Assembly: GCA_016873165.1 (NCBI GenBank)
Contig: VGXV01000009.1
Location: 1 to 64,000 of the forward strand
Reading direction: 5' to 3'
Length of the DNA stretch: 64,000 nucleotides
DNA from: Planctomycetota bacterium
GTDB taxonomy: Bacteria > Planctomycetota > Brocadiia > Brocadiales > Brocadiaceae
Below the pieces are notes generated by a model. The model ran no database searches and was not told the DNA's origin. It saw only the letters and a list, made by a program, of their open reading frames with translations. Made by a program: the position numbers and the translations under genes. Position 1 is the first letter of the stretch. Each line of letters opens with the position of its first letter. This document shows, in pieces, positions 1 to 64,000 of this stretch.

Positions 1-51
1 TGTTTCTTCGTGATTTAATATGATACGTGGTCTTTTTCTTTCAAATGGCAT
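1..51 (-). CDS. Partial CDS, N-terminal 17 codons, product unknown
   Basis: A start codon at 51-49 on the minus strand is preceded by a strong ribosome binding site (AAAGGAGG, about 6 bases upstream), and the frame stays open to the window edge. The visible peptide begins MPFERKRPRIILNHEE. The basic start followed by 'IxLxxEE' recalls the beginning of helix-turn-helix domains of some IS630-type transposases, but 17 residues are too few to assign a family. The strong ribosome binding site is the main reason for calling it. Confidence 0.5.
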   Translation of the reverse strand, partial: MPFERKRPRIILNHEET

Positions 52-163
52 CTTCGCCTCCTTTCTTGAGGGAAGTATGCCACAAAAAGAATCACATTGC
101 AATGTTATTATGGAATCATTATACTAGTCCAAAATATAGACGATGAATGGGAATCATATTTTC

Positions 164-1165
164 CTACCTGTGATATTCCATAATTAATTTCAGAATGTGA
201 AATATTGAATGTTCTAATTGCAATTCATTCATTAAAAAGGCATGACCTTCATTTGCGATTCGTTCGCGTTCCTGTTCATGATTAAGATAATAATCAATGA
301 CATCTGGCATTTCTTCTATCGTTGCGCTGATATAATGTTTTCCGGGAATAAATGGCGCCGGGTTGTAAATGGGTTCCGAAAGTATTAACGATTTATTTGC
401 CATTCCCAGAATCATCCGGTATCCTGCCAAATCACCATATACTCTATGAATATTCAGAAATATCTTCGAACGGTTTATAATCTGTGTACGATTTTCACCC
501 CAACAGGCTTCATCAAACCAATCACCCAATGTTGCCAGATTAACATCTCTTTCCCGAAGCTGTCTAATCAGTCGCTTCCGTCTGGAAACATCAAGTGCTC
601 CGAGAAAAAGGATATCAATATCACGAAACAGATTCATATCTTTTCCCATAGAAGGAAAATAACCAAGAGGTATCCAATGAGAAGAAATACCGTTCTCAAA
701 AAGAAATTCACAGCGACTCTGTGTAGATACCAGAAGAATATCGGGGATACCGTTTTTTATCAAACTGCGTAATCGAAAATAATTTGTATAAATATCAGTT
801 GCACGCGCATCACAAAGTAATATTTTCCCTATTTCCCGTAGATTGGGGTAATGTCTGGGCAATTGTGCTTTTTTTGGAAGGGGAAGCGGCTCTGTATGCC
901 AAATAACCGTCAAAGGTCGTTTATGAGCGGGAATTTTCATCAGCATTCGACAAACAGTCGGATACCAGTTTGCATTGCCAAATATCAACAATACTCCTTC
1001 CGGATTAAGCTCCATCTTATTTTCTACCACCCTTATAACAGAACATCCCTGCTTTTCCAGTATCGTTGATATATAATCCATAAGAGAATATTCCGGAATA
1101 GTTGCTTTACGACCTTTATACTCTGGCAAGTTGCGGTTGCAAATCGTAATTGAAAGTCCCGGCAT
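164..1165 (-). CDS. Putative glycosyltransferase, CgeB/GT-B-like
   Basis: A 333-residue protein with two Rossmann-like halves. The N-terminal half ends near the segment VLLIFGNANWYP and the 'VIWHTEPLPLP' stretch. The C-terminal half starts near residue 180 (DIDILFLGALDVSRRKRLI) and continues into 'NRSKIFLNIHRVYGDLAGYR' and 'GKHYISATIEEMPDVIDYYL'. That C-terminal pattern (short linker, NxSKIxLNxH, then an E/P-rich acceptor-side helix) is typical of CgeB-like and glycosyl transferase group 1 C-terminal domains, which use nucleotide sugars. No signal peptide or membrane segment is seen. It opens a minus-strand run of glycosyltransferases, so a role in exopolysaccharide or glycoprotein synthesis is inferred; substrate is unknown. 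Confidence 0.7.
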   Translation of the reverse strand: MPGLSITICNRNLPEYKGRKATIPEYSLMDYISTILEKQGCSVIRVVENKMELNPEGVLLIFGNANWYPTVCRMLMKIPAHKRPLTVIWHTEPLPLPKKAQLPRHYPNLREIGKILLCDARATDIYTNYFRLRSLIKNGIPDILLVSTQSRCEFLFENGISSHWIPLGYFPSMGKDMNLFRDIDILFLGALDVSRRKRLIRQLRERDVNLATLGDWFDEACWGENRTQIINRSKIFLNIHRVYGDLAGYRMILGMANKSLILSEPIYNPAPFIPGKHYISATIEEMPDVIDYYLNHEQERERIANEGHAFLMNELQLEHSIFHILKLIMEYHR

Positions 1166-1309
1166 TTTTCAATAAATTATCCTTGTATAACTCTTGATTA
1201 ATATCAGAAATATAACTGAATCATATTTTTCATTTTATATACGAGATCAAGGATAGAATATATTCTCTCTCCTTTATTATCGTACTTCATGGTCACTGCA
1301 TCAACAAAT

Positions 1310-2236
1310 TCACTTATGCAACGGCTTTCTACCCCACTCGAAAAAATATCCAATGGCATATGCCACCTGAGAAATCACTAGCAGCAACACTATTAGTGTC
1401 GCTTTAATATTTCTGAAGTGAGAAAATGGAAATCGCATCATACCTAAATAAAATTTTTTTTGATCAATATTAATCGGTAAATGTTTTCGGCCAGAACGCA
1501 GTCTATGATAAAAGAATGCTCCTTGCCCATAGGCCATGTGTTGTTTCAAATAACTGAACAAAGTAAAAGAATGTTTATGATAAACTACGGCTTCCTGTAT
1601 ATATTGCATCCCGTAACCCATATACTGCCACCTGTCAAACAAATCGCGATCTTCCGCAGCAAAAGGGATCCGATAATCAAAACCGCCTATTTCACCAAAA
1701 AGCTTTACCGGTAGAACAATGTTGTTTGTGGTAAAAAATCTTCCCGGACGATTTTGAAAATAACTGTAGAGATACGAAATGAGGCATTGGCTTGCGATGG
1801 AGAACAGGTTGTTATTCATAACATTAACCGTACGTCCACCAAGAGCAATATTACTCTCTTTGGTAATGACAATACTATCTGCCATCTTTTGCAGCCAATC
1901 AGGGGCAGGTTCACAGTCATCATCAGTAAATGCTAACATCTTACCTTTTGCCATTTTCGCGCCCAAATTTCTTGCCGAAGCAGGCCCTAATCGATTATTC
2001 AACACTAATTGTACATCTAAACGATCGGCAAAATTCCCTACGATTTCTCCCGGAGGGAAATCACTGCCATCATCTACCACAATGATTTCAAAACTGCGAA
2101 AGCTTTGACCTGCCAAAGCTTCCAGACAATTCTGCAACCGCCTCGACGGTCTTTTAAGCGTAGGAATAATAACGGAAAAAAAGGGCTCATTGTCAAATCC
2201 CATACTTTCAAACTCTCTATTCTTTCCCATTTCCAC
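1310..2236 (-). CDS. Family 2 glycosyltransferase
   Basis: A 308-residue GT-A fold enzyme. The N-terminal nucleotide-binding strand is FFSVIIPTLKRPSRRLQNCL, followed by 'FEIIVVDDGSD' and the DxD-type motif 'LAFTDDDCEPAPDW' near residue 105, which binds the metal and nucleotide sugar. Acceptor-side motif 'IPFAAEDRDLFDRWQYMGY' (ED-type catalytic base) is near residues 190-210. A hydrophobic C-terminal segment (ATLIVLLLVISQVAYAIGYF) probably anchors it to the membrane. The annotated start overlaps by 20 bases the tail of a broken GT2 remnant; an internal methionine (residue 12) is an alternative start. Sugar and acceptor cannot be read from sequence. Confidence 0.85.
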   Translation of the reverse strand: MEMGKNREFESMGFDNEPFFSVIIPTLKRPSRRLQNCLEALAGQSFRSFEIIVVDDGSDFPPGEIVGNFADRLDVQLVLNNRLGPASARNLGAKMAKGKMLAFTDDDCEPAPDWLQKMADSIVITKESNIALGGRTVNVMNNNLFSIASQCLISYLYSYFQNRPGRFFTTNNIVLPVKLFGEIGGFDYRIPFAAEDRDLFDRWQYMGYGMQYIQEAVVYHKHSFTLFSYLKQHMAYGQGAFFYHRLRSGRKHLPINIDQKKFYLGMMRFPFSHFRNIKATLIVLLLVISQVAYAIGYFFEWGRKPLHK

Positions 2237-2438
2237 AATTTGGTAATAATCGCAACGAACTTCGCACTGGTCGTATATTCAGGTACATGGTTTCTCGCAT
2301 ACTGGCGGTTGCACCATCAGATGTGCTGTCTACAACAATTATGAAACTTTGCTCTTGCAGACTGTATGAACTCGCCTCAATGCGATCAACAGAATAGTAC
2401 ACGGGAATAATAATTGACACGTAAGGCATGGGAATCAC
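2217..2438 (-). pseudogene. Truncated GT2 glycosyltransferase, N-terminal remnant
   Basis: This 73-codon frame encodes the beginning of a family 2 glycosyltransferase (PYVSIIIPVYYSVDRIEAS, then SLQEQSFIIVVDSTSDG) and stops about where the 'ARNLG' segment and the DxD motif should come. Compared with normal GT2 proteins, the loop between SLQEQS and IIVVD is short by several residues, as if internally deleted. It starts at GTG 2438, three bases after the stop of the upstream GT2 gene, and its 3' end overlaps the next gene by 20 bases. I read it as a decayed gene whose 3' two thirds were deleted. It cannot be catalytically competent. Confidence 0.6.
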
Positions 2439-2440
2439 CT

Positions 2441-3391
2441 TCAGACATCGCGCGGGATGAAAAGTTCATTGTCAGTTACCACTACCCTGAGATCTCTGGA
2501 AGTATTCATATACCCGATGGCTTCCTTAAAAGCTCCATAAACGGAAAAAAGAAAAAAAATTGGTAAATAGCACAAAAATGCCCGAAATAATTCGGGACAG
2601 GGTCGCAGACTTTTACCCATCCTCCAACATTGAACCAACGGGAATATCGTCATCCCGCCGATAAACAACGTGCGTTTTATCAATGACCAATGATTCAGCT
2701 TAACCCTCCGAATAGCTGAAAATTGGCTATGTACGCCAATATCACGCAATCCCGGCAGCAGGCGTACCCAGTTCTCATGAGCAATGACAGCCTCAGCGGT
2801 TTTATACATTTTCCATCCCTGAGCCTGGAAGCGCTGGTGGAAAACATATTCCATATCAAGGTAGGTGGTAAGTGTGTCACCCAATTCCAGCAACACTGCC
2901 CGGCGATATGCAATATTGTTGCTAGGGCCTGAGCCAACATAGCCGGAAAATGCCGGATTCATCCACCTACCATACGAGAACAACATGAACGCCCTACTGA
3001 TCACTGTTTGCGGATTCAGATTTTTATAAGTATAGACAACACTGGCAATGTCTGGTGACTGCTGAAATGCGCGCAGAACACCCTTCACCCAGTTCGCATC
3101 GGGAATCGCATGATCCTCGATAAAAGCGACTACCTCTGTAGTGGCGCTTTGAATGCCCTTGACTTTTGCAGTTGCGTAAGATGGGCAATCTGGATAACGG
3201 ATGCAGCGGACATACGGATGATCACAACCTACCAAAGGCATTGTTTGCGGTGCAATATCAATGATGAGAATGTCAAACTGCATGTCAGACGATTGAGCCA
3301 ATAAGGCTTGTAAACATCGTTCACTGCGTTGCCGTAATCCACCGACAATCAAAATTGCGGTTAATCTTGAAACCGATGAGTGGAGTTGCAT
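2441..3391 (-). CDS. Family 2 glycosyltransferase
   Basis: A 316-residue GT2-like protein. The first strand is degenerate (LTAILIVGGLRQRSERCLQ), followed by 'FDILIIDIAPQ' and, near residue 95, 'TTEVVAFIEDHAIPDANWV', where EDH replaces the usual DxD. The middle has 'GYVGSGPSNNIAYRRAVLLELG', which resembles the acceptor-binding G-N-x-A-x-R pattern of this family. Hydrophobic segments near residues 235-250 and 265-285 (FRAFLCYLPIFFLFSVYGAF) suggest membrane association. It lies between two broken GT2 genes, so this section has been rearranged. The altered DxD leaves catalytic activity less certain than in its neighbours. Confidence 0.75.
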   Translation of the reverse strand: MQLHSSVSRLTAILIVGGLRQRSERCLQALLAQSSDMQFDILIIDIAPQTMPLVGCDHPYVRCIRYPDCPSYATAKVKGIQSATTEVVAFIEDHAIPDANWVKGVLRAFQQSPDIASVVYTYKNLNPQTVISRAFMLFSYGRWMNPAFSGYVGSGPSNNIAYRRAVLLELGDTLTTYLDMEYVFHQRFQAQGWKMYKTAEAVIAHENWVRLLPGLRDIGVHSQFSAIRRVKLNHWSLIKRTLFIGGMTIFPLVQCWRMGKSLRPCPELFRAFLCYLPIFFLFSVYGAFKEAIGYMNTSRDLRVVVTDNELFIPRDV

Positions 3392-3438
3392 ACACTATCC
3401 CTGAGACCCAGTCAAGTTGTATTATTTTCATTAATTAG

Positions 3439-4134
3439 TTACACTGATTTAATCTTCGAAGTAACGCCGCCATACTTATTCCTGGTATCCTTAAATTTAA
3501 CATTCAAACCATACACGCTTCCATAGACAAGGAAATAAGGAACATGCACCAGGAAAAAATAGGGAACAAATGCCATCAAATGTCGCATTCCTGCATTGAG
3601 CAACTCAAAGATGAAGAGATTCCTTAAGAGAAGATAGGCGCGTTTCATAATGTATTTATTCATGGTTGACGCCGCTTTATGACACACCTTCGCATCTTTT
3701 ACCACCACCACACGGAAGTTGTTTCTCCACGCCCTGACGTTAAAATCCGTTTCTTCAAAATAAATATCGTATATCCTTCGAAAAAGTCCTATCTCTTTAA
3801 AAACAACTACCTTTATCAGATTTGCACAGCCTATCTGCGAATCCACCTCTGAAACCGTATCACTCTCTTTTACAAATATGTCACGACCATACTTCAGTTT
3901 CTTCAGTCGCCCTATCCAATAATTTATTCGGTAACCGCAGCATTGTATCGAAACAGGATTATGATACGAATAAACAACCGGGGCAATCACGCCGATTCTC
4001 TCATCCGTCCGCCCTGCCTCCACCAGCTTACGCAACGAATTCTTATCTGCTACAACATCATTTATCAACACCTTTGGACACGGTTCAGGATGGTTATTCC
4101 CGTTTGAAGTCTTATCCATCAGATCTCTATGCAT
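3439..4134 (-). pseudogene. N-terminally truncated GT2 glycosyltransferase
   Basis: The frame encodes the middle and C-terminal parts of a rhamnosyltransferase-like GT2 enzyme: 'PKVLINDVVADKNSLRKLV' matches the region around the family's NND motif, then 'RIGVIAPVVYSYHNP' and the acceptor-side 'IYFEETDFNVRAW' (ETD). About the first 90 residues, including the nucleotide-binding strand, are absent. The apparent start codon lies inside the last codons of the upstream oxidoreductase gene (16-base overlap), which suggests a deletion joined the two. A C-terminal hydrophobic stretch (FVPYFFLVHVPYFLVYGSVY) is kept. A functional protein is unlikely. Confidence 0.65.
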
Positions 4135-5528
4135 TGTCTGTCAGATTCCGCTATCGTACAATTTGCCGCACATATATCTTCTGCCGCCAACATTCCCGTC
4201 ATCATGGAGTGATCTTGGTTATTGTATGTATGGGTTCCATTGCGACCTATAAGATATAAATTTTCTATGGTCTTCAAATATTCTTTAATTTTATACAGAC
4301 TTTCCCGGTATCCCAGCTTATAAAGCGGATATGCCTTCGGCACATGAAGTACTGTGCCATCCTCGACATCATCACTACTCTGCGCAAATCCCATCGAACA
4401 CAATTCCCGAATCCCCAATTCCAGTAATTTCTGATCCGGCATATTCCATAATTCGTCCCCTTCCTGGCAAAAATATTCCAACCCCAGACAGGTTTTCCCG
4501 TTATCCGGCACCATTTCAGGACTCCAATTCTTATAATTTTGTATCCTTCCTACCTTAAGATCTGGTTCGTGAATATACAGCCAGTTGTCAGGAAATACGT
4601 CTCTCTTATTTACCATAAGCACTACCGTAATATAATCCCGATACCGTAATGTATTCGCTGCTTCAAGAATCTCGGAAGGCGCCTCAGGTTTCATTTTCCG
4701 TATAAGTTCCTGCAACGGCATGCTGCTGACAAAATGGGTGCCTTCAAAATATTGATATTTTCCGTTTTGTAGTACTTCTATTGCCCTTATCCTGTTATTC
4801 TTCCAAAAAATCCCCTCAACATTTGCACCTGTATAGAGAGTAGCTCCTTGTCTTTCTGAAATCTCTGCCAGTCTTTGCCACATCATCCCCGGACCTAACT
4901 TCGGATAATAAAAACCATCTATCAGCGTCTTTATTGTTTTTCCGTTTTCGGAATGATTCTGTTTCTTTATTACGGAATGTTTCACTGCGCTTATGAATGA
5001 CAATCCGCTGATCCGTTGCGCTGCCCACTCGGCATCTAACTCTTTACAGGATACTCCAAGAATTTTTTCCGTATATGACTTAAAAAATATCCGATAAAGA
5101 CACCTGCCAAAGCGATTTGCAACCCATCTTTCAAAGGTATCTTCCGGCAGCAGTGGAAACACATGCGCCTTGAGGTAACTGGAAATGATCAGAAGGCTCT
5201 TTAACAATCCTAAATTGCGTAGGGTGTTAAAGGGTTGGAGGGGATAGGAGAAAAATTTTTTATGAAAAAATATCCTGGAAAGCCTTTTGCGATACAGAAA
5301 ATCTTTGCCGAGAATTTCTTTCCAGAAACTGTTTATTTCTTCCCACAAAGTGAAAAAACGATGTCCGCCAATGTCAAAATAATATTTTTTGTATCGAATA
5401 GTCCTTGAAAGACCTCCAACGGAGTTTTCCTTTTCAAGTAATATTGTTTCAACATTTCTTTTCGACAACTCATACGCTGCTGTTAGCCCGGCGGGACCAG
5501 CGCCAATAACAACGACTTTTTTTTTCAT
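4119..5528 (-). CDS. FAD-dependent oxidoreductase, protoporphyrinogen oxidase/amine oxidase-like
   Basis: A 469-residue flavoprotein. The N-terminus has the ADP-binding dinucleotide fold VVVIGAGPAGLTAAYELSKR (GxGxxG) followed by the acidic end of strand 2 (ILLEKENSVGGLS). The C-terminus has the FAD-closing segment 'NLYLIGRNGTHTYNNQDHS'. Motif 'GGHRFFT' near residue 54 and 'LPEDTFERWVANRFG' are typical of the HemY/UDP-galactopyranose-mutase-like oxidoreductases that sit in polysaccharide clusters. No membrane segment is seen. Its place among glycosyltransferases suggests that it modifies a nucleotide sugar or a lipid carrier rather than heme, but this is inference. Confidence 0.8.
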   Translation of the reverse strand: MKKKVVVIGAGPAGLTAAYELSKRNVETILLEKENSVGGLSRTIRYKKYYFDIGGHRFFTLWEEINSFWKEILGKDFLYRKRLSRIFFHKKFFSYPLQPFNTLRNLGLLKSLLIISSYLKAHVFPLLPEDTFERWVANRFGRCLYRIFFKSYTEKILGVSCKELDAEWAAQRISGLSFISAVKHSVIKKQNHSENGKTIKTLIDGFYYPKLGPGMMWQRLAEISERQGATLYTGANVEGIFWKNNRIRAIEVLQNGKYQYFEGTHFVSSMPLQELIRKMKPEAPSEILEAANTLRYRDYITVVLMVNKRDVFPDNWLYIHEPDLKVGRIQNYKNWSPEMVPDNGKTCLGLEYFCQEGDELWNMPDQKLLELGIRELCSMGFAQSSDDVEDGTVLHVPKAYPLYKLGYRESLYKIKEYLKTIENLYLIGRNGTHTYNNQDHSMMTGMLAAEDICAANCTIAESDRQCIEI

Positions 5529-5547
5529 GATAATTGTCAGAATTATT

Positions 5548-5688
5548 GCATCACTTTAGCTTTTTGAAAAACTGTGACAACATAAGGTAAATCTTGCTTA
5601 CGGGTTTAACCCTGACAGGGTTTCAGAACCCTGTCAGGGTTGCAGAATAGCTGAGAAATCATGTTTTTTCAAAAAGCTAAAGTGATAC
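5548..5688. mobile_element. MITE-like element, family B
   Basis: A 141-bp non-coding element with 24-bp terminal inverted repeats beginning GYATCACTTTAGC; the arms at 5550-5571 and 5665-5686 are perfectly complementary over 22 bp. It is flanked by a perfect 8-bp direct repeat GAATTATT (5540-5547 and 5689-5696), as expected for a target-site duplication. The core holds a nested palindrome, AACCCTGACAGGGTT at 5608-5622 and its complement at 5627-5641. No reading frame of note is inside. The right duplication contains the stop codon of the glycosyltransferase at 5692, so insertion was just past the gene end and did no damage. Its transposase is not in the window. Confidence 0.8.
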
Positions 5689-5691
5689 GAA

Positions 5692-6756
5692 TTATTTGAA
5701 TTTATAGTTTCGAGTGTGCCTGCCACGTTTCACAATTCGCCTAAAACACCTTATATAATAAATAAAACAACATAACACAAATGAAGCGCCGCTATAACAA
5801 TAGTACAAAACATGAAAGGGAAAAACCTTTATGGTAAAATCTATACCCTTTTTCCTGAAAAAAAAGACATAAAACGTCTTGTTTAAGATCAAAAATGAAA
5901 ACAAAATAATACCAATGAACATAACAAAATTAAAAGAAAATAAATCATCACCTCGCAATAATAAAAGAGGCATTAAAAAAATCATTATCCCTGCTAGGAT
6001 CGTACTTATTTTATGGTGCAATTTAAGATTGAGATCCATTGGCATATATTTTGATTCCAAAATAAGATATGACCAGGGAATCGCGCGCAGAAGAATATCT
6101 GTTCGTATCATTTGAATAAATTTCCACTGCTTAAGATGTTTTACTAATAAACGGTTATCTAATAATATTTTATGTCCCTTTGCGCATAATCTATAGCCTA
6201 ATTCTATATCCTCTATAGAATGTTTCTTGTAACGATTTTGGTCAAATCCGCCTATTCCCATAAGAACACACTTTTTTATAGCTCCACAACCTGCCCAAAA
6301 GGAAAAAGCCTCCTCACGTGCCTGTTGATGATGAAAATGATGCATTAAATTTCTGTATTGGGAGAGAAAATTTTCTTCGGAGGGTGTATCATCATACGAG
6401 CCAAAAACTGCAGTTATTTTCGGATAACGCCGGAAATCTTCGTTAACCGCCGCAAGGGTATCTTTACGCACCTCGACATCAGAGTCGATAAATAAAAGAA
6501 TCTCACCCATTGCATGTTTTGCCCCATAATTTCTTGCAACGGCAGGGCCTGCTCTCTCCGGCAATTGGTGCACTATAACTCCTTTTTGCCGTGCAATATC
6601 AATAGTTTTATCCGTAGAATTATCATCCACCACAATAATTTCACAGGGAGAATAACTCGATGCACATACAGCATCCAGACATCTTCCAATATGTTTTTCC
6701 CCATTATATACGGGAATTATTATCGAAATAGAGAGGTTATCATTTTTTTGATTCAT
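5692..6756 (-). CDS. Family 2 glycosyltransferase, membrane-anchored
   Basis: A 354-residue enzyme with a complete GT-A domain: ISIIIPVYNGEKHIGRCLDA, 'CEIIVVDDNSTDKT', 'RAGPAVARNYGAKHA', the metal-binding 'LLFIDSDVEVRKDTL' (DSD) and the acceptor-side 'KKHSIEDIELGYRLCAKGH' (ED base). Two or three C-terminal hydrophobic segments (residues about 250-270, 275-295 and 315-340) should place it in the cytoplasmic membrane, which suits work on lipid-linked glycans. It is first in the minus-strand run that continues, past a MITE, into the FAD oxidoreductase. Donor sugar unknown. Confidence 0.88.
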   Translation of the reverse strand: MNQKNDNLSISIIIPVYNGEKHIGRCLDAVCASSYSPCEIIVVDDNSTDKTIDIARQKGVIVHQLPERAGPAVARNYGAKHAMGEILLFIDSDVEVRKDTLAAVNEDFRRYPKITAVFGSYDDTPSEENFLSQYRNLMHHFHHQQAREEAFSFWAGCGAIKKCVLMGIGGFDQNRYKKHSIEDIELGYRLCAKGHKILLDNRLLVKHLKQWKFIQMIRTDILLRAIPWSYLILESKYMPMDLNLKLHHKISTILAGIMIFLMPLLLLRGDDLFSFNFVMFIGIILFSFLILNKTFYVFFFRKKGIDFTIKVFPFHVLYYCYSGASFVLCCFIYYIRCFRRIVKRGRHTRNYKFK

Positions 6757-6959
6757 CGTTATACGTTCAAAGGTTTATAAAAATATTATTCAGTATGGGT
6801 GAACCTATATAAATCTTTTAAAAATAAAGAAAGAGAAAATAGTATGGTAAGAAAACAGTGTTGCGGTACGTTCTGGAATGAAATTGATGGGTTATATTTT
6901 TTAAAAAATATTTTACGTTCTAAAAATCTTCCACTGCTTAAAATCAAAAAAACTTCTTC

Positions 6960-7466
6960 TTAAAAAATATTTTTGCCGCACATTAAAATACTGCACACTG
7001 TTTTTGCATCTCTGATCTCCCCTTTTTTTATCAACTCAAATGCATCTTTCAGTTTTAACTGAATAATTCCTTTAATTGATTCGTCCGCTTGATGATTTGT
7101 TTTGGTTTTAATCAGGTCTGTTGCTTTATAAAGATGCATCGTTTCGCTCAAAATGCCCGGTGAAGGATAAATAATGGACAGTGGTTCAAGAATGCCCGCT
7201 TTATACCCAATCTCCTCTTCAAGTTCCCGGCTTGCGCATTCAAAGAAAGTTTCACCTTTATCAAGGGTACCGGCAGGAATTTCGTAAATTGTTTCATTTA
7301 CCGCATACCGGTATTGTTTAATCAATATAATCTCATCTTTTGTAATAAAAGGAATTATGGCAGCAGAACCGGGATGGTCGATTACCTCCCTCATTACTTT
7401 TCTGCCACCATCAAGAGTAACCTCATCTTTTCTTACATTTATTTTTATTCCGGAGTAAATTATCAC
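6960..7466 (-). CDS. Nudix hydrolase, ADP-ribose pyrophosphatase-like
   Basis: A 168-residue protein with a complete Nudix box (GTLDKGETFFECASRELEEE then IGY), the Mg-binding loop that hydrolyses nucleoside diphosphates linked to another moiety. The preceding strand 'IILIKQYRYAVNETIYEIPAG' and the 'YPSPGILSETMHLY' segment after the box are characteristic of the NudF/ADP-ribose pyrophosphatase branch. It starts at GTG 7466, five bases after the stop of the pilC-like gene, so it is probably the last gene of the pilus motor operon; the link looks positional rather than functional. Confidence 0.88.
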   Translation of the reverse strand: MIIYSGIKINVRKDEVTLDGGRKVMREVIDHPGSAAIIPFITKDEIILIKQYRYAVNETIYEIPAGTLDKGETFFECASRELEEEIGYKAGILEPLSIIYPSPGILSETMHLYKATDLIKTKTNHQADESIKGIIQLKLKDAFELIKKGEIRDAKTVCSILMCGKNIF

Positions 7467-7471
7467 TATTA

Positions 7472-8725
7472 TTACCCACCGATACTTTGCATTAATTTTA
7501 CCAGAGGCAGAAACATCGCAATAACGATAAAACCAACCGATCCCCCTAAAAATACAATCATAACCGGCTCTATCAGGCTTACCAACCCTTCAACAGCCCT
7601 GTCCACTTCATCGTCATAGTTATCCGCTACTTTTGTAAGCATCTTTTCCAGTTCGCCTGTTTCCTCACCTACTTCGACCATATTCACTACTATTTCACTG
7701 CAAATCTTTGATTCACGCAGCGGTTTTGCAATAGTTTCGCCGCTTCGAATACTATCATGGATATTTTGTATCGCATGAGCAACGGCAGCATTTCCTGTCG
7801 TATCTTTTGAATTAATGAGCGCATCCAAAATAGGCACGCCGCTTGATGTCAACGTCGCCAGCGTACGGGTAAACCGTGAAACGGTAGATTTGTTAATTAT
7901 CGCGCCAAAAATGGGGATCTTAAATTTGGCACGGTCAATGAGGAGTCTGACCTTCTTAATAATCCGCACGAGTTTGTAAAACACAAAAATTCCTATCAGA
8001 ACTGCAGGTAAATACATCCAATTTGTTTTAAGCAAGGTGCTGAAATTAATCAACATTCTCGTTGGCGCAGGCAGATCTAATCCCAGTTCATCAAATATTT
8101 TTGCAAAACTTGGCACAACAAAGATCATAAGGCCTATAAGAATTAGGGTAGCAACAACGACCACTACTGAAGGATAGATCATCGCGGTTATTATTTTTCT
8201 GACAAGCCGCTCCATCTTTTCTCTGAAATCGGCCAGTCTCCGTAAAATGATGTCCAAAGAACCACTCACTTCTCCGGCTTTGACAATATTCACGTAGAGT
8301 TTATCAAATACTCTCGGATGTTTTGCAAGCGCTCCTGCGAAAGTGCTTCCGCCTTCGATGCTTTCAATAACTTTCTGCGCGGTTCTTTTCAGTGTTCCTT
8401 TTTTAAGCTGTGCGGTAAGTATTTGCAAACTTCTGATTATAGGCAATCCCGCATCCTGTAATGTTGACAATTGTCGTGTAAACAGCGTCAAATGTTTGGA
8501 TTTTATTCCGCCAACAGATATATTTATTTCACCAAATTTTTTCTTACGGGTTGCTGTTCCTTGTTGTTCCGATGATTTCCCGCGCACATTTATTTCTTTT
8601 ACACGGGTAGGGAAATAACCCAATCCCCGAATTTTGGAGATCGCTTCTTCGGATGATAGCGCTTCAATTTTATCCTTTACCTGTTTTCCTGTATTGTTTA
8701 CCGCATAATATTGGTATAGAGACAT
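7472..8725 (-). CDS. Type IV pilus/type II secretion inner-membrane platform protein (PilC/GspF)
   Basis: A 417-residue GspF-family protein with two repeated T2SSF domains (residues about 80-200 and 285-405), each starting with the hallmark 'LFTRQLSTLQDAGLPIIRSL' or 'RFTRTLATLTSSGVPILDAL'. Three membrane helices are visible near residues 180-205, 232-252 and 385-410. The N-terminus (YQYYAVNNTGKQVKDKIEA) is the usual cytoplasmic start. This platform protein couples the ATPase motor to pilin or pseudopilin assembly in the cytoplasmic membrane. It follows two GspE-type ATPase genes by 26 bases in the same operon. Confidence 0.93.
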   Translation of the reverse strand: MSLYQYYAVNNTGKQVKDKIEALSSEEAISKIRGLGYFPTRVKEINVRGKSSEQQGTATRKKKFGEINISVGGIKSKHLTLFTRQLSTLQDAGLPIIRSLQILTAQLKKGTLKRTAQKVIESIEGGSTFAGALAKHPRVFDKLYVNIVKAGEVSGSLDIILRRLADFREKMERLVRKIITAMIYPSVVVVVATLILIGLMIFVVPSFAKIFDELGLDLPAPTRMLINFSTLLKTNWMYLPAVLIGIFVFYKLVRIIKKVRLLIDRAKFKIPIFGAIINKSTVSRFTRTLATLTSSGVPILDALINSKDTTGNAAVAHAIQNIHDSIRSGETIAKPLRESKICSEIVVNMVEVGEETGELEKMLTKVADNYDDEVDRAVEGLVSLIEPVMIVFLGGSVGFIVIAMFLPLVKLMQSIGG

Positions 8726-8751
8726 GGCAATTTTTCTCTCATTAAATAATG

Positions 8752-10509
8752 TTATATGGAAATTGTTTCCCGCACGACTTCTTCAATGGTTGTCCGTCCT
8801 TCAAAAATTGCTTTCAAGCCGCTTTCACGTAATGTATTCATACCATTTTTTCTCGCAACGCTCCTTATCACATTTGTGCTTGCCTGTTCTGTAATCAAAT
8901 GCCGTATTTCTTCGTTAATATGCATTATTTCATAAATACCCATGCGTCCCCTGTATCCTATTTTTCTGCATTCACTGCACCCGCTTCCACGGAAAAATTT
9001 TTTGCCAGCTATCGTCTCTTTTGTAATATTTAATTCATTTAAAGATTCATCGGAAGGTTCGTATTCTTCTTTACAAGATTCGCATATTTTTCTCACCAAC
9101 CGCTGACTAATTATACATTCCAGCGTCGAAGCAATCAAATAAGGTTTTATGCCGATATCGATTAAGCGTGTTATCGTCAGCGGAGCATCATTTGTGTGTA
9201 ATGTACTAAAAACCAGATGGCCTGTCAACGAAGCCTGGATGGCAATCTTGGCCGTCTCCTCATCTCTGATTTCACCAACAAGTATAATATCAGGATCCTG
9301 ACGTAAAATAGACCGCAGGCAACTCGCAAAGTCAACTCCTATCGACGGGTTTATTTGCACCTGAATAAGTCCATCAATGTCATATTCGACAGGGTCCTCT
9401 GTGGTTATTATTTTTGTGCTTATTTCGTTTAAATAGTTTAATGAAGCGTACAATGTAGTCGTCTTTCCGGAACCGGTCGGTCCTGTTACGAGGATTATAC
9501 CGTTCGGAGTATTCAACAACTGATATATATATTTTAATTCTTCGGCGCGAAAACCCAGTGTATCCAAATTAAGCGATACTGTTGATTTATCAAGTAATCG
9601 CATCACAATGCTCTCCCCATATTTTGTCGGGAGTGTGGAAACACGCAAATCTATTGATGTGCCTCCAACGTTCAGCTTTATTCTTCCATCCTGCGGCAAC
9701 CTCCTTTCTGAAATGTCCATTCCTGACATAACCTTAATTCTTGAATTAATGGGAAGTCCTAGTTCTCTGGGAGGAGACACTCTGTCGTACAATACGCCGT
9801 CTATCCGATACCGGACTCTAAAGCCATCATCAAAAGCCTCATAATGGATATCGCTTGCTTTGTCCAGAACCGCATGTAAAAACATAAGGCCTACCCATTT
9901 CTTTACGGGGGCGGTGGCCGCCATTTTCTTTAGTTCTTCAATATCTATATAATTCCCTGAAACAGATTGCGCATATGACCTGTCCTCTTTAAATTCCAGC
10001 AGCAACTGCTCCACGGATTCATGCTTCCTTGGATAATATTTTTCCAGAGCGCGGTCGACTGCATTTTTATGACAAAGAACAGATTTTACATTTAATTTAA
10101 GCACCAATCGCAAGTCGTCAATCTTTTCAATTGCAAGGGCATCCGCCTGTGCTACGGTAATAATCCGCTTATCTTCTTCATACCGTATCGGAACAATCCT
10201 GTATAATTGTGCAATGGCAGGCGGAATGCTGTCAATAACCTCTTTTGGTATTTCCATTTCTTCCAGGTTTACAATTTCCACTCCGAGATATTCGCTTAAT
10301 ACCTGCATTATCTGGGCATCCGTCACATAATTCATACTAACGAGAATATCTCCCAGCAATCCTCCCTTCTGCTTTTGTATGGCAAGCGCCTCCTGAATTT
10401 GATCTTCAGTAACAAACCCTTTTTCTTTCAATAATTGGCCAAAAAGCCTTCTTCGGGCATCACTCTTTATGTCAGGCTTTGATTTACTTTGTGTCTGCGC
10501 CGTTTTCAT
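8752..10509 (-). CDS. GspE/PilB-type secretion ATPase (second copy)
   Basis: A 585-residue hexameric motor ATPase. An N-terminal MshEN-type domain (RRLFGQLLKEKGFVTEDQIQ and 'GDILVSMNYVTDAQIMQVL') comes first, then the N2 domain, the Walker A motif GPTGSGKTTTLYASL near residue 340, the Asp box, Walker B 'DPDIILVGEIRDEETA', the His box 'GHLVFSTLHTNDA', and a four-cysteine zinc site (CESC ... CSEC) near residues 475-515. It overlaps the stop of the upstream ATPase gene by 4 bases (ATGA), a sign of translational coupling. In the MshE family, MshEN domains bind cyclic di-GMP, so nucleotide control of the motor is plausible here. Confidence 0.93.
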   Translation of the reverse strand: MKTAQTQSKSKPDIKSDARRRLFGQLLKEKGFVTEDQIQEALAIQKQKGGLLGDILVSMNYVTDAQIMQVLSEYLGVEIVNLEEMEIPKEVIDSIPPAIAQLYRIVPIRYEEDKRIITVAQADALAIEKIDDLRLVLKLNVKSVLCHKNAVDRALEKYYPRKHESVEQLLLEFKEDRSYAQSVSGNYIDIEELKKMAATAPVKKWVGLMFLHAVLDKASDIHYEAFDDGFRVRYRIDGVLYDRVSPPRELGLPINSRIKVMSGMDISERRLPQDGRIKLNVGGTSIDLRVSTLPTKYGESIVMRLLDKSTVSLNLDTLGFRAEELKYIYQLLNTPNGIILVTGPTGSGKTTTLYASLNYLNEISTKIITTEDPVEYDIDGLIQVQINPSIGVDFASCLRSILRQDPDIILVGEIRDEETAKIAIQASLTGHLVFSTLHTNDAPLTITRLIDIGIKPYLIASTLECIISQRLVRKICESCKEEYEPSDESLNELNITKETIAGKKFFRGSGCSECRKIGYRGRMGIYEIMHINEEIRHLITEQASTNVIRSVARKNGMNTLRESGLKAIFEGRTTIEEVVRETISI

Positions 10510-12221
10510 TCTTCCACCCCGGTAACCCTGAATATTTCTTCCAGTGTTGTTTTCCCTTCTTTTGCTTTCCTGATGCCATCTTCTTTCAGCGTTGTCATTC
10601 CCGATGCTTTTGCAGCCTTTCTCATTTCATCGGTAGAAGCTACATTGTATGTCATATCACGTAAGGTTTCATCCATATCCATGAGTTCGTATATGCCAAT
10701 CCTGCCCTTATAACCTATATTATTACACTTCTTGCACCCTTTTCCCTTATAGAAAGAATAATCCGTAAACATGCCCGCATCCAGACCCATTTGCACGATT
10801 TGTTCCGGAGTATAATAAACCCGTTCCTTACAATCTTTGCATATGGCCCTTACCAGCCTTTGCGCCATGATTCCCTGCAAAGAGGTCGAAACAAGAAACG
10901 GTTTAATATTCATATCAAGCAACCTGGTAATAGCAGACGGCGCATCATTCGTATGAAGGGTGCTTAAAACAAAGTGTCCCGTCAATGCGGAAGTAATCGC
11001 AATATCCGCAGTTTCGGTATCACGGATTTCACCGACAAGAATAACATTTGGATCCTGGCGAAGCATTGTCCTTAAAATATTCGGGAAACTAAAACCAATT
11101 TTCTCGTTCACCTCGCTTTGATTCACACCCTTTATTGTATATTCTACCGGGTCTTCTGCTGTGACAATTTTTACGCCTGTTTGGTTAAGTTCATTAATGA
11201 TTGCATAGAGGGTGGTTGTCTTCCCGCTGCCTGTCGGCCCCGTAATAAGAAATATACCGTTCGGTCTTTTAATAATCGACTGGAAACGCTGAAAATCGCT
11301 TTCGCAAAACCCAAGATTTTTTATATCCATTAACGCCTGAGATTTTTCGAGTAACCGCATAACCACGCTTTCGCCATAAATAGAAGGCAGGCAGGCTACA
11401 CGAATATCCATGTCTCTTCCTGAAAAATGAAGGCTTATTCTTCCGTCCTGAGGACGTCTCTTTTCAGAAATATCAATATTTGCAAGTATTTTTATACGGG
11501 AAATTATAGGATCCTGGAGATTTTTTGGCAAAACATCCGATTCCTGACATACTCCATCTATCCGGTACCGGATTCTCAATTTGCTTAAAAGCGGTTCCAC
11601 GTGAATATCACTCGCACGGGCAATAATGGCTTTGTTAATAATAAGCGAAACTAATTGTATAATTGGACTGTCGTCTTCCATGGATTTCGCTTCTGTCTGA
11701 TATGCACCTTCAGATTCACCCTCCGTTTGAATGACAGGGATATCCGCCGTTCTTATTTCTTTCATCAATGAACCTACCATTTCGGTTGACTCATTGCGGG
11801 TATTCCTGCGAAGGGCATATTTAATCTGTTCTGAGGTGGCAAGCGTACATTTAATATCCGAACCTAACATAAATCGCAAATTATCCATAAACCCAAGGTC
11901 CGGGGGACGACTCATCGCGACAATTATTACACCGTTGTTTTTTGATACGGGTAAAATGCCATTCTTTTTAATAATCTGCATAGGAAGTAAATTGATGACT
12001 TCTTCCGGTATTTCCAGATTTGTAATGTCCAGAATTGGCAAATCATAGTGTTCGGATAAACATTTAATTATCTCCTGATAGGTAGAATATCCAAGCTGCA
12101 CCAACGCATCTTCCAATCCAATCGATTTTTTCCCCTGGAGTTCTTTTGCCTTATCTAACTGCTCTCTGTTTATTATTTTATTGAGCAAGGCATGTTCTAT
12201 CAGATGTGCAGAATTCTTCAT
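10506..12221 (-). CDS. GspE/PilB-type secretion ATPase (first copy)
   Basis: A 571-residue paralogue of the next gene, with the same order of domains: an N-terminal MshEN-type domain (NREQLDKAKELQG, then GLEDALVQLGYSTYQEII), Walker A GPTGSGKTTTLYAII, Walker B 'DPNVILVGEIRDTETA', His box 'GHFVLSTLHTNDA', and the zinc-binding cysteines CKDC and CKKC. An insert of about 30 residues rich in Glu/Ser (near residue 160-185) separates the N-terminal and N2 domains. It is the first gene of the motor operon and is transcribed divergently from cobT. Two extension ATPases in tandem are unusual; they may serve different systems or form mixed motors. Confidence 0.93.
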   Translation of the reverse strand: MKNSAHLIEHALLNKIINREQLDKAKELQGKKSIGLEDALVQLGYSTYQEIIKCLSEHYDLPILDITNLEIPEEVINLLPMQIIKKNGILPVSKNNGVIIVAMSRPPDLGFMDNLRFMLGSDIKCTLATSEQIKYALRRNTRNESTEMVGSLMKEIRTADIPVIQTEGESEGAYQTEAKSMEDDSPIIQLVSLIINKAIIARASDIHVEPLLSKLRIRYRIDGVCQESDVLPKNLQDPIISRIKILANIDISEKRRPQDGRISLHFSGRDMDIRVACLPSIYGESVVMRLLEKSQALMDIKNLGFCESDFQRFQSIIKRPNGIFLITGPTGSGKTTTLYAIINELNQTGVKIVTAEDPVEYTIKGVNQSEVNEKIGFSFPNILRTMLRQDPNVILVGEIRDTETADIAITSALTGHFVLSTLHTNDAPSAITRLLDMNIKPFLVSTSLQGIMAQRLVRAICKDCKERVYYTPEQIVQMGLDAGMFTDYSFYKGKGCKKCNNIGYKGRIGIYELMDMDETLRDMTYNVASTDEMRKAAKASGMTTLKEDGIRKAKEGKTTLEEIFRVTGVEE

Positions 12222-12315
12222 ATCAAATATAACTTGAATTTATTTATGGATATATATATGCTATAGTCTTACTATATAAAAACTTACATCAGAATGCAAT
12301 ATTTATGCCAGCCAA

Positions 12316-13374
12316 ATGGATTACTTAAAACACACCGTCGAAAATATAGAAGCTATTCAACCAGACCCAAAGGGGCGCATTAAAGCCAAATTTGATACCC
12401 TTGCCATACCAAGAGGAAGTTTGGGGCGGTTGGAGGATCTGGCAACAATCTACTACTCCATAAGGGGAAATCTCTCGTGCGGAATAAAACACAAAAAGAT
12501 ATTTACGCTTGCGGGGGATCATGGTGTTGTCGCCGAAGGAGTTAGCTCTTTTCCTCAACAAGTCACCTGCCAAATGGTACAAAACTTTATTCATGAAGGT
12601 GCAGCCATTAACGTCCTGGCAAGGCACATTGGCGCAAAGGTAATTGTAGTGGATTGCGGAGTTGCCGCCGAAATCACTCCTTCAAAAGGCCTCAAAATAA
12701 AGAAATTGAATCACGGCACAAATAATATGGCATCAGGCCCGGCAATGTCCGGAGAAGATGCGGTTAAATCAATTGAAACCGGCATAGAACTTATCGAAGA
12801 TGAACTCCGGGACGGACTGGATATTGTCGGTCTTGGAGATATGGGAATAGCCAATACCACTCCCAGCAGCGCCATCTTTTCAATTTTAGGAAATGTTCCT
12901 GTCTCTGTGGCAACCGGACGCGGAACCGGATTAAACGATGATGAATTACAAAAAAAAATATCCGTAATAGAGAAGGCCATTGCTATCAACCGGCCTGATC
13001 CTAACGACCCGATTGATGTCTTGGCAAAAGTGGGTGGATATGAAATAGGAGGCATTGCAGGTTTGTGTCTTGGAGCGGCACGTCATCGCATCCCCATCGT
13101 CCTTGATGGGTTTATCTCCACCGCAGGCGCAATAATTGCCTGTGCGTTAGAGCCAAAGGTGGTCAATTATCTTATTGCTTCCCACGTGTCTGCAGAACGG
13201 GGACACAAACACATGTTAACGTTTTTGGGAAAAGAACCGTTATTCAACTTAAATATGCGGCTGGGAGAAGGAACCGGCGCCACATTGGGGATACATCTGG
13301 TAGAAGCCGGTGTAAAATTATTAAATGAAATGGCAACATTTCAGGATGCCAAAGTCTCAGACCCTTATGCCTGA
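12316..13374 (+). CDS. cobT: Nicotinate-nucleotide-dimethylbenzimidazole phosphoribosyltransferase (CobT)
   Basis: A 352-residue enzyme of the usual CobT length. It transfers ribose phosphate from nicotinate mononucleotide to the lower-ligand base, giving alpha-ribazole phosphate for cobalamin assembly. Visible hallmarks are 'TLAGDHGVVAEGVSSFPQQV', 'GLGDMGIANTTPSSAIFSIL', 'VLDGFISTAGAIIA' and the catalytic 'LGEGTGATLGIHLVEAG' whose Glu acts as base. Cytoplasmic. The nearest ribosome binding site is weak. It is the only cobalamin gene in view, and the 95 bases to the divergent ATPase gene are too short for a full cobalamin riboswitch; none is seen. Confidence 0.96.
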   Translation: MDYLKHTVENIEAIQPDPKGRIKAKFDTLAIPRGSLGRLEDLATIYYSIRGNLSCGIKHKKIFTLAGDHGVVAEGVSSFPQQVTCQMVQNFIHEGAAINVLARHIGAKVIVVDCGVAAEITPSKGLKIKKLNHGTNNMASGPAMSGEDAVKSIETGIELIEDELRDGLDIVGLGDMGIANTTPSSAIFSILGNVPVSVATGRGTGLNDDELQKKISVIEKAIAINRPDPNDPIDVLAKVGGYEIGGIAGLCLGAARHRIPIVLDGFISTAGAIIACALEPKVVNYLIASHVSAERGHKHMLTFLGKEPLFNLNMRLGEGTGATLGIHLVEAGVKLLNEMATFQDAKVSDPYA

Positions 13375-13550
13375 TCCAATAACTATAATTAAAACCATAT
13401 TTGTTTTGCTATATATTCCGTACCATAAAACCACCGGAACCAAGCCAAAAAGTTTTATTTTCAAATACTTCAGAACTTTTTTGTCTGGGATCCTGCAGCG
13501 AAAAACAATCCGGGCGCAATTGCCACGTATCATTCAGAATATCGCTTTAA

Positions 13551-15215
<1,665 letters not shown>

Positions 15216-15543
15216 CTGTCAGGATTCATAAAAAAGTGATTCATATATAGTCAAACAAAGTCTGATTAATTTCCCTTCGAAAATGGATTATTGCTACGTA
15301 GGGGGCTGAAAATCGTTCGACTGAGTTCACGACGAAGTCTTCAGTCCCTGCATTTCGATGTGGATTATTGGAATAATTATTGATTTTCATCCTCTTTTAT
15401 GCGCCTATGGTTCGTGAGGGTTTCACCATCAGTTCCATATTCAGGTGGGTAGCGGCAATAATTTTAATGTCCAGCGGAATAGCGCTTTTTCAATTCATGG
15501 AATAATAGTTAATGTGTTATAATTATGTTCATAGGTTGGAAAG
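15216..15543 (+). promoter_or_regulatory. Intergenic region with an extended -10 promoter
   Basis: This 328-base gap has no credible gene. At 15515-15523 the sequence TGTTATAAT is an extended -10 box about 45 bases before the preferred start of the Cys-rich protein; no good -35 is present, as expected for extended -10 promoters. An imperfect hairpin (AGGGGGCTGAA near 15299 and TTCAGTCCCT near 15340) may be a terminator or repeat remnant for pgi. The rest is featureless. Confidence 0.4.
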
Positions 15544-15567
15544 TTGAAAATCCGGAGCCATGTATCA

Positions 15568-15732
15568 ATGGGAAATTGTAAGGATAAAAAACATCCCTGT
15601 GATGACTGCTTTAGTTGTCAGTTTTGCAGTGATGAACGCTGTGCTATGTGTTTGTGCAGCAAAAAAAAACCAAGACAACTCAGTGTGGAAGAACAGATTG
15701 CCCTCTATAATGAATTAAACAAAAAACCTTAG
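15568..15732 (+). CDS. Small cysteine-rich protein, probable metal binder
   Basis: A 54-residue protein beginning MGNCKDKKHPCDD, with eight cysteines within the first 36 residues (C, C, CFSCQFC, CAMCLC) and then a short helix 'SVEEQIALYNELNKK'. The pairs of cysteines look like a zinc- or iron-sulphur-binding mini-domain. I prefer the ATG at 15568, with GGAG about 11 bases upstream, over the upstream TTG at 15544. Its stop codon is followed directly by the start of the U32 protease-family gene, with no spacer, so the two are almost certainly co-translated. No named family is recognised. Confidence 0.65.
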   Translation: MGNCKDKKHPCDDCFSCQFCSDERCAMCLCSKKKPRQLSVEEQIALYNELNKKP

Positions 15733-18192
15733 ATGTCTTACCATTCTATCACCCGCAAAAGACCAGAACTCTTATCACCCGCCTCAAATCCGGAATGTTT
15801 TTTTGCAGCAATACATCATGGGGCTGATGCCATTTATTTCGGGCTAAAACAGTTCAGCGCCCGCACCGGGGCACAGAATTTCACATTAGAGGAAGCAAGC
15901 GCAGCAGTTGCTTATGCCCACAAAAATGGCAAAAAAGTATACATTGCCCTCAATACCCTGATAAAAACGAATGAACTTGCAAGCATGGTTGATTTGTTGC
16001 TTGCGCTGGAAGAAATCCAGCCTGACGCTCTTATTATCCAGGATTTGGGACTTTATTATTTAATACGGTCCCAATTCCCGCATTTTGCTCTCCATGCCAG
16101 CACACAGATGGTTATTCATAACCTTGCCGGAGCACAACAAGCCGGGAAGATGGGATTCAAACGTATTGTTCTCGCGCGGGAATTATCAATAGATGAAATC
16201 AGAAATATTGTCCGTCATTCATCTATTGAGATAGAGGTGTTTGTCCATGGTGCGCTCTGCTATTCCTACTCAGGCATGTGTCTTTTCAGCAGTATGCAAG
16301 GCGGAAGAAGCGGCAACCGGGGAAGGTGTGCGCAGCCGTGCAGGGTACAGTACGAATCAACTTCCGGAAAAAACGGATATTTTTTCTCCATGAAAGACCT
16401 GCATACACTTTCACTGGTAAACGATTTAATGGCTGCCGGCGTACATTCTTTTAAAATTGAGGGAAGGATGAAATCGCCGGAATATGTGGCAATAGCTACA
16501 AACGCCTATCGTAAGGCAATTGACGGAAATATGGAAGATATTGAGGGGATAGATCAACAATTAAAAACAGTTTTTGGCAGGCAATCAACTCATTCATACT
16601 TAATTACTCACACCCCAAAAAGCACAACTGTTTCTCCTGTTAAAGAATGTGTCAAACCTACCGACATGGTAAATCCTGTGTATCCGGCAAATATCGGACT
16701 TTATGCCGGAAAGGTAATCGATTCCCAAAAAGGCCGCTTGACAATAAAAGCATCTGTTGGCATTGGCATAAGGGACTTGCTGCAAATATTTGACAAAGAG
16801 GGAAGAAATCCTGAATTATTACACATCAGGGAGATTCATATTAACGGGAAAAATGCATTCCATATCCCGGCAGGCGCTATCGCAACCATTAATTCGTTCA
16901 AAGAATATCCGCATGGCACAGATATTTATTTGGTATCTTCCCAAACGTTAAAGGAAGCCTTTGCCTCAAAAATCCCTAAAAAGCTTACCTACCAAAAAAT
17001 ACCTGTTTGCTTGAAAATAAAAATTAATCAGCATGGTATGAAAATAAACGGAGAAGTTTTTCACACTTCTTTTCCTTCTGTATATGATATAAAACTGGAA
17101 ATGGGAAAAGAGAGAATAATAAAAAAAGAGACGGTTGAAGAATGTTTCTCCAGATTAGGGAATACGCCATTTGAGTTAAGGAATATTTCTATCGATATTT
17201 CACAGAATTATTTTATTCCGTTAAGTGTCTTGAATACTATCCGGCGTGATTATTTCCAGAAACTATTTGAATTTTGGGAAAAGGAGAAAAAGGAACGAAA
17301 GAGGAAAATTATTATATGGATACAGCAAGAGCATGAAAAAATTACTCCTGTATCCGGGAATTTACCATTAACAAATACCCATGACAAAAATGTTATTCTC
17401 TCCTTAAAAACAGATAATTTACACTATCTAAATTCTGTACCATTAGAAGAAATCTACAGAGTATATATCGCACTACCATTATCAGAAACGGATAAACAAT
17501 TATTTGATGTTGTTATTAAATATCGGGACAAAATTGTTTTCTCACTCCCTTTCATTATGAGGGACAATGATATTGAAGGAGTTGCATACTCTTCTATTAA
17601 CCAAAATGTCAGTAATTTAATAAATCTTGGGTTTCGGAAATTTCAGATAGCGAATCTTGGCGCGTTGTCTTTTTTTGAAGGTAAAGACGTACAACTGTTT
17701 GCAGATTATCCCCTGTACTGTGTGAACCCCCTGTCGATATTGGCGCTCAGGATGTTGGGGATTTCAAAATATACGCACTCGCCGGAAGATGATTTTGAGA
17801 ATATAAAGGCATTTATTAATGCAGACACAGATACTATTATTTATCAGGATACACCTCTTTTTATTTCCGAATCATGCATCTGGGCAAATATGAAAAATAA
17901 ATGCCCGGGAACAAATAAATGCAATTTCAAACAGATTACGGTAGAAAACGAATTCAAAGATCGCTTTATCGCTTTCAATAAGGGCTGCAAAACCGTCGTC
18001 GTAAACGAAAAACCGTTCTCCCTTATTCATCTTTGTTCCGGACTTCAGCACAACGGACAACAGAATTTCAGGATTGATTTATGCTATAAAGATTATTCTT
18101 CCGCAACGATTCGTGATTTATTCACAAAAATAAAAAATAAAATACCTGTTCATAATTCAACAACGGGGAATTTTAAGAGGCAACTACTATGA
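15733..18192 (+). CDS. U32 family peptidase (YhbU/RlhA type)
   Basis: An 819-residue protein. The N-terminal TIM-barrel-like half holds the U32 signature 'EVFVHGALCYSYSGMCLFSS' near residues 171-190, followed by 'GRSGNRGRCAQPCRVQY'; these cysteines and the late ones (residues about 660-780, including 'CPGTNKCNF') probably form an iron-sulphur or metal site. The C-terminal half matches the long collagenase-like (DUF3656-type) layout. The relative RlhA of E. coli is needed for hydroxylation of 23S rRNA C2501 and works with prephenate-derived metabolites; a peptidase role is unproven for this branch. It starts directly after the stop of the Cys-rich mini-protein, suggesting a shared metal-related role. 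Confidence 0.88.
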   Translation: MSYHSITRKRPELLSPASNPECFFAAIHHGADAIYFGLKQFSARTGAQNFTLEEASAAVAYAHKNGKKVYIALNTLIKTNELASMVDLLLALEEIQPDALIIQDLGLYYLIRSQFPHFALHASTQMVIHNLAGAQQAGKMGFKRIVLARELSIDEIRNIVRHSSIEIEVFVHGALCYSYSGMCLFSSMQGGRSGNRGRCAQPCRVQYESTSGKNGYFFSMKDLHTLSLVNDLMAAGVHSFKIEGRMKSPEYVAIATNAYRKAIDGNMEDIEGIDQQLKTVFGRQSTHSYLITHTPKSTTVSPVKECVKPTDMVNPVYPANIGLYAGKVIDSQKGRLTIKASVGIGIRDLLQIFDKEGRNPELLHIREIHINGKNAFHIPAGAIATINSFKEYPHGTDIYLVSSQTLKEAFASKIPKKLTYQKIPVCLKIKINQHGMKINGEVFHTSFPSVYDIKLEMGKERIIKKETVEECFSRLGNTPFELRNISIDISQNYFIPLSVLNTIRRDYFQKLFEFWEKEKKERKRKIIIWIQQEHEKITPVSGNLPLTNTHDKNVILSLKTDNLHYLNSVPLEEIYRVYIALPLSETDKQLFDVVIKYRDKIVFSLPFIMRDNDIEGVAYSSINQNVSNLINLGFRKFQIANLGALSFFEGKDVQLFADYPLYCVNPLSILALRMLGISKYTHSPEDDFENIKAFINADTDTIIYQDTPLFISESCIWANMKNKCPGTNKCNFKQITVENEFKDRFIAFNKGCKTVVVNEKPFSLIHLCSGLQHNGQQNFRIDLCYKDYSSATIRDLFTKIKNKIPVHNSTTGNFKRQLL

Positions 18193-18279
18193 CAGGAAAA
18201 CCGAAACTACTATTTCGGCAAATTACGCAGACTAATAATAAAAACGGCAGTTGTAGTTTTATTCCTTCAGAAAATGGTG

Positions 18280-19176
18280 TTATTCAATCGATTTTGCGCA
18301 GCGGAAACCAATGATATCGCTTTTAAATGATGGTTCATCGTAGTCTCTGTTTGCACAGCGAATATGTACAATGCCGGATCCATTCCAGGAACCACCACGA
18401 ATAACTTTGCATTCAGTGAGTATTTTGCTAAGCGAAGATTTCAATTCATAAATAGAAACCCCCACCTCCTCAGGTCTACCGGAATAAGGTTTTTCTTCGG
18501 GAACATCTGGTCCCTGAGGATTTTTATCCGGTGCAATAAGATAATATTGACTATCGTACCAAGCTGCAGTCCATTCCCAGACATTTCCTGCCATATCAAA
18601 ACATCCGTAAACGCTTTGCCCTTGCGGATATTGCATTACCGGTGTTGATTTTTCAATTTTTGCTTCGGCACAATTTAGTCGTGTTTTGTCAAATTCATTT
18701 CCCCATGGATATATTCTCCCATCTGTACCCCGGGCAGCCTTTTCCCACTCTGCTTCGGTGGGAAGCCTCTTCCCCGACCAATGAGCGAACGCTTCCGCCT
18801 CATACCATGAAACATTCACCACAGGACAATCTTTATCACCGCTTAAAATATTGTCTATATCGTCACTTTCAAGCAGATTGGTATCAAGTACATACTGCCA
18901 CCCTGCTTCAGACCAATAACGTTTATCTTTATATCCATTCGACTCAATAAACTGAGAAAATGCTGCATTTGTAACGGGGTATTTATCAATATAATAAGCA
19001 TTCAAAAAAACCTCTCTTTGGGGCATTTCATTATTTAATCTATATGTTTCAATACTTTTATCCAACTCCAATAATTTTTCTATGTCTGCTTTTGTGCTGC
19101 CCATCAAAAATTTCCCTTCGGGAATAAAAATCATATCTTCGAAAGATACATTCTTTGTTTCGTGTATTTTTATCAT
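18280..19176 (-). CDS. SUMF1/formylglycine-generating-enzyme-family protein
   Basis: A 298-residue protein made of one FGE-sulfatase domain: 'MIFIPEGKFLMGSTKAD', 'VNVSWYEAEAFAHWSGKRLP', 'TEAEWEKAARGTDGRIYPWG', 'GCFDMAGNVWEWTAAWYDS' and the closing 'VIRGGSWNGSGIVHIRCANR'. The fold is shared by sulfatase-maturing enzymes and by many ligand- or glycan-binding relatives. Only one cysteine is found in the final motif, whereas true formylglycine-generating enzymes use a pair, so sulfatase activation is not assured. ATG 19176 is preferred over TTG 19206. It has no signal peptide, unlike many FGE-like proteins. No sulfatase gene is nearby. Confidence 0.82.
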   Translation of the reverse strand: MIKIHETKNVSFEDMIFIPEGKFLMGSTKADIEKLLELDKSIETYRLNNEMPQREVFLNAYYIDKYPVTNAAFSQFIESNGYKDKRYWSEAGWQYVLDTNLLESDDIDNILSGDKDCPVVNVSWYEAEAFAHWSGKRLPTEAEWEKAARGTDGRIYPWGNEFDKTRLNCAEAKIEKSTPVMQYPQGQSVYGCFDMAGNVWEWTAAWYDSQYYLIAPDKNPQGPDVPEEKPYSGRPEEVGVSIYELKSSLSKILTECKVIRGGSWNGSGIVHIRCANRDYDEPSFKSDIIGFRCAKSIE

Positions 19177-19264
19177 AATTTTACCGGCGCCCTTTATGCA
19201 GAACAAATAAAGTTATCATAATTCCTAAAACTCCCTATAATTGTGTATTCACTTACTCATCACT

Positions 19265-19636
19265 CTAAAAGAGGAAAAGATAAACAATAATGCCAAAGAC
19301 TGATATTATACAAAGGAAAATAAGGGACACACGAAATTCATCATCTTTGCGACGACATCTTTTTGAATTGATCACCAACCCTATAACACTGATGCAAAAC
19401 CATACGATCATCATATAAAAAAGATACAAGGATACTGTTTGATTCCAGTTACTAATCAATTTCATATCGAATTTTCTATCGAAGAACGATTCTACTTCAG
19501 GTATTGCAGCCCCAAAAATCAACAATGCGGTAACCATTAACAACCAACTGATTACAACAAACCATTTGAGAGATTTAATTAAAAAATCAGGTTTTCCGCG
19601 TCTATTTTGATAATAAGCTTTTTCGTGTTCTTCCAT
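19265..19636 (-). CDS. Small membrane protein, function unknown
   Basis: A 123-residue protein with three clear hydrophobic helices, at about residues 22-45 (LKWFVVISWLLMVTALLIFG), 68-90 (VSLYLFYMMIVWFCISVIGL) and 103-123 (VSLIFLCIISVFGIIVYLFL). A basic loop 'NSKRCRRKDDE' sits between helices 2 and 3 and should face the cytoplasm. The charged N-terminus 'MEEHEKAYYQNRRGK' precedes helix 1. No family is recognised. It lies 58 bases upstream of the FGE-like gene on the same strand, and a MITE lies about 220 bases upstream of its start. Confidence 0.65.
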   Translation of the reverse strand: MEEHEKAYYQNRRGKPDFLIKSLKWFVVISWLLMVTALLIFGAAIPEVESFFDRKFDMKLISNWNQTVSLYLFYMMIVWFCISVIGLVINSKRCRRKDDEFRVSLIFLCIISVFGIIVYLFLF

Positions 19637-19853
19637 GTATTTTTTGAGAAAATAAATTTTTTAAGCCATTACATTTCATAGAAATAATTCAAAAATACCT
19701 GTAAGCAAGGAGTTTAGCAAATACTATCGCCGAGAGCAAGCATCATGTTACTGCAATCGAATGCAACAAGTTTTAGGCAATTAAATAAAAAATACAACAA
19801 AAATGTTTTTCATTCTCTTGTTTGGGGGATTACTACTTGACGGCAGGAAAATA

Positions 19854-19993
19854 GGGAGCATTCCCAATTTTTTGTAAATCAAAATAAAGCCGACCATAAA
19901 GGATCGGCGCTACCATGCAATATGTGTCGTAGCGCGGGTGGTTTATCCCCCGCATAATACCTCCACATTTTACAAAAAATTGGGAATGCTCCC
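19854..19993. mobile_element. MITE-like element, family A (copy 1)
   Basis: A 140-bp non-coding element with perfect 24-bp terminal inverted repeats (starting GGGAGCATTCCC; arms 19854-19877 and 19970-19993). It is flanked by a perfect 8-bp direct repeat GGAAAATA (19846-19853 and 19994-20001), a target-site duplication. The core has small palindromes, such as GCCGA..TCGGC and GCGGG..CCCGC. It lies in the 407-base gap 19637-20043, the rest of which holds nothing recognisable. Confidence 0.88.
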
Positions 19994-20043
19994 GGAAAAT
20001 AGAGGGGGGAAAGAAATGCTATTTTTTCTATTTATTTCTTGTC

Positions 20044-20316
20044 TTAATTTTTTTTGTTAGAATTAAAATATTTCAAAAATAATTTATCTACCTGTTCCTG
20101 ACTCAACCAATCCTTCGCCTCACCCATGTCTATATCAGAAGCGATTCTTATATATTCATCTATATACCGAAGCAAGTCTTTTTTTGTAATGGCCTCCATC
20201 TTTACCAACAATTCACCGATACGCAATGTTTCATCTTGCTTTTGTAATCTTAACGCTTCATTTAACGTTTCTTGTGATATATAATTATTTTTTACTAAAA
20301 ATTCACCTATTTTCAT
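20044..20316 (-). CDS. Free-standing MshEN-type (GspE N-terminal) domain protein
   Basis: A 90-residue protein consisting only of two half-motifs of the GspE/MshE N-terminal domain: 'KIGEFLVKNNYISQETLNEA' and 'RIGELLVKMEAITKKDLLRY'. In MshE-type ATPases this domain binds cyclic di-GMP through exactly such paired helices. Here there is no ATPase part. It could be a soluble c-di-GMP sensor or an adaptor for the two GspE-like motors encoded at 8752-12221, whose own N-termini are of the same type; both ideas are inference. It stands alone between a MITE and gatB. Confidence 0.7.
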   Translation of the reverse strand: MKIGEFLVKNNYISQETLNEALRLQKQDETLRIGELLVKMEAITKKDLLRYIDEYIRIASDIDMGEAKDWLSQEQVDKLFLKYFNSNKKN

Positions 20317-20541
20317 AAAAAAACCTTTATTTACAATTTAATAACGATATTCTCATGGCGTTGTATCAAGCATAGCAAATCAATTATTCTGACTTTCATT
20401 CCTGAATGTACGTAATATAAAACAATTACAAAAATAGACGCATTACGTTAATACATTACATATTTCCCAAAATTAAAGTAAACAATGCCTATTTTTGTGT
20501 CAAGAATATTTTTACAAAATAATATCCCATTCTATATACCC

Positions 20542-21978
20542 CTAACCTTCTAATTTACTCTTCAATAGCTCGTTTACCACTTTGGGGTTTGCCTTTCCCT
20601 TTGACTCCTTCATTACCTGCCCCATGAGAAATGCAAGGGCATTTTTTTTGCCTTTTTTATAATCTTCTATTGCATTTGGATTTGAAGCAATAACCTTATC
20701 TAATATTTCACTTATTTGCCCTTCATCGCTTATCTGTACTAATTTTTTTTCTTCAACAATTGCTTTTGGTTCTTTCCCCGTATCAATCATTTCAGAAAAC
20801 ACCTCTTTTGCAATTGTATTACTTATCGTTCCTTTATCAATCATTATCACGAGGGATGCCAATTGGTCCGGTTTAATTTTCAGCGAAGTAATATCTAATT
20901 TCTTCTCTTTTACCTCCCTTAGTAAATCATTGATGATCCAATTACAAAATACCTTTGGAAGATTTACTTCTTTCAGACACTCTTCAAAAAAATCAGCAAG
21001 TATTTTATCTTCAATCAACAAACCGGCATCGTAATCGGATAATTGAAACGTTTCGACAAATCGCTGTTTTCGTTCAAGAGGAAGTTCCGGGATAGTCTCT
21101 TGTATCGAACATATCCATTTTTCATCAATCACAAACGGCAATAAATCAGGTTCGGGAAAATAACGATAATCCTGCGCTTCCTCTTTTGAACGCATTCTAA
21201 CGCTTCTCTCGCGTATTTCATCCCATAATCGCGTTTCCCTCTCTATCTTTTCACCACGATCGAGCAATTCACTCTGCCGAGAGGTTTCATATTCAATCGC
21301 CTTCAAAACAGACTTCATTGAATTTAGATTTTTCATTTCTACCCTGTTACCCAACTTTTCTTCTCCAATCTTTCTCAATGAAATACTCGCCTCAAACCGA
21401 AGAGATCCTTCCTGCATCTTACAATCCGATATGCCTGTGTATAAAAGTATCTTTTTTAACGCATGCATATAGCTTTCTACTTCTGTTGCATTTCTCATGT
21501 CAGGACATGATACAATCTCCAGCAAAGGAACTCCCGCCCTGTTAAAATCAACAAGACTGTAATCCGCTCCCGCATTTTCCGGATGTATAAGTTTGCCGGC
21601 TTCTTCTTCCAGATGAACATTGTGCATCCGGATTTTCTTGATAACATTATTTACCTCAATAGTCATATATCCATCAATGCCAAGATTATAATAATTTTGG
21701 GAAATCTGGTAATTTTTAGGCAAATCAGGATAGTAATAACTCTTTCGATCAAAATTTGTATACCGGTTAATAGTACAATTTAATGCGATGGCAGCCTTTA
21801 ATGCATATTCAAAGGCTTTTTTATTCACAACAGGCAAAACACCTGGCATTCCTAAACAAACCGGACATACTTGCGTATTTGGTTCAGCGCCAAACTTTGT
21901 GCTACAGCCACAAAACAATTTTGTTATTGTGGACAATTCAGCATGAGTTTCTAATCCTATAACAACCTCGTAATCCAT
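20542..21978 (-). CDS. gatB: Asp-tRNA(Asn)/Glu-tRNA(Gln) amidotransferase subunit B
   Basis: A 478-residue GatB of normal length, the subunit that binds mischarged tRNA and activates the Glu or Asp side chain with ATP. Diagnostic parts are 'EVVIGLETHAELSTITKLFC', the zinc cysteines (C23/C25 and C38/C41 in 'CGCSTKFG...CPVCLGMPGVLP'), 'YYPDLPKNYQISQ', 'EEEAGKLIH' and a C-terminal YqeY-like tail 'ALAFLMGQVMKESKGKANP'. Last gene of the fur-rpmB-gatC-gatA-gatB run, 34 bases after gatA. Its presence implies indirect charging of Gln- and/or Asn-tRNA. Confidence 0.97.
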   Translation of the reverse strand: MDYEVVIGLETHAELSTITKLFCGCSTKFGAEPNTQVCPVCLGMPGVLPVVNKKAFEYALKAAIALNCTINRYTNFDRKSYYYPDLPKNYQISQNYYNLGIDGYMTIEVNNVIKKIRMHNVHLEEEAGKLIHPENAGADYSLVDFNRAGVPLLEIVSCPDMRNATEVESYMHALKKILLYTGISDCKMQEGSLRFEASISLRKIGEEKLGNRVEMKNLNSMKSVLKAIEYETSRQSELLDRGEKIERETRLWDEIRERSVRMRSKEEAQDYRYFPEPDLLPFVIDEKWICSIQETIPELPLERKQRFVETFQLSDYDAGLLIEDKILADFFEECLKEVNLPKVFCNWIINDLLREVKEKKLDITSLKIKPDQLASLVIMIDKGTISNTIAKEVFSEMIDTGKEPKAIVEEKKLVQISDEGQISEILDKVIASNPNAIEDYKKGKKNALAFLMGQVMKESKGKANPKVVNELLKSKLEG

Positions 21979-22012
21979 TTGTATAATCTTGCCTTAATGC
22001 ATAAAAGTAAAA

Positions 22013-23473
22013 TTACAACTTAGGTTTTGCCAGATGAAAATCGGTTTCTCTCTCAAAAGCATACGCAATTTGCAGCATTTTTGCTTCTTCAAAGCAATTT
22101 GTCAGTATTTGCAGCCCAATAGGTAATCCTTTTTTTGAAAATCCACATGGAATCGAAATGCCGGGGATACCGGATAAATTTGCCGGTATTGTATAAATAT
22201 CAGAAAGATACATTTCTAACGGATTATTAACACGTTCTCCAATTTCGAATGCTGGAACGGGGGAGGTGGGGCAGATAATACAATCAATTTTTTTGAAAAC
22301 TTCATCAAAGTCTTTTTTTATGAGATTTCTTACCTTTGAAGCCTTTAAATAATACGCATCATAATAACCCGAACTTAATGCGTAGTTCCCTAACATAATG
22401 CGCCGTTTCACTTCATTGCCAAATCCTTCGGAACGGGACCGGCAATACATTTCATCTATTCCTTTCACATCATTAGATCGAAAACCGTATCGCACACCAT
22501 CAAACCGTGCTAAATTGGAACTTGCCTCCGCATTTGCCACTATATAATACACTGCAACGGCATATTCGGTATGGGGCAAAGATACCTCTACAATCTTTGC
22601 TCCAAGTTTTTCGTAAATTTTTAATGCCTTATCTACTGCTGTCCGAACATCATCATCCAATCCTTTACCAAAATACTCCACAGGAACACCCACCCTGAAA
22701 CCTTTTACACCACCGTCAATTCCCTTCAGATAATCGGGAACACCGATATCGGCACACGTTGAATCGTGCTTGTCTTTTCCTGCAATTACACTTAATAGTA
22801 ATGCCGTATCACACACATCTTTTGCAACAGGACCAATCTGATCAAGTGAAGAACCAAACGCAATTAAACCATACCGAGACACTCTCCCATACGTTGGTTT
22901 TAATCCGACGACACCACACAAAGCCGCAGGTTGTCTGATTGAACCACCGGTTTCCGAACCCAATGCCATAAATGCAATATCTGCAGCTACAGCAGCAGTA
23001 GAACCACCGCTGGATCCTCCAGGGACACAATTAAGGTTATAAGGATTGCGGGTAATTTTATAACTGGAGTTTTCGGTAGAAGAACCCATTGCAAATTCGT
23101 CTAAATTGGTTTTCCCAATTATAATGGCATCTTCTTCTTTTAACCGTTTTATAACGAAAGCATCATAAGGCGGGATGAAATTTCTGAGAATTTTCGAAGC
23201 ACAAGTAGTGGCTATGCCCTCTGTGCATATATTATCTTTAATTGCAATGGGAATTCCGGCAAGCAAGCCAACCTTCACACTGTTTGCAATTTTCTGATCA
23301 ATTTCTTTTGCCGCGTCAAATGCAGCTTTCTCATTTAAAGCAAGAAATGACTGTACATCAGGATCAACTTTGTTGATCCTTTCATAAAGTTCTTTAATTA
23401 AATCTGATGTACGTATTTCTCTGGCGAGTATTTTTCTTCTTATTTGGAGTGCGGTAAAACTTAAGAGCTTCAA
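22013..23473 (-). CDS. gatA: Asp-tRNA(Asn)/Glu-tRNA(Gln) amidotransferase subunit A
   Basis: A 486-residue amidase-signature enzyme that releases ammonia from glutamine for GatB. The Ser-cisSer-Lys triad is visible: Lys in '[14 protein letters not shown]', the Gly/Ser-rich '[16 protein letters not shown]' and the nucleophile Ser in '[17 protein letters not shown]'. The C-terminus '[20 protein letters not shown]' is typical. Cytoplasmic heterotrimer with GatB and GatC, which flank it with 24-34-base gaps. Confidence 0.97.
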
Positions 23474-23497
23474 GGGCGCTTCTCTTATAACAATTTT

Positions 23498-23785
23498 TTA
23501 TTCTATTACCTTCGGCACTTTAAAAAAAGCCCCCATAACGGCTGGTGCAATGAATTGTACGTTTTCCCTGGAAATCGATTCCTCTTGTTTATCATCTCTA
23601 AATACATTGGTCATACTTAAGGGATGAACCAATGGCATAACGTTTTCTGTATCCGGTTTATTTAACTTTTCTATATATGATAACACTTCGCTCAATTGAC
23701 CAACAAACACCATTTTTTCATCATCATTAAGTTTAAACTTAGATAACGATGCAATGTATTCTATATCCTTTATGTTGATACTCAT
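23498..23785 (-). CDS. gatC: Asp-tRNA(Asn)/Glu-tRNA(Gln) amidotransferase subunit C
   Basis: A 95-residue GatC, the small belt subunit that stabilises GatA-GatB. It shows the expected N-terminal helix 'DIEYIASLSKFKLNDDEKMV', 'FVGQLSEVLSYIEKLNKPDT', and the extended middle 'VMPLVHPLSMTNVFRDD', ending in 'ENVQFIAPAVMGAFFKVPKV'. It is 31 bases downstream of rpmB and 24 upstream of gatA, so it is part of the same transcript. Confidence 0.95.
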   Translation of the reverse strand: MSINIKDIEYIASLSKFKLNDDEKMVFVGQLSEVLSYIEKLNKPDTENVMPLVHPLSMTNVFRDDKQEESISRENVQFIAPAVMGAFFKVPKVIE

Positions 23786-23816
23786 AAAACATCATAAAAC
23801 TTTTTTATTTATAGTG

Positions 23817-24050
23817 TTACACCGCCTTCATGACTTTCCCAGCACTAATGCATCGAGTACAAACTTTCATCCTTCTTACTGTTTTTCCATTAACCAATGC
23901 CCTTATCTTTTGTACATTAGGTTTAAATTTACGTTTCGTTTTTCCAGTAATCTTTTTACCTACACCACCCTTCCACTTTGCCAAACCTCTTGTTTCTATT
24001 TGATTACCTGCCACCGTCTTTTTTTTGCATATTTCGCACATCCTGGCCAT
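23817..24050 (-). CDS. rpmB: Large-subunit ribosomal protein L28 (zinc-binding form)
   Basis: A 77-residue L28. It begins MARMCEICKKKTVAGN and ends 'VCTRCISAGKVMKAV', keeping the CxxC ... CxxC pairs of the zinc-binding (C+) paralogue, with the basic middle 'GKKITGKTKRKFKPNVQKIR'. It sits between fur and gatC with short gaps (27 and 31 bases). A zinc-dependent L28 directly after a Fur-family metal regulator gene is noteworthy. Confidence 0.95.
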   Translation of the reverse strand: MARMCEICKKKTVAGNQIETRGLAKWKGGVGKKITGKTKRKFKPNVQKIRALVNGKTVRRMKVCTRCISAGKVMKAV

Positions 24051-24077
24051 TTGACTACCCTTTCTACAAAATTTCCC

Positions 24078-24530
24078 TTATTTTCGTGCCTTTTTGTCAG
24101 GTTTTATTGTACAATCTTCGCAGAATCCTTGTATTTGTAACCGATGTGATTTTGGAACAAACTTGTTTTTTTTGCATACTTCATCTTGTAAATCTTCAAT
24201 TCTTTCTTCAAAAAACTCAATAATTTTTCCACATTTATCACATACTAAATGATCATGATGTTCATGACCGTGAACATGTTCATAGTGAGTGTGTCTTTCT
24301 CCAGAGATAACCTCTCTTAATAATCCACTTTTTACCAATAATGCAAGAGAGCGATATATCGTAGCTTTTGACACTTTAATATCATTCAATCGCAAATCAA
24401 CTAATAGTTCATCCGCCTCAAAGTGTCTATGGTTTTCAAAAACACGGTTAAAAACTGCCTGACGTTCAGTTGTATACTTTAACCCGCGAGAAGAAAGAAA
24501 TTCTCTGAACCTCTCTTCTTCTGAATCCAT
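24078..24530 (-). CDS. Fur-family metal-responsive transcriptional regulator
   Basis: A 150-residue Fur-family repressor. The winged helix-turn-helix comprises 'RFREFLSSRGLKYTTERQAV' through 'IKVSKATIYRSLALLVKSGL'. The metal-sensing and dimerisation half has the His-rich 'HYEHVHGHEHHDHLVCDKC' and the two zinc-site pairs CDKC and CEDC. It could respond to iron, zinc or another metal; the sequence alone does not tell Fur from Zur or PerR. It heads the fur-rpmB-gatCAB run and follows the rRNA terminator by about 60 bases, with its own promoter expected in 24531-24590. Confidence 0.92.
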   Translation of the reverse strand: MDSEEERFREFLSSRGLKYTTERQAVFNRVFENHRHFEADELLVDLRLNDIKVSKATIYRSLALLVKSGLLREVISGERHTHYEHVHGHEHHDHLVCDKCGKIIEFFEERIEDLQDEVCKKNKFVPKSHRLQIQGFCEDCTIKPDKKARK

Positions 24531-24590
24531 ATCAAACTACCTTTTTTAAAAATTAGCAACAGGTTTGCTTTATAAAAAAGAGAACTGATA

Positions 24591-24626
24591 TAAACAAAAA
24601 ACCCATCCCGACATGTCGGGACGGGT
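24591..24626 (-). terminator. Rho-independent terminator of the rRNA operon
   Basis: Read on the minus strand, a GC-rich 13-bp stem (ACCCGTCCCGACA paired with TGTCGGGATGGGT, one G-T pair) is followed directly by a T run (GTTTTTTGTTT). It lies 13 bases beyond the 3' end of 5S rRNA. Confidence 0.9.
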
Positions 24627-24639
24627 TCTAAATTTCATT

Positions 24640-24746
24640 CCGGCAGTAACCTACTCTCCCAGTTTTCACCAGTACCATCAGCGTAAGAAGCTTAACTACC
24701 GTGTTCGGAATGGGAACGGGTGTTTCATTCTTACTATGCCCACCGG
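24640..24746 (-). rRNA. rrf: 5S ribosomal RNA
   Basis: A 107-base gene whose ends pair (CCGGTGGGCA... and ...TTACTGCCGG). The conserved loop 'CCCATTCCGAACACGG' and the 3' segment 'CTGGGAGAGTAGG' are present. Last gene of the rRNA operon. Confidence 0.95.
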
Positions 24747-24820
24747 AAATTTAAAAAATTTAAAATGCGATAATGAATGACTTAACGGTAACAAATTGAC
24801 ACCCATGTTTATATAAAAGA

Positions 24821-27818
<2,998 letters not shown>

Positions 27819-27973
27819 ATCTCAAAATCGACAAGAGGATCAAATTGCTACCCGTTAAGTATTCACTTTTCAATGAGCAAAACTACAAACTAACATTCAG
27901 TAACTTATCCTTAGAAAACGGGCATTTCAATTTTAAATTTAAATTTAAAACTTAAAATCGAATTCCCATAAAT

Positions 27974-28049
27974 TGGTGGAGATGAGCGGGATCGAACCGC
28001 CAACCTCTGCCTTGCAAGGGCAGCGCTCTCCCAATTGAGCTACATCCCC
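27974..28049 (-). tRNA. tRNA-Ala (TGC anticodon)
   Basis: A 76-base cloverleaf starting GGGGATGTAGCTC, with anticodon loop CTTGCAA, T-loop GGTTCGATCCC and an encoded 3' CCA. Acceptor arms GGGGATG and CATCTCC pair with one G-T. Lies in the 16S-23S spacer. Confidence 0.97.
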
Positions 28050-28071
28050 TGCTTACATGAGCATATAAACA

Positions 28072-28149
28072 TGGTGGGCCTAAGTGGATTCGAACCACTG
28101 ACCTTTCCCTTATCAGGGGAATGCTCTAAACCAACTGAGCTATAGGCCC
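28072..28149 (-). tRNA. tRNA-Ile (GAT anticodon)
   Basis: A 78-base cloverleaf starting GGGCCTATAGCTC, with anticodon loop CTGATAA, T-loop GGTTCGAATCC and encoded CCA; acceptor arms GGGCCTA and TAGGCCC pair perfectly. Placed 22 bases before tRNA-Ala in the 16S-23S spacer, the classical bacterial order. Confidence 0.97.
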
Positions 28150-28252
28150 AAACCCACTCATTTACATTTGGGCCGAACTCTATTTCCGAAGGCAACATAA
28201 ATTACAAATAAAAAAGAAGTCTTCTGCGTGCGAGATAAAACCATCTTAACTA

Positions 28253-29849
<1,597 letters not shown>

Positions 29850-30106
29850 ATAATAAAAGGCTAACCAAATACTGGCTATTTAAACTTTATTTTACTCAAA
29901 AAAAATTACGGTTTTACTACTCGCACGCAATTGACTTCTAAAATTATAAAAGAACAAAATTTGTTAAAACCAAAGATTTCCTTAATATACTAGCAATTAG
30001 AAAAATATCAAGAGAAAAATTAAATTTCTCACAATTTTATTTTTCAATTTGCTATTTTACTATAAAACTACAAAGAACAGAGTCCTTTAAAAATCAACTT
30101 TTCGTG

Positions 30107-30134
30107 ATTATATCATAAAAAAAACCTTTTTCAA
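30107..30134 (-). promoter_or_regulatory. Predicted rRNA operon promoter
   Basis: On the minus strand TTGAAA (30134-30129) is followed after 16 bases by a perfect TATAAT (30112-30107). This leaves a leader of about 250 bases before 16S. The stretch 29850-30323 is otherwise very AT-rich, shared with the divergent PAS-GAF gene, and holds no gene. Confidence 0.6.
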
Positions 30135-30213
30135 ACTTTAAATAGAACTATTTTTGCAAATTTAGTATTATCCGAAGAAATTCTACATAATATATGCTAA
30201 TATTTTTATGATC

Positions 30214-30242
30214 TTGACAACATCATATCGTATACGATAATT
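30214..30242 (+). promoter_or_regulatory. Possible promoter of the PAS-GAF-GGDEF gene
   Basis: A perfect -35 box TTGACA (30214-30219) is followed after 16-17 bases by GATAAT/ATAATT (30236-30242), about 80 bases before the start codon at 30324. The -10 is imperfect, so this is tentative. Confidence 0.35.
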
Positions 30243-30323
30243 TATAAAATTAAATCATTCACAATCCCTCCATTTTTGAAAATCAAAAAATAGAATCTTT
30301 TTGCGTTTACAACAAAGAAAAAC

Positions 30324-31724
30324 ATGAAAAAGGCATGCCCTACAACTGAAATGAAAAGAGAATCTGTCCTGTTACAGGCAGCGTACAAGCACCTTCAAAA
30401 TCACGCTCCTATAGGGATTCTGACCTTGAACAAAAAGGGGCTAATAATAGAGGCAAACCAGACAATCGCGAGAAAATTATCTTTAAGAAAAGGGGGCCTT
30501 CTAAAACAATCTGTTTTCAGTTTTATTGATTCAAAAGAAAGAGGTGCGTTCTCCTCTCACCTGAAAAAAGTATTTGCCAGCCACAATACATCGTCTCATT
30601 ACATTACCATCGGAATGAAAGGGAAACTTTGCACTCATGTAAAAAGTGTACCATTTAGAGAAATGGCAACTCAACGCCTTATTCTCTGCAAATCATTTTT
30701 TTCTGATATTACCTTTTGGAAACAAATAGAGGATGAACAAAAATATCATTTGGAACAAAAAAAGGAATATTACAACCATCTTGAATATTTGAAATGCTTC
30801 TCAAGATTTATAAATGAAGATGTTGAAGAAAATGATGTATTCGAACAAGCCGCAACAATATTAAAAAACCTTTATCAACCGGACATTTTAGCCATATTGA
30901 TACTTAATAAAAATAAATATTTGTTCGAATCGTCTTTTGTAACTCCCTCAATTCACTTGAACAAAATTTTTAAACCCAAAATATTATCGAACCCTTCAAT
31001 CTGCTATACAATCAGAACTGGCAAAGACTCAATTATAAAAGACATTCAGAAAAACCCTGTATGTGAGTGCCTTCATTACAAAATAAAAGAAGGGGGATAT
31101 ATCTGCATGCCATTAATTGTAAACGGCTCTCTATTAGGAATGATGCTCATTATAAAAAGTGAAAAAGGATACTGGAACAGGGAAGAAAATTATAAATATT
31201 TACCAATATATGCCAATCTCATTGCCATTGCAATGTACAAAGCAAGACAAACAGATTACAGTACTTGTGATGTGATAGACGAATATACCGGAATATACAA
31301 TAGAAAATTTTTCAATCAAATCCTGGAAAAACAAATAAATATCGCAAAGAAAAACCAAAAACCTTTAAGCATACTTATTATTACCATTCATGGAATTGAT
31401 AGTTTAAATTTTACTTATGGAAATGAAACCGACGAGCAAGTTATGCGACAAGTTATTCATCTCATAAAAAAAAGCACCAGAGCATCAGATGTGATTGCGC
31501 GGTACAGTGAAAATGCGATTGGAATTATCATGCCTACCATGGAAGTGGAAAACGCAATTAAGAAGGCGGATATGATAAAACAAGCTATCGAATCATTTGT
31601 TTTTAGCAACATTGCGAAGGGGAAAAACATCAAAGTCACTGCAACTTCCGGTTTCGCCACATTTCCCGATCATGGCACAGATCACAATATTTTAGCCGGC
31701 ATCGCAAGTGCCGAACTCTACTAA
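30324..31724 (+). CDS. PAS-GAF protein with degenerate GGDEF domain
   Basis: A 466-residue signalling protein without membrane segments. Residues about 20-130 form a PAS domain (APIGILTLNKKGLIIEANQT), 150-310 a GAF domain ending 'YICMPLIVNGSLLGMMLIIK', and 320-465 a GGDEF domain (DEYTGIYNRKFFNQILEKQI). The active-site motif GGDEF is replaced by SENAI in 'ARYSENAIGIIMP', so it should not make cyclic di-GMP; the downstream 'VTATSGFATFPDHGTD' is kept. Such inactive domains often act as GTP- or c-di-GMP-binding receptors. It is divergent from the rRNA operon and has no partner gene beside it. Confidence 0.8.
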   Translation: MKKACPTTEMKRESVLLQAAYKHLQNHAPIGILTLNKKGLIIEANQTIARKLSLRKGGLLKQSVFSFIDSKERGAFSSHLKKVFASHNTSSHYITIGMKGKLCTHVKSVPFREMATQRLILCKSFFSDITFWKQIEDEQKYHLEQKKEYYNHLEYLKCFSRFINEDVEENDVFEQAATILKNLYQPDILAILILNKNKYLFESSFVTPSIHLNKIFKPKILSNPSICYTIRTGKDSIIKDIQKNPVCECLHYKIKEGGYICMPLIVNGSLLGMMLIIKSEKGYWNREENYKYLPIYANLIAIAMYKARQTDYSTCDVIDEYTGIYNRKFFNQILEKQINIAKKNQKPLSILIITIHGIDSLNFTYGNETDEQVMRQVIHLIKKSTRASDVIARYSENAIGIIMPTMEVENAIKKADMIKQAIESFVFSNIAKGKNIKVTATSGFATFPDHGTDHNILAGIASAELY

Positions 31725-31839
31725 ACAAGAAAAAAAACGATCTCCTTCTTTTTTATTTCTTGACATTTATATTTTATTGAGCCTTCATATACAAGAAGGT
31801 TTTTCTTTATAGCAACATTATTAAAAAGCCAAACACATC

Positions 31840-33300
31840 ATGAATAACATCGAACCACTCATTTTTGAAAAATCCGTTCCCGATAGAAAATGTTTTATCT
31901 TGCCCGTTTGCGATGTACCGGAAAAACCCCTATCACACTTTATTCCTCAAAAAATACAAAGAATGCAGTCTCCTAATTTGCCGGAAGTATGTGAAATTGA
32001 TATAGTGCGCCACTTTACAAAGCTTTCTCAAATGAACTATTGCGTTGACACACATTTTTATCCGCTGGGTTCCTGCACAATGAAATATAACCCGAAAATT
32101 AATGAGGATACTGCAAGTCTGGATGGTTTCACAAAATTACATCCTTATCAGCCGGCAGAGCAATGTCAGGGCATTTTAAAATTACTCTATGACCTTGAAC
32201 AAATGCTTTCAAATATCTCAGGCATGCATTGCTTTACTCTGCAACCAGCAGCAGGAGCACATGGGGAATTGACTGGCATGCTAATAATTCAAGCCTATAT
32301 GAAAAAGCAGCGCGAAATCAGGAACAAAATCATTGTCCCCGATTCTGCGCATGGAACAAACCCTGCATCTGCCGCCCTTTGCGGTTATCGCATAGAGTCG
32401 CTTCAATCAAATTCTGACGGTCTCATCGATATTAAAAAACTGAAATATTTATTATCAAACGACACAGCAGCGCTTATGATCACGAACCCTAACACACTTG
32501 GTCTTTTCGAAAAAGACATACTTGAAATATGTAAACTCGTCCACGATGCCGGCGCACTTGTCTATTGTGACGGTGCCAATATGAATGCTCTTCTGGGCAT
32601 AGCACGACCGGGAGACATGGGAGTAGATATTTTACATCTCAATCTGCATAAAACATTTTCCACACCTCACGGTGGCGGAGGGCCAGGCGCAGGACCAATC
32701 GGAGTTTCCAGGAATTTAGAGGTATTTCTCCCCTCGCCCCGGATACAAAAAAAATCTGATAATTCTTTTACGATAAATTACCACTGCCCGGATTCAATTG
32801 GAAAAGTCAGGGCTTTTTACGGGCATGCGGGAATAATGATTCGTGCATATACTTACCTGTTATTGCTAGGAAAGGATGGAATAATTAAAGCGGGGGAAAA
32901 TGCCGTTTTAAATGCTAATTACCTGAAAAATAAACTTTCTCACTATTACGAAATACCCTATGGAAAGACCTGCATGCATGAATTTGTCATATCTGCGAAA
33001 AAACAAAAAGAAAAAGGGGTTTCCGCTTTGGATATCGCTAAAAAATTATTAGATTACGGCTTTCACGCTCCTACGATTTATTTTCCACTAATCGTGGAGG
33101 AAGCGTTAATGGTGGAACCGACGGAAACTGAGTCTTTGGAAACGTTAGATGCGTTTGCAAAGGCAATGATCGAAATTGCCAAAACAATTCCCCAATCACC
33201 GGAAACAGTACATAATGCGCCGCAATATACAAAAGTCGGACGACCGGACGAAGTAATAGCCGCCCGAAAACCAAAATTAAGGTGGGAAAATATTTGTTAG
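31840..33300 (+). CDS. gcvPB: Glycine dehydrogenase (decarboxylating) subunit 2
   Basis: A 486-residue PLP enzyme, the C-terminal subunit of the split P-protein of the glycine cleavage system. Visible are 'HFYPLGSCTMKYNPKINED', 'ALMITNPNTLGLFEKDI', 'YCDGANMNALLGIARPGDMG' and the PLP-lysine segment 'DILHLNLHKTFSTPHGGGGP'. It acts with subunit 1, the H and T proteins and lipoamide dehydrogenase; none of these genes is in the window. TTGACA at about 31757 may be a -35 element, without a clear -10. Confidence 0.96.
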   Translation: MNNIEPLIFEKSVPDRKCFILPVCDVPEKPLSHFIPQKIQRMQSPNLPEVCEIDIVRHFTKLSQMNYCVDTHFYPLGSCTMKYNPKINEDTASLDGFTKLHPYQPAEQCQGILKLLYDLEQMLSNISGMHCFTLQPAAGAHGELTGMLIIQAYMKKQREIRNKIIVPDSAHGTNPASAALCGYRIESLQSNSDGLIDIKKLKYLLSNDTAALMITNPNTLGLFEKDILEICKLVHDAGALVYCDGANMNALLGIARPGDMGVDILHLNLHKTFSTPHGGGGPGAGPIGVSRNLEVFLPSPRIQKKSDNSFTINYHCPDSIGKVRAFYGHAGIMIRAYTYLLLLGKDGIIKAGENAVLNANYLKNKLSHYYEIPYGKTCMHEFVISAKKQKEKGVSALDIAKKLLDYGFHAPTIYFPLIVEEALMVEPTETESLETLDAFAKAMIEIAKTIPQSPETVHNAPQYTKVGRPDEVIAARKPKLRWENIC

Positions 33301-33403
33301 AACCAGACATATCGCAAATATTTTTTGATAATATCCTATCTTGCAAACAATTTCAGACATATTTAACGGTTTTTCATACCCACACATTTCATGTTTTTAT
33401 ACA

Positions 33404-33431
33404 TTGCAAATTTTAAAGAACATAGTATAAT
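33404..33431 (+). promoter_or_regulatory. Predicted promoter of the solute-binding protein/histidine kinase operon
   Basis: TTGCAA (33404-33409), a 16-base spacer and a perfect TATAAT (33426-33431). It lies in the 350-base gap 33301-33650 and predicts a leader of about 210 bases before the start codon at 33651. No other feature was seen in the gap. Confidence 0.5.
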
Positions 33432-33650
33432 TTCTTCGTAATTTCTATCACTTTTTCTTGATTAAGCATAAGGCATCCATCCGCTCAACAGAATACAGAT
33501 TCTGACAATAAATACGATATAGTAAACACTTTAAAACTCTTTTTATTGCCTTTCAAACTGTTTTAAGACGCACCAGCAATATTTAGCACAATTTATCAAT
33601 GCGGAGATTCATTTACAAAAAACAATCTCTTTGGTAAAGGCATTCTTCCA

Positions 33651-34808
33651 ATGCACATAAAATTCGTTGGTACTTTTTCTTTAGTGCATACAATAGCGTA
33701 TACGATTCTTTTTGCAGTTTCCCTTTTCGCAAGCACTACTGCGGGGAAGAATCACAATCCTATTGCTTTTTCCGATTTATCTCAACATCCTATCTATTCC
33801 AAATATAAGTTTACCAAAGGGGACACTATCGTCAACTTCGGCACTCAGCCGCTCTATTTGCCTACCGGACTAATTACAGAAGCAATGAGACGCGATAAAA
33901 TTCTCTACAAATCTTTATCCGAATTAGGAATACAAATTAACTTTTATCCACTTCTCAAAGGTGATGATATTAATTTTTTCCTAAAACAAGGAAACCTTGA
34001 CGCAGGCATAGGCGGAGACATGCCTGCAATCACAGCCGCCGCAACTCTCGACATCGTCATTCCGTCTTTAATCCAACAAGGATTTACCTCAATTGTGGCG
34101 AATCGTTCGATTCTCATTGAGAATTTAAAAAACAAACCTGTTGGCTACGCCTTTGGCTCCAATGCCCATTATGCGCTTCTTAATGCATTTCTATCCGAAG
34201 GATTAACGGAGCAACAAATCCTGTTGATCCCTATGGACACAACGGAAATGCCCGATGCTTTACATAGCGGGAGGATACTTGCATTTTCTGCCTGGGAACC
34301 CACCCCGACCATAACCCTCAATAAATATCCGGAAAGTGTTATTATTCATCGCACGCTTAGTTCAGGGTTTCTGTATTTTTTACGTTCAATAACAGAAAGA
34401 AACCCTGAAATAATACATCACATTTTGGCTGCGAAAATACGCGCTATTAACTGGATACAAAGCAGCAGAGAACACCTTTTACTCACCAGTAAATGGGCGT
34501 TAGACGCAGCAAGGGAATTATCAGATTCCGATATTTCAATCTCGATTGAAGAAAACGCAGAATTGGCAAAAAAAGATATTTTACGGTTCTCGTCAGCGCC
34601 AATTATCCCGGAAAATGAATTAACCCGAAACGGCTCTCTCTTCAGAGAATTTGAGTTCCTGCAAAATATAAACATAATTCCTCCAACAATAGAATGGAAG
34701 AGAGTATATGAAAGTTTTGATCGAAGGATTATTATCGATGTGCTTACGAACCCTGAGAAATTTCAATTTCATGAATTTCAGTACTCTTCGATAGCCATAA
34801 ACAATTAA
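33651..34808 (+). CDS. Periplasmic solute-binding protein, NMT1/SsuA type
   Basis: A 385-residue exported protein. An N-terminal signal peptide (VHTIAYTILFAVSLFASTTA, cleavage near residue 31) is followed by a bilobed type 2 binding fold of the nitrate/sulfonate/thiamine-precursor class: 'GDTIVNFGTQPLYLPTGLIT', 'FFLKQGNLDAGIGGDMPAIT', 'PVGYAFGSNAHYALLNAFLS' and 'SGRILAFSAWEPTPTI'. No ABC permease or ATPase gene is adjacent; instead a sensor kinase follows after 45 bases. I infer that it presents a ligand to that kinase rather than to a transporter. Ligand unknown. Confidence 0.78.
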   Translation: MHIKFVGTFSLVHTIAYTILFAVSLFASTTAGKNHNPIAFSDLSQHPIYSKYKFTKGDTIVNFGTQPLYLPTGLITEAMRRDKILYKSLSELGIQINFYPLLKGDDINFFLKQGNLDAGIGGDMPAITAAATLDIVIPSLIQQGFTSIVANRSILIENLKNKPVGYAFGSNAHYALLNAFLSEGLTEQQILLIPMDTTEMPDALHSGRILAFSAWEPTPTITLNKYPESVIIHRTLSSGFLYFLRSITERNPEIIHHILAAKIRAINWIQSSREHLLLTSKWALDAARELSDSDISISIEENAELAKKDILRFSSAPIIPENELTRNGSLFREFEFLQNINIIPPTIEWKRVYESFDRRIIIDVLTNPEKFQFHEFQYSSIAINN

Positions 34809-34853
34809 ATTTATTCTTTTTGTTTTATAATTATTTGCTGCACCATCAAACTT

Positions 34854-37283
34854 ATGCGGAATAAATCCAACACAGCAAGTTTAAAAATGAAGTATTTCCT
34901 CTTTAGTATCAGGACGCGAATACTTTTTTATTTTGGATTGCTGTTTGCAATTATTTTAGCATTTATTTTACTGATTGGAATGTATGGGATGCCATTTACA
35001 GATTTTACCGGGGAATATGGTCAGCACAGAGATATTGAGTTTCAAAATCTCAACCTCATTGCAGAATTAAAAAAAGAACGCTTATTGCGCTGGATTGAAG
35101 AACGGAAAGATGACGCACGGGTAATTGCCAACAGCAGCATACTGAACACATACATCAACCGGCTGTTACTATTGCAAGAAAAGAATTTTTATCATAATGA
35201 AAATAAAGGAAAATCATGGAAAGTAATACAAAATGAAGCTGATTATCAGTTTATTCAACAGCATTTAAAACTCGTACAATCTTCCTACGAAGTATATGAT
35301 AAAATTCAAATCGCCGATGCTAAAATGGGAAGAATTATTGCTTCGACTCATGACGAAGACATTGGGGCTGACGTATCTTCCTATAATTATTTCATAAAGG
35401 CATTGCATCCCGCAAATAGTGAAATCTTCTGCATAGATAAAGATCCGCTCAACAACCAGCTCAAATTATTCTTATCACGAAAGTGCCAGCCTCATCAAAA
35501 TAACGCAATAATACCTGCCGTTGTAATAATTCATGTAGATTCCCGTGATTTAATCAACCCACTATTGAATACAAAAATAAAAAACAGCACAACCAGTGAA
35601 ACATTCCTGGTAAACGAAGAGGGAAAACTGCTTACAGCGCTAAAGTATCCGCTCAAAAATAATTCCGTTGGCAACATATTGGAATCTGAAATCACATTGC
35701 CTTTCGTGATAAACGCCGCAATGGGGCAAGAAGGCATCACCGTAACAAAAGATTATCGCGGAGAACCGGTATTGGCCGCATATCGTCATTTGCGCATTTC
35801 CCCTGATTCAGGCTGGGGATTAATCGTAAAAAAAGACCAATCGGAAATCTTTGCCGTAATGAACAAAGATAAAATTACTTTTTTAATAATCGGTATAAGC
35901 GGAACATTCCTGGCGTTCATTTTTACCTCTCTCATTGCAAATACCCTTTCAAAACCAATTCTCCATTTGAGTCAGGTTGCAAGAAAAATAAAAGAAGGAA
36001 ACTGGAATATTCGTGCAAATACTACTTACAAAGGGGAAGCGGGACTACTGGCCACCACGTTTAATTCCATGATCGACCGCATACAACTTCACCACGAATC
36101 GCTTGAAAAACAGGTAACCCTTAGAACGAAAGAACTACAAGAAACAAATGATAGACTAACAAAGGAAATCGAAGACCGAAAAAAATCAGAAGATAAATTA
36201 AAAAAATACGGGATGTTATTCGATAATATATCAGACCTTGCTTATATTTGTGACACAAACGGCAATATTTTATTTTTAAACAAAGCATTCGAAAAAATGA
36301 CAGGCCGTAAACCGGAAACTTTCTTTGGCAAGCCATTTTCTCCACTATTTGATGAAGAAAACCTAAAGATCGCTGTGGAACTTTATACCGGAACATTACA
36401 AGGCAAGCATCTTCAAAGAGAAGTAACTTTCAAGGACACAGGGATAATATGTGAATACAAAAATATGCCCCTCTTTGATAATAATGGACAATTAATAGGA
36501 GTAATTGGGGTCGCCAGAGACATCACTTCCCGCAAAGCAAGCGAAAGAGAAAGAAATAAATTAACAAAGGAACTTGAAATGAAAAATGAGGAACTGGAAC
36601 GGTTTACCTACACTGTTTCACACGATCTCAAGAGCCCATTATTGACAATCAAGGGATTTCTCGGGTTCCTGGAAAAAGACCTCGTTGACGGAAAAACGGA
36701 ACAGATACGCGATGATATCAAACGTATTCATTCAGCAGCAAATAAAATGGAACGTTTACTGGAAGAATTGCTCGAATTATCAAGAATCGGAAGGGTTGTC
36801 AATAAACATGAAGCGGTGTCGCTTGAGTCATTAACTCGTGAAGTACTGGATTTATTATCATCGAATATTTCTCATTCAGATATCAAGTTACTATTCCCAC
36901 AAAACCTTCCATTGGTTTATGTGGATCGTATACGCTTCTCGGAAGTAATGCAAAATCTCATAGAAAATGCAATGAAATATAGAGGAAACCAAACAAAACC
37001 CATAATTGAAATTGGCGCAAAAAAAGAAAGCGAACATATACTATGTTACGTAAAAGACAACGGCATAGGTATCCATCCCCGTTATCATGATAAAGTATTT
37101 GGTTTATTTGAAAGACTTGACAAAAGCACGGATGGCACAGGCATTGGGCTTACCATAGCAAAACGTATAATAGAAATACACGGCGGAAGGATATGGCTGG
37201 AATCAAAAGGAGAAAATCAGGGATGCACGTTTTATTTTACCGTCCCGCAGAAAGGAGATTTATATGGACATCCGCAAAGTTAA
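34854..37283 (+). CDS. Membrane sensor histidine kinase (dCache-HAMP-PAS-HisKA-HATPase)
   Basis: An 809-residue kinase. Membrane helices at about 18-43 and 343-366 enclose a periplasmic double Cache domain. A HAMP segment (SKPILHLSQVARKIKEGNWN) and coiled coil follow, then a PAS domain near 455-570 (LFDNISDLAYICDTNGNILF), the phosphoacceptor 'RFTYTVSHDLKSPLLTI' near 590 and the ATPase boxes 'NLIENAMKY', 'DNGIGIHPRYHDKVFGLFER' and 'GTGIGLTIAKRII'. It belongs to the bacteriophytochrome-like kinase type. It is overlapped at its 3' end (20 bases) by the regulator gene, so the two are a translationally coupled pair. Confidence 0.93.
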   Translation: MRNKSNTASLKMKYFLFSIRTRILFYFGLLFAIILAFILLIGMYGMPFTDFTGEYGQHRDIEFQNLNLIAELKKERLLRWIEERKDDARVIANSSILNTYINRLLLLQEKNFYHNENKGKSWKVIQNEADYQFIQQHLKLVQSSYEVYDKIQIADAKMGRIIASTHDEDIGADVSSYNYFIKALHPANSEIFCIDKDPLNNQLKLFLSRKCQPHQNNAIIPAVVIIHVDSRDLINPLLNTKIKNSTTSETFLVNEEGKLLTALKYPLKNNSVGNILESEITLPFVINAAMGQEGITVTKDYRGEPVLAAYRHLRISPDSGWGLIVKKDQSEIFAVMNKDKITFLIIGISGTFLAFIFTSLIANTLSKPILHLSQVARKIKEGNWNIRANTTYKGEAGLLATTFNSMIDRIQLHHESLEKQVTLRTKELQETNDRLTKEIEDRKKSEDKLKKYGMLFDNISDLAYICDTNGNILFLNKAFEKMTGRKPETFFGKPFSPLFDEENLKIAVELYTGTLQGKHLQREVTFKDTGIICEYKNMPLFDNNGQLIGVIGVARDITSRKASERERNKLTKELEMKNEELERFTYTVSHDLKSPLLTIKGFLGFLEKDLVDGKTEQIRDDIKRIHSAANKMERLLEELLELSRIGRVVNKHEAVSLESLTREVLDLLSSNISHSDIKLLFPQNLPLVYVDRIRFSEVMQNLIENAMKYRGNQTKPIIEIGAKKESEHILCYVKDNGIGIHPRYHDKVFGLFERLDKSTDGTGIGLTIAKRIIEIHGGRIWLESKGENQGCTFYFTVPQKGDLYGHPQS

Positions 37284-37719
37284 AGGAGAACCCCTTATCA
37301 TATTGCTCGTAGAGGACAATGCCGACCATGCAGAATTAGTATTGCGTACTTTTCAAAACCACAGGATTGCAAACAAGATATACCATGTCTCCGATGGAGA
37401 GGAAGCCCTGGATTATTTATATCAAAAAAACTCATTCTCCGATCCAATGAAAAGCCCGCGTCCTCATTTAATTTTACTCGACTTAAGATTGCCAAAAATC
37501 GATGGTCTGGAAGTGTTAAAAGAGATAAAAAAGACCGAAGAACTGAAAAAAATACCCGTTGTTATTTTAACCACCTCTGCCGCGGAACCGGATACGGAAA
37601 AAGCATATAAACATTATGTAAATAGTTACCTGGTAAAGCCTATTGATTTCAGCAAATTTACCCAACTAATGAATGATCTCGGATTTTATTGGCTTGGGTG
37701 GAATCATCACCCATGGTAA
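37264..37719 (+). CDS. Single-domain response regulator (Rcp1/CheY-like)
   Basis: A 151-residue receiver without output domain. The acidic pocket 'ILLVEDNADHAEL', the phosphorylated Asp in 'HLILLDLRLPKIDGLEVLKE', the Thr in 'PVVILTTSAAE' and the Lys in 'NSYLVKPIDF' are all in place. The long loop after 'YQKNSFSDPMKSPRP' and the final helix are typical of Rcp1-type partners of phytochrome-like kinases. Its ribosome binding site AAAGGAG lies inside the kinase gene. Confidence 0.92.
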   Translation: MDIRKVKGEPLIILLVEDNADHAELVLRTFQNHRIANKIYHVSDGEEALDYLYQKNSFSDPMKSPRPHLILLDLRLPKIDGLEVLKEIKKTEELKKIPVVILTTSAAEPDTEKAYKHYVNSYLVKPIDFSKFTQLMNDLGFYWLGWNHHPW

Positions 37720-37903
37720 ACTTTATCTCCTTTTAGCAATTTTATAATTAGTTTATGCGGCTTTGTCGCATACTTTCCTTACACTTTCCTGCTTAACTGA
37801 TTTTCCTGCCAAAATCTTTTTACTTTTTATCATAATCAAGTATAATCATTATCTATATGTTCGCCAATGCCGCAACATGGCATCCCAAAGCCAACTTCTC
37901 ATA

Positions 37904-38131
37904 GGGAGCATTCCAGATTTTTTGTAACTTATTATTTATATTATGCTTCGACTCCGCTCAGCATGACTCGAACTGCCACCCTGAGCCCTTCGCTTATGTC
38001 ATGCTGAGCGGAGTCGAAGCATCTTTTACCGCTCAGGATAAACTCCGTAGAAGGGTTGAATTCTCAGTGAGATGAGGAACTTTTCATATTCGGCAGAATT
38101 GTTTTATTTACAAAAAATCGGGAATGCTCCC
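37904..38131. mobile_element. MITE-like element, family A (copy 2)
   Basis: A 228-bp element with 24-bp terminal inverted repeats (GGGAGCATTCC..., arms 37904-37927 and 38108-38131, two mismatches) and a perfect 9-bp flanking direct repeat CTTCTCATA (37895-37903 and 38132-38140). Its core carries a perfect 25-bp inverted repeat at 37943-37967 and 37998-38022 (starting ATGCTTCGACTCCGC), itself a recognisable repeat unit. It fills most of the 426-base gap 37720-38145 and ends only 14 bases before the start codon of the next gene. A TATAAT at about 37846, before the element, may be the original promoter. Confidence 0.88.
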
Positions 38132-38145
38132 CTTCTCATATTATC

Positions 38146-40212
38146 ATGATCATAAAAAATAATACTTTACATATACTTTTAGTAGAAGATGAACTTGACC
38201 ATGTGGAATTGATACGGAGATCTTTCCTGGCAAAAACAGAACAGATCGAAATCTCCGTTGCCCATAGCATTCATGAGGCAAAGACTTTTTTATCGAAAAC
38301 CAGCCCCGATATAATGCTTTTAGATTATCTGCTGCCTGACGGGAGGGGGACTGAGCTTTTGTCTGAAGATAAAACAAATCTATCGTATCCCATTGTCATC
38401 ATGACCAGTCATGGCAATGAACAGGTTGCTGTTGAAGCCATGAAAAAAGGAGCGTTGGATTACATTGTAAAATCCAGAGAAACAATAGCAAACATGCCAC
38501 GCATTTGCGAAAGGGCATTACGCGAGTGGAAACTTATTATCGAGAACAAACGGGCGGAGGGAAATGTTAGAAAACTATTTCACGCAATAGAACAGAGTCA
38601 AAATCTGGTAATAATTACCGACATTCATGGGGTGATCGAATACGTAAATCCGCGATTCATTTCAACAACCGGCTATACAAAAGAAGAAGTTATCGGGAAA
38701 AAACCAAACATCCTGAAATCGGGAAATACTCCGGTTGAAGAATACCGGAGGCTGTGGGATACAATACTCTATGGAAAAGAATGGCAGGGAGAATTTCATA
38801 ACAGAAAAAAGAACGGGGAATTATATTGGGAAAGGGCGTCGATTACCCCCATCAGAGATGAAAAAGGAACTATCACTCATTTTCTCGGCATAAAGGAAGA
38901 TATCACCGACCGGAAGCAATTTGAACAGCAACTTACGCACATGGAATTACATGATCCGCTTACAAACCTGTATAACCGAAAACATTTTCGGGAAGAACTC
39001 AAATTTCTCATTGCACAGGCGGAAAAACGGAGTTTTCTTTGCGCATTGCTGTTCCTTGATATTGACAACTTTAAATACATCAATGAAACTCTGGGGCATC
39101 AGACAGGCGATGAACTGCTTATTGAAATAGCAGATCTTTTGGGAGAATGTATCCGCAAAACGGATACACTCTGCCGGTTAGGCGGTGATGAATTCGGCAT
39201 TATCCTGCCCTATACATCTTCCGTTCAGGCGCAAACCACTTCAAATAAAATATTATCGAATATTAAAAACTATTCGCTCTCTCATACAAAAACAAAACAT
39301 TACGATATTAACGTCAGTATTGGCATTGTCATGTTTCCCGAACATGGAACAGACGCAGACACATTAATATCCTATGCGGATCTGGCCATGTATCAGGCAA
39401 AGGAAAAGGGAAAAGGATGTGTGTGTTTCTTTTCTCCCGACCATGCCGCACAACTGGAAGCCATGATTACCTGGAAACAACGAATACAGGATGCGCTGGC
39501 ACATAATAAATTTGTTTTATATTTACAGCCAATTATGGACTTAACAAATAATACTTTCAGCAGATATGAAGTCTTGCTCCGTATGAAAGGGGATAACGGC
39601 GAAATCATACTGCCCTGCGATTTTCTTAAAACGGCAGAACGTTTCGGACTCATCCGGGATATTGACCGATGGGTAACCATCCAATCGATTCAGCTTATTT
39701 CAGAACACCAATTGGACTCCAAAGGAATACATCTTGAAGTAAACCTTTCCGGAAAGGCGTTTATGGATGAAATATTATTGTCCATGGTTCAACAAAAACT
39801 TGATAAATCAAAAATAAAACCCGGCTCACTTATTTTTGAAATCACAGAAACCGCGGTTATTGAAAACATGTCGGAGGCGCAGCATTTTCTTTCCACATTA
39901 AAAAATATGGGGTGCCGCTTCGCGCTTGATGACTTTGGAAACGGATTTTCATCATTCAGCTATCTCAAACATTTACCGGTCGATTACTTAAAAATCGATG
40001 GAAATTTCATCCATGAACTGCCAGTCAATACGGTAGATCAGCACTTGGTTAAGGCAATGGTGGAAGTCGCACGCGGACTGGGGAAATATACCATCGCAGA
40101 GTACGTTGGTTGTGAAAAAACAGTAGCTCTGTTACAAGAACTCGGCGTAGATTTTGCGCAAGGATATTATATCGGAAACCCAAAACCTGCATCCGAAGCC
40201 CTCGTCTCATAG
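38146..40212 (+). CDS. REC-PAS-GGDEF-EAL cyclic di-GMP turnover protein
   Basis: A 688-residue soluble protein. A receiver (Asp in 'PDIMLLDYLLPDG', residues 8-125) is followed by a PAS domain (142-260, 'GVIEYVNPRFISTTGYTKEE'), an intact GGDEF domain ('CRLGGDEFGIILP', about 265-430) and an EAL domain (440-685). The EAL motif reads EVL in 'SRYEVLLRM', but the metal and catalytic residues in 'LEVNLSGKAF', 'FEITETAVIENM', 'ALDDFGNGFSSFSYLK' and 'GVDFAQGYYIGNP' are kept. It could both make and break c-di-GMP, under phosphorelay control. A MITE lies directly upstream and no clear ribosome binding site precedes the ATG. Confidence 0.92.
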   Translation: MIIKNNTLHILLVEDELDHVELIRRSFLAKTEQIEISVAHSIHEAKTFLSKTSPDIMLLDYLLPDGRGTELLSEDKTNLSYPIVIMTSHGNEQVAVEAMKKGALDYIVKSRETIANMPRICERALREWKLIIENKRAEGNVRKLFHAIEQSQNLVIITDIHGVIEYVNPRFISTTGYTKEEVIGKKPNILKSGNTPVEEYRRLWDTILYGKEWQGEFHNRKKNGELYWERASITPIRDEKGTITHFLGIKEDITDRKQFEQQLTHMELHDPLTNLYNRKHFREELKFLIAQAEKRSFLCALLFLDIDNFKYINETLGHQTGDELLIEIADLLGECIRKTDTLCRLGGDEFGIILPYTSSVQAQTTSNKILSNIKNYSLSHTKTKHYDINVSIGIVMFPEHGTDADTLISYADLAMYQAKEKGKGCVCFFSPDHAAQLEAMITWKQRIQDALAHNKFVLYLQPIMDLTNNTFSRYEVLLRMKGDNGEIILPCDFLKTAERFGLIRDIDRWVTIQSIQLISEHQLDSKGIHLEVNLSGKAFMDEILLSMVQQKLDKSKIKPGSLIFEITETAVIENMSEAQHFLSTLKNMGCRFALDDFGNGFSSFSYLKHLPVDYLKIDGNFIHELPVNTVDQHLVKAMVEVARGLGKYTIAEYVGCEKTVALLQELGVDFAQGYYIGNPKPASEALVS

Positions 40213-40271
40213 AAAATATTTTTGTCTCATTACACTTTGAGCAGGAATAACAACGACATAAGGAGATAATT

Positions 40272-40805
40272 GTGTTCAAAGAAGAAAGGAATTACAATAA
40301 ATTCGCATGGGAAGATTTGGGAAACATTGCAGTAGGAAGACCAAATCTCGGCCAATTTGTGCCGGTTCTGGCTTATCGGTTATTTCAATTTACAATGAGG
40401 GACGTGCTGATAACAGAATATGGTGTAAAAACGACAAATGATCTCATGTACAAAAGCGGTCTTATTGCCGGGAAGCAATTTTGTAAAAATTTGTTGAATA
40501 CAACGCTGGAATTTAACGAATTTATTGCTCATCTGCAAAAGACACTAAAAGAACAGAATATCTGTATTTTAAGGATTGAAAAGGCCGATTTGGAAAATTT
40601 TAAAATAACCATGACCGTGGCAGAAGATTTGGATTGCTCCGGCCTGCCCGTTTCAGAAGAAACAGTATGCAATTACGATGAAGGCTTTATTGCGGGAATT
40701 TTAAAGGAATACACAAAAAAAGACTTTCATGTAAAAGAAGTGGATTGCTGGGCAAGCGGCGACAGGGTTTGCAGATTTGAAGCAAAATTATCAACAAATA
40801 CTTAA
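40272..40805 (+). CDS. V4R domain protein
   Basis: A 177-residue cytoplasmic protein starting at GTG 40272 behind a good AGGAG site. The C-terminal half is a V4R (4-vinyl reductase) small-molecule-binding domain, seen in 'VCNYDEGFIAGILKEYTKKD' and 'HVKEVDCWASGDRVCRFEAK', with two conserved cysteines. The N-terminal half (GRPNLGQFVPVLAYRLFQFT) resembles the usual V4R leader. V4R domains act as ligand sensors in several regulators. The next gene, a soluble kinase lacking its own sensor domain, starts 2 bases after the stop, so this is probably its detachable sensor; ligand unknown. Confidence 0.8.
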   Translation: MFKEERNYNKFAWEDLGNIAVGRPNLGQFVPVLAYRLFQFTMRDVLITEYGVKTTNDLMYKSGLIAGKQFCKNLLNTTLEFNEFIAHLQKTLKEQNICILRIEKADLENFKITMTVAEDLDCSGLPVSEETVCNYDEGFIAGILKEYTKKDFHVKEVDCWASGDRVCRFEAKLSTNT

Positions 40806-40807
40806 TA

Positions 40808-41953
40808 ATGAAAAACAAAGAAAAAACATTGCATTACAATATCTATAATAAAATCTCCGCCTTATTAAAAGGAGAGATTCCGGAACATATTGATACGTCA
40901 TCTTTTACCGATGAAGATGAGATACAATATGCACAATTAATAAACCGGCTTATCGGTTCCATATCTGAGATACATAACTTTATTTTCCCCCTTTCCAGGG
41001 GAGAATTGCATAAAAACATCCCAAAAACGAATAATTATTTGTGCTCTCCTTTCAAGGAATTACAATCAAAATTGCTGCATTTGACATGGCAAACAGAACA
41101 AATCGCAAAAGGAGATTACAGCCAGCGGGTGGACTTCATGGGAGATTTTTCCACTGCTTTTAATTTTATGATTAATAAACTGGCAGAAAATGAAAAGGCA
41201 TTAAAAGAAAAAATAGATTTGCTGGCGGAACGCACCAGAGAATTAGAAGAAAAAAACGAAGAAATGGAAAAATTTGTTTACACGGTGTCGCATGACCTCA
41301 AAAGCCCGTTATTAACCATTTCAGGATTCACGGAAATGATGGAGATTGATGCTGCAGGCGGCGACTCCGAACGCCTTAAAAAAGACGCACAGTACATCCA
41401 TAATGCCGTGGATAAAATGAATAATCTGCTGGAAAAACTCCTTGAATTATCCCGCATAGGCCGCGTGGTAAATATTCCTGAAAAAGTATCGCTGAATACC
41501 CTGGCACAGGAAGCGGCAAATCTGGTTTCCGGCCAGATCGTAAAATCCTGCGTCCGGATTGAAATACTCCCCAATCTCCCAGTTGTTTTTGTTGACAAAC
41601 AAAGGTTTATACAAGTAATGCAAAATCTTATCGATAACGCCATCAAGTATATGGGAGATCAAACAAATCCCCGCATAGAAATAGGCGCAACAAATAACAA
41701 ATCAGAAATTATTTGTTATGTTAAAGACAATGGGGGAGGAATTGATCCGCGCTATCATGAAAAAATATTCAACCTTTTTGAAAGGTATGATGAAAAGAGC
41801 ACCGGTTCAGGAATAGGCCTTGCCAGTGTTAAAAAAATCATAGAAATACACGACGGCCGGATATGGGTCGAATCGGAAGGCAAGGGGAAAGGAAGTATTT
41901 TCTACTTTACCATTCCTAATAAAGAAACGGACGGAACAACAATAATTCCATAA
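40808..41953 (+). CDS. Soluble histidine kinase
   Basis: A 381-residue kinase with no membrane helix. A HAMP-like coiled segment (residues about 75-150, with 'GDYSQRVDFMGDFSTAFNFM') leads to the phosphoacceptor 'KFVYTVSHDLKSPLLTISGF' and the ATPase boxes 'NLIDNAIKYMGD', 'DNGGGIDPRYHEKIFNLFER' and 'GSGIGLASVKKIIE'. The catalytic half is very close to that of the membrane kinase at 34854, suggesting duplication. There is no recognised input domain, so the V4R protein 2 bases upstream is the likely input. Confidence 0.9.
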   Translation: MKNKEKTLHYNIYNKISALLKGEIPEHIDTSSFTDEDEIQYAQLINRLIGSISEIHNFIFPLSRGELHKNIPKTNNYLCSPFKELQSKLLHLTWQTEQIAKGDYSQRVDFMGDFSTAFNFMINKLAENEKALKEKIDLLAERTRELEEKNEEMEKFVYTVSHDLKSPLLTISGFTEMMEIDAAGGDSERLKKDAQYIHNAVDKMNNLLEKLLELSRIGRVVNIPEKVSLNTLAQEAANLVSGQIVKSCVRIEILPNLPVVFVDKQRFIQVMQNLIDNAIKYMGDQTNPRIEIGATNNKSEIICYVKDNGGGIDPRYHEKIFNLFERYDEKSTGSGIGLASVKKIIEIHDGRIWVESEGKGKGSIFYFTIPNKETDGTTIIP

Positions 41954-41958
41954 TGGAA

Positions 41959-43992
41959 CTACCACTCCTGGTGTATCGCAGGCAGTTGTATTTCATAGTC
42001 GAAAACAAACGTCGTCCCTTCAACACCCTTACCCGTCTCAACCGGTTGTTTCCACATTACTGCATCCACAAAACAACTTCCCTGATTATCTTCCCTGCAA
42101 TAATAAAAAACGGCTGAAACCTTTATTTCCGTTTCAAGTTCGTCAAACATTTTTCCCACGTCGGGAATTTTTACCGAAAAACAGTTGCCCTCCATTGCCG
42201 TGCTTTTAATAGAGCCTTCTCCCCGGATACCCTTGCTATTTTCAATCGAATATTTCAGCGGAACATAGGGATTCAAATGATACCCGGCGGGAAATTTCAG
42301 ATTTATAACAATCTCAACGTCTGCATCCGCATTAACCTTTATTACGGGAACTTCGAGTGTTTTTGCAAAACCCGGGAATTCGGGCAGTAAAATATCCCCC
42401 ATTGAATATCCATCACCGCGTTCTTTTAACCGCAATGTGCTTCCTTCTTTCGTTTTCATATCCACAATGCGAATAGCATGATTATTCGTATCGGCAACGT
42501 AAAGTTTTTTATTTGCGATGACAATGCCGCCCGGTTCATAAAATTGAGGCTCCGCACCGTCTTTGAATCCCGCCTTGCCGGTTCCCGCATACGTCTTGCA
42601 TTCCTGCGTATCAGGACGTATCACCTTAATCTTATGATTATACGTATCCGCAACATAAACGAGCCCCTCATAAACTGCCACACCAAGGGGATGCTGCAAA
42701 CGGACTTCACTGCCTTTGCCGTCCACATCCCCAAAAACAAAGAGATCCTGCCCCACCACTGTTTTCACCATCTCCTCCTCCAAGTCTGCATACCGTATTG
42801 CGCTCACTTCACTATCGGCAAAAAAGATGTTTCTTCCCGAAACAGCCAGTCCGCTCGGCTGCGCCAAAGCGCAACTGTCCAGCGCTCCGTCAATGCAGCC
42901 TTCCCTGCCGCTTCCGGCATACGGTTTAAAAACCGTGCTCTCCAAATCCATTTCCCAAATCTGATGAGCGCCTGCCATTGCAATATACAGTTGTTTGTTC
43001 CCCGGAAGAACCAGGTCCCAGGGAGAATTCATGGGAGAAAGCGTTCCCATGCCGCCGGACGCCGCATAACCTGCCTGTTTTCCCGTTCCCGCAATCGTAG
43101 AAACAATTCTTTTCTCGATATCCAGCTTGCGAATACTATGGTTTTCGGTATCCGCCACATATACATAATTTCCCTGCAATGCCATACCCTGCGGATGCTT
43201 AAAACTCGCTTCTTCAAAAGAACCGTCAACATTCCCCGGAGTCCCGTTGCCGGCAATATCAATAATTTCTCCCTCAAAAGAACTTATAATAATGCGATTA
43301 TGATTGGTATCGGAAATATACAAACATCCCGCAGCTTCATCTGCCAGTATCTTACCGGGAAACGAAAGAATAGCCGGACCGTACTTTTCCCTCTCTAATG
43401 ACATAGGCAGCGGTGCATTATTCATAAGATTCTTTGACCGATACCCGGAAATCAGGTTTCCGATAAGTTTATCCAATATCTCATAATGCCCTTCCCCCGT
43501 ATCCGACCCCACAACATTGCCTTCCGGGTCAATTAATACAAGGGTCGGCCACGCCCGCACTCCATAAGCATTCCAGATAAGAAAATTGCTGTCCGCCACT
43601 ACAGGATGCTCAATCTCATAGCGGAGAATCGCCTGGCGGATATTTTCTGATTCCCGTTCATTATTAAACTTTGCCGAATGTACCCCAATTACTGCCAATT
43701 CATTCTGATACTTCGCCTCCAATTTTTTAAGATCGGGAATGACGTGCATACAATTAATGCAGCAATACGTCCAGAAATCAATCAGCACCACCTTGCCCTT
43801 TAAATCTTTCATACTCAAAGGCTCCGCCACATTGAACCATGCAGTGCCGCCTGCAAGTTCAGGCGCGGGAATTGCTTTCTGCGCGGCAGTCCCTGAACTA
43901 ATCCAAAAAAACAACAGTGTTATTATCAAAAAAGAGAATGCTATTGTCCTAGCAAATAAATTTTTTTTATCCGTATTTCTCGTTTTCATCAT
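41959..43992 (-). CDS. Thioredoxin-NHL repeat protein (NHLRC2-like), exported
   Basis: A 677-residue protein. An N-terminal hydrophobic segment (TIAFSFLIITLLFFWISSGT) is a signal peptide or anchor. Residues about 45-180 are a TlpA-type thioredoxin domain with the active site 'FWTYCCINCMHVIPDLKKL'. Residues 190-520 carry six or so NHL beta-propeller repeats (for example 'HPQGMALQGNYVYVADTENH' and 'EPGGIVIANKKLYVADTNNH'). The last 140 residues (VEIVINLKFPAGYHLNPYVP) look like a DsbD N-terminal-like beta domain. It should act on disulfides in an extracytoplasmic space. It converges with the soluble kinase gene, 5 bases apart. Confidence 0.85.
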   Translation of the reverse strand: MMKTRNTDKKNLFARTIAFSFLIITLLFFWISSGTAAQKAIPAPELAGGTAWFNVAEPLSMKDLKGKVVLIDFWTYCCINCMHVIPDLKKLEAKYQNELAVIGVHSAKFNNERESENIRQAILRYEIEHPVVADSNFLIWNAYGVRAWPTLVLIDPEGNVVGSDTGEGHYEILDKLIGNLISGYRSKNLMNNAPLPMSLEREKYGPAILSFPGKILADEAAGCLYISDTNHNRIIISSFEGEIIDIAGNGTPGNVDGSFEEASFKHPQGMALQGNYVYVADTENHSIRKLDIEKRIVSTIAGTGKQAGYAASGGMGTLSPMNSPWDLVLPGNKQLYIAMAGAHQIWEMDLESTVFKPYAGSGREGCIDGALDSCALAQPSGLAVSGRNIFFADSEVSAIRYADLEEEMVKTVVGQDLFVFGDVDGKGSEVRLQHPLGVAVYEGLVYVADTYNHKIKVIRPDTQECKTYAGTGKAGFKDGAEPQFYEPGGIVIANKKLYVADTNNHAIRIVDMKTKEGSTLRLKERGDGYSMGDILLPEFPGFAKTLEVPVIKVNADADVEIVINLKFPAGYHLNPYVPLKYSIENSKGIRGEGSIKSTAMEGNCFSVKIPDVGKMFDELETEIKVSAVFYYCREDNQGSCFVDAVMWKQPVETGKGVEGTTFVFDYEIQLPAIHQEW

Positions 43993-44067
43993 ACTTATAA
44001 TTTCATATCTTCCTTACTTCATCACCAATACCGTGTATTGATAGCAGCAGTCTTTTATTTTTTTGAT

Positions 44068-44472
44068 TCAACAATCGCAGAATTGAAGCAACCTTTCCCA
44101 TGCATCACGAAAGCGATTTGGCCATTTACCCGGGTAGCAATTCTTCTTATGCCAAATAAATTCTTCTGTCCATAACCATCCCTGTTTGCGCATTTCTAAA
44201 ATAAGTTCCATTACATAGGTACTTCGTTCCCCTTCAACTACTTTTTCCTTGATGTTTAAAATAAAAGTCCCTGTTGGCTTAATAACACGCAAAAGTTGTT
44301 CAGAAATAGGCAGAAACCATTCTACATACTTGTCATGCCGAACACCGCCGTATGTGTTTTTGCGTTGATCTGCATAAGGTGGCGATGTGACAATCAAGTC
44401 AACAGCATTGTCTGGTATCATTCGCAACTGATCCTTGCAATCTCCAAGATATATGTTTGTAGTTATTTTCAT
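44068..44472 (-). pseudogene. Truncated DNA methyltransferase (N-terminal part)
   Basis: A 134-codon frame encoding the catalytic start of a beta-class amino-methyltransferase: 'YLGDCKDQLRMIPDNAVDLI' then motif IV 'TSPPYADQRKNTYGG', 'YVEWFLPISEQLLRVIKPTG' and 'NRFRDAWERLLQF'. Full-length relatives continue for another 130-170 residues and carry the AdoMet-binding FxGxG motif; here a stop comes right after 'LLQFCDC' and only 75 bases remain before the next gene. It cannot bind cofactor normally. No restriction enzyme gene is in view. Confidence 0.75.
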
Positions 44473-44666
44473 TTCCTTATTATCTCATTAAATATGCAAT
44501 TATAAACACTGTTAATACTCTCACCGATTCCGAATTCTAAATGCTTTTTAGCCTGCAGAATTTCCCTATCATCGAGTTCTCTTCCTAAAATTCTCCGGGC
44601 CTCTAGTTGTACATCTTCTTTAGTAATCGCATATAAAATTTCATTTTTTTGACTCGTATTTTTCAT
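44469..44666 (-). CDS. Small protein linked to a DNA methyltransferase, function unknown
   Basis: A 65-residue mostly helical protein (EDVQLEARRILGRELDDREI, then LQAKKHLEFGIGESINSVYN). Its last 4 bases overlap the start of the truncated methyltransferase gene (ATGA coupling), so it was once its partner. No family is recognised; no metal or nuclease motif is visible. Confidence 0.55.
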   Translation of the reverse strand: MKNTSQKNEILYAITKEDVQLEARRILGRELDDREILQAKKHLEFGIGESINSVYNCIFNEIIRK

Positions 44667-44766
44667 AATTATACATCAATAAATATCTATCTGATAGATA
44701 ATAAAGACTAATCGGCTGCTTCTTTTAAATTGATAAACTTTTTCTTGTTTTCCCCGAACAATGACA

Positions 44767-44927
44767 GGGAGCATTCCCGATTTTTTGTAAAAAAACTTAT
44801 TATTTATGTAGGATGGGTCAAGCGAAGCAGACCCATCAATCACAGTTTCATTTATTTTGATGGGTGCGCTGGCGCTTCACCCATCCTACTTTGAAATGAT
44901 GTGTTACAAAAAATCGGGAATGCACCC
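44767..44927. mobile_element. MITE-like element, family A (copy 3)
   Basis: A 161-bp element with 24-bp terminal inverted repeats (GGGAGCATTCCC..., arms 44767-44790 and 44904-44927, one mismatch) and a perfect 8-bp target duplication CAATGACA (44759-44766 and 44928-44935). Its core is another palindromic unit, GTAGGATGGGT (44808-44818) to ACCCATCCTAC (44879-44889). After the terminal repeat it shares the subterminal stretch ACTTATTATTTAT with copy 2. It lies in the 1.07-kb gene-free gap 44667-45741. Confidence 0.88.
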
Positions 44928-45113
44928 CAATGACAGTTGATTCATAAGCGCCTTACCTCGTAGGCAGATTGTTTATGACCTTACTCCACTTTACATATAA
45001 TTAAACAATTAGCATATTAAAAGCAATCTGTTTTACCGTGTCAAGAAACAAAGTCGGTATTGATTTCCGGGGTCTTAAATTAAGTTGGGTTTTACCCAAC
45101 GGCATTCATTTTT

Positions 45114-45181
45114 ACCCACCCCTAACCCCTCCCAAGAGGGGAATCTGATATGTCCCCTCTTGGGAGGGGTTAGGGGTGGGT
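45114..45181. repeat. 29-bp perfect inverted repeat
   Basis: Arms 45114-45142 and 45153-45181 are perfectly complementary (starting ACCCACCCCTAACCCC) and separated by 10 bases. This C-rich hairpin, CCTAACCCCTCCCAAGAGGG type, would be very stable as RNA or cruciform. A smaller palindrome (GTTGGGTTTTACCCAAC) precedes it at 45084-45100. It has no T run and no adjacent gene end, so it is more likely a mobile palindromic unit than a terminator. Confidence 0.8.
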
Positions 45182-45216
45182 TTGTTCATTGCTTAAGTAA
45201 AAATATTGAAATCCCT

Positions 45217-45383
45217 CAGCATTGTCCGGTTAGGAATTTGCGTGTACCGGTTTTTGTCATACCCGAATGCTTTTATCGGGTATCCAGAGATTCGTTTATT
45301 ATGGATTCCCGCTAAAAACATGCGGGAATGACAGCTTTAGAACAAGGAAATAAAATATGTAAATTCCTAACCGGACAATGGTG
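45217..45383. mobile_element. MITE-like element, family C
   Basis: A 167-bp element with 23-bp terminal inverted repeats (CASCATTGTCCGGTTAGG..., arms 45217-45239 and 45361-45383, one mismatch) and a perfect 9-bp flanking duplication GAAATCCCT (45208-45216 and 45384-45392). The core includes nested small palindromes (ACCCGA..TCGGGT and TTCCCGC..GCGGGAA). No protein is encoded. The terminal repeat is unrelated to families A and B. Confidence 0.85.
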
Positions 45384-45451
45384 GAAATCCCTATACATTT
45401 AATTAGGTTATAGGTCTAAAAAACAAAAACCAACAACTTTTTGGATATTAT

Positions 45452-45479
45452 GGATGGGTTAAACGAAGCGCACCCATCC
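45452..45479. repeat. Short palindromic repeat related to the core of MITE A copy 3
   Basis: GGATGGGT (45452-45459) and ACCCATCC (45472-45479) flank AAACGAAGCG, matching half of the core palindrome of the element at 44767. Probably a solo copy of that inner repeat unit. Confidence 0.55.
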
Positions 45480-45705
45480 TACTGTTTATTTGTGTCAGGA
45501 AACAATCCCGATATCACAGTACCGCTTCAAATTTATATTTATCCAATAAATACACATATGAATCACTTATTTCTCTACACTTTGAAGCGGTATCGTTTAG
45601 AAATTCTCACCGAAAAGAGCTGTAAGGGTTAACAGCTATTAAAAAATTATTGCTTAATCTCTTTTTCTATTGTAACTTACACAGTTCCTATTTTTAATTG
45701 TGCGA

Positions 45706-45733
45706 TTAACTTGTAAATCTTTCTCTATATAAT
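45706..45733 (+). promoter_or_regulatory. Promoter giving a leaderless mRNA for the PA14 protein
   Basis: TTAACT (45706-45711), 16-base spacer, perfect TATAAT (45728-45733). The start codon begins at 45742, only 9 bases after the -10 box, so transcription should start at or next to the ATG. No ribosome binding site is present. Confidence 0.55.
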
Positions 45734-45741
45734 ACATTCTT

Positions 45742-48576
45742 ATGCTGCTTGCTATCATCTTCATCGTTATTTCAATTATAACAGGTTTTTTACTTACCTA
45801 TTTTCTCTCCGCACACTATTCTCTTCTTGAAAGAATTGTCTATGGAATTGCGATAGGGTTAGGATTACAAACCTGGATCGTTTACCTCTTTTCTCTTTTC
45901 TGGAAACTACAATTTAAATGTATCTACTCTTCAATCGCTTTATCGTCACTCTTTTGTATAGTATTTCTTATAGGCAACCGGAGCGTTCAAAAACAAAAAA
46001 TACTCTGCGAAGTAATGGCGCTGAAAAACGACTTTCTTCTTCATAAAACATCCTATTTTGTCCATAGCGCCGTTTTTGCCTTTTTTACCACCATCTTCTG
46101 TCGTTTGTTTTATCGTACTATCATATGGAAAGAAACCGGCATATATGTCGGGTTGACAAACAATTACGGCGACCTGCCTTTACATCTGGCATACATTACC
46201 TCTTTCACGTGGGGAGAGAACATACCGCCTCTTGATCCCGTCTATGCAGGCACAAAATTAACATATCCCATTTTGGCCGATTTTTTATCCGCAATCTTTC
46301 TCAAATCCGGCTTAAATTTTAAAGATATCTTATTCATACCCGGCTTTATTTTAACCGTTTCCTTTTACGGCATTCTTTATTATTTTACTTATCGCATAAC
46401 GAAGAAAAGACTTGCCGCAAGTCTTTCCACGTTCATATTCTTTTTATCCGGTGGATTTGGTTTCTACTATTTCTTTCAAGACCTTGCAAACACATCTGAT
46501 AGTCTCTGGAAATTTCTCGCCAATCTGCCACAAAATTACACCAAAATTGCGGCATTAAATTATCACTGGATTACTCCGTTAACCTGTCTCAACGTGCCGC
46601 AACGATCTTTCCTTTTCGGATTTCCCTTCACCATGCTCATTTTTTTACTCCTGCACACCGGCATAGAGAAGAAAAACAGGAAAGAATTTTTATTTGCAGG
46701 TGTCATCGCCGGGGCATTGCCATTTTTTCATACCCACAGTTTTTTGGCAATGTTGATGGTAACAATACCATTAGGAATAATATACTGGGATTGGCGGAAG
46801 TGGTTTTTATTCTTTTTCCCGGCCTTTATACTCTCTCTTCCGCAAATATGGTATTTTTCCAGCCATGTTGAAGGTGAACATTTCTTTAAATTTCAACCCG
46901 GATGGATGGCAGGAAAGGAAAATTTCCTGTGGTTTTGGATTAAAAATACGAGTGTATTCTGGTTTTTCGCAATCGGGGGTTTTGTTCTTATCTTTTTAAA
47001 GCAAAATTATATTGTTTTAGGCCGTTTAAAATTTTTCCCGCTTGTATTCTTATTACTTTTCTTAATACCAAACCTTATCCTTTTTGCTCCGTGGGAATGG
47101 GATAATATAAAGATACTTATATACTGGCATCTCGGCATTACCCCTCTGGCAGCGCTTGCCCTGGCATATTTATACGAAAATAAACGTTTAAAAATTCTCT
47201 CCAAAACCGTTTTCTTCCTTTCCATGTTTTCCCTCATTGCCGCCGGCTTTATCGACGTTTTTAAATTCGCCATTGTGCCGGTAAATGGCTGGAAAGAATT
47301 CAGCACGGAAGAAATCGAACTTGCCAAACGCATTGTCAATGAAACCCCTGCCGATGCAATATTTCTCAATGCAACAGTACATAACCATCCGTTATTTTTA
47401 TCCGGAAGAAAAACCATTATGGGCTATCCTGGCCATATATGGAGCCACGGGTATAGCGGAAGCAAAAGGCGGGAAATCGATATTAACGCAATGCTAAGGG
47501 GGAAATCTGACACAATTGCGCTTATTAACAAATACCAGCCTGACTATGCCATTATTGGCCCCCACGAGAAAAAAAAATATGCAAATATGAAATTTTTCAA
47601 AAAAAATTTCCCCTGTATTATTGCTACGCAAAGTTATAAAGTATTCGATCTTAACAAAAGAAATCCCGTCTCTGATATAATGATAAATAAAAACGGTTTA
47701 TCGGTGCGATATTACGACAACGAAGATTGGAAAGGCGCCCCTATTTTCGAAGAAATTGCCACCGCTGTTAATTTTGATTGGCCAAATGATACTGATAAAT
47801 TCGTGCCAAGCCCGTTCAGTATGGTATATGAGGGATACATTATCGTTAAGAAAACCGGCCACTATACTTTTACATTGGCATCAGACGATGGCTCATGGCT
47901 TTACATAAACGATGCACTTCTTATTGACAATGGCGGCGCGCATAGGGTACAAACAATATCCGGCGATATTGCCCTCAATAAGGGTGTGCACAAAATTGTG
48001 ATAAAATATTTTGATAAAGGCGGCGGATCTGTTTTAAAACTCACCTGGAGGTCTGAAGACGAAAGAGAAACAATTATTCCGGCACACGTCCTGCTTCCTA
48101 AAAAGACTATTACTACCGTGAAAAATCAGCGCAATGGCTTGTCTGTTAAATATTATGATAATATAGAATGGAGCGGGAACCCCATTTATGAAGATATTGA
48201 CACTGAAATCGGATTTAATTGGTCAAATAATAAAGCAAAACTCTTTTACAGCCCTTTTAGTATTCTATGGGAAGGATATATTGATATCGATTGTTCAGAT
48301 ACGTATACCTTTATACTATCATCCGACGACGGTTCGTGGCTTTTTATTGATAATGCCCTGATAATCGACAACGGCGGTTCCCATAAGGTAGAAGAAAAAA
48401 CCAGCACGGTTTTTCTTAAAGAAGGAAAACATAAAATTAAAATTAAATATTTCGACAACCAAGGCGGCGCAATATTTAAATTATTATGGAAAACTCCGGA
48501 TGGTCATATCGCCAGAATACCTGTTGAAAATTTCTCAATCAGTGAAAAAGAATCAATTAATGAGAACGAAATGTGA
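45742..48576 (+). CDS. Polytopic membrane protein with two C-terminal PA14 domains
   Basis: A 944-residue protein. Residues 1-515 hold about a dozen hydrophobic helices with loops such as 'KETGIYVGLTNNYGDLPLHL' and 'DPVYAGTKLTYPILADFLSA', a layout like GT-C glycosyltransferases that use polyprenyl-linked sugars. A soluble segment (ATVHNHPLFLSGRKTIMGYP) follows. Two PA14 domains occupy about 650-790 and 797-930; both show 'YTFTLASDDGSWLYI' or 'YTFILSSDDGSWLFI' and a 'KIVIKYFDKGGGSVLKLTW'-type strand. PA14 is a carbohydrate-binding beta barrel. A role in surface glycan transfer, with the PA14 pair holding the acceptor, is inferred. Length and architecture are unusual. Confidence 0.75.
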   Translation: MLLAIIFIVISIITGFLLTYFLSAHYSLLERIVYGIAIGLGLQTWIVYLFSLFWKLQFKCIYSSIALSSLFCIVFLIGNRSVQKQKILCEVMALKNDFLLHKTSYFVHSAVFAFFTTIFCRLFYRTIIWKETGIYVGLTNNYGDLPLHLAYITSFTWGENIPPLDPVYAGTKLTYPILADFLSAIFLKSGLNFKDILFIPGFILTVSFYGILYYFTYRITKKRLAASLSTFIFFLSGGFGFYYFFQDLANTSDSLWKFLANLPQNYTKIAALNYHWITPLTCLNVPQRSFLFGFPFTMLIFLLLHTGIEKKNRKEFLFAGVIAGALPFFHTHSFLAMLMVTIPLGIIYWDWRKWFLFFFPAFILSLPQIWYFSSHVEGEHFFKFQPGWMAGKENFLWFWIKNTSVFWFFAIGGFVLIFLKQNYIVLGRLKFFPLVFLLLFLIPNLILFAPWEWDNIKILIYWHLGITPLAALALAYLYENKRLKILSKTVFFLSMFSLIAAGFIDVFKFAIVPVNGWKEFSTEEIELAKRIVNETPADAIFLNATVHNHPLFLSGRKTIMGYPGHIWSHGYSGSKRREIDINAMLRGKSDTIALINKYQPDYAIIGPHEKKKYANMKFFKKNFPCIIATQSYKVFDLNKRNPVSDIMINKNGLSVRYYDNEDWKGAPIFEEIATAVNFDWPNDTDKFVPSPFSMVYEGYIIVKKTGHYTFTLASDDGSWLYINDALLIDNGGAHRVQTISGDIALNKGVHKIVIKYFDKGGGSVLKLTWRSEDERETIIPAHVLLPKKTITTVKNQRNGLSVKYYDNIEWSGNPIYEDIDTEIGFNWSNNKAKLFYSPFSILWEGYIDIDCSDTYTFILSSDDGSWLFIDNALIIDNGGSHKVEEKTSTVFLKEGKHKIKIKYFDNQGGAIFKLLWKTPDGHIARIPVENFSISEKESINENEM

Positions 48577-48599
48577 CACGTACCCGCAAATTAGGCTTA

Positions 48600-48956
48600 T
48601 TATTGCAACCAAGCGGTAGTATTATCATGCAGAATGTTAATCGGTCGTTTCTCTTTTAATGCAGTATTAAGTGTTTCCATTATTTCTGTAACGGTAATTT
48701 TACCGTCTACAAGCATTTCCTTTTTGAATTTTGGCATTTTTTTTACTATTGCCTCTATCTTCAATGCGGTTCCCTGAGATCCGATCTTCTTTATCATTAC
48801 CATTTCCAAAGGACCCTTTCCTCTCAGATACTTCGCACTCCGTTTATCACCATTTTTATGTTCCTCAAATCTCCGCTTCCCATCGGTCGTAATACCGGTA
48901 TACAATCTTCCGTTGCCGCACCGTATAAGATATAAAAACCACTGTTTCGTTTTCAT
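48600..48956 (-). CDS. GIY-YIG domain protein
   Basis: A 118-residue protein of the UPF0213/YhbQ type: 'WFLYLIRCGNGRLYTGITTD', 'KRRFEEHKNGDKRSAKYLRG' and 'ALKIEAIVKKMPKFKKEML', keeping the catalytic Tyr pair, Arg and Glu of the GIY-YIG nuclease fold. About 25 residues follow the usual end (VTEIMETLNTALKEKRPINI). Function in the cell is not established for this group; DNA repair or structure-specific cleavage has been proposed. Same strand as arfB, 38 bases downstream. Confidence 0.85.
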   Translation of the reverse strand: MKTKQWFLYLIRCGNGRLYTGITTDGKRRFEEHKNGDKRSAKYLRGKGPLEMVMIKKIGSQGTALKIEAIVKKMPKFKKEMLVDGKITVTEIMETLNTALKEKRPINILHDNTTAWLQ

Positions 48957-48994
48957 AGGTTTAACATAAAAGCAAAAATGTTAAGAAAGGGGCG

Positions 48995-49408
48995 TTAATA
49001 ATCCACCGGTTTTCTCAGTATTTTTAAATGTCCCCGCTTCGTTTTCGTTTCAAGGCGTTTTTCCTTCGCGGCTTTTGCAGGTTTCGTTGGTTTTCGCTTT
49101 TTTTGTACAACAGCCGCGCTTTTGATTAAATCCCGCAACCGGTCGATCGCATCTTCCCTGTTTTTCTCCTGAGTCCGATATTTCTGCGCCTTAATAATGA
49201 TCACCCCCTCTGTCGAAATACGGCGATCGCTTCTCGCTAAAAGCTTTTCTTTATAGAAATCAGGCAATGAAGACGCATAGATATCGAAGCGCAACTGTAT
49301 GGCAGTGGCAACCTTGTTAACATTCTGCCCCCCTGCACCCTGGGAGCGAATCGCGTGCATTTCTATCTCATCAATTGGAATAGTAACTTTATTAGATATT
49401 TTTATCAT
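48995..49408 (-). CDS. arfB: Alternative ribosome-rescue factor B (peptidyl-tRNA hydrolase, YaeJ-like)
   Basis: A 137-residue release-factor-like protein. The catalytic GGQ is in 'AIRSQGAGGQNVNKVATAI', which hydrolyses peptidyl-tRNA on stalled ribosomes, and a long basic tail ('KKRKPTKPAKAAKEKRLETK') should enter the empty mRNA channel, as in E. coli ArfB. No stop-codon-recognition domain is present. It begins 8 bases after the stop of the alcohol dehydrogenase gene. Confidence 0.92.
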   Translation of the reverse strand: MIKISNKVTIPIDEIEMHAIRSQGAGGQNVNKVATAIQLRFDIYASSLPDFYKEKLLARSDRRISTEGVIIIKAQKYRTQEKNREDAIDRLRDLIKSAAVVQKKRKPTKPAKAAKEKRLETKTKRGHLKILRKPVDY

Positions 49409-49416
49409 ATACTGAA

Positions 49417-50457
49417 CTAAAATTTATCTATCACCGTAACCCCGATAGCGCCAAACTGGTTCATGTTGGGAAGCTCACGTATCGCGTCTTCGAGACGTAT
49501 TGTTTTTCCGATCAACTTTTGCGGCTGTAATTTCCCGCAGGCAACCATATCCAGCATGGCATCGTATTCATGCGCCTGCATGCCATGACATCCCAGAATT
49601 TCGAGTTCATTGGCAATGATTCTGTCCATGGGTATGGGCGGATGCCGGTGACCTGCCAGCATCAGGCCAATCTGAAGATGTTTCCCCCGTTTTCTTAAAT
49701 TTGAAATCGAATTGAAACATGTTTTCGGACTTCCAAGGGCGTCGATGGAAACATGCGCCCCTCCTTTTGTTATTTCCATTACGGCTCCTGCCACATCTCC
49801 GGCTTCACTGGCATTTACCACTGCACCGGCGCCTACCGATCGGGCAAATGCCAGTTTCTCTCTTTGTATATCAACCGCCACAACGTGCGCCCCCAGGGCG
49901 CTGGCAATCATAATAGCCGATAACCCAACGCCTCCGCAGCCGTGCACGGCAACCCACTGCCCGGCAGACACCTTCCCCTGCGCTACTATCGCGCGAAACG
50001 AAGTGCTGAAGCGGCATCCAAGGCTTGCCGCGGATACGTAATCAATATCTTCCGGCAGCCGAACCAAATTAATATCCGCATAGTCAATCGCCACGTATTG
50101 AGCAAAAGAACCCCAATGGGTAAACCCCGGCTGAAACTGTCTGTCACATACCTGATGATTCCCCGTAGCGCATTGAGGACACGTGCCGCATCCGCACACA
50201 AACGGAAGAGTCACCCTGTCGCCTTTCTTCCAAAGAAGAACCTCGCTCCCCGTTTCCTCAACAGTACCCGCAAGTTCATGCCCGGGAACATGGGGCAGCC
50301 GTATATCGGGATCGTGCCCCATCCATCCATGCCAGTCGCTCCGGCACATTCCGGTAGCTTCCACACGAATCACCACACCATTATTTCTGGGCGCAGGGTC
50401 GGACACATTTTGAATGGTCAACGGTTGACCAAAATTTTCATATATTGCCGCTTTCAT
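49417..50457 (-). CDS. Zinc-dependent alcohol dehydrogenase family protein
   Basis: A 346-residue medium-chain dehydrogenase. Catalytic zinc ligands are in '[15 protein letters not shown]' and '[14 protein letters not shown]'; the structural zinc lobe has four cysteines in '[17 protein letters not shown]'. The Rossmann part is '[20 protein letters not shown]' followed by '[11 protein letters not shown]', suggesting NAD. ATG 50457 with a GGAGG site is preferred over the upstream start at 50499. Substrate unknown. The gene precedes arfB and the GIY-YIG gene on the same strand. Confidence 0.9.
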
Positions 50458-50529
50458 TTCTTTTCTCTCCTCCCTGCAAAGGAAGTGGCAGAAAAACATT
50501 CATCGATTACCTCCCCTTTGCCTCCTTTA

Positions 50530-51036
50530 TTAAGGGATACCTCTGTCCCCCGCTGGCGGGGGATGAAGGGGGTGGACGACTTTTCTCTTTTCTCTTTCCT
50601 TAACCACGCATCGTATTGCCGCTATCACACCGTTCATATTTCTGCGCACATCGTCATCGGTAAACCTGATTACTTCAAATCCCGCCCGCTCCAAATCATG
50701 GGGTTTCCGGTTATCTTTCTCCGCGGTCTCCTCATACTGATGGGTTACTCCATCCACTTCAATCACCAGTTTTAACTCTTTACACATAAAGTCTGCTATG
50801 TAGCGTAATACCGGCCTTTGTCTTCTGAATTGATACCCCTTCATTTGGCCCTCACGGAGGACATATTTCCAAAGGCACGCCTCTGCCTTTGTCATTTCCC
50901 TGCGTAACTTATTTGCAAGGGGTTGTAATTTGTGTTGCAGGCATAATTGTTCCTTCCATTGGCTTTCACGTGTTTCTTCCACCCCCTGCCCCCGCCAGCG
51001 GGGGACAACGAAATCCTTCATCGAATTTGATCCCAT
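50530..51036 (-). CDS. DUF559 endonuclease-like protein inside a palindrome-ended element
   Basis: Up to 168 residues; start could also be 51021. The core is the DUF559 (Vsr/PD-D/ExK-like) domain: 'LANKLRREMTKAEACLWKYV', 'KGYQFRRQRPVLRYIADFMC', 'ELKLVIEVDGVTHQYEETAE' (Glu-x-Asp-Gly active site) and 'ERAGFEVIRFTDDDVRRNMN'. The first and last codons read through a perfect 19-bp inverted repeat (50544-50562 and 50989-51007). That repeat's outer edge coincides with the point where an older GxxExxY gene is cut. Such genes are numerous in anammox genomes, which suggests that the unit moves or is copied. Role unknown. Confidence 0.78.
   Translation of the reverse strand: MGSNSMKDFVVPRWRGQGVEETRESQWKEQLCLQHKLQPLANKLRREMTKAEACLWKYVLREGQMKGYQFRRQRPVLRYIADFMCKELKLVIEVDGVTHQYEETAEKDNRKPHDLERAGFEVIRFTDDDVRRNMNGVIAAIRCVVKEREKRKVVHPLHPPPAGDRGIP
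50544..51007. repeat. Inverted-repeat-bounded DUF559 unit
   Basis: The 19-bp sequence TGTCCCCCGCTGGCGGGGG at 50544-50562 and its exact complement at 50989-51007 bound the DUF559 coding core; each is followed inward by AGGGGGTGGA-type sequence. No flanking target duplication was found. The unit looks like an inserted cassette. Confidence 0.65.
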
Positions 51037-51202
51037 GATACACTATCGGTATAAATACCTGACGATCGACTGATATACCACATTGTTTGAACTCGCAGGC
51101 AAGGATAACTTCATAAACGACTTCAAGCAATCCCGGCCCAGATTCCCGATGCACTGCAACGACAGCATTTACAATAATCTTCCCAATCCCACTTTCATTC
51201 AT
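50966..51202 (-). pseudogene. GxxExxY family protein, truncated by the DUF559 unit
   Basis: From ATG 51202 the frame reads MNESGIGKIIVNAVVAVHRE, then the family signature 'SGPGLLEVVYEVILACEFKQ' and 'VDRQVFIPIVYHGIKFDEGF'. Homology stops after residue 65 (codon ending 51008), exactly at the inverted repeat of the DUF559 unit; the remaining codons are repeat-derived (CPPLAGAGGGRNT). Normal GxxExxY proteins have about 125 residues, with a PD-(D/E)xK-like second half, which is missing and not found on the far side of the unit. A family A MITE lies directly upstream. Confidence 0.75.
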
Positions 51203-51225
51203 ATTCTTTGCAACTGGTTTGTGGC

Positions 51226-51440
51226 AGGAGTATTCCCAGATTTTTGCAAATCCATCATTCTTGTTCCCAAGTTCCTGCCGGGGAACACAATTGTGAAGGA
51301 AGCTCATGCTTCCTGTTATGAGAAACGAAGTTTCTCAAGCAATTCCGTTCCAAAGCAAGATGCTTCACCTTGTTCAGCACAAGGCTTTGGAACGAGCCAT
51401 GGTCTCTTTTGGAATTTTGCAAAAATCTGGGAATGCTCCC
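51226..51440. mobile_element. MITE-like element, family A (copy 4, diverged)
   Basis: A 215-bp element with 24-bp terminal inverted repeats (left AGGAGTATTCCC, right ends GGGAATGCTCCC; arms 51226-51249 and 51417-51440, a few mismatches). The flanking octamers TTTGTGGC and TTCGTGTC agree at 6 of 8 positions, like an eroded target duplication. Its core contains further palindromic units (GTTCCAAAGC..GCTTTGGAAC). It occupies part of the gap 51203-51706; apart from the birA promoter, I see nothing else there. Confidence 0.75.
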
Positions 51441-51669
51441 TTCGTGTCTTCGTGCGATTACTTCTTTTTTAAATGATTTTCTGAGGAATGATTAGAGCAT
51501 AAATAAGGAAAAAAGCAATATTTTTTCATTTATTCCCCTTAGCAAAGCTTGCCTTTCTGCAGGTTGTGGGGTTATGGAGTTATTTCGCTACTCCAAATGG
51601 ATATGGTTGTAGTTTGACTTACCCTGTGTTTTTATATAATTCGGAGACAAATTTCTTTTAAAAATGATA

Positions 51670-51697
51670 TTGAAGATATGTGGACAAATACTATAAT
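51670..51697 (+). promoter_or_regulatory. Promoter giving a nearly leaderless birA mRNA
   Basis: TTGAAG (51670-51675), 16-base spacer, perfect TATAAT (51692-51697). The ATG at 51707 is 9 bases beyond the -10 box, leaving a leader of at most a few bases. No ribosome binding site is seen. Confidence 0.6.
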
Positions 51698-51706
51698 TAA
51701 ACCATT

Positions 51707-52444
51707 ATGAAATTTCTGGAACCTGAATGGCACGATAAATTGTCTTCCACCAACACCGTTCTTATGGAACGGCTCAGGGATGGAGAAGATATTCCCGCCG
51801 GATTTGTGCTGGCTGCGCTGGAACAGACGGCAGGACATGGACGAAGCGACCATCATTGGGTTTCCCTGCCGGGTGAAGATTTAACCTTTTCTTTTTTGTT
51901 GCCTACCCACCATGATATTTCGGGGCTGGCATCGCTCTCCATGTCAATTTCTCTGGGTATTGCCTCTGCACTGGACACCTATGGCTTCATTACGCAAACA
52001 AAGTGGCCAAACGACCTTCTTGTGCAGGGACGTAAAATCGGTGGTATTCTTTCCGAGGAGAGCAACGTAAAACGTCCTGACGGACACGCCATTGTCGTGG
52101 GCATTGGGATTAATGTAAACATGAATAAACTGCTGGCATCTTCCATGAAAAAAGCCGCGACTTCCCTCCGTATAGAAACCGGGAAGAAACATGCCATTAA
52201 AGACGTTCTTGCCACGATCCTTGAAGCGCTGCCTGAATGGATCGATCACTGGGAAGCAGGAGGTTTTCCCGCCATACGCGATGAATGGCTTGCGCGATGC
52301 TGTTTCGTGGGAGAACGCATTACTGTAGGAGAAGGAAAAGTGCAGAAGTCCGGCATCTTAACAGGGTTTGGAGCTCGGGGGCAAATTATCCTTCGCGGTG
52401 ACGATGGTTCATTGTGCGATATTTGGGCGGGCGACGTGGTATGA
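51707..52444 (+). CDS. birA: Biotin-[acetyl-CoA-carboxylase] ligase
   Basis: A 245-residue group I biotin protein ligase. It activates biotin with ATP and attaches it to the carboxylase carrier protein. The biotinyl-AMP loop is 'AGHGRSDHHWVSLPGEDLTF', followed by 'TKWPNDLLVQGRKIGGILSE' and 'VGIGINVNM', and a C-terminal SH3-like part 'GERITVGEGKVQKSGILTGF'. The N-terminal DNA-binding domain of E. coli BirA is absent, so it is not a repressor. Stands alone, convergent with the SDR gene. Confidence 0.93.
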   Translation: MKFLEPEWHDKLSSTNTVLMERLRDGEDIPAGFVLAALEQTAGHGRSDHHWVSLPGEDLTFSFLLPTHHDISGLASLSMSISLGIASALDTYGFITQTKWPNDLLVQGRKIGGILSEESNVKRPDGHAIVVGIGINVNMNKLLASSMKKAATSLRIETGKKHAIKDVLATILEALPEWIDHWEAGGFPAIRDEWLARCCFVGERITVGEGKVQKSGILTGFGARGQIILRGDDGSLCDIWAGDVV

Positions 52445-52511
52445 GCCGCTTTCTTTAATTGATAAAGGCGCGCGCCTTATCCAGGAGTGGAGATAATCTC
52501 CTGTTATGGTA

Positions 52512-53372
52512 TTAAAAATCCTTTAAGTGCCCTTCCATTTTTTTACGCGCCAAATCGGCTAAAAGTTTTCTGGGAAATAATCTGGATATGCTGATCAAGA
52601 TGGTATTCATTATGCCATGAATTGAAACGTGTTTTCCTTTCATCATGGCATTATACCCATGTAATGCAACTTCCTTTGCGGTAGGCATCTTTTTGGGAAT
52701 ATAACGCCTCTTGCCGTTTTCATTTGCCGCATCATGAAATCCCGTGGCGGTAGGTCCCGGGCATAACGCCGTTACGGTAACTCCGGTGCCTTCCAGTTCA
52801 TTTGCAATGGCTTCCGTAAATGATAATACGTATGCCTTGGAAGCGGAATATACCGACTGCAGCGGAACGGCCTGAAATGCTCCGATTGAGGCAATGTTCA
52901 ATATCTTCCCGTATTTCCGTTCAATCATTCCCTTCATAAAAAGTTTTGTAAGATGGGTAAGGGCTATGATATTTAATTTCAGGATATTTGCCTCATGGCG
53001 CCAATCCGTCTCCGAAAATTTCCCAAAAGCTCCAATCCCTGCATTATTGATCAATATGTCAATCTCAATATTCTGTGCTGCAAGAACAGTGTATATCCGG
53101 GAAGGGGTTTCCGCTTCGGTTAAATCTTCTATTAAAAAAGTCGTTCTGACGCTATGGTTACTTTTAAGATCGTCTTTTAACAGTTCAATCTTCTCACGAT
53201 CACGGTCAATCAATACCAGATTATAATTGTTTTGGGCAAGTATCTTGGTAAACTCCATGCCAATGCCATTCGAAACACCGGTAACAAGAGCCGTATGCGT
53301 TCTCTTCGCCCGCCCTGTGCTTCCGGGTGTTTTTGGTTCCCTATAGAATTGCTCTGATAAAATTTTCAGCAT
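52512..53372 (-). CDS. Short-chain dehydrogenase/reductase
   Basis: A 286-residue SDR. The cofactor fold 'ALVTGVSNGIGMEFTKIL' with 'LVLIDRDREKIELL', the 'INNAGIGAFGKF' motif, and the catalytic Ser/Tyr/Lys in 'NIASIGAFQAVPLQSVYSAS' and 'YSASKAYVLSF' are all present. The C-terminal 'GIMNTILISISRLFPRKLLA' matches the YqjQ/DltE-like subgroup, often membrane-associated. Likely NADP-dependent; substrate unknown. The 278-base gap upstream (53373-53650) shows no gene. Confidence 0.9.
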   Translation of the reverse strand: MLKILSEQFYREPKTPGSTGRAKRTHTALVTGVSNGIGMEFTKILAQNNYNLVLIDRDREKIELLKDDLKSNHSVRTTFLIEDLTEAETPSRIYTVLAAQNIEIDILINNAGIGAFGKFSETDWRHEANILKLNIIALTHLTKLFMKGMIERKYGKILNIASIGAFQAVPLQSVYSASKAYVLSFTEAIANELEGTGVTVTALCPGPTATGFHDAANENGKRRYIPKKMPTAKEVALHGYNAMMKGKHVSIHGIMNTILISISRLFPRKLLADLARKKMEGHLKDF

Positions 53373-53650
53373 CCCTATTCCTATATTTACGAATTATACG
53401 AATCGAAATTTCCATGGGTAAGAACATTTTGCCCTTCCGTAATCCACACACAAGAGAAGGCAAAAAAACCGTATATGGCACAGGCAAAGTATTTACATGG
53501 ATTTTCGCAAGAATTATTCATTGTTTGCATAAAAAAGTCAAAGGAATTCTGGAGGAGTTGTTTTGTTTTTCCCTGTTTCACAGGAATTTTTTCATAAAAC
53601 AAATGGTTACGGATTTTTTAATTCGTATCCTGTAATGAATGCCACTCACA

Positions 53651-54604
53651 TTAAATGTAATTTCGCAGTTTCAGTTCTACCGGATGAGGGCTAAGATAAT
53701 ATTGCAGTTTCAGGTATTCTTTATCGTATTTGCAGACATAATGCCGTAAAAGCACAATGGGAACGATCAATGGCATCAGATTTTTGCGATAATGTTCGAT
53801 AATCTCCAGTAATTCTTTTTTTTCCCATGAAGACAAATCTTTTTTAAAATATCCCAAAATATGATGCAATACATTGACATTTTTCCTTATCGTTGCTTTT
53901 AATTTTAATGCCGCCATTAACATCTTATAATAGCGATCATATATATCTTTTTTACCGGTTTCTTTCGGTTGGGCAACCAATTTGCCAATATCTCTGAGCA
54001 TTTCAGCGCTATGGGACATGATCAATAATTTATGGCTTGCGTGAAAAGCAACAAACCCCTTTATCGAGCCGTCTTCCTTCAGAAATTTCTTCCAGCGGTA
54101 AAACACAAATACCCTTTCGATAAAATTTTCCCTTAACTCAGGGTCCTGCAAACGGCCATCGTCTTCTGCCGGAACATAAGGAAATCTTTCCATGAATCCT
54201 CTTGCAAACAAACCGATGCCTTTTTTGACGGGAATGACCGATGCTGCTGGATAGACCTTTATCCCCTGCATACCGCAACTGGGAGATTTGCTTTTAAACA
54301 CAAAACCGCACAAATCTTCATCCTCTAATTCTTTCAGTTTTTCTCTGACCCATTTTCCCATAAGGCCGGTATAGTCTTTCTGCGTTTTTATCGTGAGAAG
54401 GCTGGCATCTTCCGGTTTTCCCACCAGCCGCATCGGTTCTCTCGGAGAAGGAAGACCGCATTCCACTTCAGGACACACAGGAATCCACCCGACAAATTTC
54501 CCCAAAGTATATTTCAAATAATGGTCAAGCTTATGCCCCCCATCATACCGAACTTTTTCACCAAGCAGGCAGGAACTAATGCCCAATTTGATTTTTTCAT
54601 CCAT
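53651..54604 (-). CDS. DUF523 and DUF1722 domain protein (YbbK-YbgA fusion)
   Basis: A 317-residue protein. Residues 1-155 are DUF523: 'KLGISSCLLGEKVRYDGGHK', 'VGWIPVCPEVECGLPSPREP' and 'FVFKSKSPSCGMQGIKVY', with four conserved cysteines that could bind metal. Residues 190-310 are DUF1722 ('KGFVAFHASHKLLIMSHSAE', 'HHILGYFKKDLSSWEKKELL'). The fused form is widespread and has been linked by others to 2-thiouracil desulfuration and RNA metabolism; its role here is open. It is followed upstream on the same strand by the DUF3820 gene, 19 bases away. Confidence 0.9.
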   Translation of the reverse strand: MDEKIKLGISSCLLGEKVRYDGGHKLDHYLKYTLGKFVGWIPVCPEVECGLPSPREPMRLVGKPEDASLLTIKTQKDYTGLMGKWVREKLKELEDEDLCGFVFKSKSPSCGMQGIKVYPAASVIPVKKGIGLFARGFMERFPYVPAEDDGRLQDPELRENFIERVFVFYRWKKFLKEDGSIKGFVAFHASHKLLIMSHSAEMLRDIGKLVAQPKETGKKDIYDRYYKMLMAALKLKATIRKNVNVLHHILGYFKKDLSSWEKKELLEIIEHYRKNLMPLIVPIVLLRHYVCKYDKEYLKLQYYLSPHPVELKLRNYI

Positions 54605-54623
54605 TTGTTTTTGTTCTGTTAAA

Positions 54624-54836
54624 TTATCGCAGCGGTTTCAATAAATACTCCAATCCATTTTGTTTGATTTCATAGACACTTCTCAGCATATCGCCTAACG
54701 CGCCTTCCGGAAACCCATTTTGTGCAAACCACACAAGATATCCTTCCGGCAAATCAATCAGCAATCTCCCCTGATATTTTCCATACGGCATTCGTGTTTT
54801 TACAAGTTTTAGTAAATACTCTTTATCAGGAAACAT
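54624..54836 (-). CDS. DUF3820 family protein
   Basis: A 70-residue protein with the family pattern 'KTRMPYGKYQGRLLIDLPEG' followed by 'YLVWFAQNGFPEGALGDMLR'. It resembles the short domain also seen next to exonuclease-like proteins. No catalytic residues can be named. Co-directional with the DUF523/DUF1722 gene. Confidence 0.85.
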   Translation of the reverse strand: MFPDKEYLLKLVKTRMPYGKYQGRLLIDLPEGYLVWFAQNGFPEGALGDMLRSVYEIKQNGLEYLLKPLR

Positions 54837-54910
54837 GTTATCCCTTCTTTACCGGCCCAAAAACTCAATGGTTTCTTTCTGGAAAAAGGAAAGAAGCTCA
54901 TCAAAATTTT

Positions 54911-55315
54911 CTATATTCCATTATCCTGACAGAACTCATCAAGTTCCTCTGCCAATCTGCCCGTTTGTTCCAAAATACGATTGCCGGCTTTTCCACTTTC
55001 CGCAAGATATCTGTAATACATATGGCAGACATCATCTGAATTAAGAGCGTCTTTTACATGAAACATTGGCACAACCTCACTGTCCGGAAGAAAACTGGCA
55101 AGTTGAAGGAAACACAATTTAAGTGATCGGAGCATTTTTTCATCTCTTTTCACCACAGTGCCAACATACGTCAGGTTGACCTTTACCGCCTCTTTTATGA
55201 TATCCTTATTGTGGGGTAAGAGAGATATCCTTCGTCCCTGAATATTGCTTACCGGGTTTTCATCCAGTATTTTTCCATACTCTTTTACTATCTTTATTGC
55301 GGTTTCTATATCCAT
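54911..55315 (-). CDS. Conserved-looking protein of unknown function
   Basis: A 134-residue soluble, mostly helical protein starting at ATG 55315 behind GGGAGGG (an upstream start at 55429 would overlap the preceding gene). It begins MDIETAIKIVKEYGKIL and has 'NIQGRRISLLPHNKDIIKEA' and 'DDVCHMYYRYLAESGKAGNR'. No motif or family is recognised. It lies 79 bases after the DUF3786 gene in the same direction, so co-expression is likely. Confidence 0.65.
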   Translation of the reverse strand: MDIETAIKIVKEYGKILDENPVSNIQGRRISLLPHNKDIIKEAVKVNLTYVGTVVKRDEKMLRSLKLCFLQLASFLPDSEVVPMFHVKDALNSDDVCHMYYRYLAESGKAGNRILEQTGRLAEELDEFCQDNGI

Positions 55316-55394
55316 ATTCCCTCCCTTACCCTCCATTTTATCTGTATGTATTGTACCTGTCTTTAGTCGTTGCCCGGAGAAAAACATTAGCCCG

Positions 55395-56168
55395 TTATTG
55401 AACAAAAATCTCCACAAATCTTTCAACAAGATACGCCAAATATTCTATATCGATATAATCTTCGGCGCTGCTATCAAGAAACAATTTACAACTAGCCGGA
55501 AACTCATCATCCGCATCCCAGAAACACAGATATAAGGGTATTTTGGGCAACAAATCGAATTGGTAAACATAATCTGCCTTCATCTTCCCTTGTCCGGCAA
55601 CTCCTCCCAATTCTCTGCATCGAATCTTTAATCCTTCTTTATCATAGTTAAATTTTATGGCAATTTTTTCTTCGGCATTACGTTGAAATGCCTTTACATG
55701 CGAGGCGGTGTTGGGAAAATATCCCAATGTAACCCATTCACCGGTTAAAGGCCTGCTGCCCTTCCTGCGTACATAATCATAAATGATAATTTTCGACCAT
55801 GAGTCGGGACAATACTTACCATCCTCAAACAATCCTTCTCTTCTGACCTCATATGGCATATTCATCATTTTCAGTTTAATTTTTTCTGTGCCATCCTCAA
55901 TCTCATATCTCCCACCAATCACAGCACTTGTTTCCCTAAAATTTACACGTTTCGCTTCTTCCTCCAATTCATTGCTCACCCGGCTGTAATTATCGTCCAT
56001 GGTAACTATTGCTTTATTTAACACCAAAGTATCTTTTTCCGCTGCAACATAAGGACAATCCTGTATTTTGCGCTGAGCATTCATTACCTTAAGTGCAAAA
56101 GCTGTGCAGGTTGTGTCCCCACATTCGCCACAATTTGTTTTTGGTAATTTTTTGTATATTTCAATCAT
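55395..56168 (-). CDS. 4Fe-4S domain and DUF3786 protein
   Basis: A 257-residue protein. The first 40 residues are a four-cysteine iron-sulphur motif, 'KLPKTNCGECGDTTCTAFAL' ending in CP, as in corrinoid iron-sulphur proteins and RnfB-like proteins. The remainder is DUF3786 ('SWSKIIIYDYVRRKGSRPLT', 'WVTLGYFPNTASHVKAF', 'FPASCKLFLDSSAEDYIDIE'). Known mainly from anaerobes; function unknown. A role in corrinoid or redox metabolism is a guess from the cysteine motif. Confidence 0.82.
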   Translation of the reverse strand: MIEIYKKLPKTNCGECGDTTCTAFALKVMNAQRKIQDCPYVAAEKDTLVLNKAIVTMDDNYSRVSNELEEEAKRVNFRETSAVIGGRYEIEDGTEKIKLKMMNMPYEVRREGLFEDGKYCPDSWSKIIIYDYVRRKGSRPLTGEWVTLGYFPNTASHVKAFQRNAEEKIAIKFNYDKEGLKIRCRELGGVAGQGKMKADYVYQFDLLPKIPLYLCFWDADDEFPASCKLFLDSSAEDYIDIEYLAYLVERFVEIFVQ

Positions 56169-56240
56169 AATGTTATTTATTGTATTTATTATAATTCATA
56201 ACCGACAGGAGTTGCATTCAGTTACTATCCGGAATTCCCT

Positions 56241-56290
56241 TATAACACAAAAGGCATCCTCATTTTCAAGAAGGATGCCTTTCGTGTTAT
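56241..56290. terminator. Hairpin terminator after ppdK, bidirectional shape
   Basis: An almost perfect 20-bp inverted repeat (ATAACACAAAAGGCATCCT and AGGATGCCTTTCGTGTTAT) with a 10-base loop, 25 bases beyond the ppdK stop codon on the minus strand. A-rich and T-rich arms mean that it can act in both directions; it isolates ppdK from the DUF3786 gene. Confidence 0.75.
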
Positions 56291-56314
56291 AATTTTTGAA
56301 ACAGAATTTTCTGA

Positions 56315-59083
56315 TCAAACTGTCGCACGTGATAAAGGTTGCTCCAAGGATGCCTGCGCAGCGGCAAGACGAGCTATTGGAACCCTAAAGGGAGAGCAGC
56401 TTACGTAATTCATCCCGATTTTATGACAAAAAGAAACTGTTTGAGGATTACCCCCATGTTCACCGCAAATTCCGATTTTCAATTCTTTTCGGGTATTTCT
56501 TCCGTTCTTAATGCCAATTTGCACCAACTGTCCGGTGCCTTCCTGATCCAAGACCTGAAATGGGTCCTTCTCAAGTATTTCATTCTCGATGTACTCCGGA
56601 ACAAAAGAGCCCACATCATCACGGCTAAAACCAAATGTCATCTGGGTTAAATCATTCGTCCCGAAGGAAAAGAATTCAGCGTGTTTGGCAATCTTATCTG
56701 CTATTAAAGCTGCACGTGGCAATTCAATCATTGTTCCTATAAGATAATCAACCTTTACACCTTTCTTTTCCATTATTTCTTTTGCATTTTTTTGAATCAA
56801 CTCTTTTAAAATAATGAACTCTTTTTCAGTACTAATAAGAGGCAACATTATTTCCGGATAAACAGAAACGCCCTTTTGTTTCATATTACATGCAGCTTCA
56901 ATAATTGCCTGAACCTGCATTTCATAAATTTCCGGATAGGTAATACCAAGCCGGCATCCCCTATGACCTAACATTGGATTTAGCTCATGAAGCGCCGAAA
57001 CCTTTTCCTGTACTTCCTGAAAACTGATCTTCATCTGCCTTGCTATTTCTCTTTGATTGCTTTCTTCCTGCGGCAAAAATTCATGTAAAGGAGGATCTAA
57101 AAGACGTATTGTCACAGGAAGACCTTCCATTACCTTAAAAATTTGTTCAAAGTCTCTCCGCTGCATAGGAAGCAAATTTTTCAGCGCCGATGAAAAAGAG
57201 GCCATCGGATCTTTCAGTTCATTCTGCGCCTTTGTTAAATCTTTTTTAAGCATACTGATTTTATTATCCGATGCTTTATTTATCTCTTTTTGTATACTAT
57301 CAATTTTAATTTTCACATTCTTTACGTCAGGGGCAGAAAGAATCATTTGCCGAACAAAATCGATTCTATTTTCTCCGAAAAACATGTGTTCCGTTCTGCA
57401 AAGTCCTATTCCTTCCGCGCCAAATTCGCGAGCCTTTTTTGCATCTTCCGGTGTATCTGCATTTGTTCTCACCTTCAACTTTCTTATCTCATCCGCCCAT
57501 GACATTAGTGTGGCAAAATCATCGCTGAGTTTAGGATCAAGGGTGGGCACCTTCCCCATCATTACCTCGCCACTGCTTCCATCCAAAGATATAAATGCCC
57601 CTTTCTTTACAACTTTTCCATCTACCTTGAAAAGTTGTTTTTTATAATCCACGTGTATCGCACCGCAGCCGGCAATGCAGCATTTACCCATTCCTCTCGC
57701 AACCACAGCCGCATGGGAAGTCATACCACCGCTAGTGGTAAGAATTCCCTGAGACACATGCATTCCGCCAATATCTTCGGGAGAAGTTTCTTTTCTGACG
57801 AGGATTACCTGTTCATTCTTCTCCGCCATCCTTTCCGCATCCTCAGCGCTGAAAACCGCTTTGCCCGTAGCAGCTCCGGGAGACGCAGGGAGCCCTTCCG
57901 CTATTACTTCTCTTTTTGCCTTAGGATCGAATGTCGGGTGCAATAACTGATCAAGTTGGTTCGGATCAATTCTTGAAATAGCAATCTTCTTATCTATTAA
58001 CTTTTCTTTTACCATATCAACCGCAATCTTTATTGCCGCACGAGCTGTCCTCTTACCGTTTCTCGTCTGCAGCATAAACAAGCGATTTTCCTGAATGGTA
58101 AATTCCATATCCTGAACATCTTTAAAATGTTTTTCCAGTATATCTTTATATTTATAAAGTTCTTTGTATACCTTTGGCATTTCTTTTTCGAGATTTGCAA
58201 TCGGTTCCGGCGTGCGAATACCCGCCACAACGTCTTCCCCCTGGGCGTTAATGAGGAATTCACCGTAAAATTTATTTTCCCCTGTTGAGGGGTTTCTGGT
58301 AAAACATACTCCGGTCGCGGAATGATTTCCCATATTTCCAAATACCATAGCCTGAACATTCACTGCCGTGCCAATAAGCCCCTTTATTTCATAAAGCTGT
58401 CTGTACTTAACTGCCCGCGGGTTATTCCAAGATGCAAAAACAGCATGGATCGCTTTGTGAAGTTGTTCTGACGGATCATTTGGAAATGATTCTCGCGTAT
58501 TTTTTTTATAAATTGCCTTATATTCATCTACAATATTTTTCAACTGATCAGCCGTCAAATCCGTATCGCTTTTTACTCGTGATTTTTTCTTGTATTTGTC
58601 TAAAACCTCTTCAAAATTATGCCGTTCAATCCCCATAACTACGTCACCAAACATGGAAATAAACCTGCGATACGCATCCCATGCAAACCGGTTATTTCCT
58701 GTTTTTTTTATCAGGCCAGTTACCGCATCATCGTTTAATCCAAGATTCAGCACCGTGTCCATCATGCCTGGCATTGATGCAGCGGCGCCGCTTCGCACTG
58801 AAACCAACAAAGGGTTATTTGCATCGCCTAATTTTGCTCCCATCAATTTTTCCAATCGGGAAAGATTTTGCTCTATCTCTTTTTCGAGACCTTTGGGATA
58901 TTGTTGCTTGTTCTTATAATAAGCATCGCAAACCTCTGTTGTGATAGTAAAACCGGGAGGAACAGGAATACCGATATTTGTCATTTCCGCTAAATTTGCC
59001 CCTTTACCTCCAAGCAGATATTTCATATCCGCTTTCCCATCAGCCTTACCGTCTCCAAAGAAATAGACATACTTGGGCGCCAT
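56315..59083 (-). CDS. ppdK: Pyruvate, phosphate dikinase
   Basis: A 922-residue enzyme converting pyruvate, ATP and phosphate to PEP, AMP and PPi; it links central metabolism to gluconeogenesis. Visible are the N-terminal ATP-grasp start 'LLGGKGANLAEMTNIGIPVP', the phosphorylated His in 'GGMTSHAAVVARGMGKCCIA', the TIM-barrel 'SFGTNDLTQMTFGFSRDD' and catalytic Cys 'GICGEHGGNPQTVSFCHKIG'. It is about 40 residues longer than typical because of a coiled-coil insert (KIDSIQKEINKASDNKISML) near residue 605-640. A clear ribosome binding site (AAAGGAG) fixes the start. Confidence 0.96.
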   Translation of the reverse strand: MAPKYVYFFGDGKADGKADMKYLLGGKGANLAEMTNIGIPVPPGFTITTEVCDAYYKNKQQYPKGLEKEIEQNLSRLEKLMGAKLGDANNPLLVSVRSGAAASMPGMMDTVLNLGLNDDAVTGLIKKTGNNRFAWDAYRRFISMFGDVVMGIERHNFEEVLDKYKKKSRVKSDTDLTADQLKNIVDEYKAIYKKNTRESFPNDPSEQLHKAIHAVFASWNNPRAVKYRQLYEIKGLIGTAVNVQAMVFGNMGNHSATGVCFTRNPSTGENKFYGEFLINAQGEDVVAGIRTPEPIANLEKEMPKVYKELYKYKDILEKHFKDVQDMEFTIQENRLFMLQTRNGKRTARAAIKIAVDMVKEKLIDKKIAISRIDPNQLDQLLHPTFDPKAKREVIAEGLPASPGAATGKAVFSAEDAERMAEKNEQVILVRKETSPEDIGGMHVSQGILTTSGGMTSHAAVVARGMGKCCIAGCGAIHVDYKKQLFKVDGKVVKKGAFISLDGSSGEVMMGKVPTLDPKLSDDFATLMSWADEIRKLKVRTNADTPEDAKKAREFGAEGIGLCRTEHMFFGENRIDFVRQMILSAPDVKNVKIKIDSIQKEINKASDNKISMLKKDLTKAQNELKDPMASFSSALKNLLPMQRRDFEQIFKVMEGLPVTIRLLDPPLHEFLPQEESNQREIARQMKISFQEVQEKVSALHELNPMLGHRGCRLGITYPEIYEMQVQAIIEAACNMKQKGVSVYPEIMLPLISTEKEFIILKELIQKNAKEIMEKKGVKVDYLIGTMIELPRAALIADKIAKHAEFFSFGTNDLTQMTFGFSRDDVGSFVPEYIENEILEKDPFQVLDQEGTGQLVQIGIKNGRNTRKELKIGICGEHGGNPQTVSFCHKIGMNYVSCSPFRVPIARLAAAQASLEQPLSRATV

Positions 59084-59871
59084 TCAAAATACTCCTTTCA
59101 ATGAATATATTTTAAACACGAAGAGAATTTTAACTTTTGTAACTATTTTTACTCTCACATACCCGACAAACCACTACCTTGATACAATTGCAAAACATCC
59201 GCTTTATTAGTAATTTTTTTTAATAGTATATCTCAGTATCACCATATTTTATAAAAACATTAGCACACGTATGCGCACGCCTGAAAAATTAAATTGAAAC
59301 AATAAATAAATCGCTTAGAACAGAATAACGGGATGACATATTTTCGTGATGGAATGCAGTTTAAATTGTTTTATCAACAAATGAAAGCCTATCACAATAC
59401 TAAACCTCATAATTGCTTTAGGCGGTATGAATTTTGTTTAACTTTTATCGAAACCAAGCAGTTAGTGACGATATTGAAATAACTGAAAACCACCACAACA
59501 AAAAGAACAAATGACAAATGTATTAAAACTACACTCCCCTTTAAATTTTCAGCATAAGGCAATCCACATAACACAAATCCACATATTCTCTGATATGGTT
59601 CCCCTGCATACAAACTGCTATCTCACTACCAAGGAAAACAAAACGCTTCGCATACTAACATAAACAAATTTAACTGGCAAGAAAATTCAAGGGATGAAAA
59701 CCATGCAGAATGGAATGATTGTGGATAAGGAAATGTATTATTACTTTTTTTAATAAAATCTCAGTAATCGATTAAGGATACAATGAAAATGGAACAACAC
59801 TCATATGGTAATATTATTTTCAGAAAAAGAAAGACATCGCTTATTTACTTTGCATTTTCTCACAATATCTT
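59084..59871. other. Gene-free region between ppdK and the phosphatase gene
   Basis: A 788-base AT-rich stretch. No reading frame with a ribosome binding site or recognisable protein, no tRNA and no inverted repeat of note was seen. It should hold the ppdK promoter near its left end, but no good consensus was found. Confidence 0.5.
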
Positions 59872-60339
59872 CTATCTATTACTTTTTTTTGAAAGCCTTT
59901 CTTCATATTCCATCACTGTTTCCTCCTGCGCAATTGTCTCGATGGAACCCGGTCTTTTTTTACGAACTTCTATAATTGCATCTTTTGCACTATATCCCTT
60001 ATTTACAAGATAGCATGCCAACATTGTGCCTGTTCTCCCTATTCCTGCATCACAATGCACAACTACTTTTTTATCGGAAGATATCGCTTCATTTACAAAA
60101 AGAATGAACTCCTCTATTTGCTCCTGTGTCGGCGGGGTAAGATCTGCTATGGGAATATGTTTATTGATAAAACCAAATTCTTCTAACAATGTTCTGTGAA
60201 GAGGCCATTCTGACAAAGAAACGATTACATCTATACCGCTTTCTTTAAGAAACTCAAAATTGGATATCCCTGACATGGGCCTCGCCATACCAGCAATTTC
60301 GTTCTTTATAAGCCAGCTAAAATTTCTAGGAATATTCAT
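59872..60339 (-). CDS. Dual-specificity protein phosphatase (DUSP23-like)
   Basis: A 155-residue cysteine phosphatase. The signature 'VVVHCDAGIGRTGTMLACYL' supplies the nucleophile Cys and the Arg loop (HCxxGxxR); the general-acid region is near 'IPIADLTPPTQEQIEEF' (Asp). The start 'NFSWLIKNEIAGMARPMS' and the end 'ETVMEYEERL' match the small eukaryote-like DUSP23 group. Substrate may be phosphotyrosine, phosphoserine or a sugar/lipid phosphate. It overlaps the maf gene by 14 bases, so it is the last gene of the rpsK-to-maf transcript. Confidence 0.88.
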   Translation of the reverse strand: MNIPRNFSWLIKNEIAGMARPMSGISNFEFLKESGIDVIVSLSEWPLHRTLLEEFGFINKHIPIADLTPPTQEQIEEFILFVNEAISSDKKVVVHCDAGIGRTGTMLACYLVNKGYSAKDAIIEVRKKRPGSIETIAQEETVMEYEERLSKKSNR

Positions 60340-60910
60340 TCTTTACAAATTCAGTTAGCATTTTTTGCAATAACTCCAAAGGTAAACCAACAACATTTGA
60401 ATAGCTTCCATCTATTTCATCAATAAATTTCTGCCCTCTTCCCTGAATTGCATAAGCACCGGCTTTACCCATAGGTTCTCCTGACCGGACATACCTTTCG
60501 AGTTCATCCACCGGAGTGTTCTTCATTTTTACTTTTGTCCGTGCAACACCTACGAGTTGTCTTCCAGATGGCATTTCTTTAATACAGACACCGGAAAGTA
60601 CCTCATGTACCGAGTTATTCAAAAAAGAAAGCATCCTCTTTGCATCGTTTGTATCTTTTGGTTTACCATAGACATTATTGTCATGTAAAATGATCGTATC
60701 TGCACCAATAACAATTGCATCTTTCATTTCTTTCGCCACATTACCCGCTTTTAAAGACGCTAGGGCTTGAACAAATTCGCTTGGCGGCAAGTTGCGGTTA
60801 CAAACGTTTTCATCAATTCCATGGGGCACAAAATCAAACAAAAACCCCAACAACTTAAACAACTCAATCCTCTGAGGAGAACTTGAAGCAAGAATAAAAC
60901 GTTTGTTCAC
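60326..60910 (-). CDS. maf: Maf-family nucleoside triphosphate pyrophosphatase
   Basis: A 194-residue protein from GTG 60910 (AGAGAGG just upstream). Maf signature 'ILASSSPQRIELFKLLGFLF', the pocket 'AIVIGADTIILHDNNVYGKP', 'MLSFLNNSVHEVLSGVCI' and 'YAIQGRGQKFIDEIDGSYSN' are all present. It hydrolyses non-canonical or pyrimidine NTPs to monophosphates, as a housecleaning enzyme; the subgroup (dTTP/UTP or m7GTP) was not settled. It lies 83 bases after rplQ. Confidence 0.92.
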   Translation of the reverse strand: MNKRFILASSSPQRIELFKLLGFLFDFVPHGIDENVCNRNLPPSEFVQALASLKAGNVAKEMKDAIVIGADTIILHDNNVYGKPKDTNDAKRMLSFLNNSVHEVLSGVCIKEMPSGRQLVGVARTKVKMKNTPVDELERYVRSGEPMGKAGAYAIQGRGQKFIDEIDGSYSNVVGLPLELLQKMLTEFVKNEYS

Positions 60911-60993
60911 ATAAACCTCTCTTTGTGATAACCTTCCTATAACCACATGAGAGAAGCAAGAATATCCTGCGTAAGAAATAAGAAGTTTTAAAA

Positions 60994-61554
60994 TTAAGAT
61001 GTGGCTACTTTAGGTTTGACCTCTTCAGCGGATTGTGTTTCCAATGTACCTTCTACTAACTCAAACACTGCAAGGGACGCGTTATCATTAAGCCTTCTTC
61101 CCAACAACCGCAACTTCCTGCGCATTCCACCCATTGTATATTCAATTTGCGGCACCTTTCCAACACTGCTGCCGGAAAGAACTCCCAAACGCGTACCTGA
61201 TAACTTCAATATGCGCGTATATCCGCCATTCCTATCTATATATTTTTTTGCAATACCACCACTCTCACGCCATTGTCCTTCGCCAAGAATCTTTTTTACA
61301 ACATCAACATTTTTCAATCTTGAGAAAATTTGGCGATAACAGTGAACGTAACCCGGCTTGTCATTTTCCTTTTTTTCTAATCCTTTTTTTGCAATGGTAA
61401 TTATTTTTTCGGCAAAAGACCTCGTCTCCTTTGCCTTTTCTAAGGTCGTTACAATCCTTCCGTGAATAAAAAGGCTGTTAGCGAGATTCTGCCTTAGCGA
61501 ACTTCTATGAGCGGAAGTTCTTGATAAATGTCTGCCCCTTTTTCCATGTCTCAT
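60994..61554 (-). CDS. rplQ: Large-subunit ribosomal protein L17
   Basis: A 186-residue L17. The conserved part is 'MRHGKRGRHLSRTSAHRSSL', 'LANSLFIHGRIVTTLEKAKE' and the C-terminal 'GYTRILKLSGTRLGVLSGSS'. E. coli L17 has about 127 residues; here an insert in the middle and a tail of about 50 residues (RRKLRLLGRRLNDNASLAVF, ending in EVKPKVATS) lengthen it. It follows rpoA by 4 bases. Confidence 0.95.
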   Translation of the reverse strand: MRHGKRGRHLSRTSAHRSSLRQNLANSLFIHGRIVTTLEKAKETRSFAEKIITIAKKGLEKKENDKPGYVHCYRQIFSRLKNVDVVKKILGEGQWRESGGIAKKYIDRNGGYTRILKLSGTRLGVLSGSSVGKVPQIEYTMGGMRRKLRLLGRRLNDNASLAVFELVEGTLETQSAEEVKPKVATS

Positions 61555-61558
61555 TGTA

Positions 61559-62575
61559 TCACCCTTTTTCCTTTTCCATTTGCTTTATTTCCACAGGCAT
61601 CCCAATAGTTAAATTTAATTGGCTTAACTTTTTCTTTAATTCCTTCATTGTAGTTTTTCCAAAGTTTTTTATCTGCAAAAGTTCTTCCTCTGTTTTAACA
61701 ACAAGGTCGCCTACCGTTACAATATTTGCCGTCTCCAAACAGTTGGAAGCCCGCACTGATAAGTCCAATTCTGCAATTGGCATACTCAACGTCTTATTAA
61801 ATTCTTCAGCAGACACATCTGATACTGGTTCTGTACCCATGATCTTCTCTATCTGCTGGAGTTCTCTCCCAATTTCGAAGTATTGCACAAACGGATTCAA
61901 ATGCTTCCTTGTAATCACTGCCGCTTCAACCAATGCCATTTCCGGGGTAATAGTACCATTCGTCCATATTTCCAAAATCAGTCTGTCATAATTTGTTCTT
62001 CTTCCAACACGTGTTTCCTCTGTAGCATAACGAACGTTTCTTATAGGAGAAAAGACAGAATCTATCGCAATCAAGCCAATCTCCTGCTCCTCAGATTCAT
62101 TTTCATCTGCAGTTATATACCCCCTACCCTTTCGAACCTCCATTTCTACATTAAAAACCACATCCTCAGACAGAGTCGCGATATGCAAATCACCATTGAT
62201 AACCTCTACACTTTCATCGGTAATTATATCTTTGCCTGTTATTTTACCTTTTTTACAAGCTTCTATTTTTATAATCTTCGGCTGATCAGAATGCATTTTG
62301 ACAACCAAATTTTTGATGTTCAGTATTATGTCTGCGACATCTTCAACAACACCTGGCACAGTAGTAAATTCATGAGCCACTCCTTCTATTTTTACCGACA
62401 CAATAGCACTACCTTCCAAAGAAGACAGCAGCACTCTCCGTAAACTATTTCCTACCGTATGACCAAAACCACGTTCAAAAGGGGCTGCTATGAACTTACC
62501 ATATCTGTCAGTCAAAGTCTCATTTTCCACTTCCACACGTACTGGTAGTTCAAGACCTCTCCACCTTATTCGCAT
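61559..62575 (-). CDS. rpoA: RNA polymerase alpha subunit
   Basis: A 338-residue alpha subunit of normal length. The N-terminal domain that dimerises and nucleates the core is seen in 'FIAAPFERGFGHTVGNSLRR' and 'VLLSSLEGSAIVSVKIEGVA'; the C-terminal DNA- and activator-binding domain in 'MPIAELDLSVRASNCLETAN' and 'LLQIKNFGKTTMKELKKKLS'. A 146-base gap separates it from rpsD and may hold a regulatory site or promoter. Confidence 0.97.
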   Translation of the reverse strand: MRIRWRGLELPVRVEVENETLTDRYGKFIAAPFERGFGHTVGNSLRRVLLSSLEGSAIVSVKIEGVAHEFTTVPGVVEDVADIILNIKNLVVKMHSDQPKIIKIEACKKGKITGKDIITDESVEVINGDLHIATLSEDVVFNVEMEVRKGRGYITADENESEEQEIGLIAIDSVFSPIRNVRYATEETRVGRRTNYDRLILEIWTNGTITPEMALVEAAVITRKHLNPFVQYFEIGRELQQIEKIMGTEPVSDVSAEEFNKTLSMPIAELDLSVRASNCLETANIVTVGDLVVKTEEELLQIKNFGKTTMKELKKKLSQLNLTIGMPVEIKQMEKEKG

Positions 62576-62721
62576 ATTTTCCTCCCTAATCTATTTATAA
62601 GGGAATTTATAAAAATAAATTTGACGCAAGTAACTTTTCTTACGAGAATATTTGCGGGTATTACAAATACAATTTGAAATACAATAACAATCTTATAGCG
62701 GGCTGTTCAGGTTAAAATCAA

Positions 62722-63348
62722 TTATTTCGAACATAACTCGATTATTAATTGTTCCTGAACAGAGGCGGAAATATCGTCCCTTGTCGGAAGTTGCTTTACC
62801 ACACCTTCCAATGCATCCTGGCGAAATTCTAACCAAGAGGGTATTTTTTTTGATTTTAAAGATTCAACATTATCCTGGATAAATTTCCTGCTTTTCTCCC
62901 TATTCTTAGATTTTATTACATCACCAACCCTTACCAGTAAAGAAGGAATATCAACTTTTTTATCGTTAACCGTTATGTGACCATGTAAAATCAGTTGTCT
63001 GGCACTTTTTCTGGAATGTGCAAATGAAAGCAAATGTACAACATTATCCAATCTTCGTTCTAACATTATCAGCAGATTGTCTCCGGTATTCCCCTTCTGT
63101 TTTTCCGCTTTTCTAAAGTAATTCCGGAATTGTTTTTCCAAAATACCATAAAAACGCTTCATTTTCTGTTTTTCTCGAAATTGAATACCGTACTTTGACA
63201 ATTTCCCCCGTCCCCAGGAAAACTGTCCCGGCGGATATTTTCGTTTTGTAATCGCACACTTCGCTGTTTCACAGCGAATCCCCTTAAGAAACAGCTTCTC
63301 CCCTTCTCTTCGACATAATCTACATTGTGGTCCTACATATCTTGCCAT
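62722..63348 (-). CDS. rpsD: Small-subunit ribosomal protein S4
   Basis: A 208-residue S4, a primary 16S-binding protein and, in other bacteria, a repressor of its own operon. It begins 'ARYVGPQCRLCRREGEKLFL' with the C+ cysteine pattern (CRLC ... CAIT), then 'YGIQFREKQKMKRFYGILEK' and the S4 domain 'RRLDNVVHLLSFAHSRKSAR' with 'LILHGHITVNDKKVDIPSLL'. Located 30 bases after rpsK. Confidence 0.97.
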   Translation of the reverse strand: MARYVGPQCRLCRREGEKLFLKGIRCETAKCAITKRKYPPGQFSWGRGKLSKYGIQFREKQKMKRFYGILEKQFRNYFRKAEKQKGNTGDNLLIMLERRLDNVVHLLSFAHSRKSARQLILHGHITVNDKKVDIPSLLVRVGDVIKSKNREKSRKFIQDNVESLKSKKIPSWLEFRQDALEGVVKQLPTRDDISASVQEQLIIELCSK

Positions 63349-63378
63349 ATTTTCCCTTTCCAGTACTGCTCTATATAC

Positions 63379-63756
63379 TTATACTCTGCGCTTTTTGCGA
63401 GGCCGACAACCGTTATGAGGAAGAGGTGTAACATCTTCAATCGCTTTTACACTTAATCCTGCTGCCTGAAGAGCAGTAATAGCCGATTCTCTACCAGGCC
63501 CCGGCCCCTTAACTCTTATTTCTATTTCTTGCACTCCATATTTTTGAGCCTTTTCTGCTGCACTCGTCGCTGCTTTCTGAGCAGCAAAAGGCGTACTTTT
63601 ACGAGAGCCTTTATACCCCGCAGTGCCAGCACTTGCCCAGCAAATTGTCTCACCATTCACGTCTGTTATTGTTACATACGTATTATTAAACGTGGCTTTG
63701 ATATTTGCTATTGCCCTTGTAACATTGCGCCTTATTTTTTTGCTAGTATTCGACAT
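63379..63756 (-). CDS. rpsK: Small-subunit ribosomal protein S11
   Basis: A 125-residue S11: '[20 protein letters not shown]', '[20 protein letters not shown]' and the C-terminal '[18 protein letters not shown]', which lines the mRNA exit platform. ATGAGG precedes the ATG by 7 bases. It is first of the ribosomal genes seen; rpsM, its usual upstream neighbour, is not directly before it. Confidence 0.97.
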
Positions 63757-63788
63757 GTTTTTACCTCATCGTTCTATAAACAGTTACT

Positions 63789-64000
63789 TCATCCGCATAA
63801 CACTTTATAACACTCATTTTGATTAGAGCGCTGCGCATCATCAAAAAAACTTTGCAACACAAATTCCGTGTTAAACATTTTATCAAGATTTCTAAACTTA
63901 TTCATGCTGTACTTCCTATTTTTTCTTCTTCTTTTCGCAATAATCATCAAATTCTTGGGAGTATACTTTGGAGACACAATTTCAACAAGTCTAACACTAT
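63789..64000 (-). CDS. C-terminal part of an unidentified protein, runs off the window
   Basis: An open frame enters from the right edge and ends at 63789, 32 bases before rpsK. The visible 69 residues read SVRLVEIVSPKYTPKNLMII, then AKRRRKNRKYSMNKFRNLDK and a hydrophilic tail ending CYKVLCG. It is clearly not S13 (rpsM), whose C-terminus is a basic TRTRKG-type tail. The beta-strand-like start and 'AKRRRK' recall the ends of some methyltransferases, but identity is open. Codon use and basic composition look like a real gene. Confidence 0.45.
   Translation of the reverse strand, partial: SVRLVEIVSPKYTPKNLMIIAKRRRKNRKYSMNKFRNLDKMFNTEFVLQSFFDDAQRSNQNECYKVLCG

Follow-up and report, generated by a model that had tools for sequence, protein, structure and literature searches.

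Introduction

Among the described systems closest to the locus reported here is the combination of REP and REPIN sequences with RAYT (TnpA_REP), known as the 'REPtron', in which the REPs carry a GTAG tag (PMC3733652, PMC3116915). REPs with a CGTC tag have also been reported, without a dedicated transposase (PMC3733652), and the text of that paper, as searched, contains no link between these and DUF559. Further points of comparison are the EDxHD family of homing endonucleases, exemplified by I-Bth0305I (PMC3943268), and the Rickettsia palindromic elements (RPEs; reviewed in PMC10969869). DUF559 proteins are currently annotated as unknown or as generic endonucleases, and searches of titles, abstracts and combined terms in open-access journal papers found no link between DUF559 and repeats. 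Here, we describe a DUF559 gene bounded by inverted hairpin repeats in a 64,000-nt stretch of planctomycete DNA (the window) and follow the same arrangement through other genomes, where it looks like a so far undescribed class of mobile element.

Results

The DUF559 unit of the window has 19-bp inverted ends, TGTCCCCCGCTGGCGGGGG (50544-50562) and CCCCCGCCAGCGGGGGACA (50989-51007), that are perfect reverse complements of one another; taken as 28 nt, the arms match at 86%. The left arm (50544-50576, forward strand) is composed of the hairpin CCCCCGCTGGCGGGGG at 50547-50562, with TGT outside it, and an inward tag, AGGGGGTGGA, at 50567-50576, and is matched by a covariance model of hairpin plus tag (R1) with E=3e-4. 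The right arm (50978-51007, reverse strand) contains the inverted hairpin and tag, with ACA as its outer end at 51005-51007 (R1, E=1e-4). A reading frame of 168 aa on the reverse strand (50530-51036) crosses both arms and matches DUF559 (PF04480, E=1e-32) over residues 37-144, with the domain placed at 50605-50928 by the genome search; the only other Pfam match is a weak, overlapping one to MTES_1575. The frame has ATG codons at 51036 and 51021, beyond the right arm and over a neighboring GxxExxY gene. The preliminary description, which had a DUF559 frame with 19-bp inverted ends crossing both repeats to a start at 51021 in the GxxExxY gene, is borne out on each of these points. The core of the palindrome occurs twice in the window against an expectation of 0.09. 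Over the whole 4.05-Mb genome it is found at 15 sites (allowing at most one mismatch), as opposed to none for the reversed control pattern.

Beyond the right arm lies a truncated GxxExxY (PF13366) gene (51008-51307, reverse strand), of which only the N-terminal half is present. Its homology extends over 51008-51187, and the PF13366 match, restricted to model positions 3-62 of 117, stops at 51008, immediately next to the repeat edge at 51007. In a relative (G297) the homologous GxxExxY gene runs on past the junction point, and the window starts to align with it at CGAAATCC, 51009, next to that edge. The C-terminal half was looked for across the far side of the cassette and was not found there, and therefore the junction is one-sided, an insertion with loss of flank, and not a clean split. 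Thus, the earlier proposal that the cassette cuts the GxxExxY gene exactly at the repeat boundary was right as to the boundary, but not as to a clean cut. Between the truncated gene and its upstream arm is a dispersed repeat element (51227-51439, no strand assigned) with 24-nt inverted ends (96%), and most of 26 matches to the window's own genome fall in this stretch. The element matches many places in that genome and in the genome G195. Directly adjacent, at 51440-51455 on the reverse strand, is CACGAAGACACGAAGG, a repeat of the GxxExxY type described below; it is the sole match in the window, none being found in 50 shuffles, and probably represents the arm that the truncated GxxExxY unit has kept. 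The window therefore seems to hold two different nuclease units joined together, with a third, dispersed element between them.

The window's genome contains six DUF559 genes. The preliminary description had named two findings that would tell against its cassette, DUF559 genes that lack the repeat and a repeat that is common without DUF559, and on these the outcome is mixed. Inverted hairpin repeats flank all six genes, whereas the palindrome type of the window is present at only two of them and the repeat is common without DUF559. That TGTCCCCCGC bounds DUF559 genes in every case is not supported; there are several hairpin types, of which it is one, and each goes with a particular DUF559 subfamily. 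The hairpin sequence varies among the six copies and the plan is constant, with the hairpin outward and an AGGGG(G)-type tag inward. The closest pair by protein, the window copy and locus L001, both have the CCCCCGCTGGCGGGGG type. Another copy (L006) lies in frame inside an HsdS gene, between 48-nt arms of 92% complementarity.

In order to define how general this arrangement is, DUF559 loci were gathered solely on the basis of protein sequence; 80 come from GTDB genomes spread over many phyla and the rest from the window's phylum. Inverted arms with a score of 28 or more flank 72% of an initial 78 loci, compared with 1.0% of 1354 control placements at positions within the same loci. Arms flank 122 of the 150 loci of the full set (81%), a percentage that, like the others, describes the part of the family closest to the anammox query alignment, from which the 80 GTDB loci come, and not the family as a whole. 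A strict pattern, hairpin then AGGGG upstream and the inverse downstream, is present at 57 of 150 loci and at one of 1446 control placements. The shared design is a C/G-rich hairpin facing outward and an inward tag of consensus AGGGG(G); a typical unit of the common class reads TCCCCTCTTGAGAGGGG-TT-AGGGGTGTGT. Arm-flanked DUF559 genes are found in Bacteroidota, Cyanobacteria, Chloroflexota, Nitrospirota, Zixibacteria and others, and a plasmid copy in the cyanobacterium Pseudanabaena has the same unit design. Palindromic surroundings are therefore general for DUF559, as the preliminary description anticipated, but across many phyla and not as a trait peculiar to anammox genomes. Plasmids yield few DUF559 matches (36 of 72,556 records) and phages almost none (2 of 50,697). 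Detectable arms are absent at 28 of the 150 genes. One close DUF559 group without flanking arms belongs to Muricauda and relatives (L040, L045, L060, L065, L075, L076 and L095), and is possibly a fixed, vertically inherited copy.

Across genomes, arm similarity rises with protein identity (Spearman 0.43), a value reached in none of 300 Mantel permutations. At all 28 testable loci, the arms are nearer to arms of their own DUF559 subfamily from different genomes than to arms that accompany other subfamilies within one and the same genome. This shows that the gene and its arms travel together and by itself need not mean that the enzyme recognises the arms; the subfamily matching could reflect linked inheritance of gene and arms. 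The genes are under purifying selection, with a median dN/dS of 0.12 over 82 pairs, HsdS-embedded copies included, and residues E16, D46, E57, D59, H63 and D72 are 98-100% conserved in 151 DUF559 proteins. An AlphaFold2 model of the window protein is best matched by the DUF559 crystal structure 3HRL, then by I-Bth0305I and weakly by Vsr, and Foldseek aligned the model with 3R3P at E=8.5e-4. On this model, the nearest characterised fold to DUF559 is that of the EDxHD homing endonuclease I-Bth0305I, in support of the homing-like enzyme suggested at the outset.

The repeats also occur apart from the gene. They were counted with a pattern search and with R1, which misses some arm types (those of L003 and L006 and the CCCTCTCCC type), such that all counts are lower bounds. 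At least 106 hairpin-tag copies (R1, E<0.01) are present in the window's genome, mostly without DUF559. Among closely spaced pairs, 36 of 37 are arranged tag-out (tag-hairpin...hairpin-tag), as in REPINs. The window itself holds one such dimer without DUF559, tag-hairpin-6 nt-hairpin-tag at 45114-45181 (no strand assigned), made up of two R1 matches at 45114-45144 (reverse) and 45151-45181 (forward), E about 1e-10. Tag-in pairs are seen at wider spacing only, either flanking DUF559 or at two positions of contig C10. The latter, at 67160-67418 and 70541-71087 (L172) in genome G000, have no DUF559 and share similar inner sequence, with additional sequence inside the second. A MITE-like family (L261-L280), flanked by GGTTGGGTTTT and AAAACCCAACC, carries many hairpin dimers. 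The repeat copies are consequently not independent, because many dimers ride inside this larger family. One MITE copy in G088 (L282) lacks the dimer, and comparison of empty sites for the repeats in G195 and G088 is confounded by the dimer-carrying family. Throughout 294 genomes of the phylum, four or more repeat matches are present in 28 of 42 genomes with a strong DUF559 match and in 9 of 252 without; the Fisher p-values for this co-occurrence, 4e-21, or 4e-12 without the window's family, are inflated by shared ancestry. There are genomes with repeats that have no strong DUF559 match, and genomes in which the opposite holds.

DUF559 units are also found inside genes. In-frame inserts occur in MetH, HMG-CoA lyase, HsdR and HsdS, each with homologues that lack them, and MmeI-like and Eco57I-like methylases have DUF559 inserts as well. 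In Polaribacter MetH (methionine synthase), the insert falls between residues that are almost adjacent in the solved structure 3bul, query 426 to 572 corresponding to chain 94 to 97; likewise, in a planctomycete HMG-CoA lyase the insert lies between query 70 and 259, corresponding to chain 73 to 78. HsdR carries DUF559 at two different sites in different genomes and no insert in the window's own genome, and the HsdS copies share one common site, with the HsdS of G239 free of the insert. Two HsdR genes (L175, L176) have repeat-like peptides, for example PSPQPSPTGRGS, in frame at several further sites with no DUF559 there. The mobile coding cassette with a DUF559 nuclease that the preliminary description proposed is supported.

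Paralogous cassettes give some indication of where a unit ends. At some, homology stops near the hairpin's outer base (left edge at L140, right edge at L150), like the window junction; at others it reaches further beyond the hairpin. Beside L001, the window's genome has a truncated version of a gene that G088 has intact; here too one half is missing, and the truncation lies 33 bp outside the hairpin. In G088 this gene encodes 112 aa (L237, 1068-1406). A clean empty site for L001 was sought in relatives and none was found; the unit is absent there, but the flanks have changed too. The one-sided losses at the window junction and at L001 suggest that deletion of flank beside the unit is common. 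As regards the terminal inverted repeats and target-site duplication of a classical insertion sequence, inverted ends are present, and target duplications, sought at the window, at L001 and at the G088 MITE copy, were resolved at none of the three.

GxxExxY was to serve as a negative control for flanking arms and was dropped in that role, being itself positive with different repeats. Inverted arms are present at 27 of 29 full-length GxxExxY genes of the window's phylum (loci L315-L344), compared with 1.4% of control placements. These arms are mostly of another kind than those of DUF559, ACCACAGAGACACAGAGGACACAGAG and variants, of ACCACRGAG type. Because GxxExxY is itself armed, it is the control placements made inside the loci that serve as valid controls. 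We suggest, tentatively and as something short of an even chance, that small solitary PD-(D/E)xK-like nucleases form a class of mobility enzymes with at least two families, DUF559 with AGGGG-tagged hairpins and GxxExxY with repeats of ACCACRGAG type, each with its own inverted repeats, and that much of the short-repeat fraction of environmental genomes, including in-frame protein inserts, would be their non-autonomous progeny.

Discussion

We observe the association of gene and repeats, the polarity of the tags, the matching of arms to subfamily, co-occurrence, purifying selection and in-frame insertions absent from homologues. From these we infer that the repeats are acted on by DUF559 and owe their mobility to it, by the reaction outlined below. 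The most probable reading, held with some reserve, is that the locus is a REPtron-like mobile unit, consisting of hairpin-tag, DUF559 gene and inverted tag-hairpin, in which a nuclease of Vsr/EDxHD fold would take the place of the Y1 HUH transposase and act on the repeats. Nuclease and hairpin-tag repeats would form cognate sets that have moved jointly through many bacterial phyla, while the repeats would spread without the gene too, as dimers and monomers. The nuclease would recognise the hairpin and AGGGG tag, which may be extruded in single-stranded form as a hairpin, and nick or cut near the hairpin base; repair or replication may then copy the repeat, or the entire unit, into the broken site. 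Units and bare repeats could in this way enter intergenic DNA or genes, and some intragenic insertions stay in frame because, in the frames observed, the arms contain no stop. In the window, a DUF559 unit would have become joined to a GxxExxY unit, the 3' half of which was lost. The role of DUF559 would resemble that of RAYTs, as Y1 HUH transposases, for REP and REPIN sequences, or that of homing endonucleases for their introns.

The main rival to the REPtron-like unit is homing only: something else would spread the repeats, and DUF559 would cut unoccupied repeats, whereupon break repair would copy the DUF559 gene between them. A homing endonuclease provides the nearest characterised fold, nearby paralogous cassettes exist, and bare repeats stand in frame in HsdR genes that have DUF559 at another site, so the repeats could come first. 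However, the variation of the arms with DUF559 subfamily, and a repeat abundance that tracks DUF559, are easier to understand if the nuclease also drives the repeats, and we regard homing alone as unlikely, if still to be reckoned with.

There is a fairly small chance that DUF559 is a passenger, perhaps with a role in defence or repair, carried along with repeats that another enzyme, such as RAYT/Y1 or a MITE transposase, moves. Y1 transposases are present in 13 of 13 genomes tested, many dimers lie within the larger MITE family and several inserts are in restriction-modification genes. Nevertheless, none of the 13 Y1 genes of the window's genome is less than 10 kb from a listed repeat, as opposed to four of its six DUF559 genes within 180 bp of one, and the arms match the DUF559 subfamily, which is not required of a passenger. 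RAYT was also considered in its own right as the mover of the repeats and is disfavoured by the distance of at least 10 kb.

It is very improbable that the hairpins are terminators or RNA stabilisers for the DUF559 gene, unrelated to mobility; strong hairpins near both ends of a short gene would suit such a function, but the class is dispersed about 100 times without DUF559, occurs within reading frames too, and has a conserved asymmetric tag that faces inward on both sides. Finally, a local accident, in which a chance palindrome pair came to lie by a decayed GxxExxY gene through a simple deletion join, accords with the missing GxxExxY side and can be dismissed as a reading of next to no probability, since the architecture recurs at 122 of 150 loci and this genome has a second truncating junction, at L001. 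The tag, the dimers, the in-frame enzyme insertions and GxxExxY as a second family with repeats of its own all lie outside what the preliminary description anticipated.

If DUF559 is the cognate enzyme of the C/G-rich hairpin repeats of many environmental bacteria, as the REPtron-like unit would have it, their spread would be explained, as would the foreign peptide segments inside enzymes such as methionine synthase. DUF559 and hairpin-tag offer a pair of enzyme and substrate that can be tested directly, and the several subfamilies already provide swaps of specificity.

Comparison with known systems

By description, RPEs are similar in being palindromic elements that lie in frame in coding genes; they are about 150 bp in length, whereas DUF559 units carry a nuclease gene and their repeats are about 30 nt. 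EDxHD homing endonucleases such as I-Bth0305I (PMC3943268) appear, on the modelled structure, to share a Vsr-like catalytic fold with conserved E, D, H and D, and insert-free sites exist in homologues of the DUF559-bearing genes. Unlike DUF559, which is a single domain of about 110 residues, these are long multi-domain proteins with extra DNA-binding regions, and the DUF559 unit has no intron or intein and has inverted hairpins on its flanks. The CGTC-tagged REPs are likewise tagged palindromes without a known Y1 partner, but with another tag. The likeness to REPtrons lies in short tagged palindromes present many times over, in dimers that share one orientation and in a unit with a single gene between inverted repeats of the same kind, the gene standing between inverted copies of a dispersed repeat at 122 of 150 loci. 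Where a REPtron has a Y1 HUH transposase gene, the DUF559 unit has a nuclease of Vsr/EDxHD-like fold, and where the REPtron palindrome has GTAG at its foot, the DUF559 repeats have AGGGG(G); in-frame insertion inside genes is also prominent for DUF559 units by comparison. The DUF559 unit is therefore not a member of the RAYT/REP family, because enzyme and tag both differ, and by analogy it appears to work like one.
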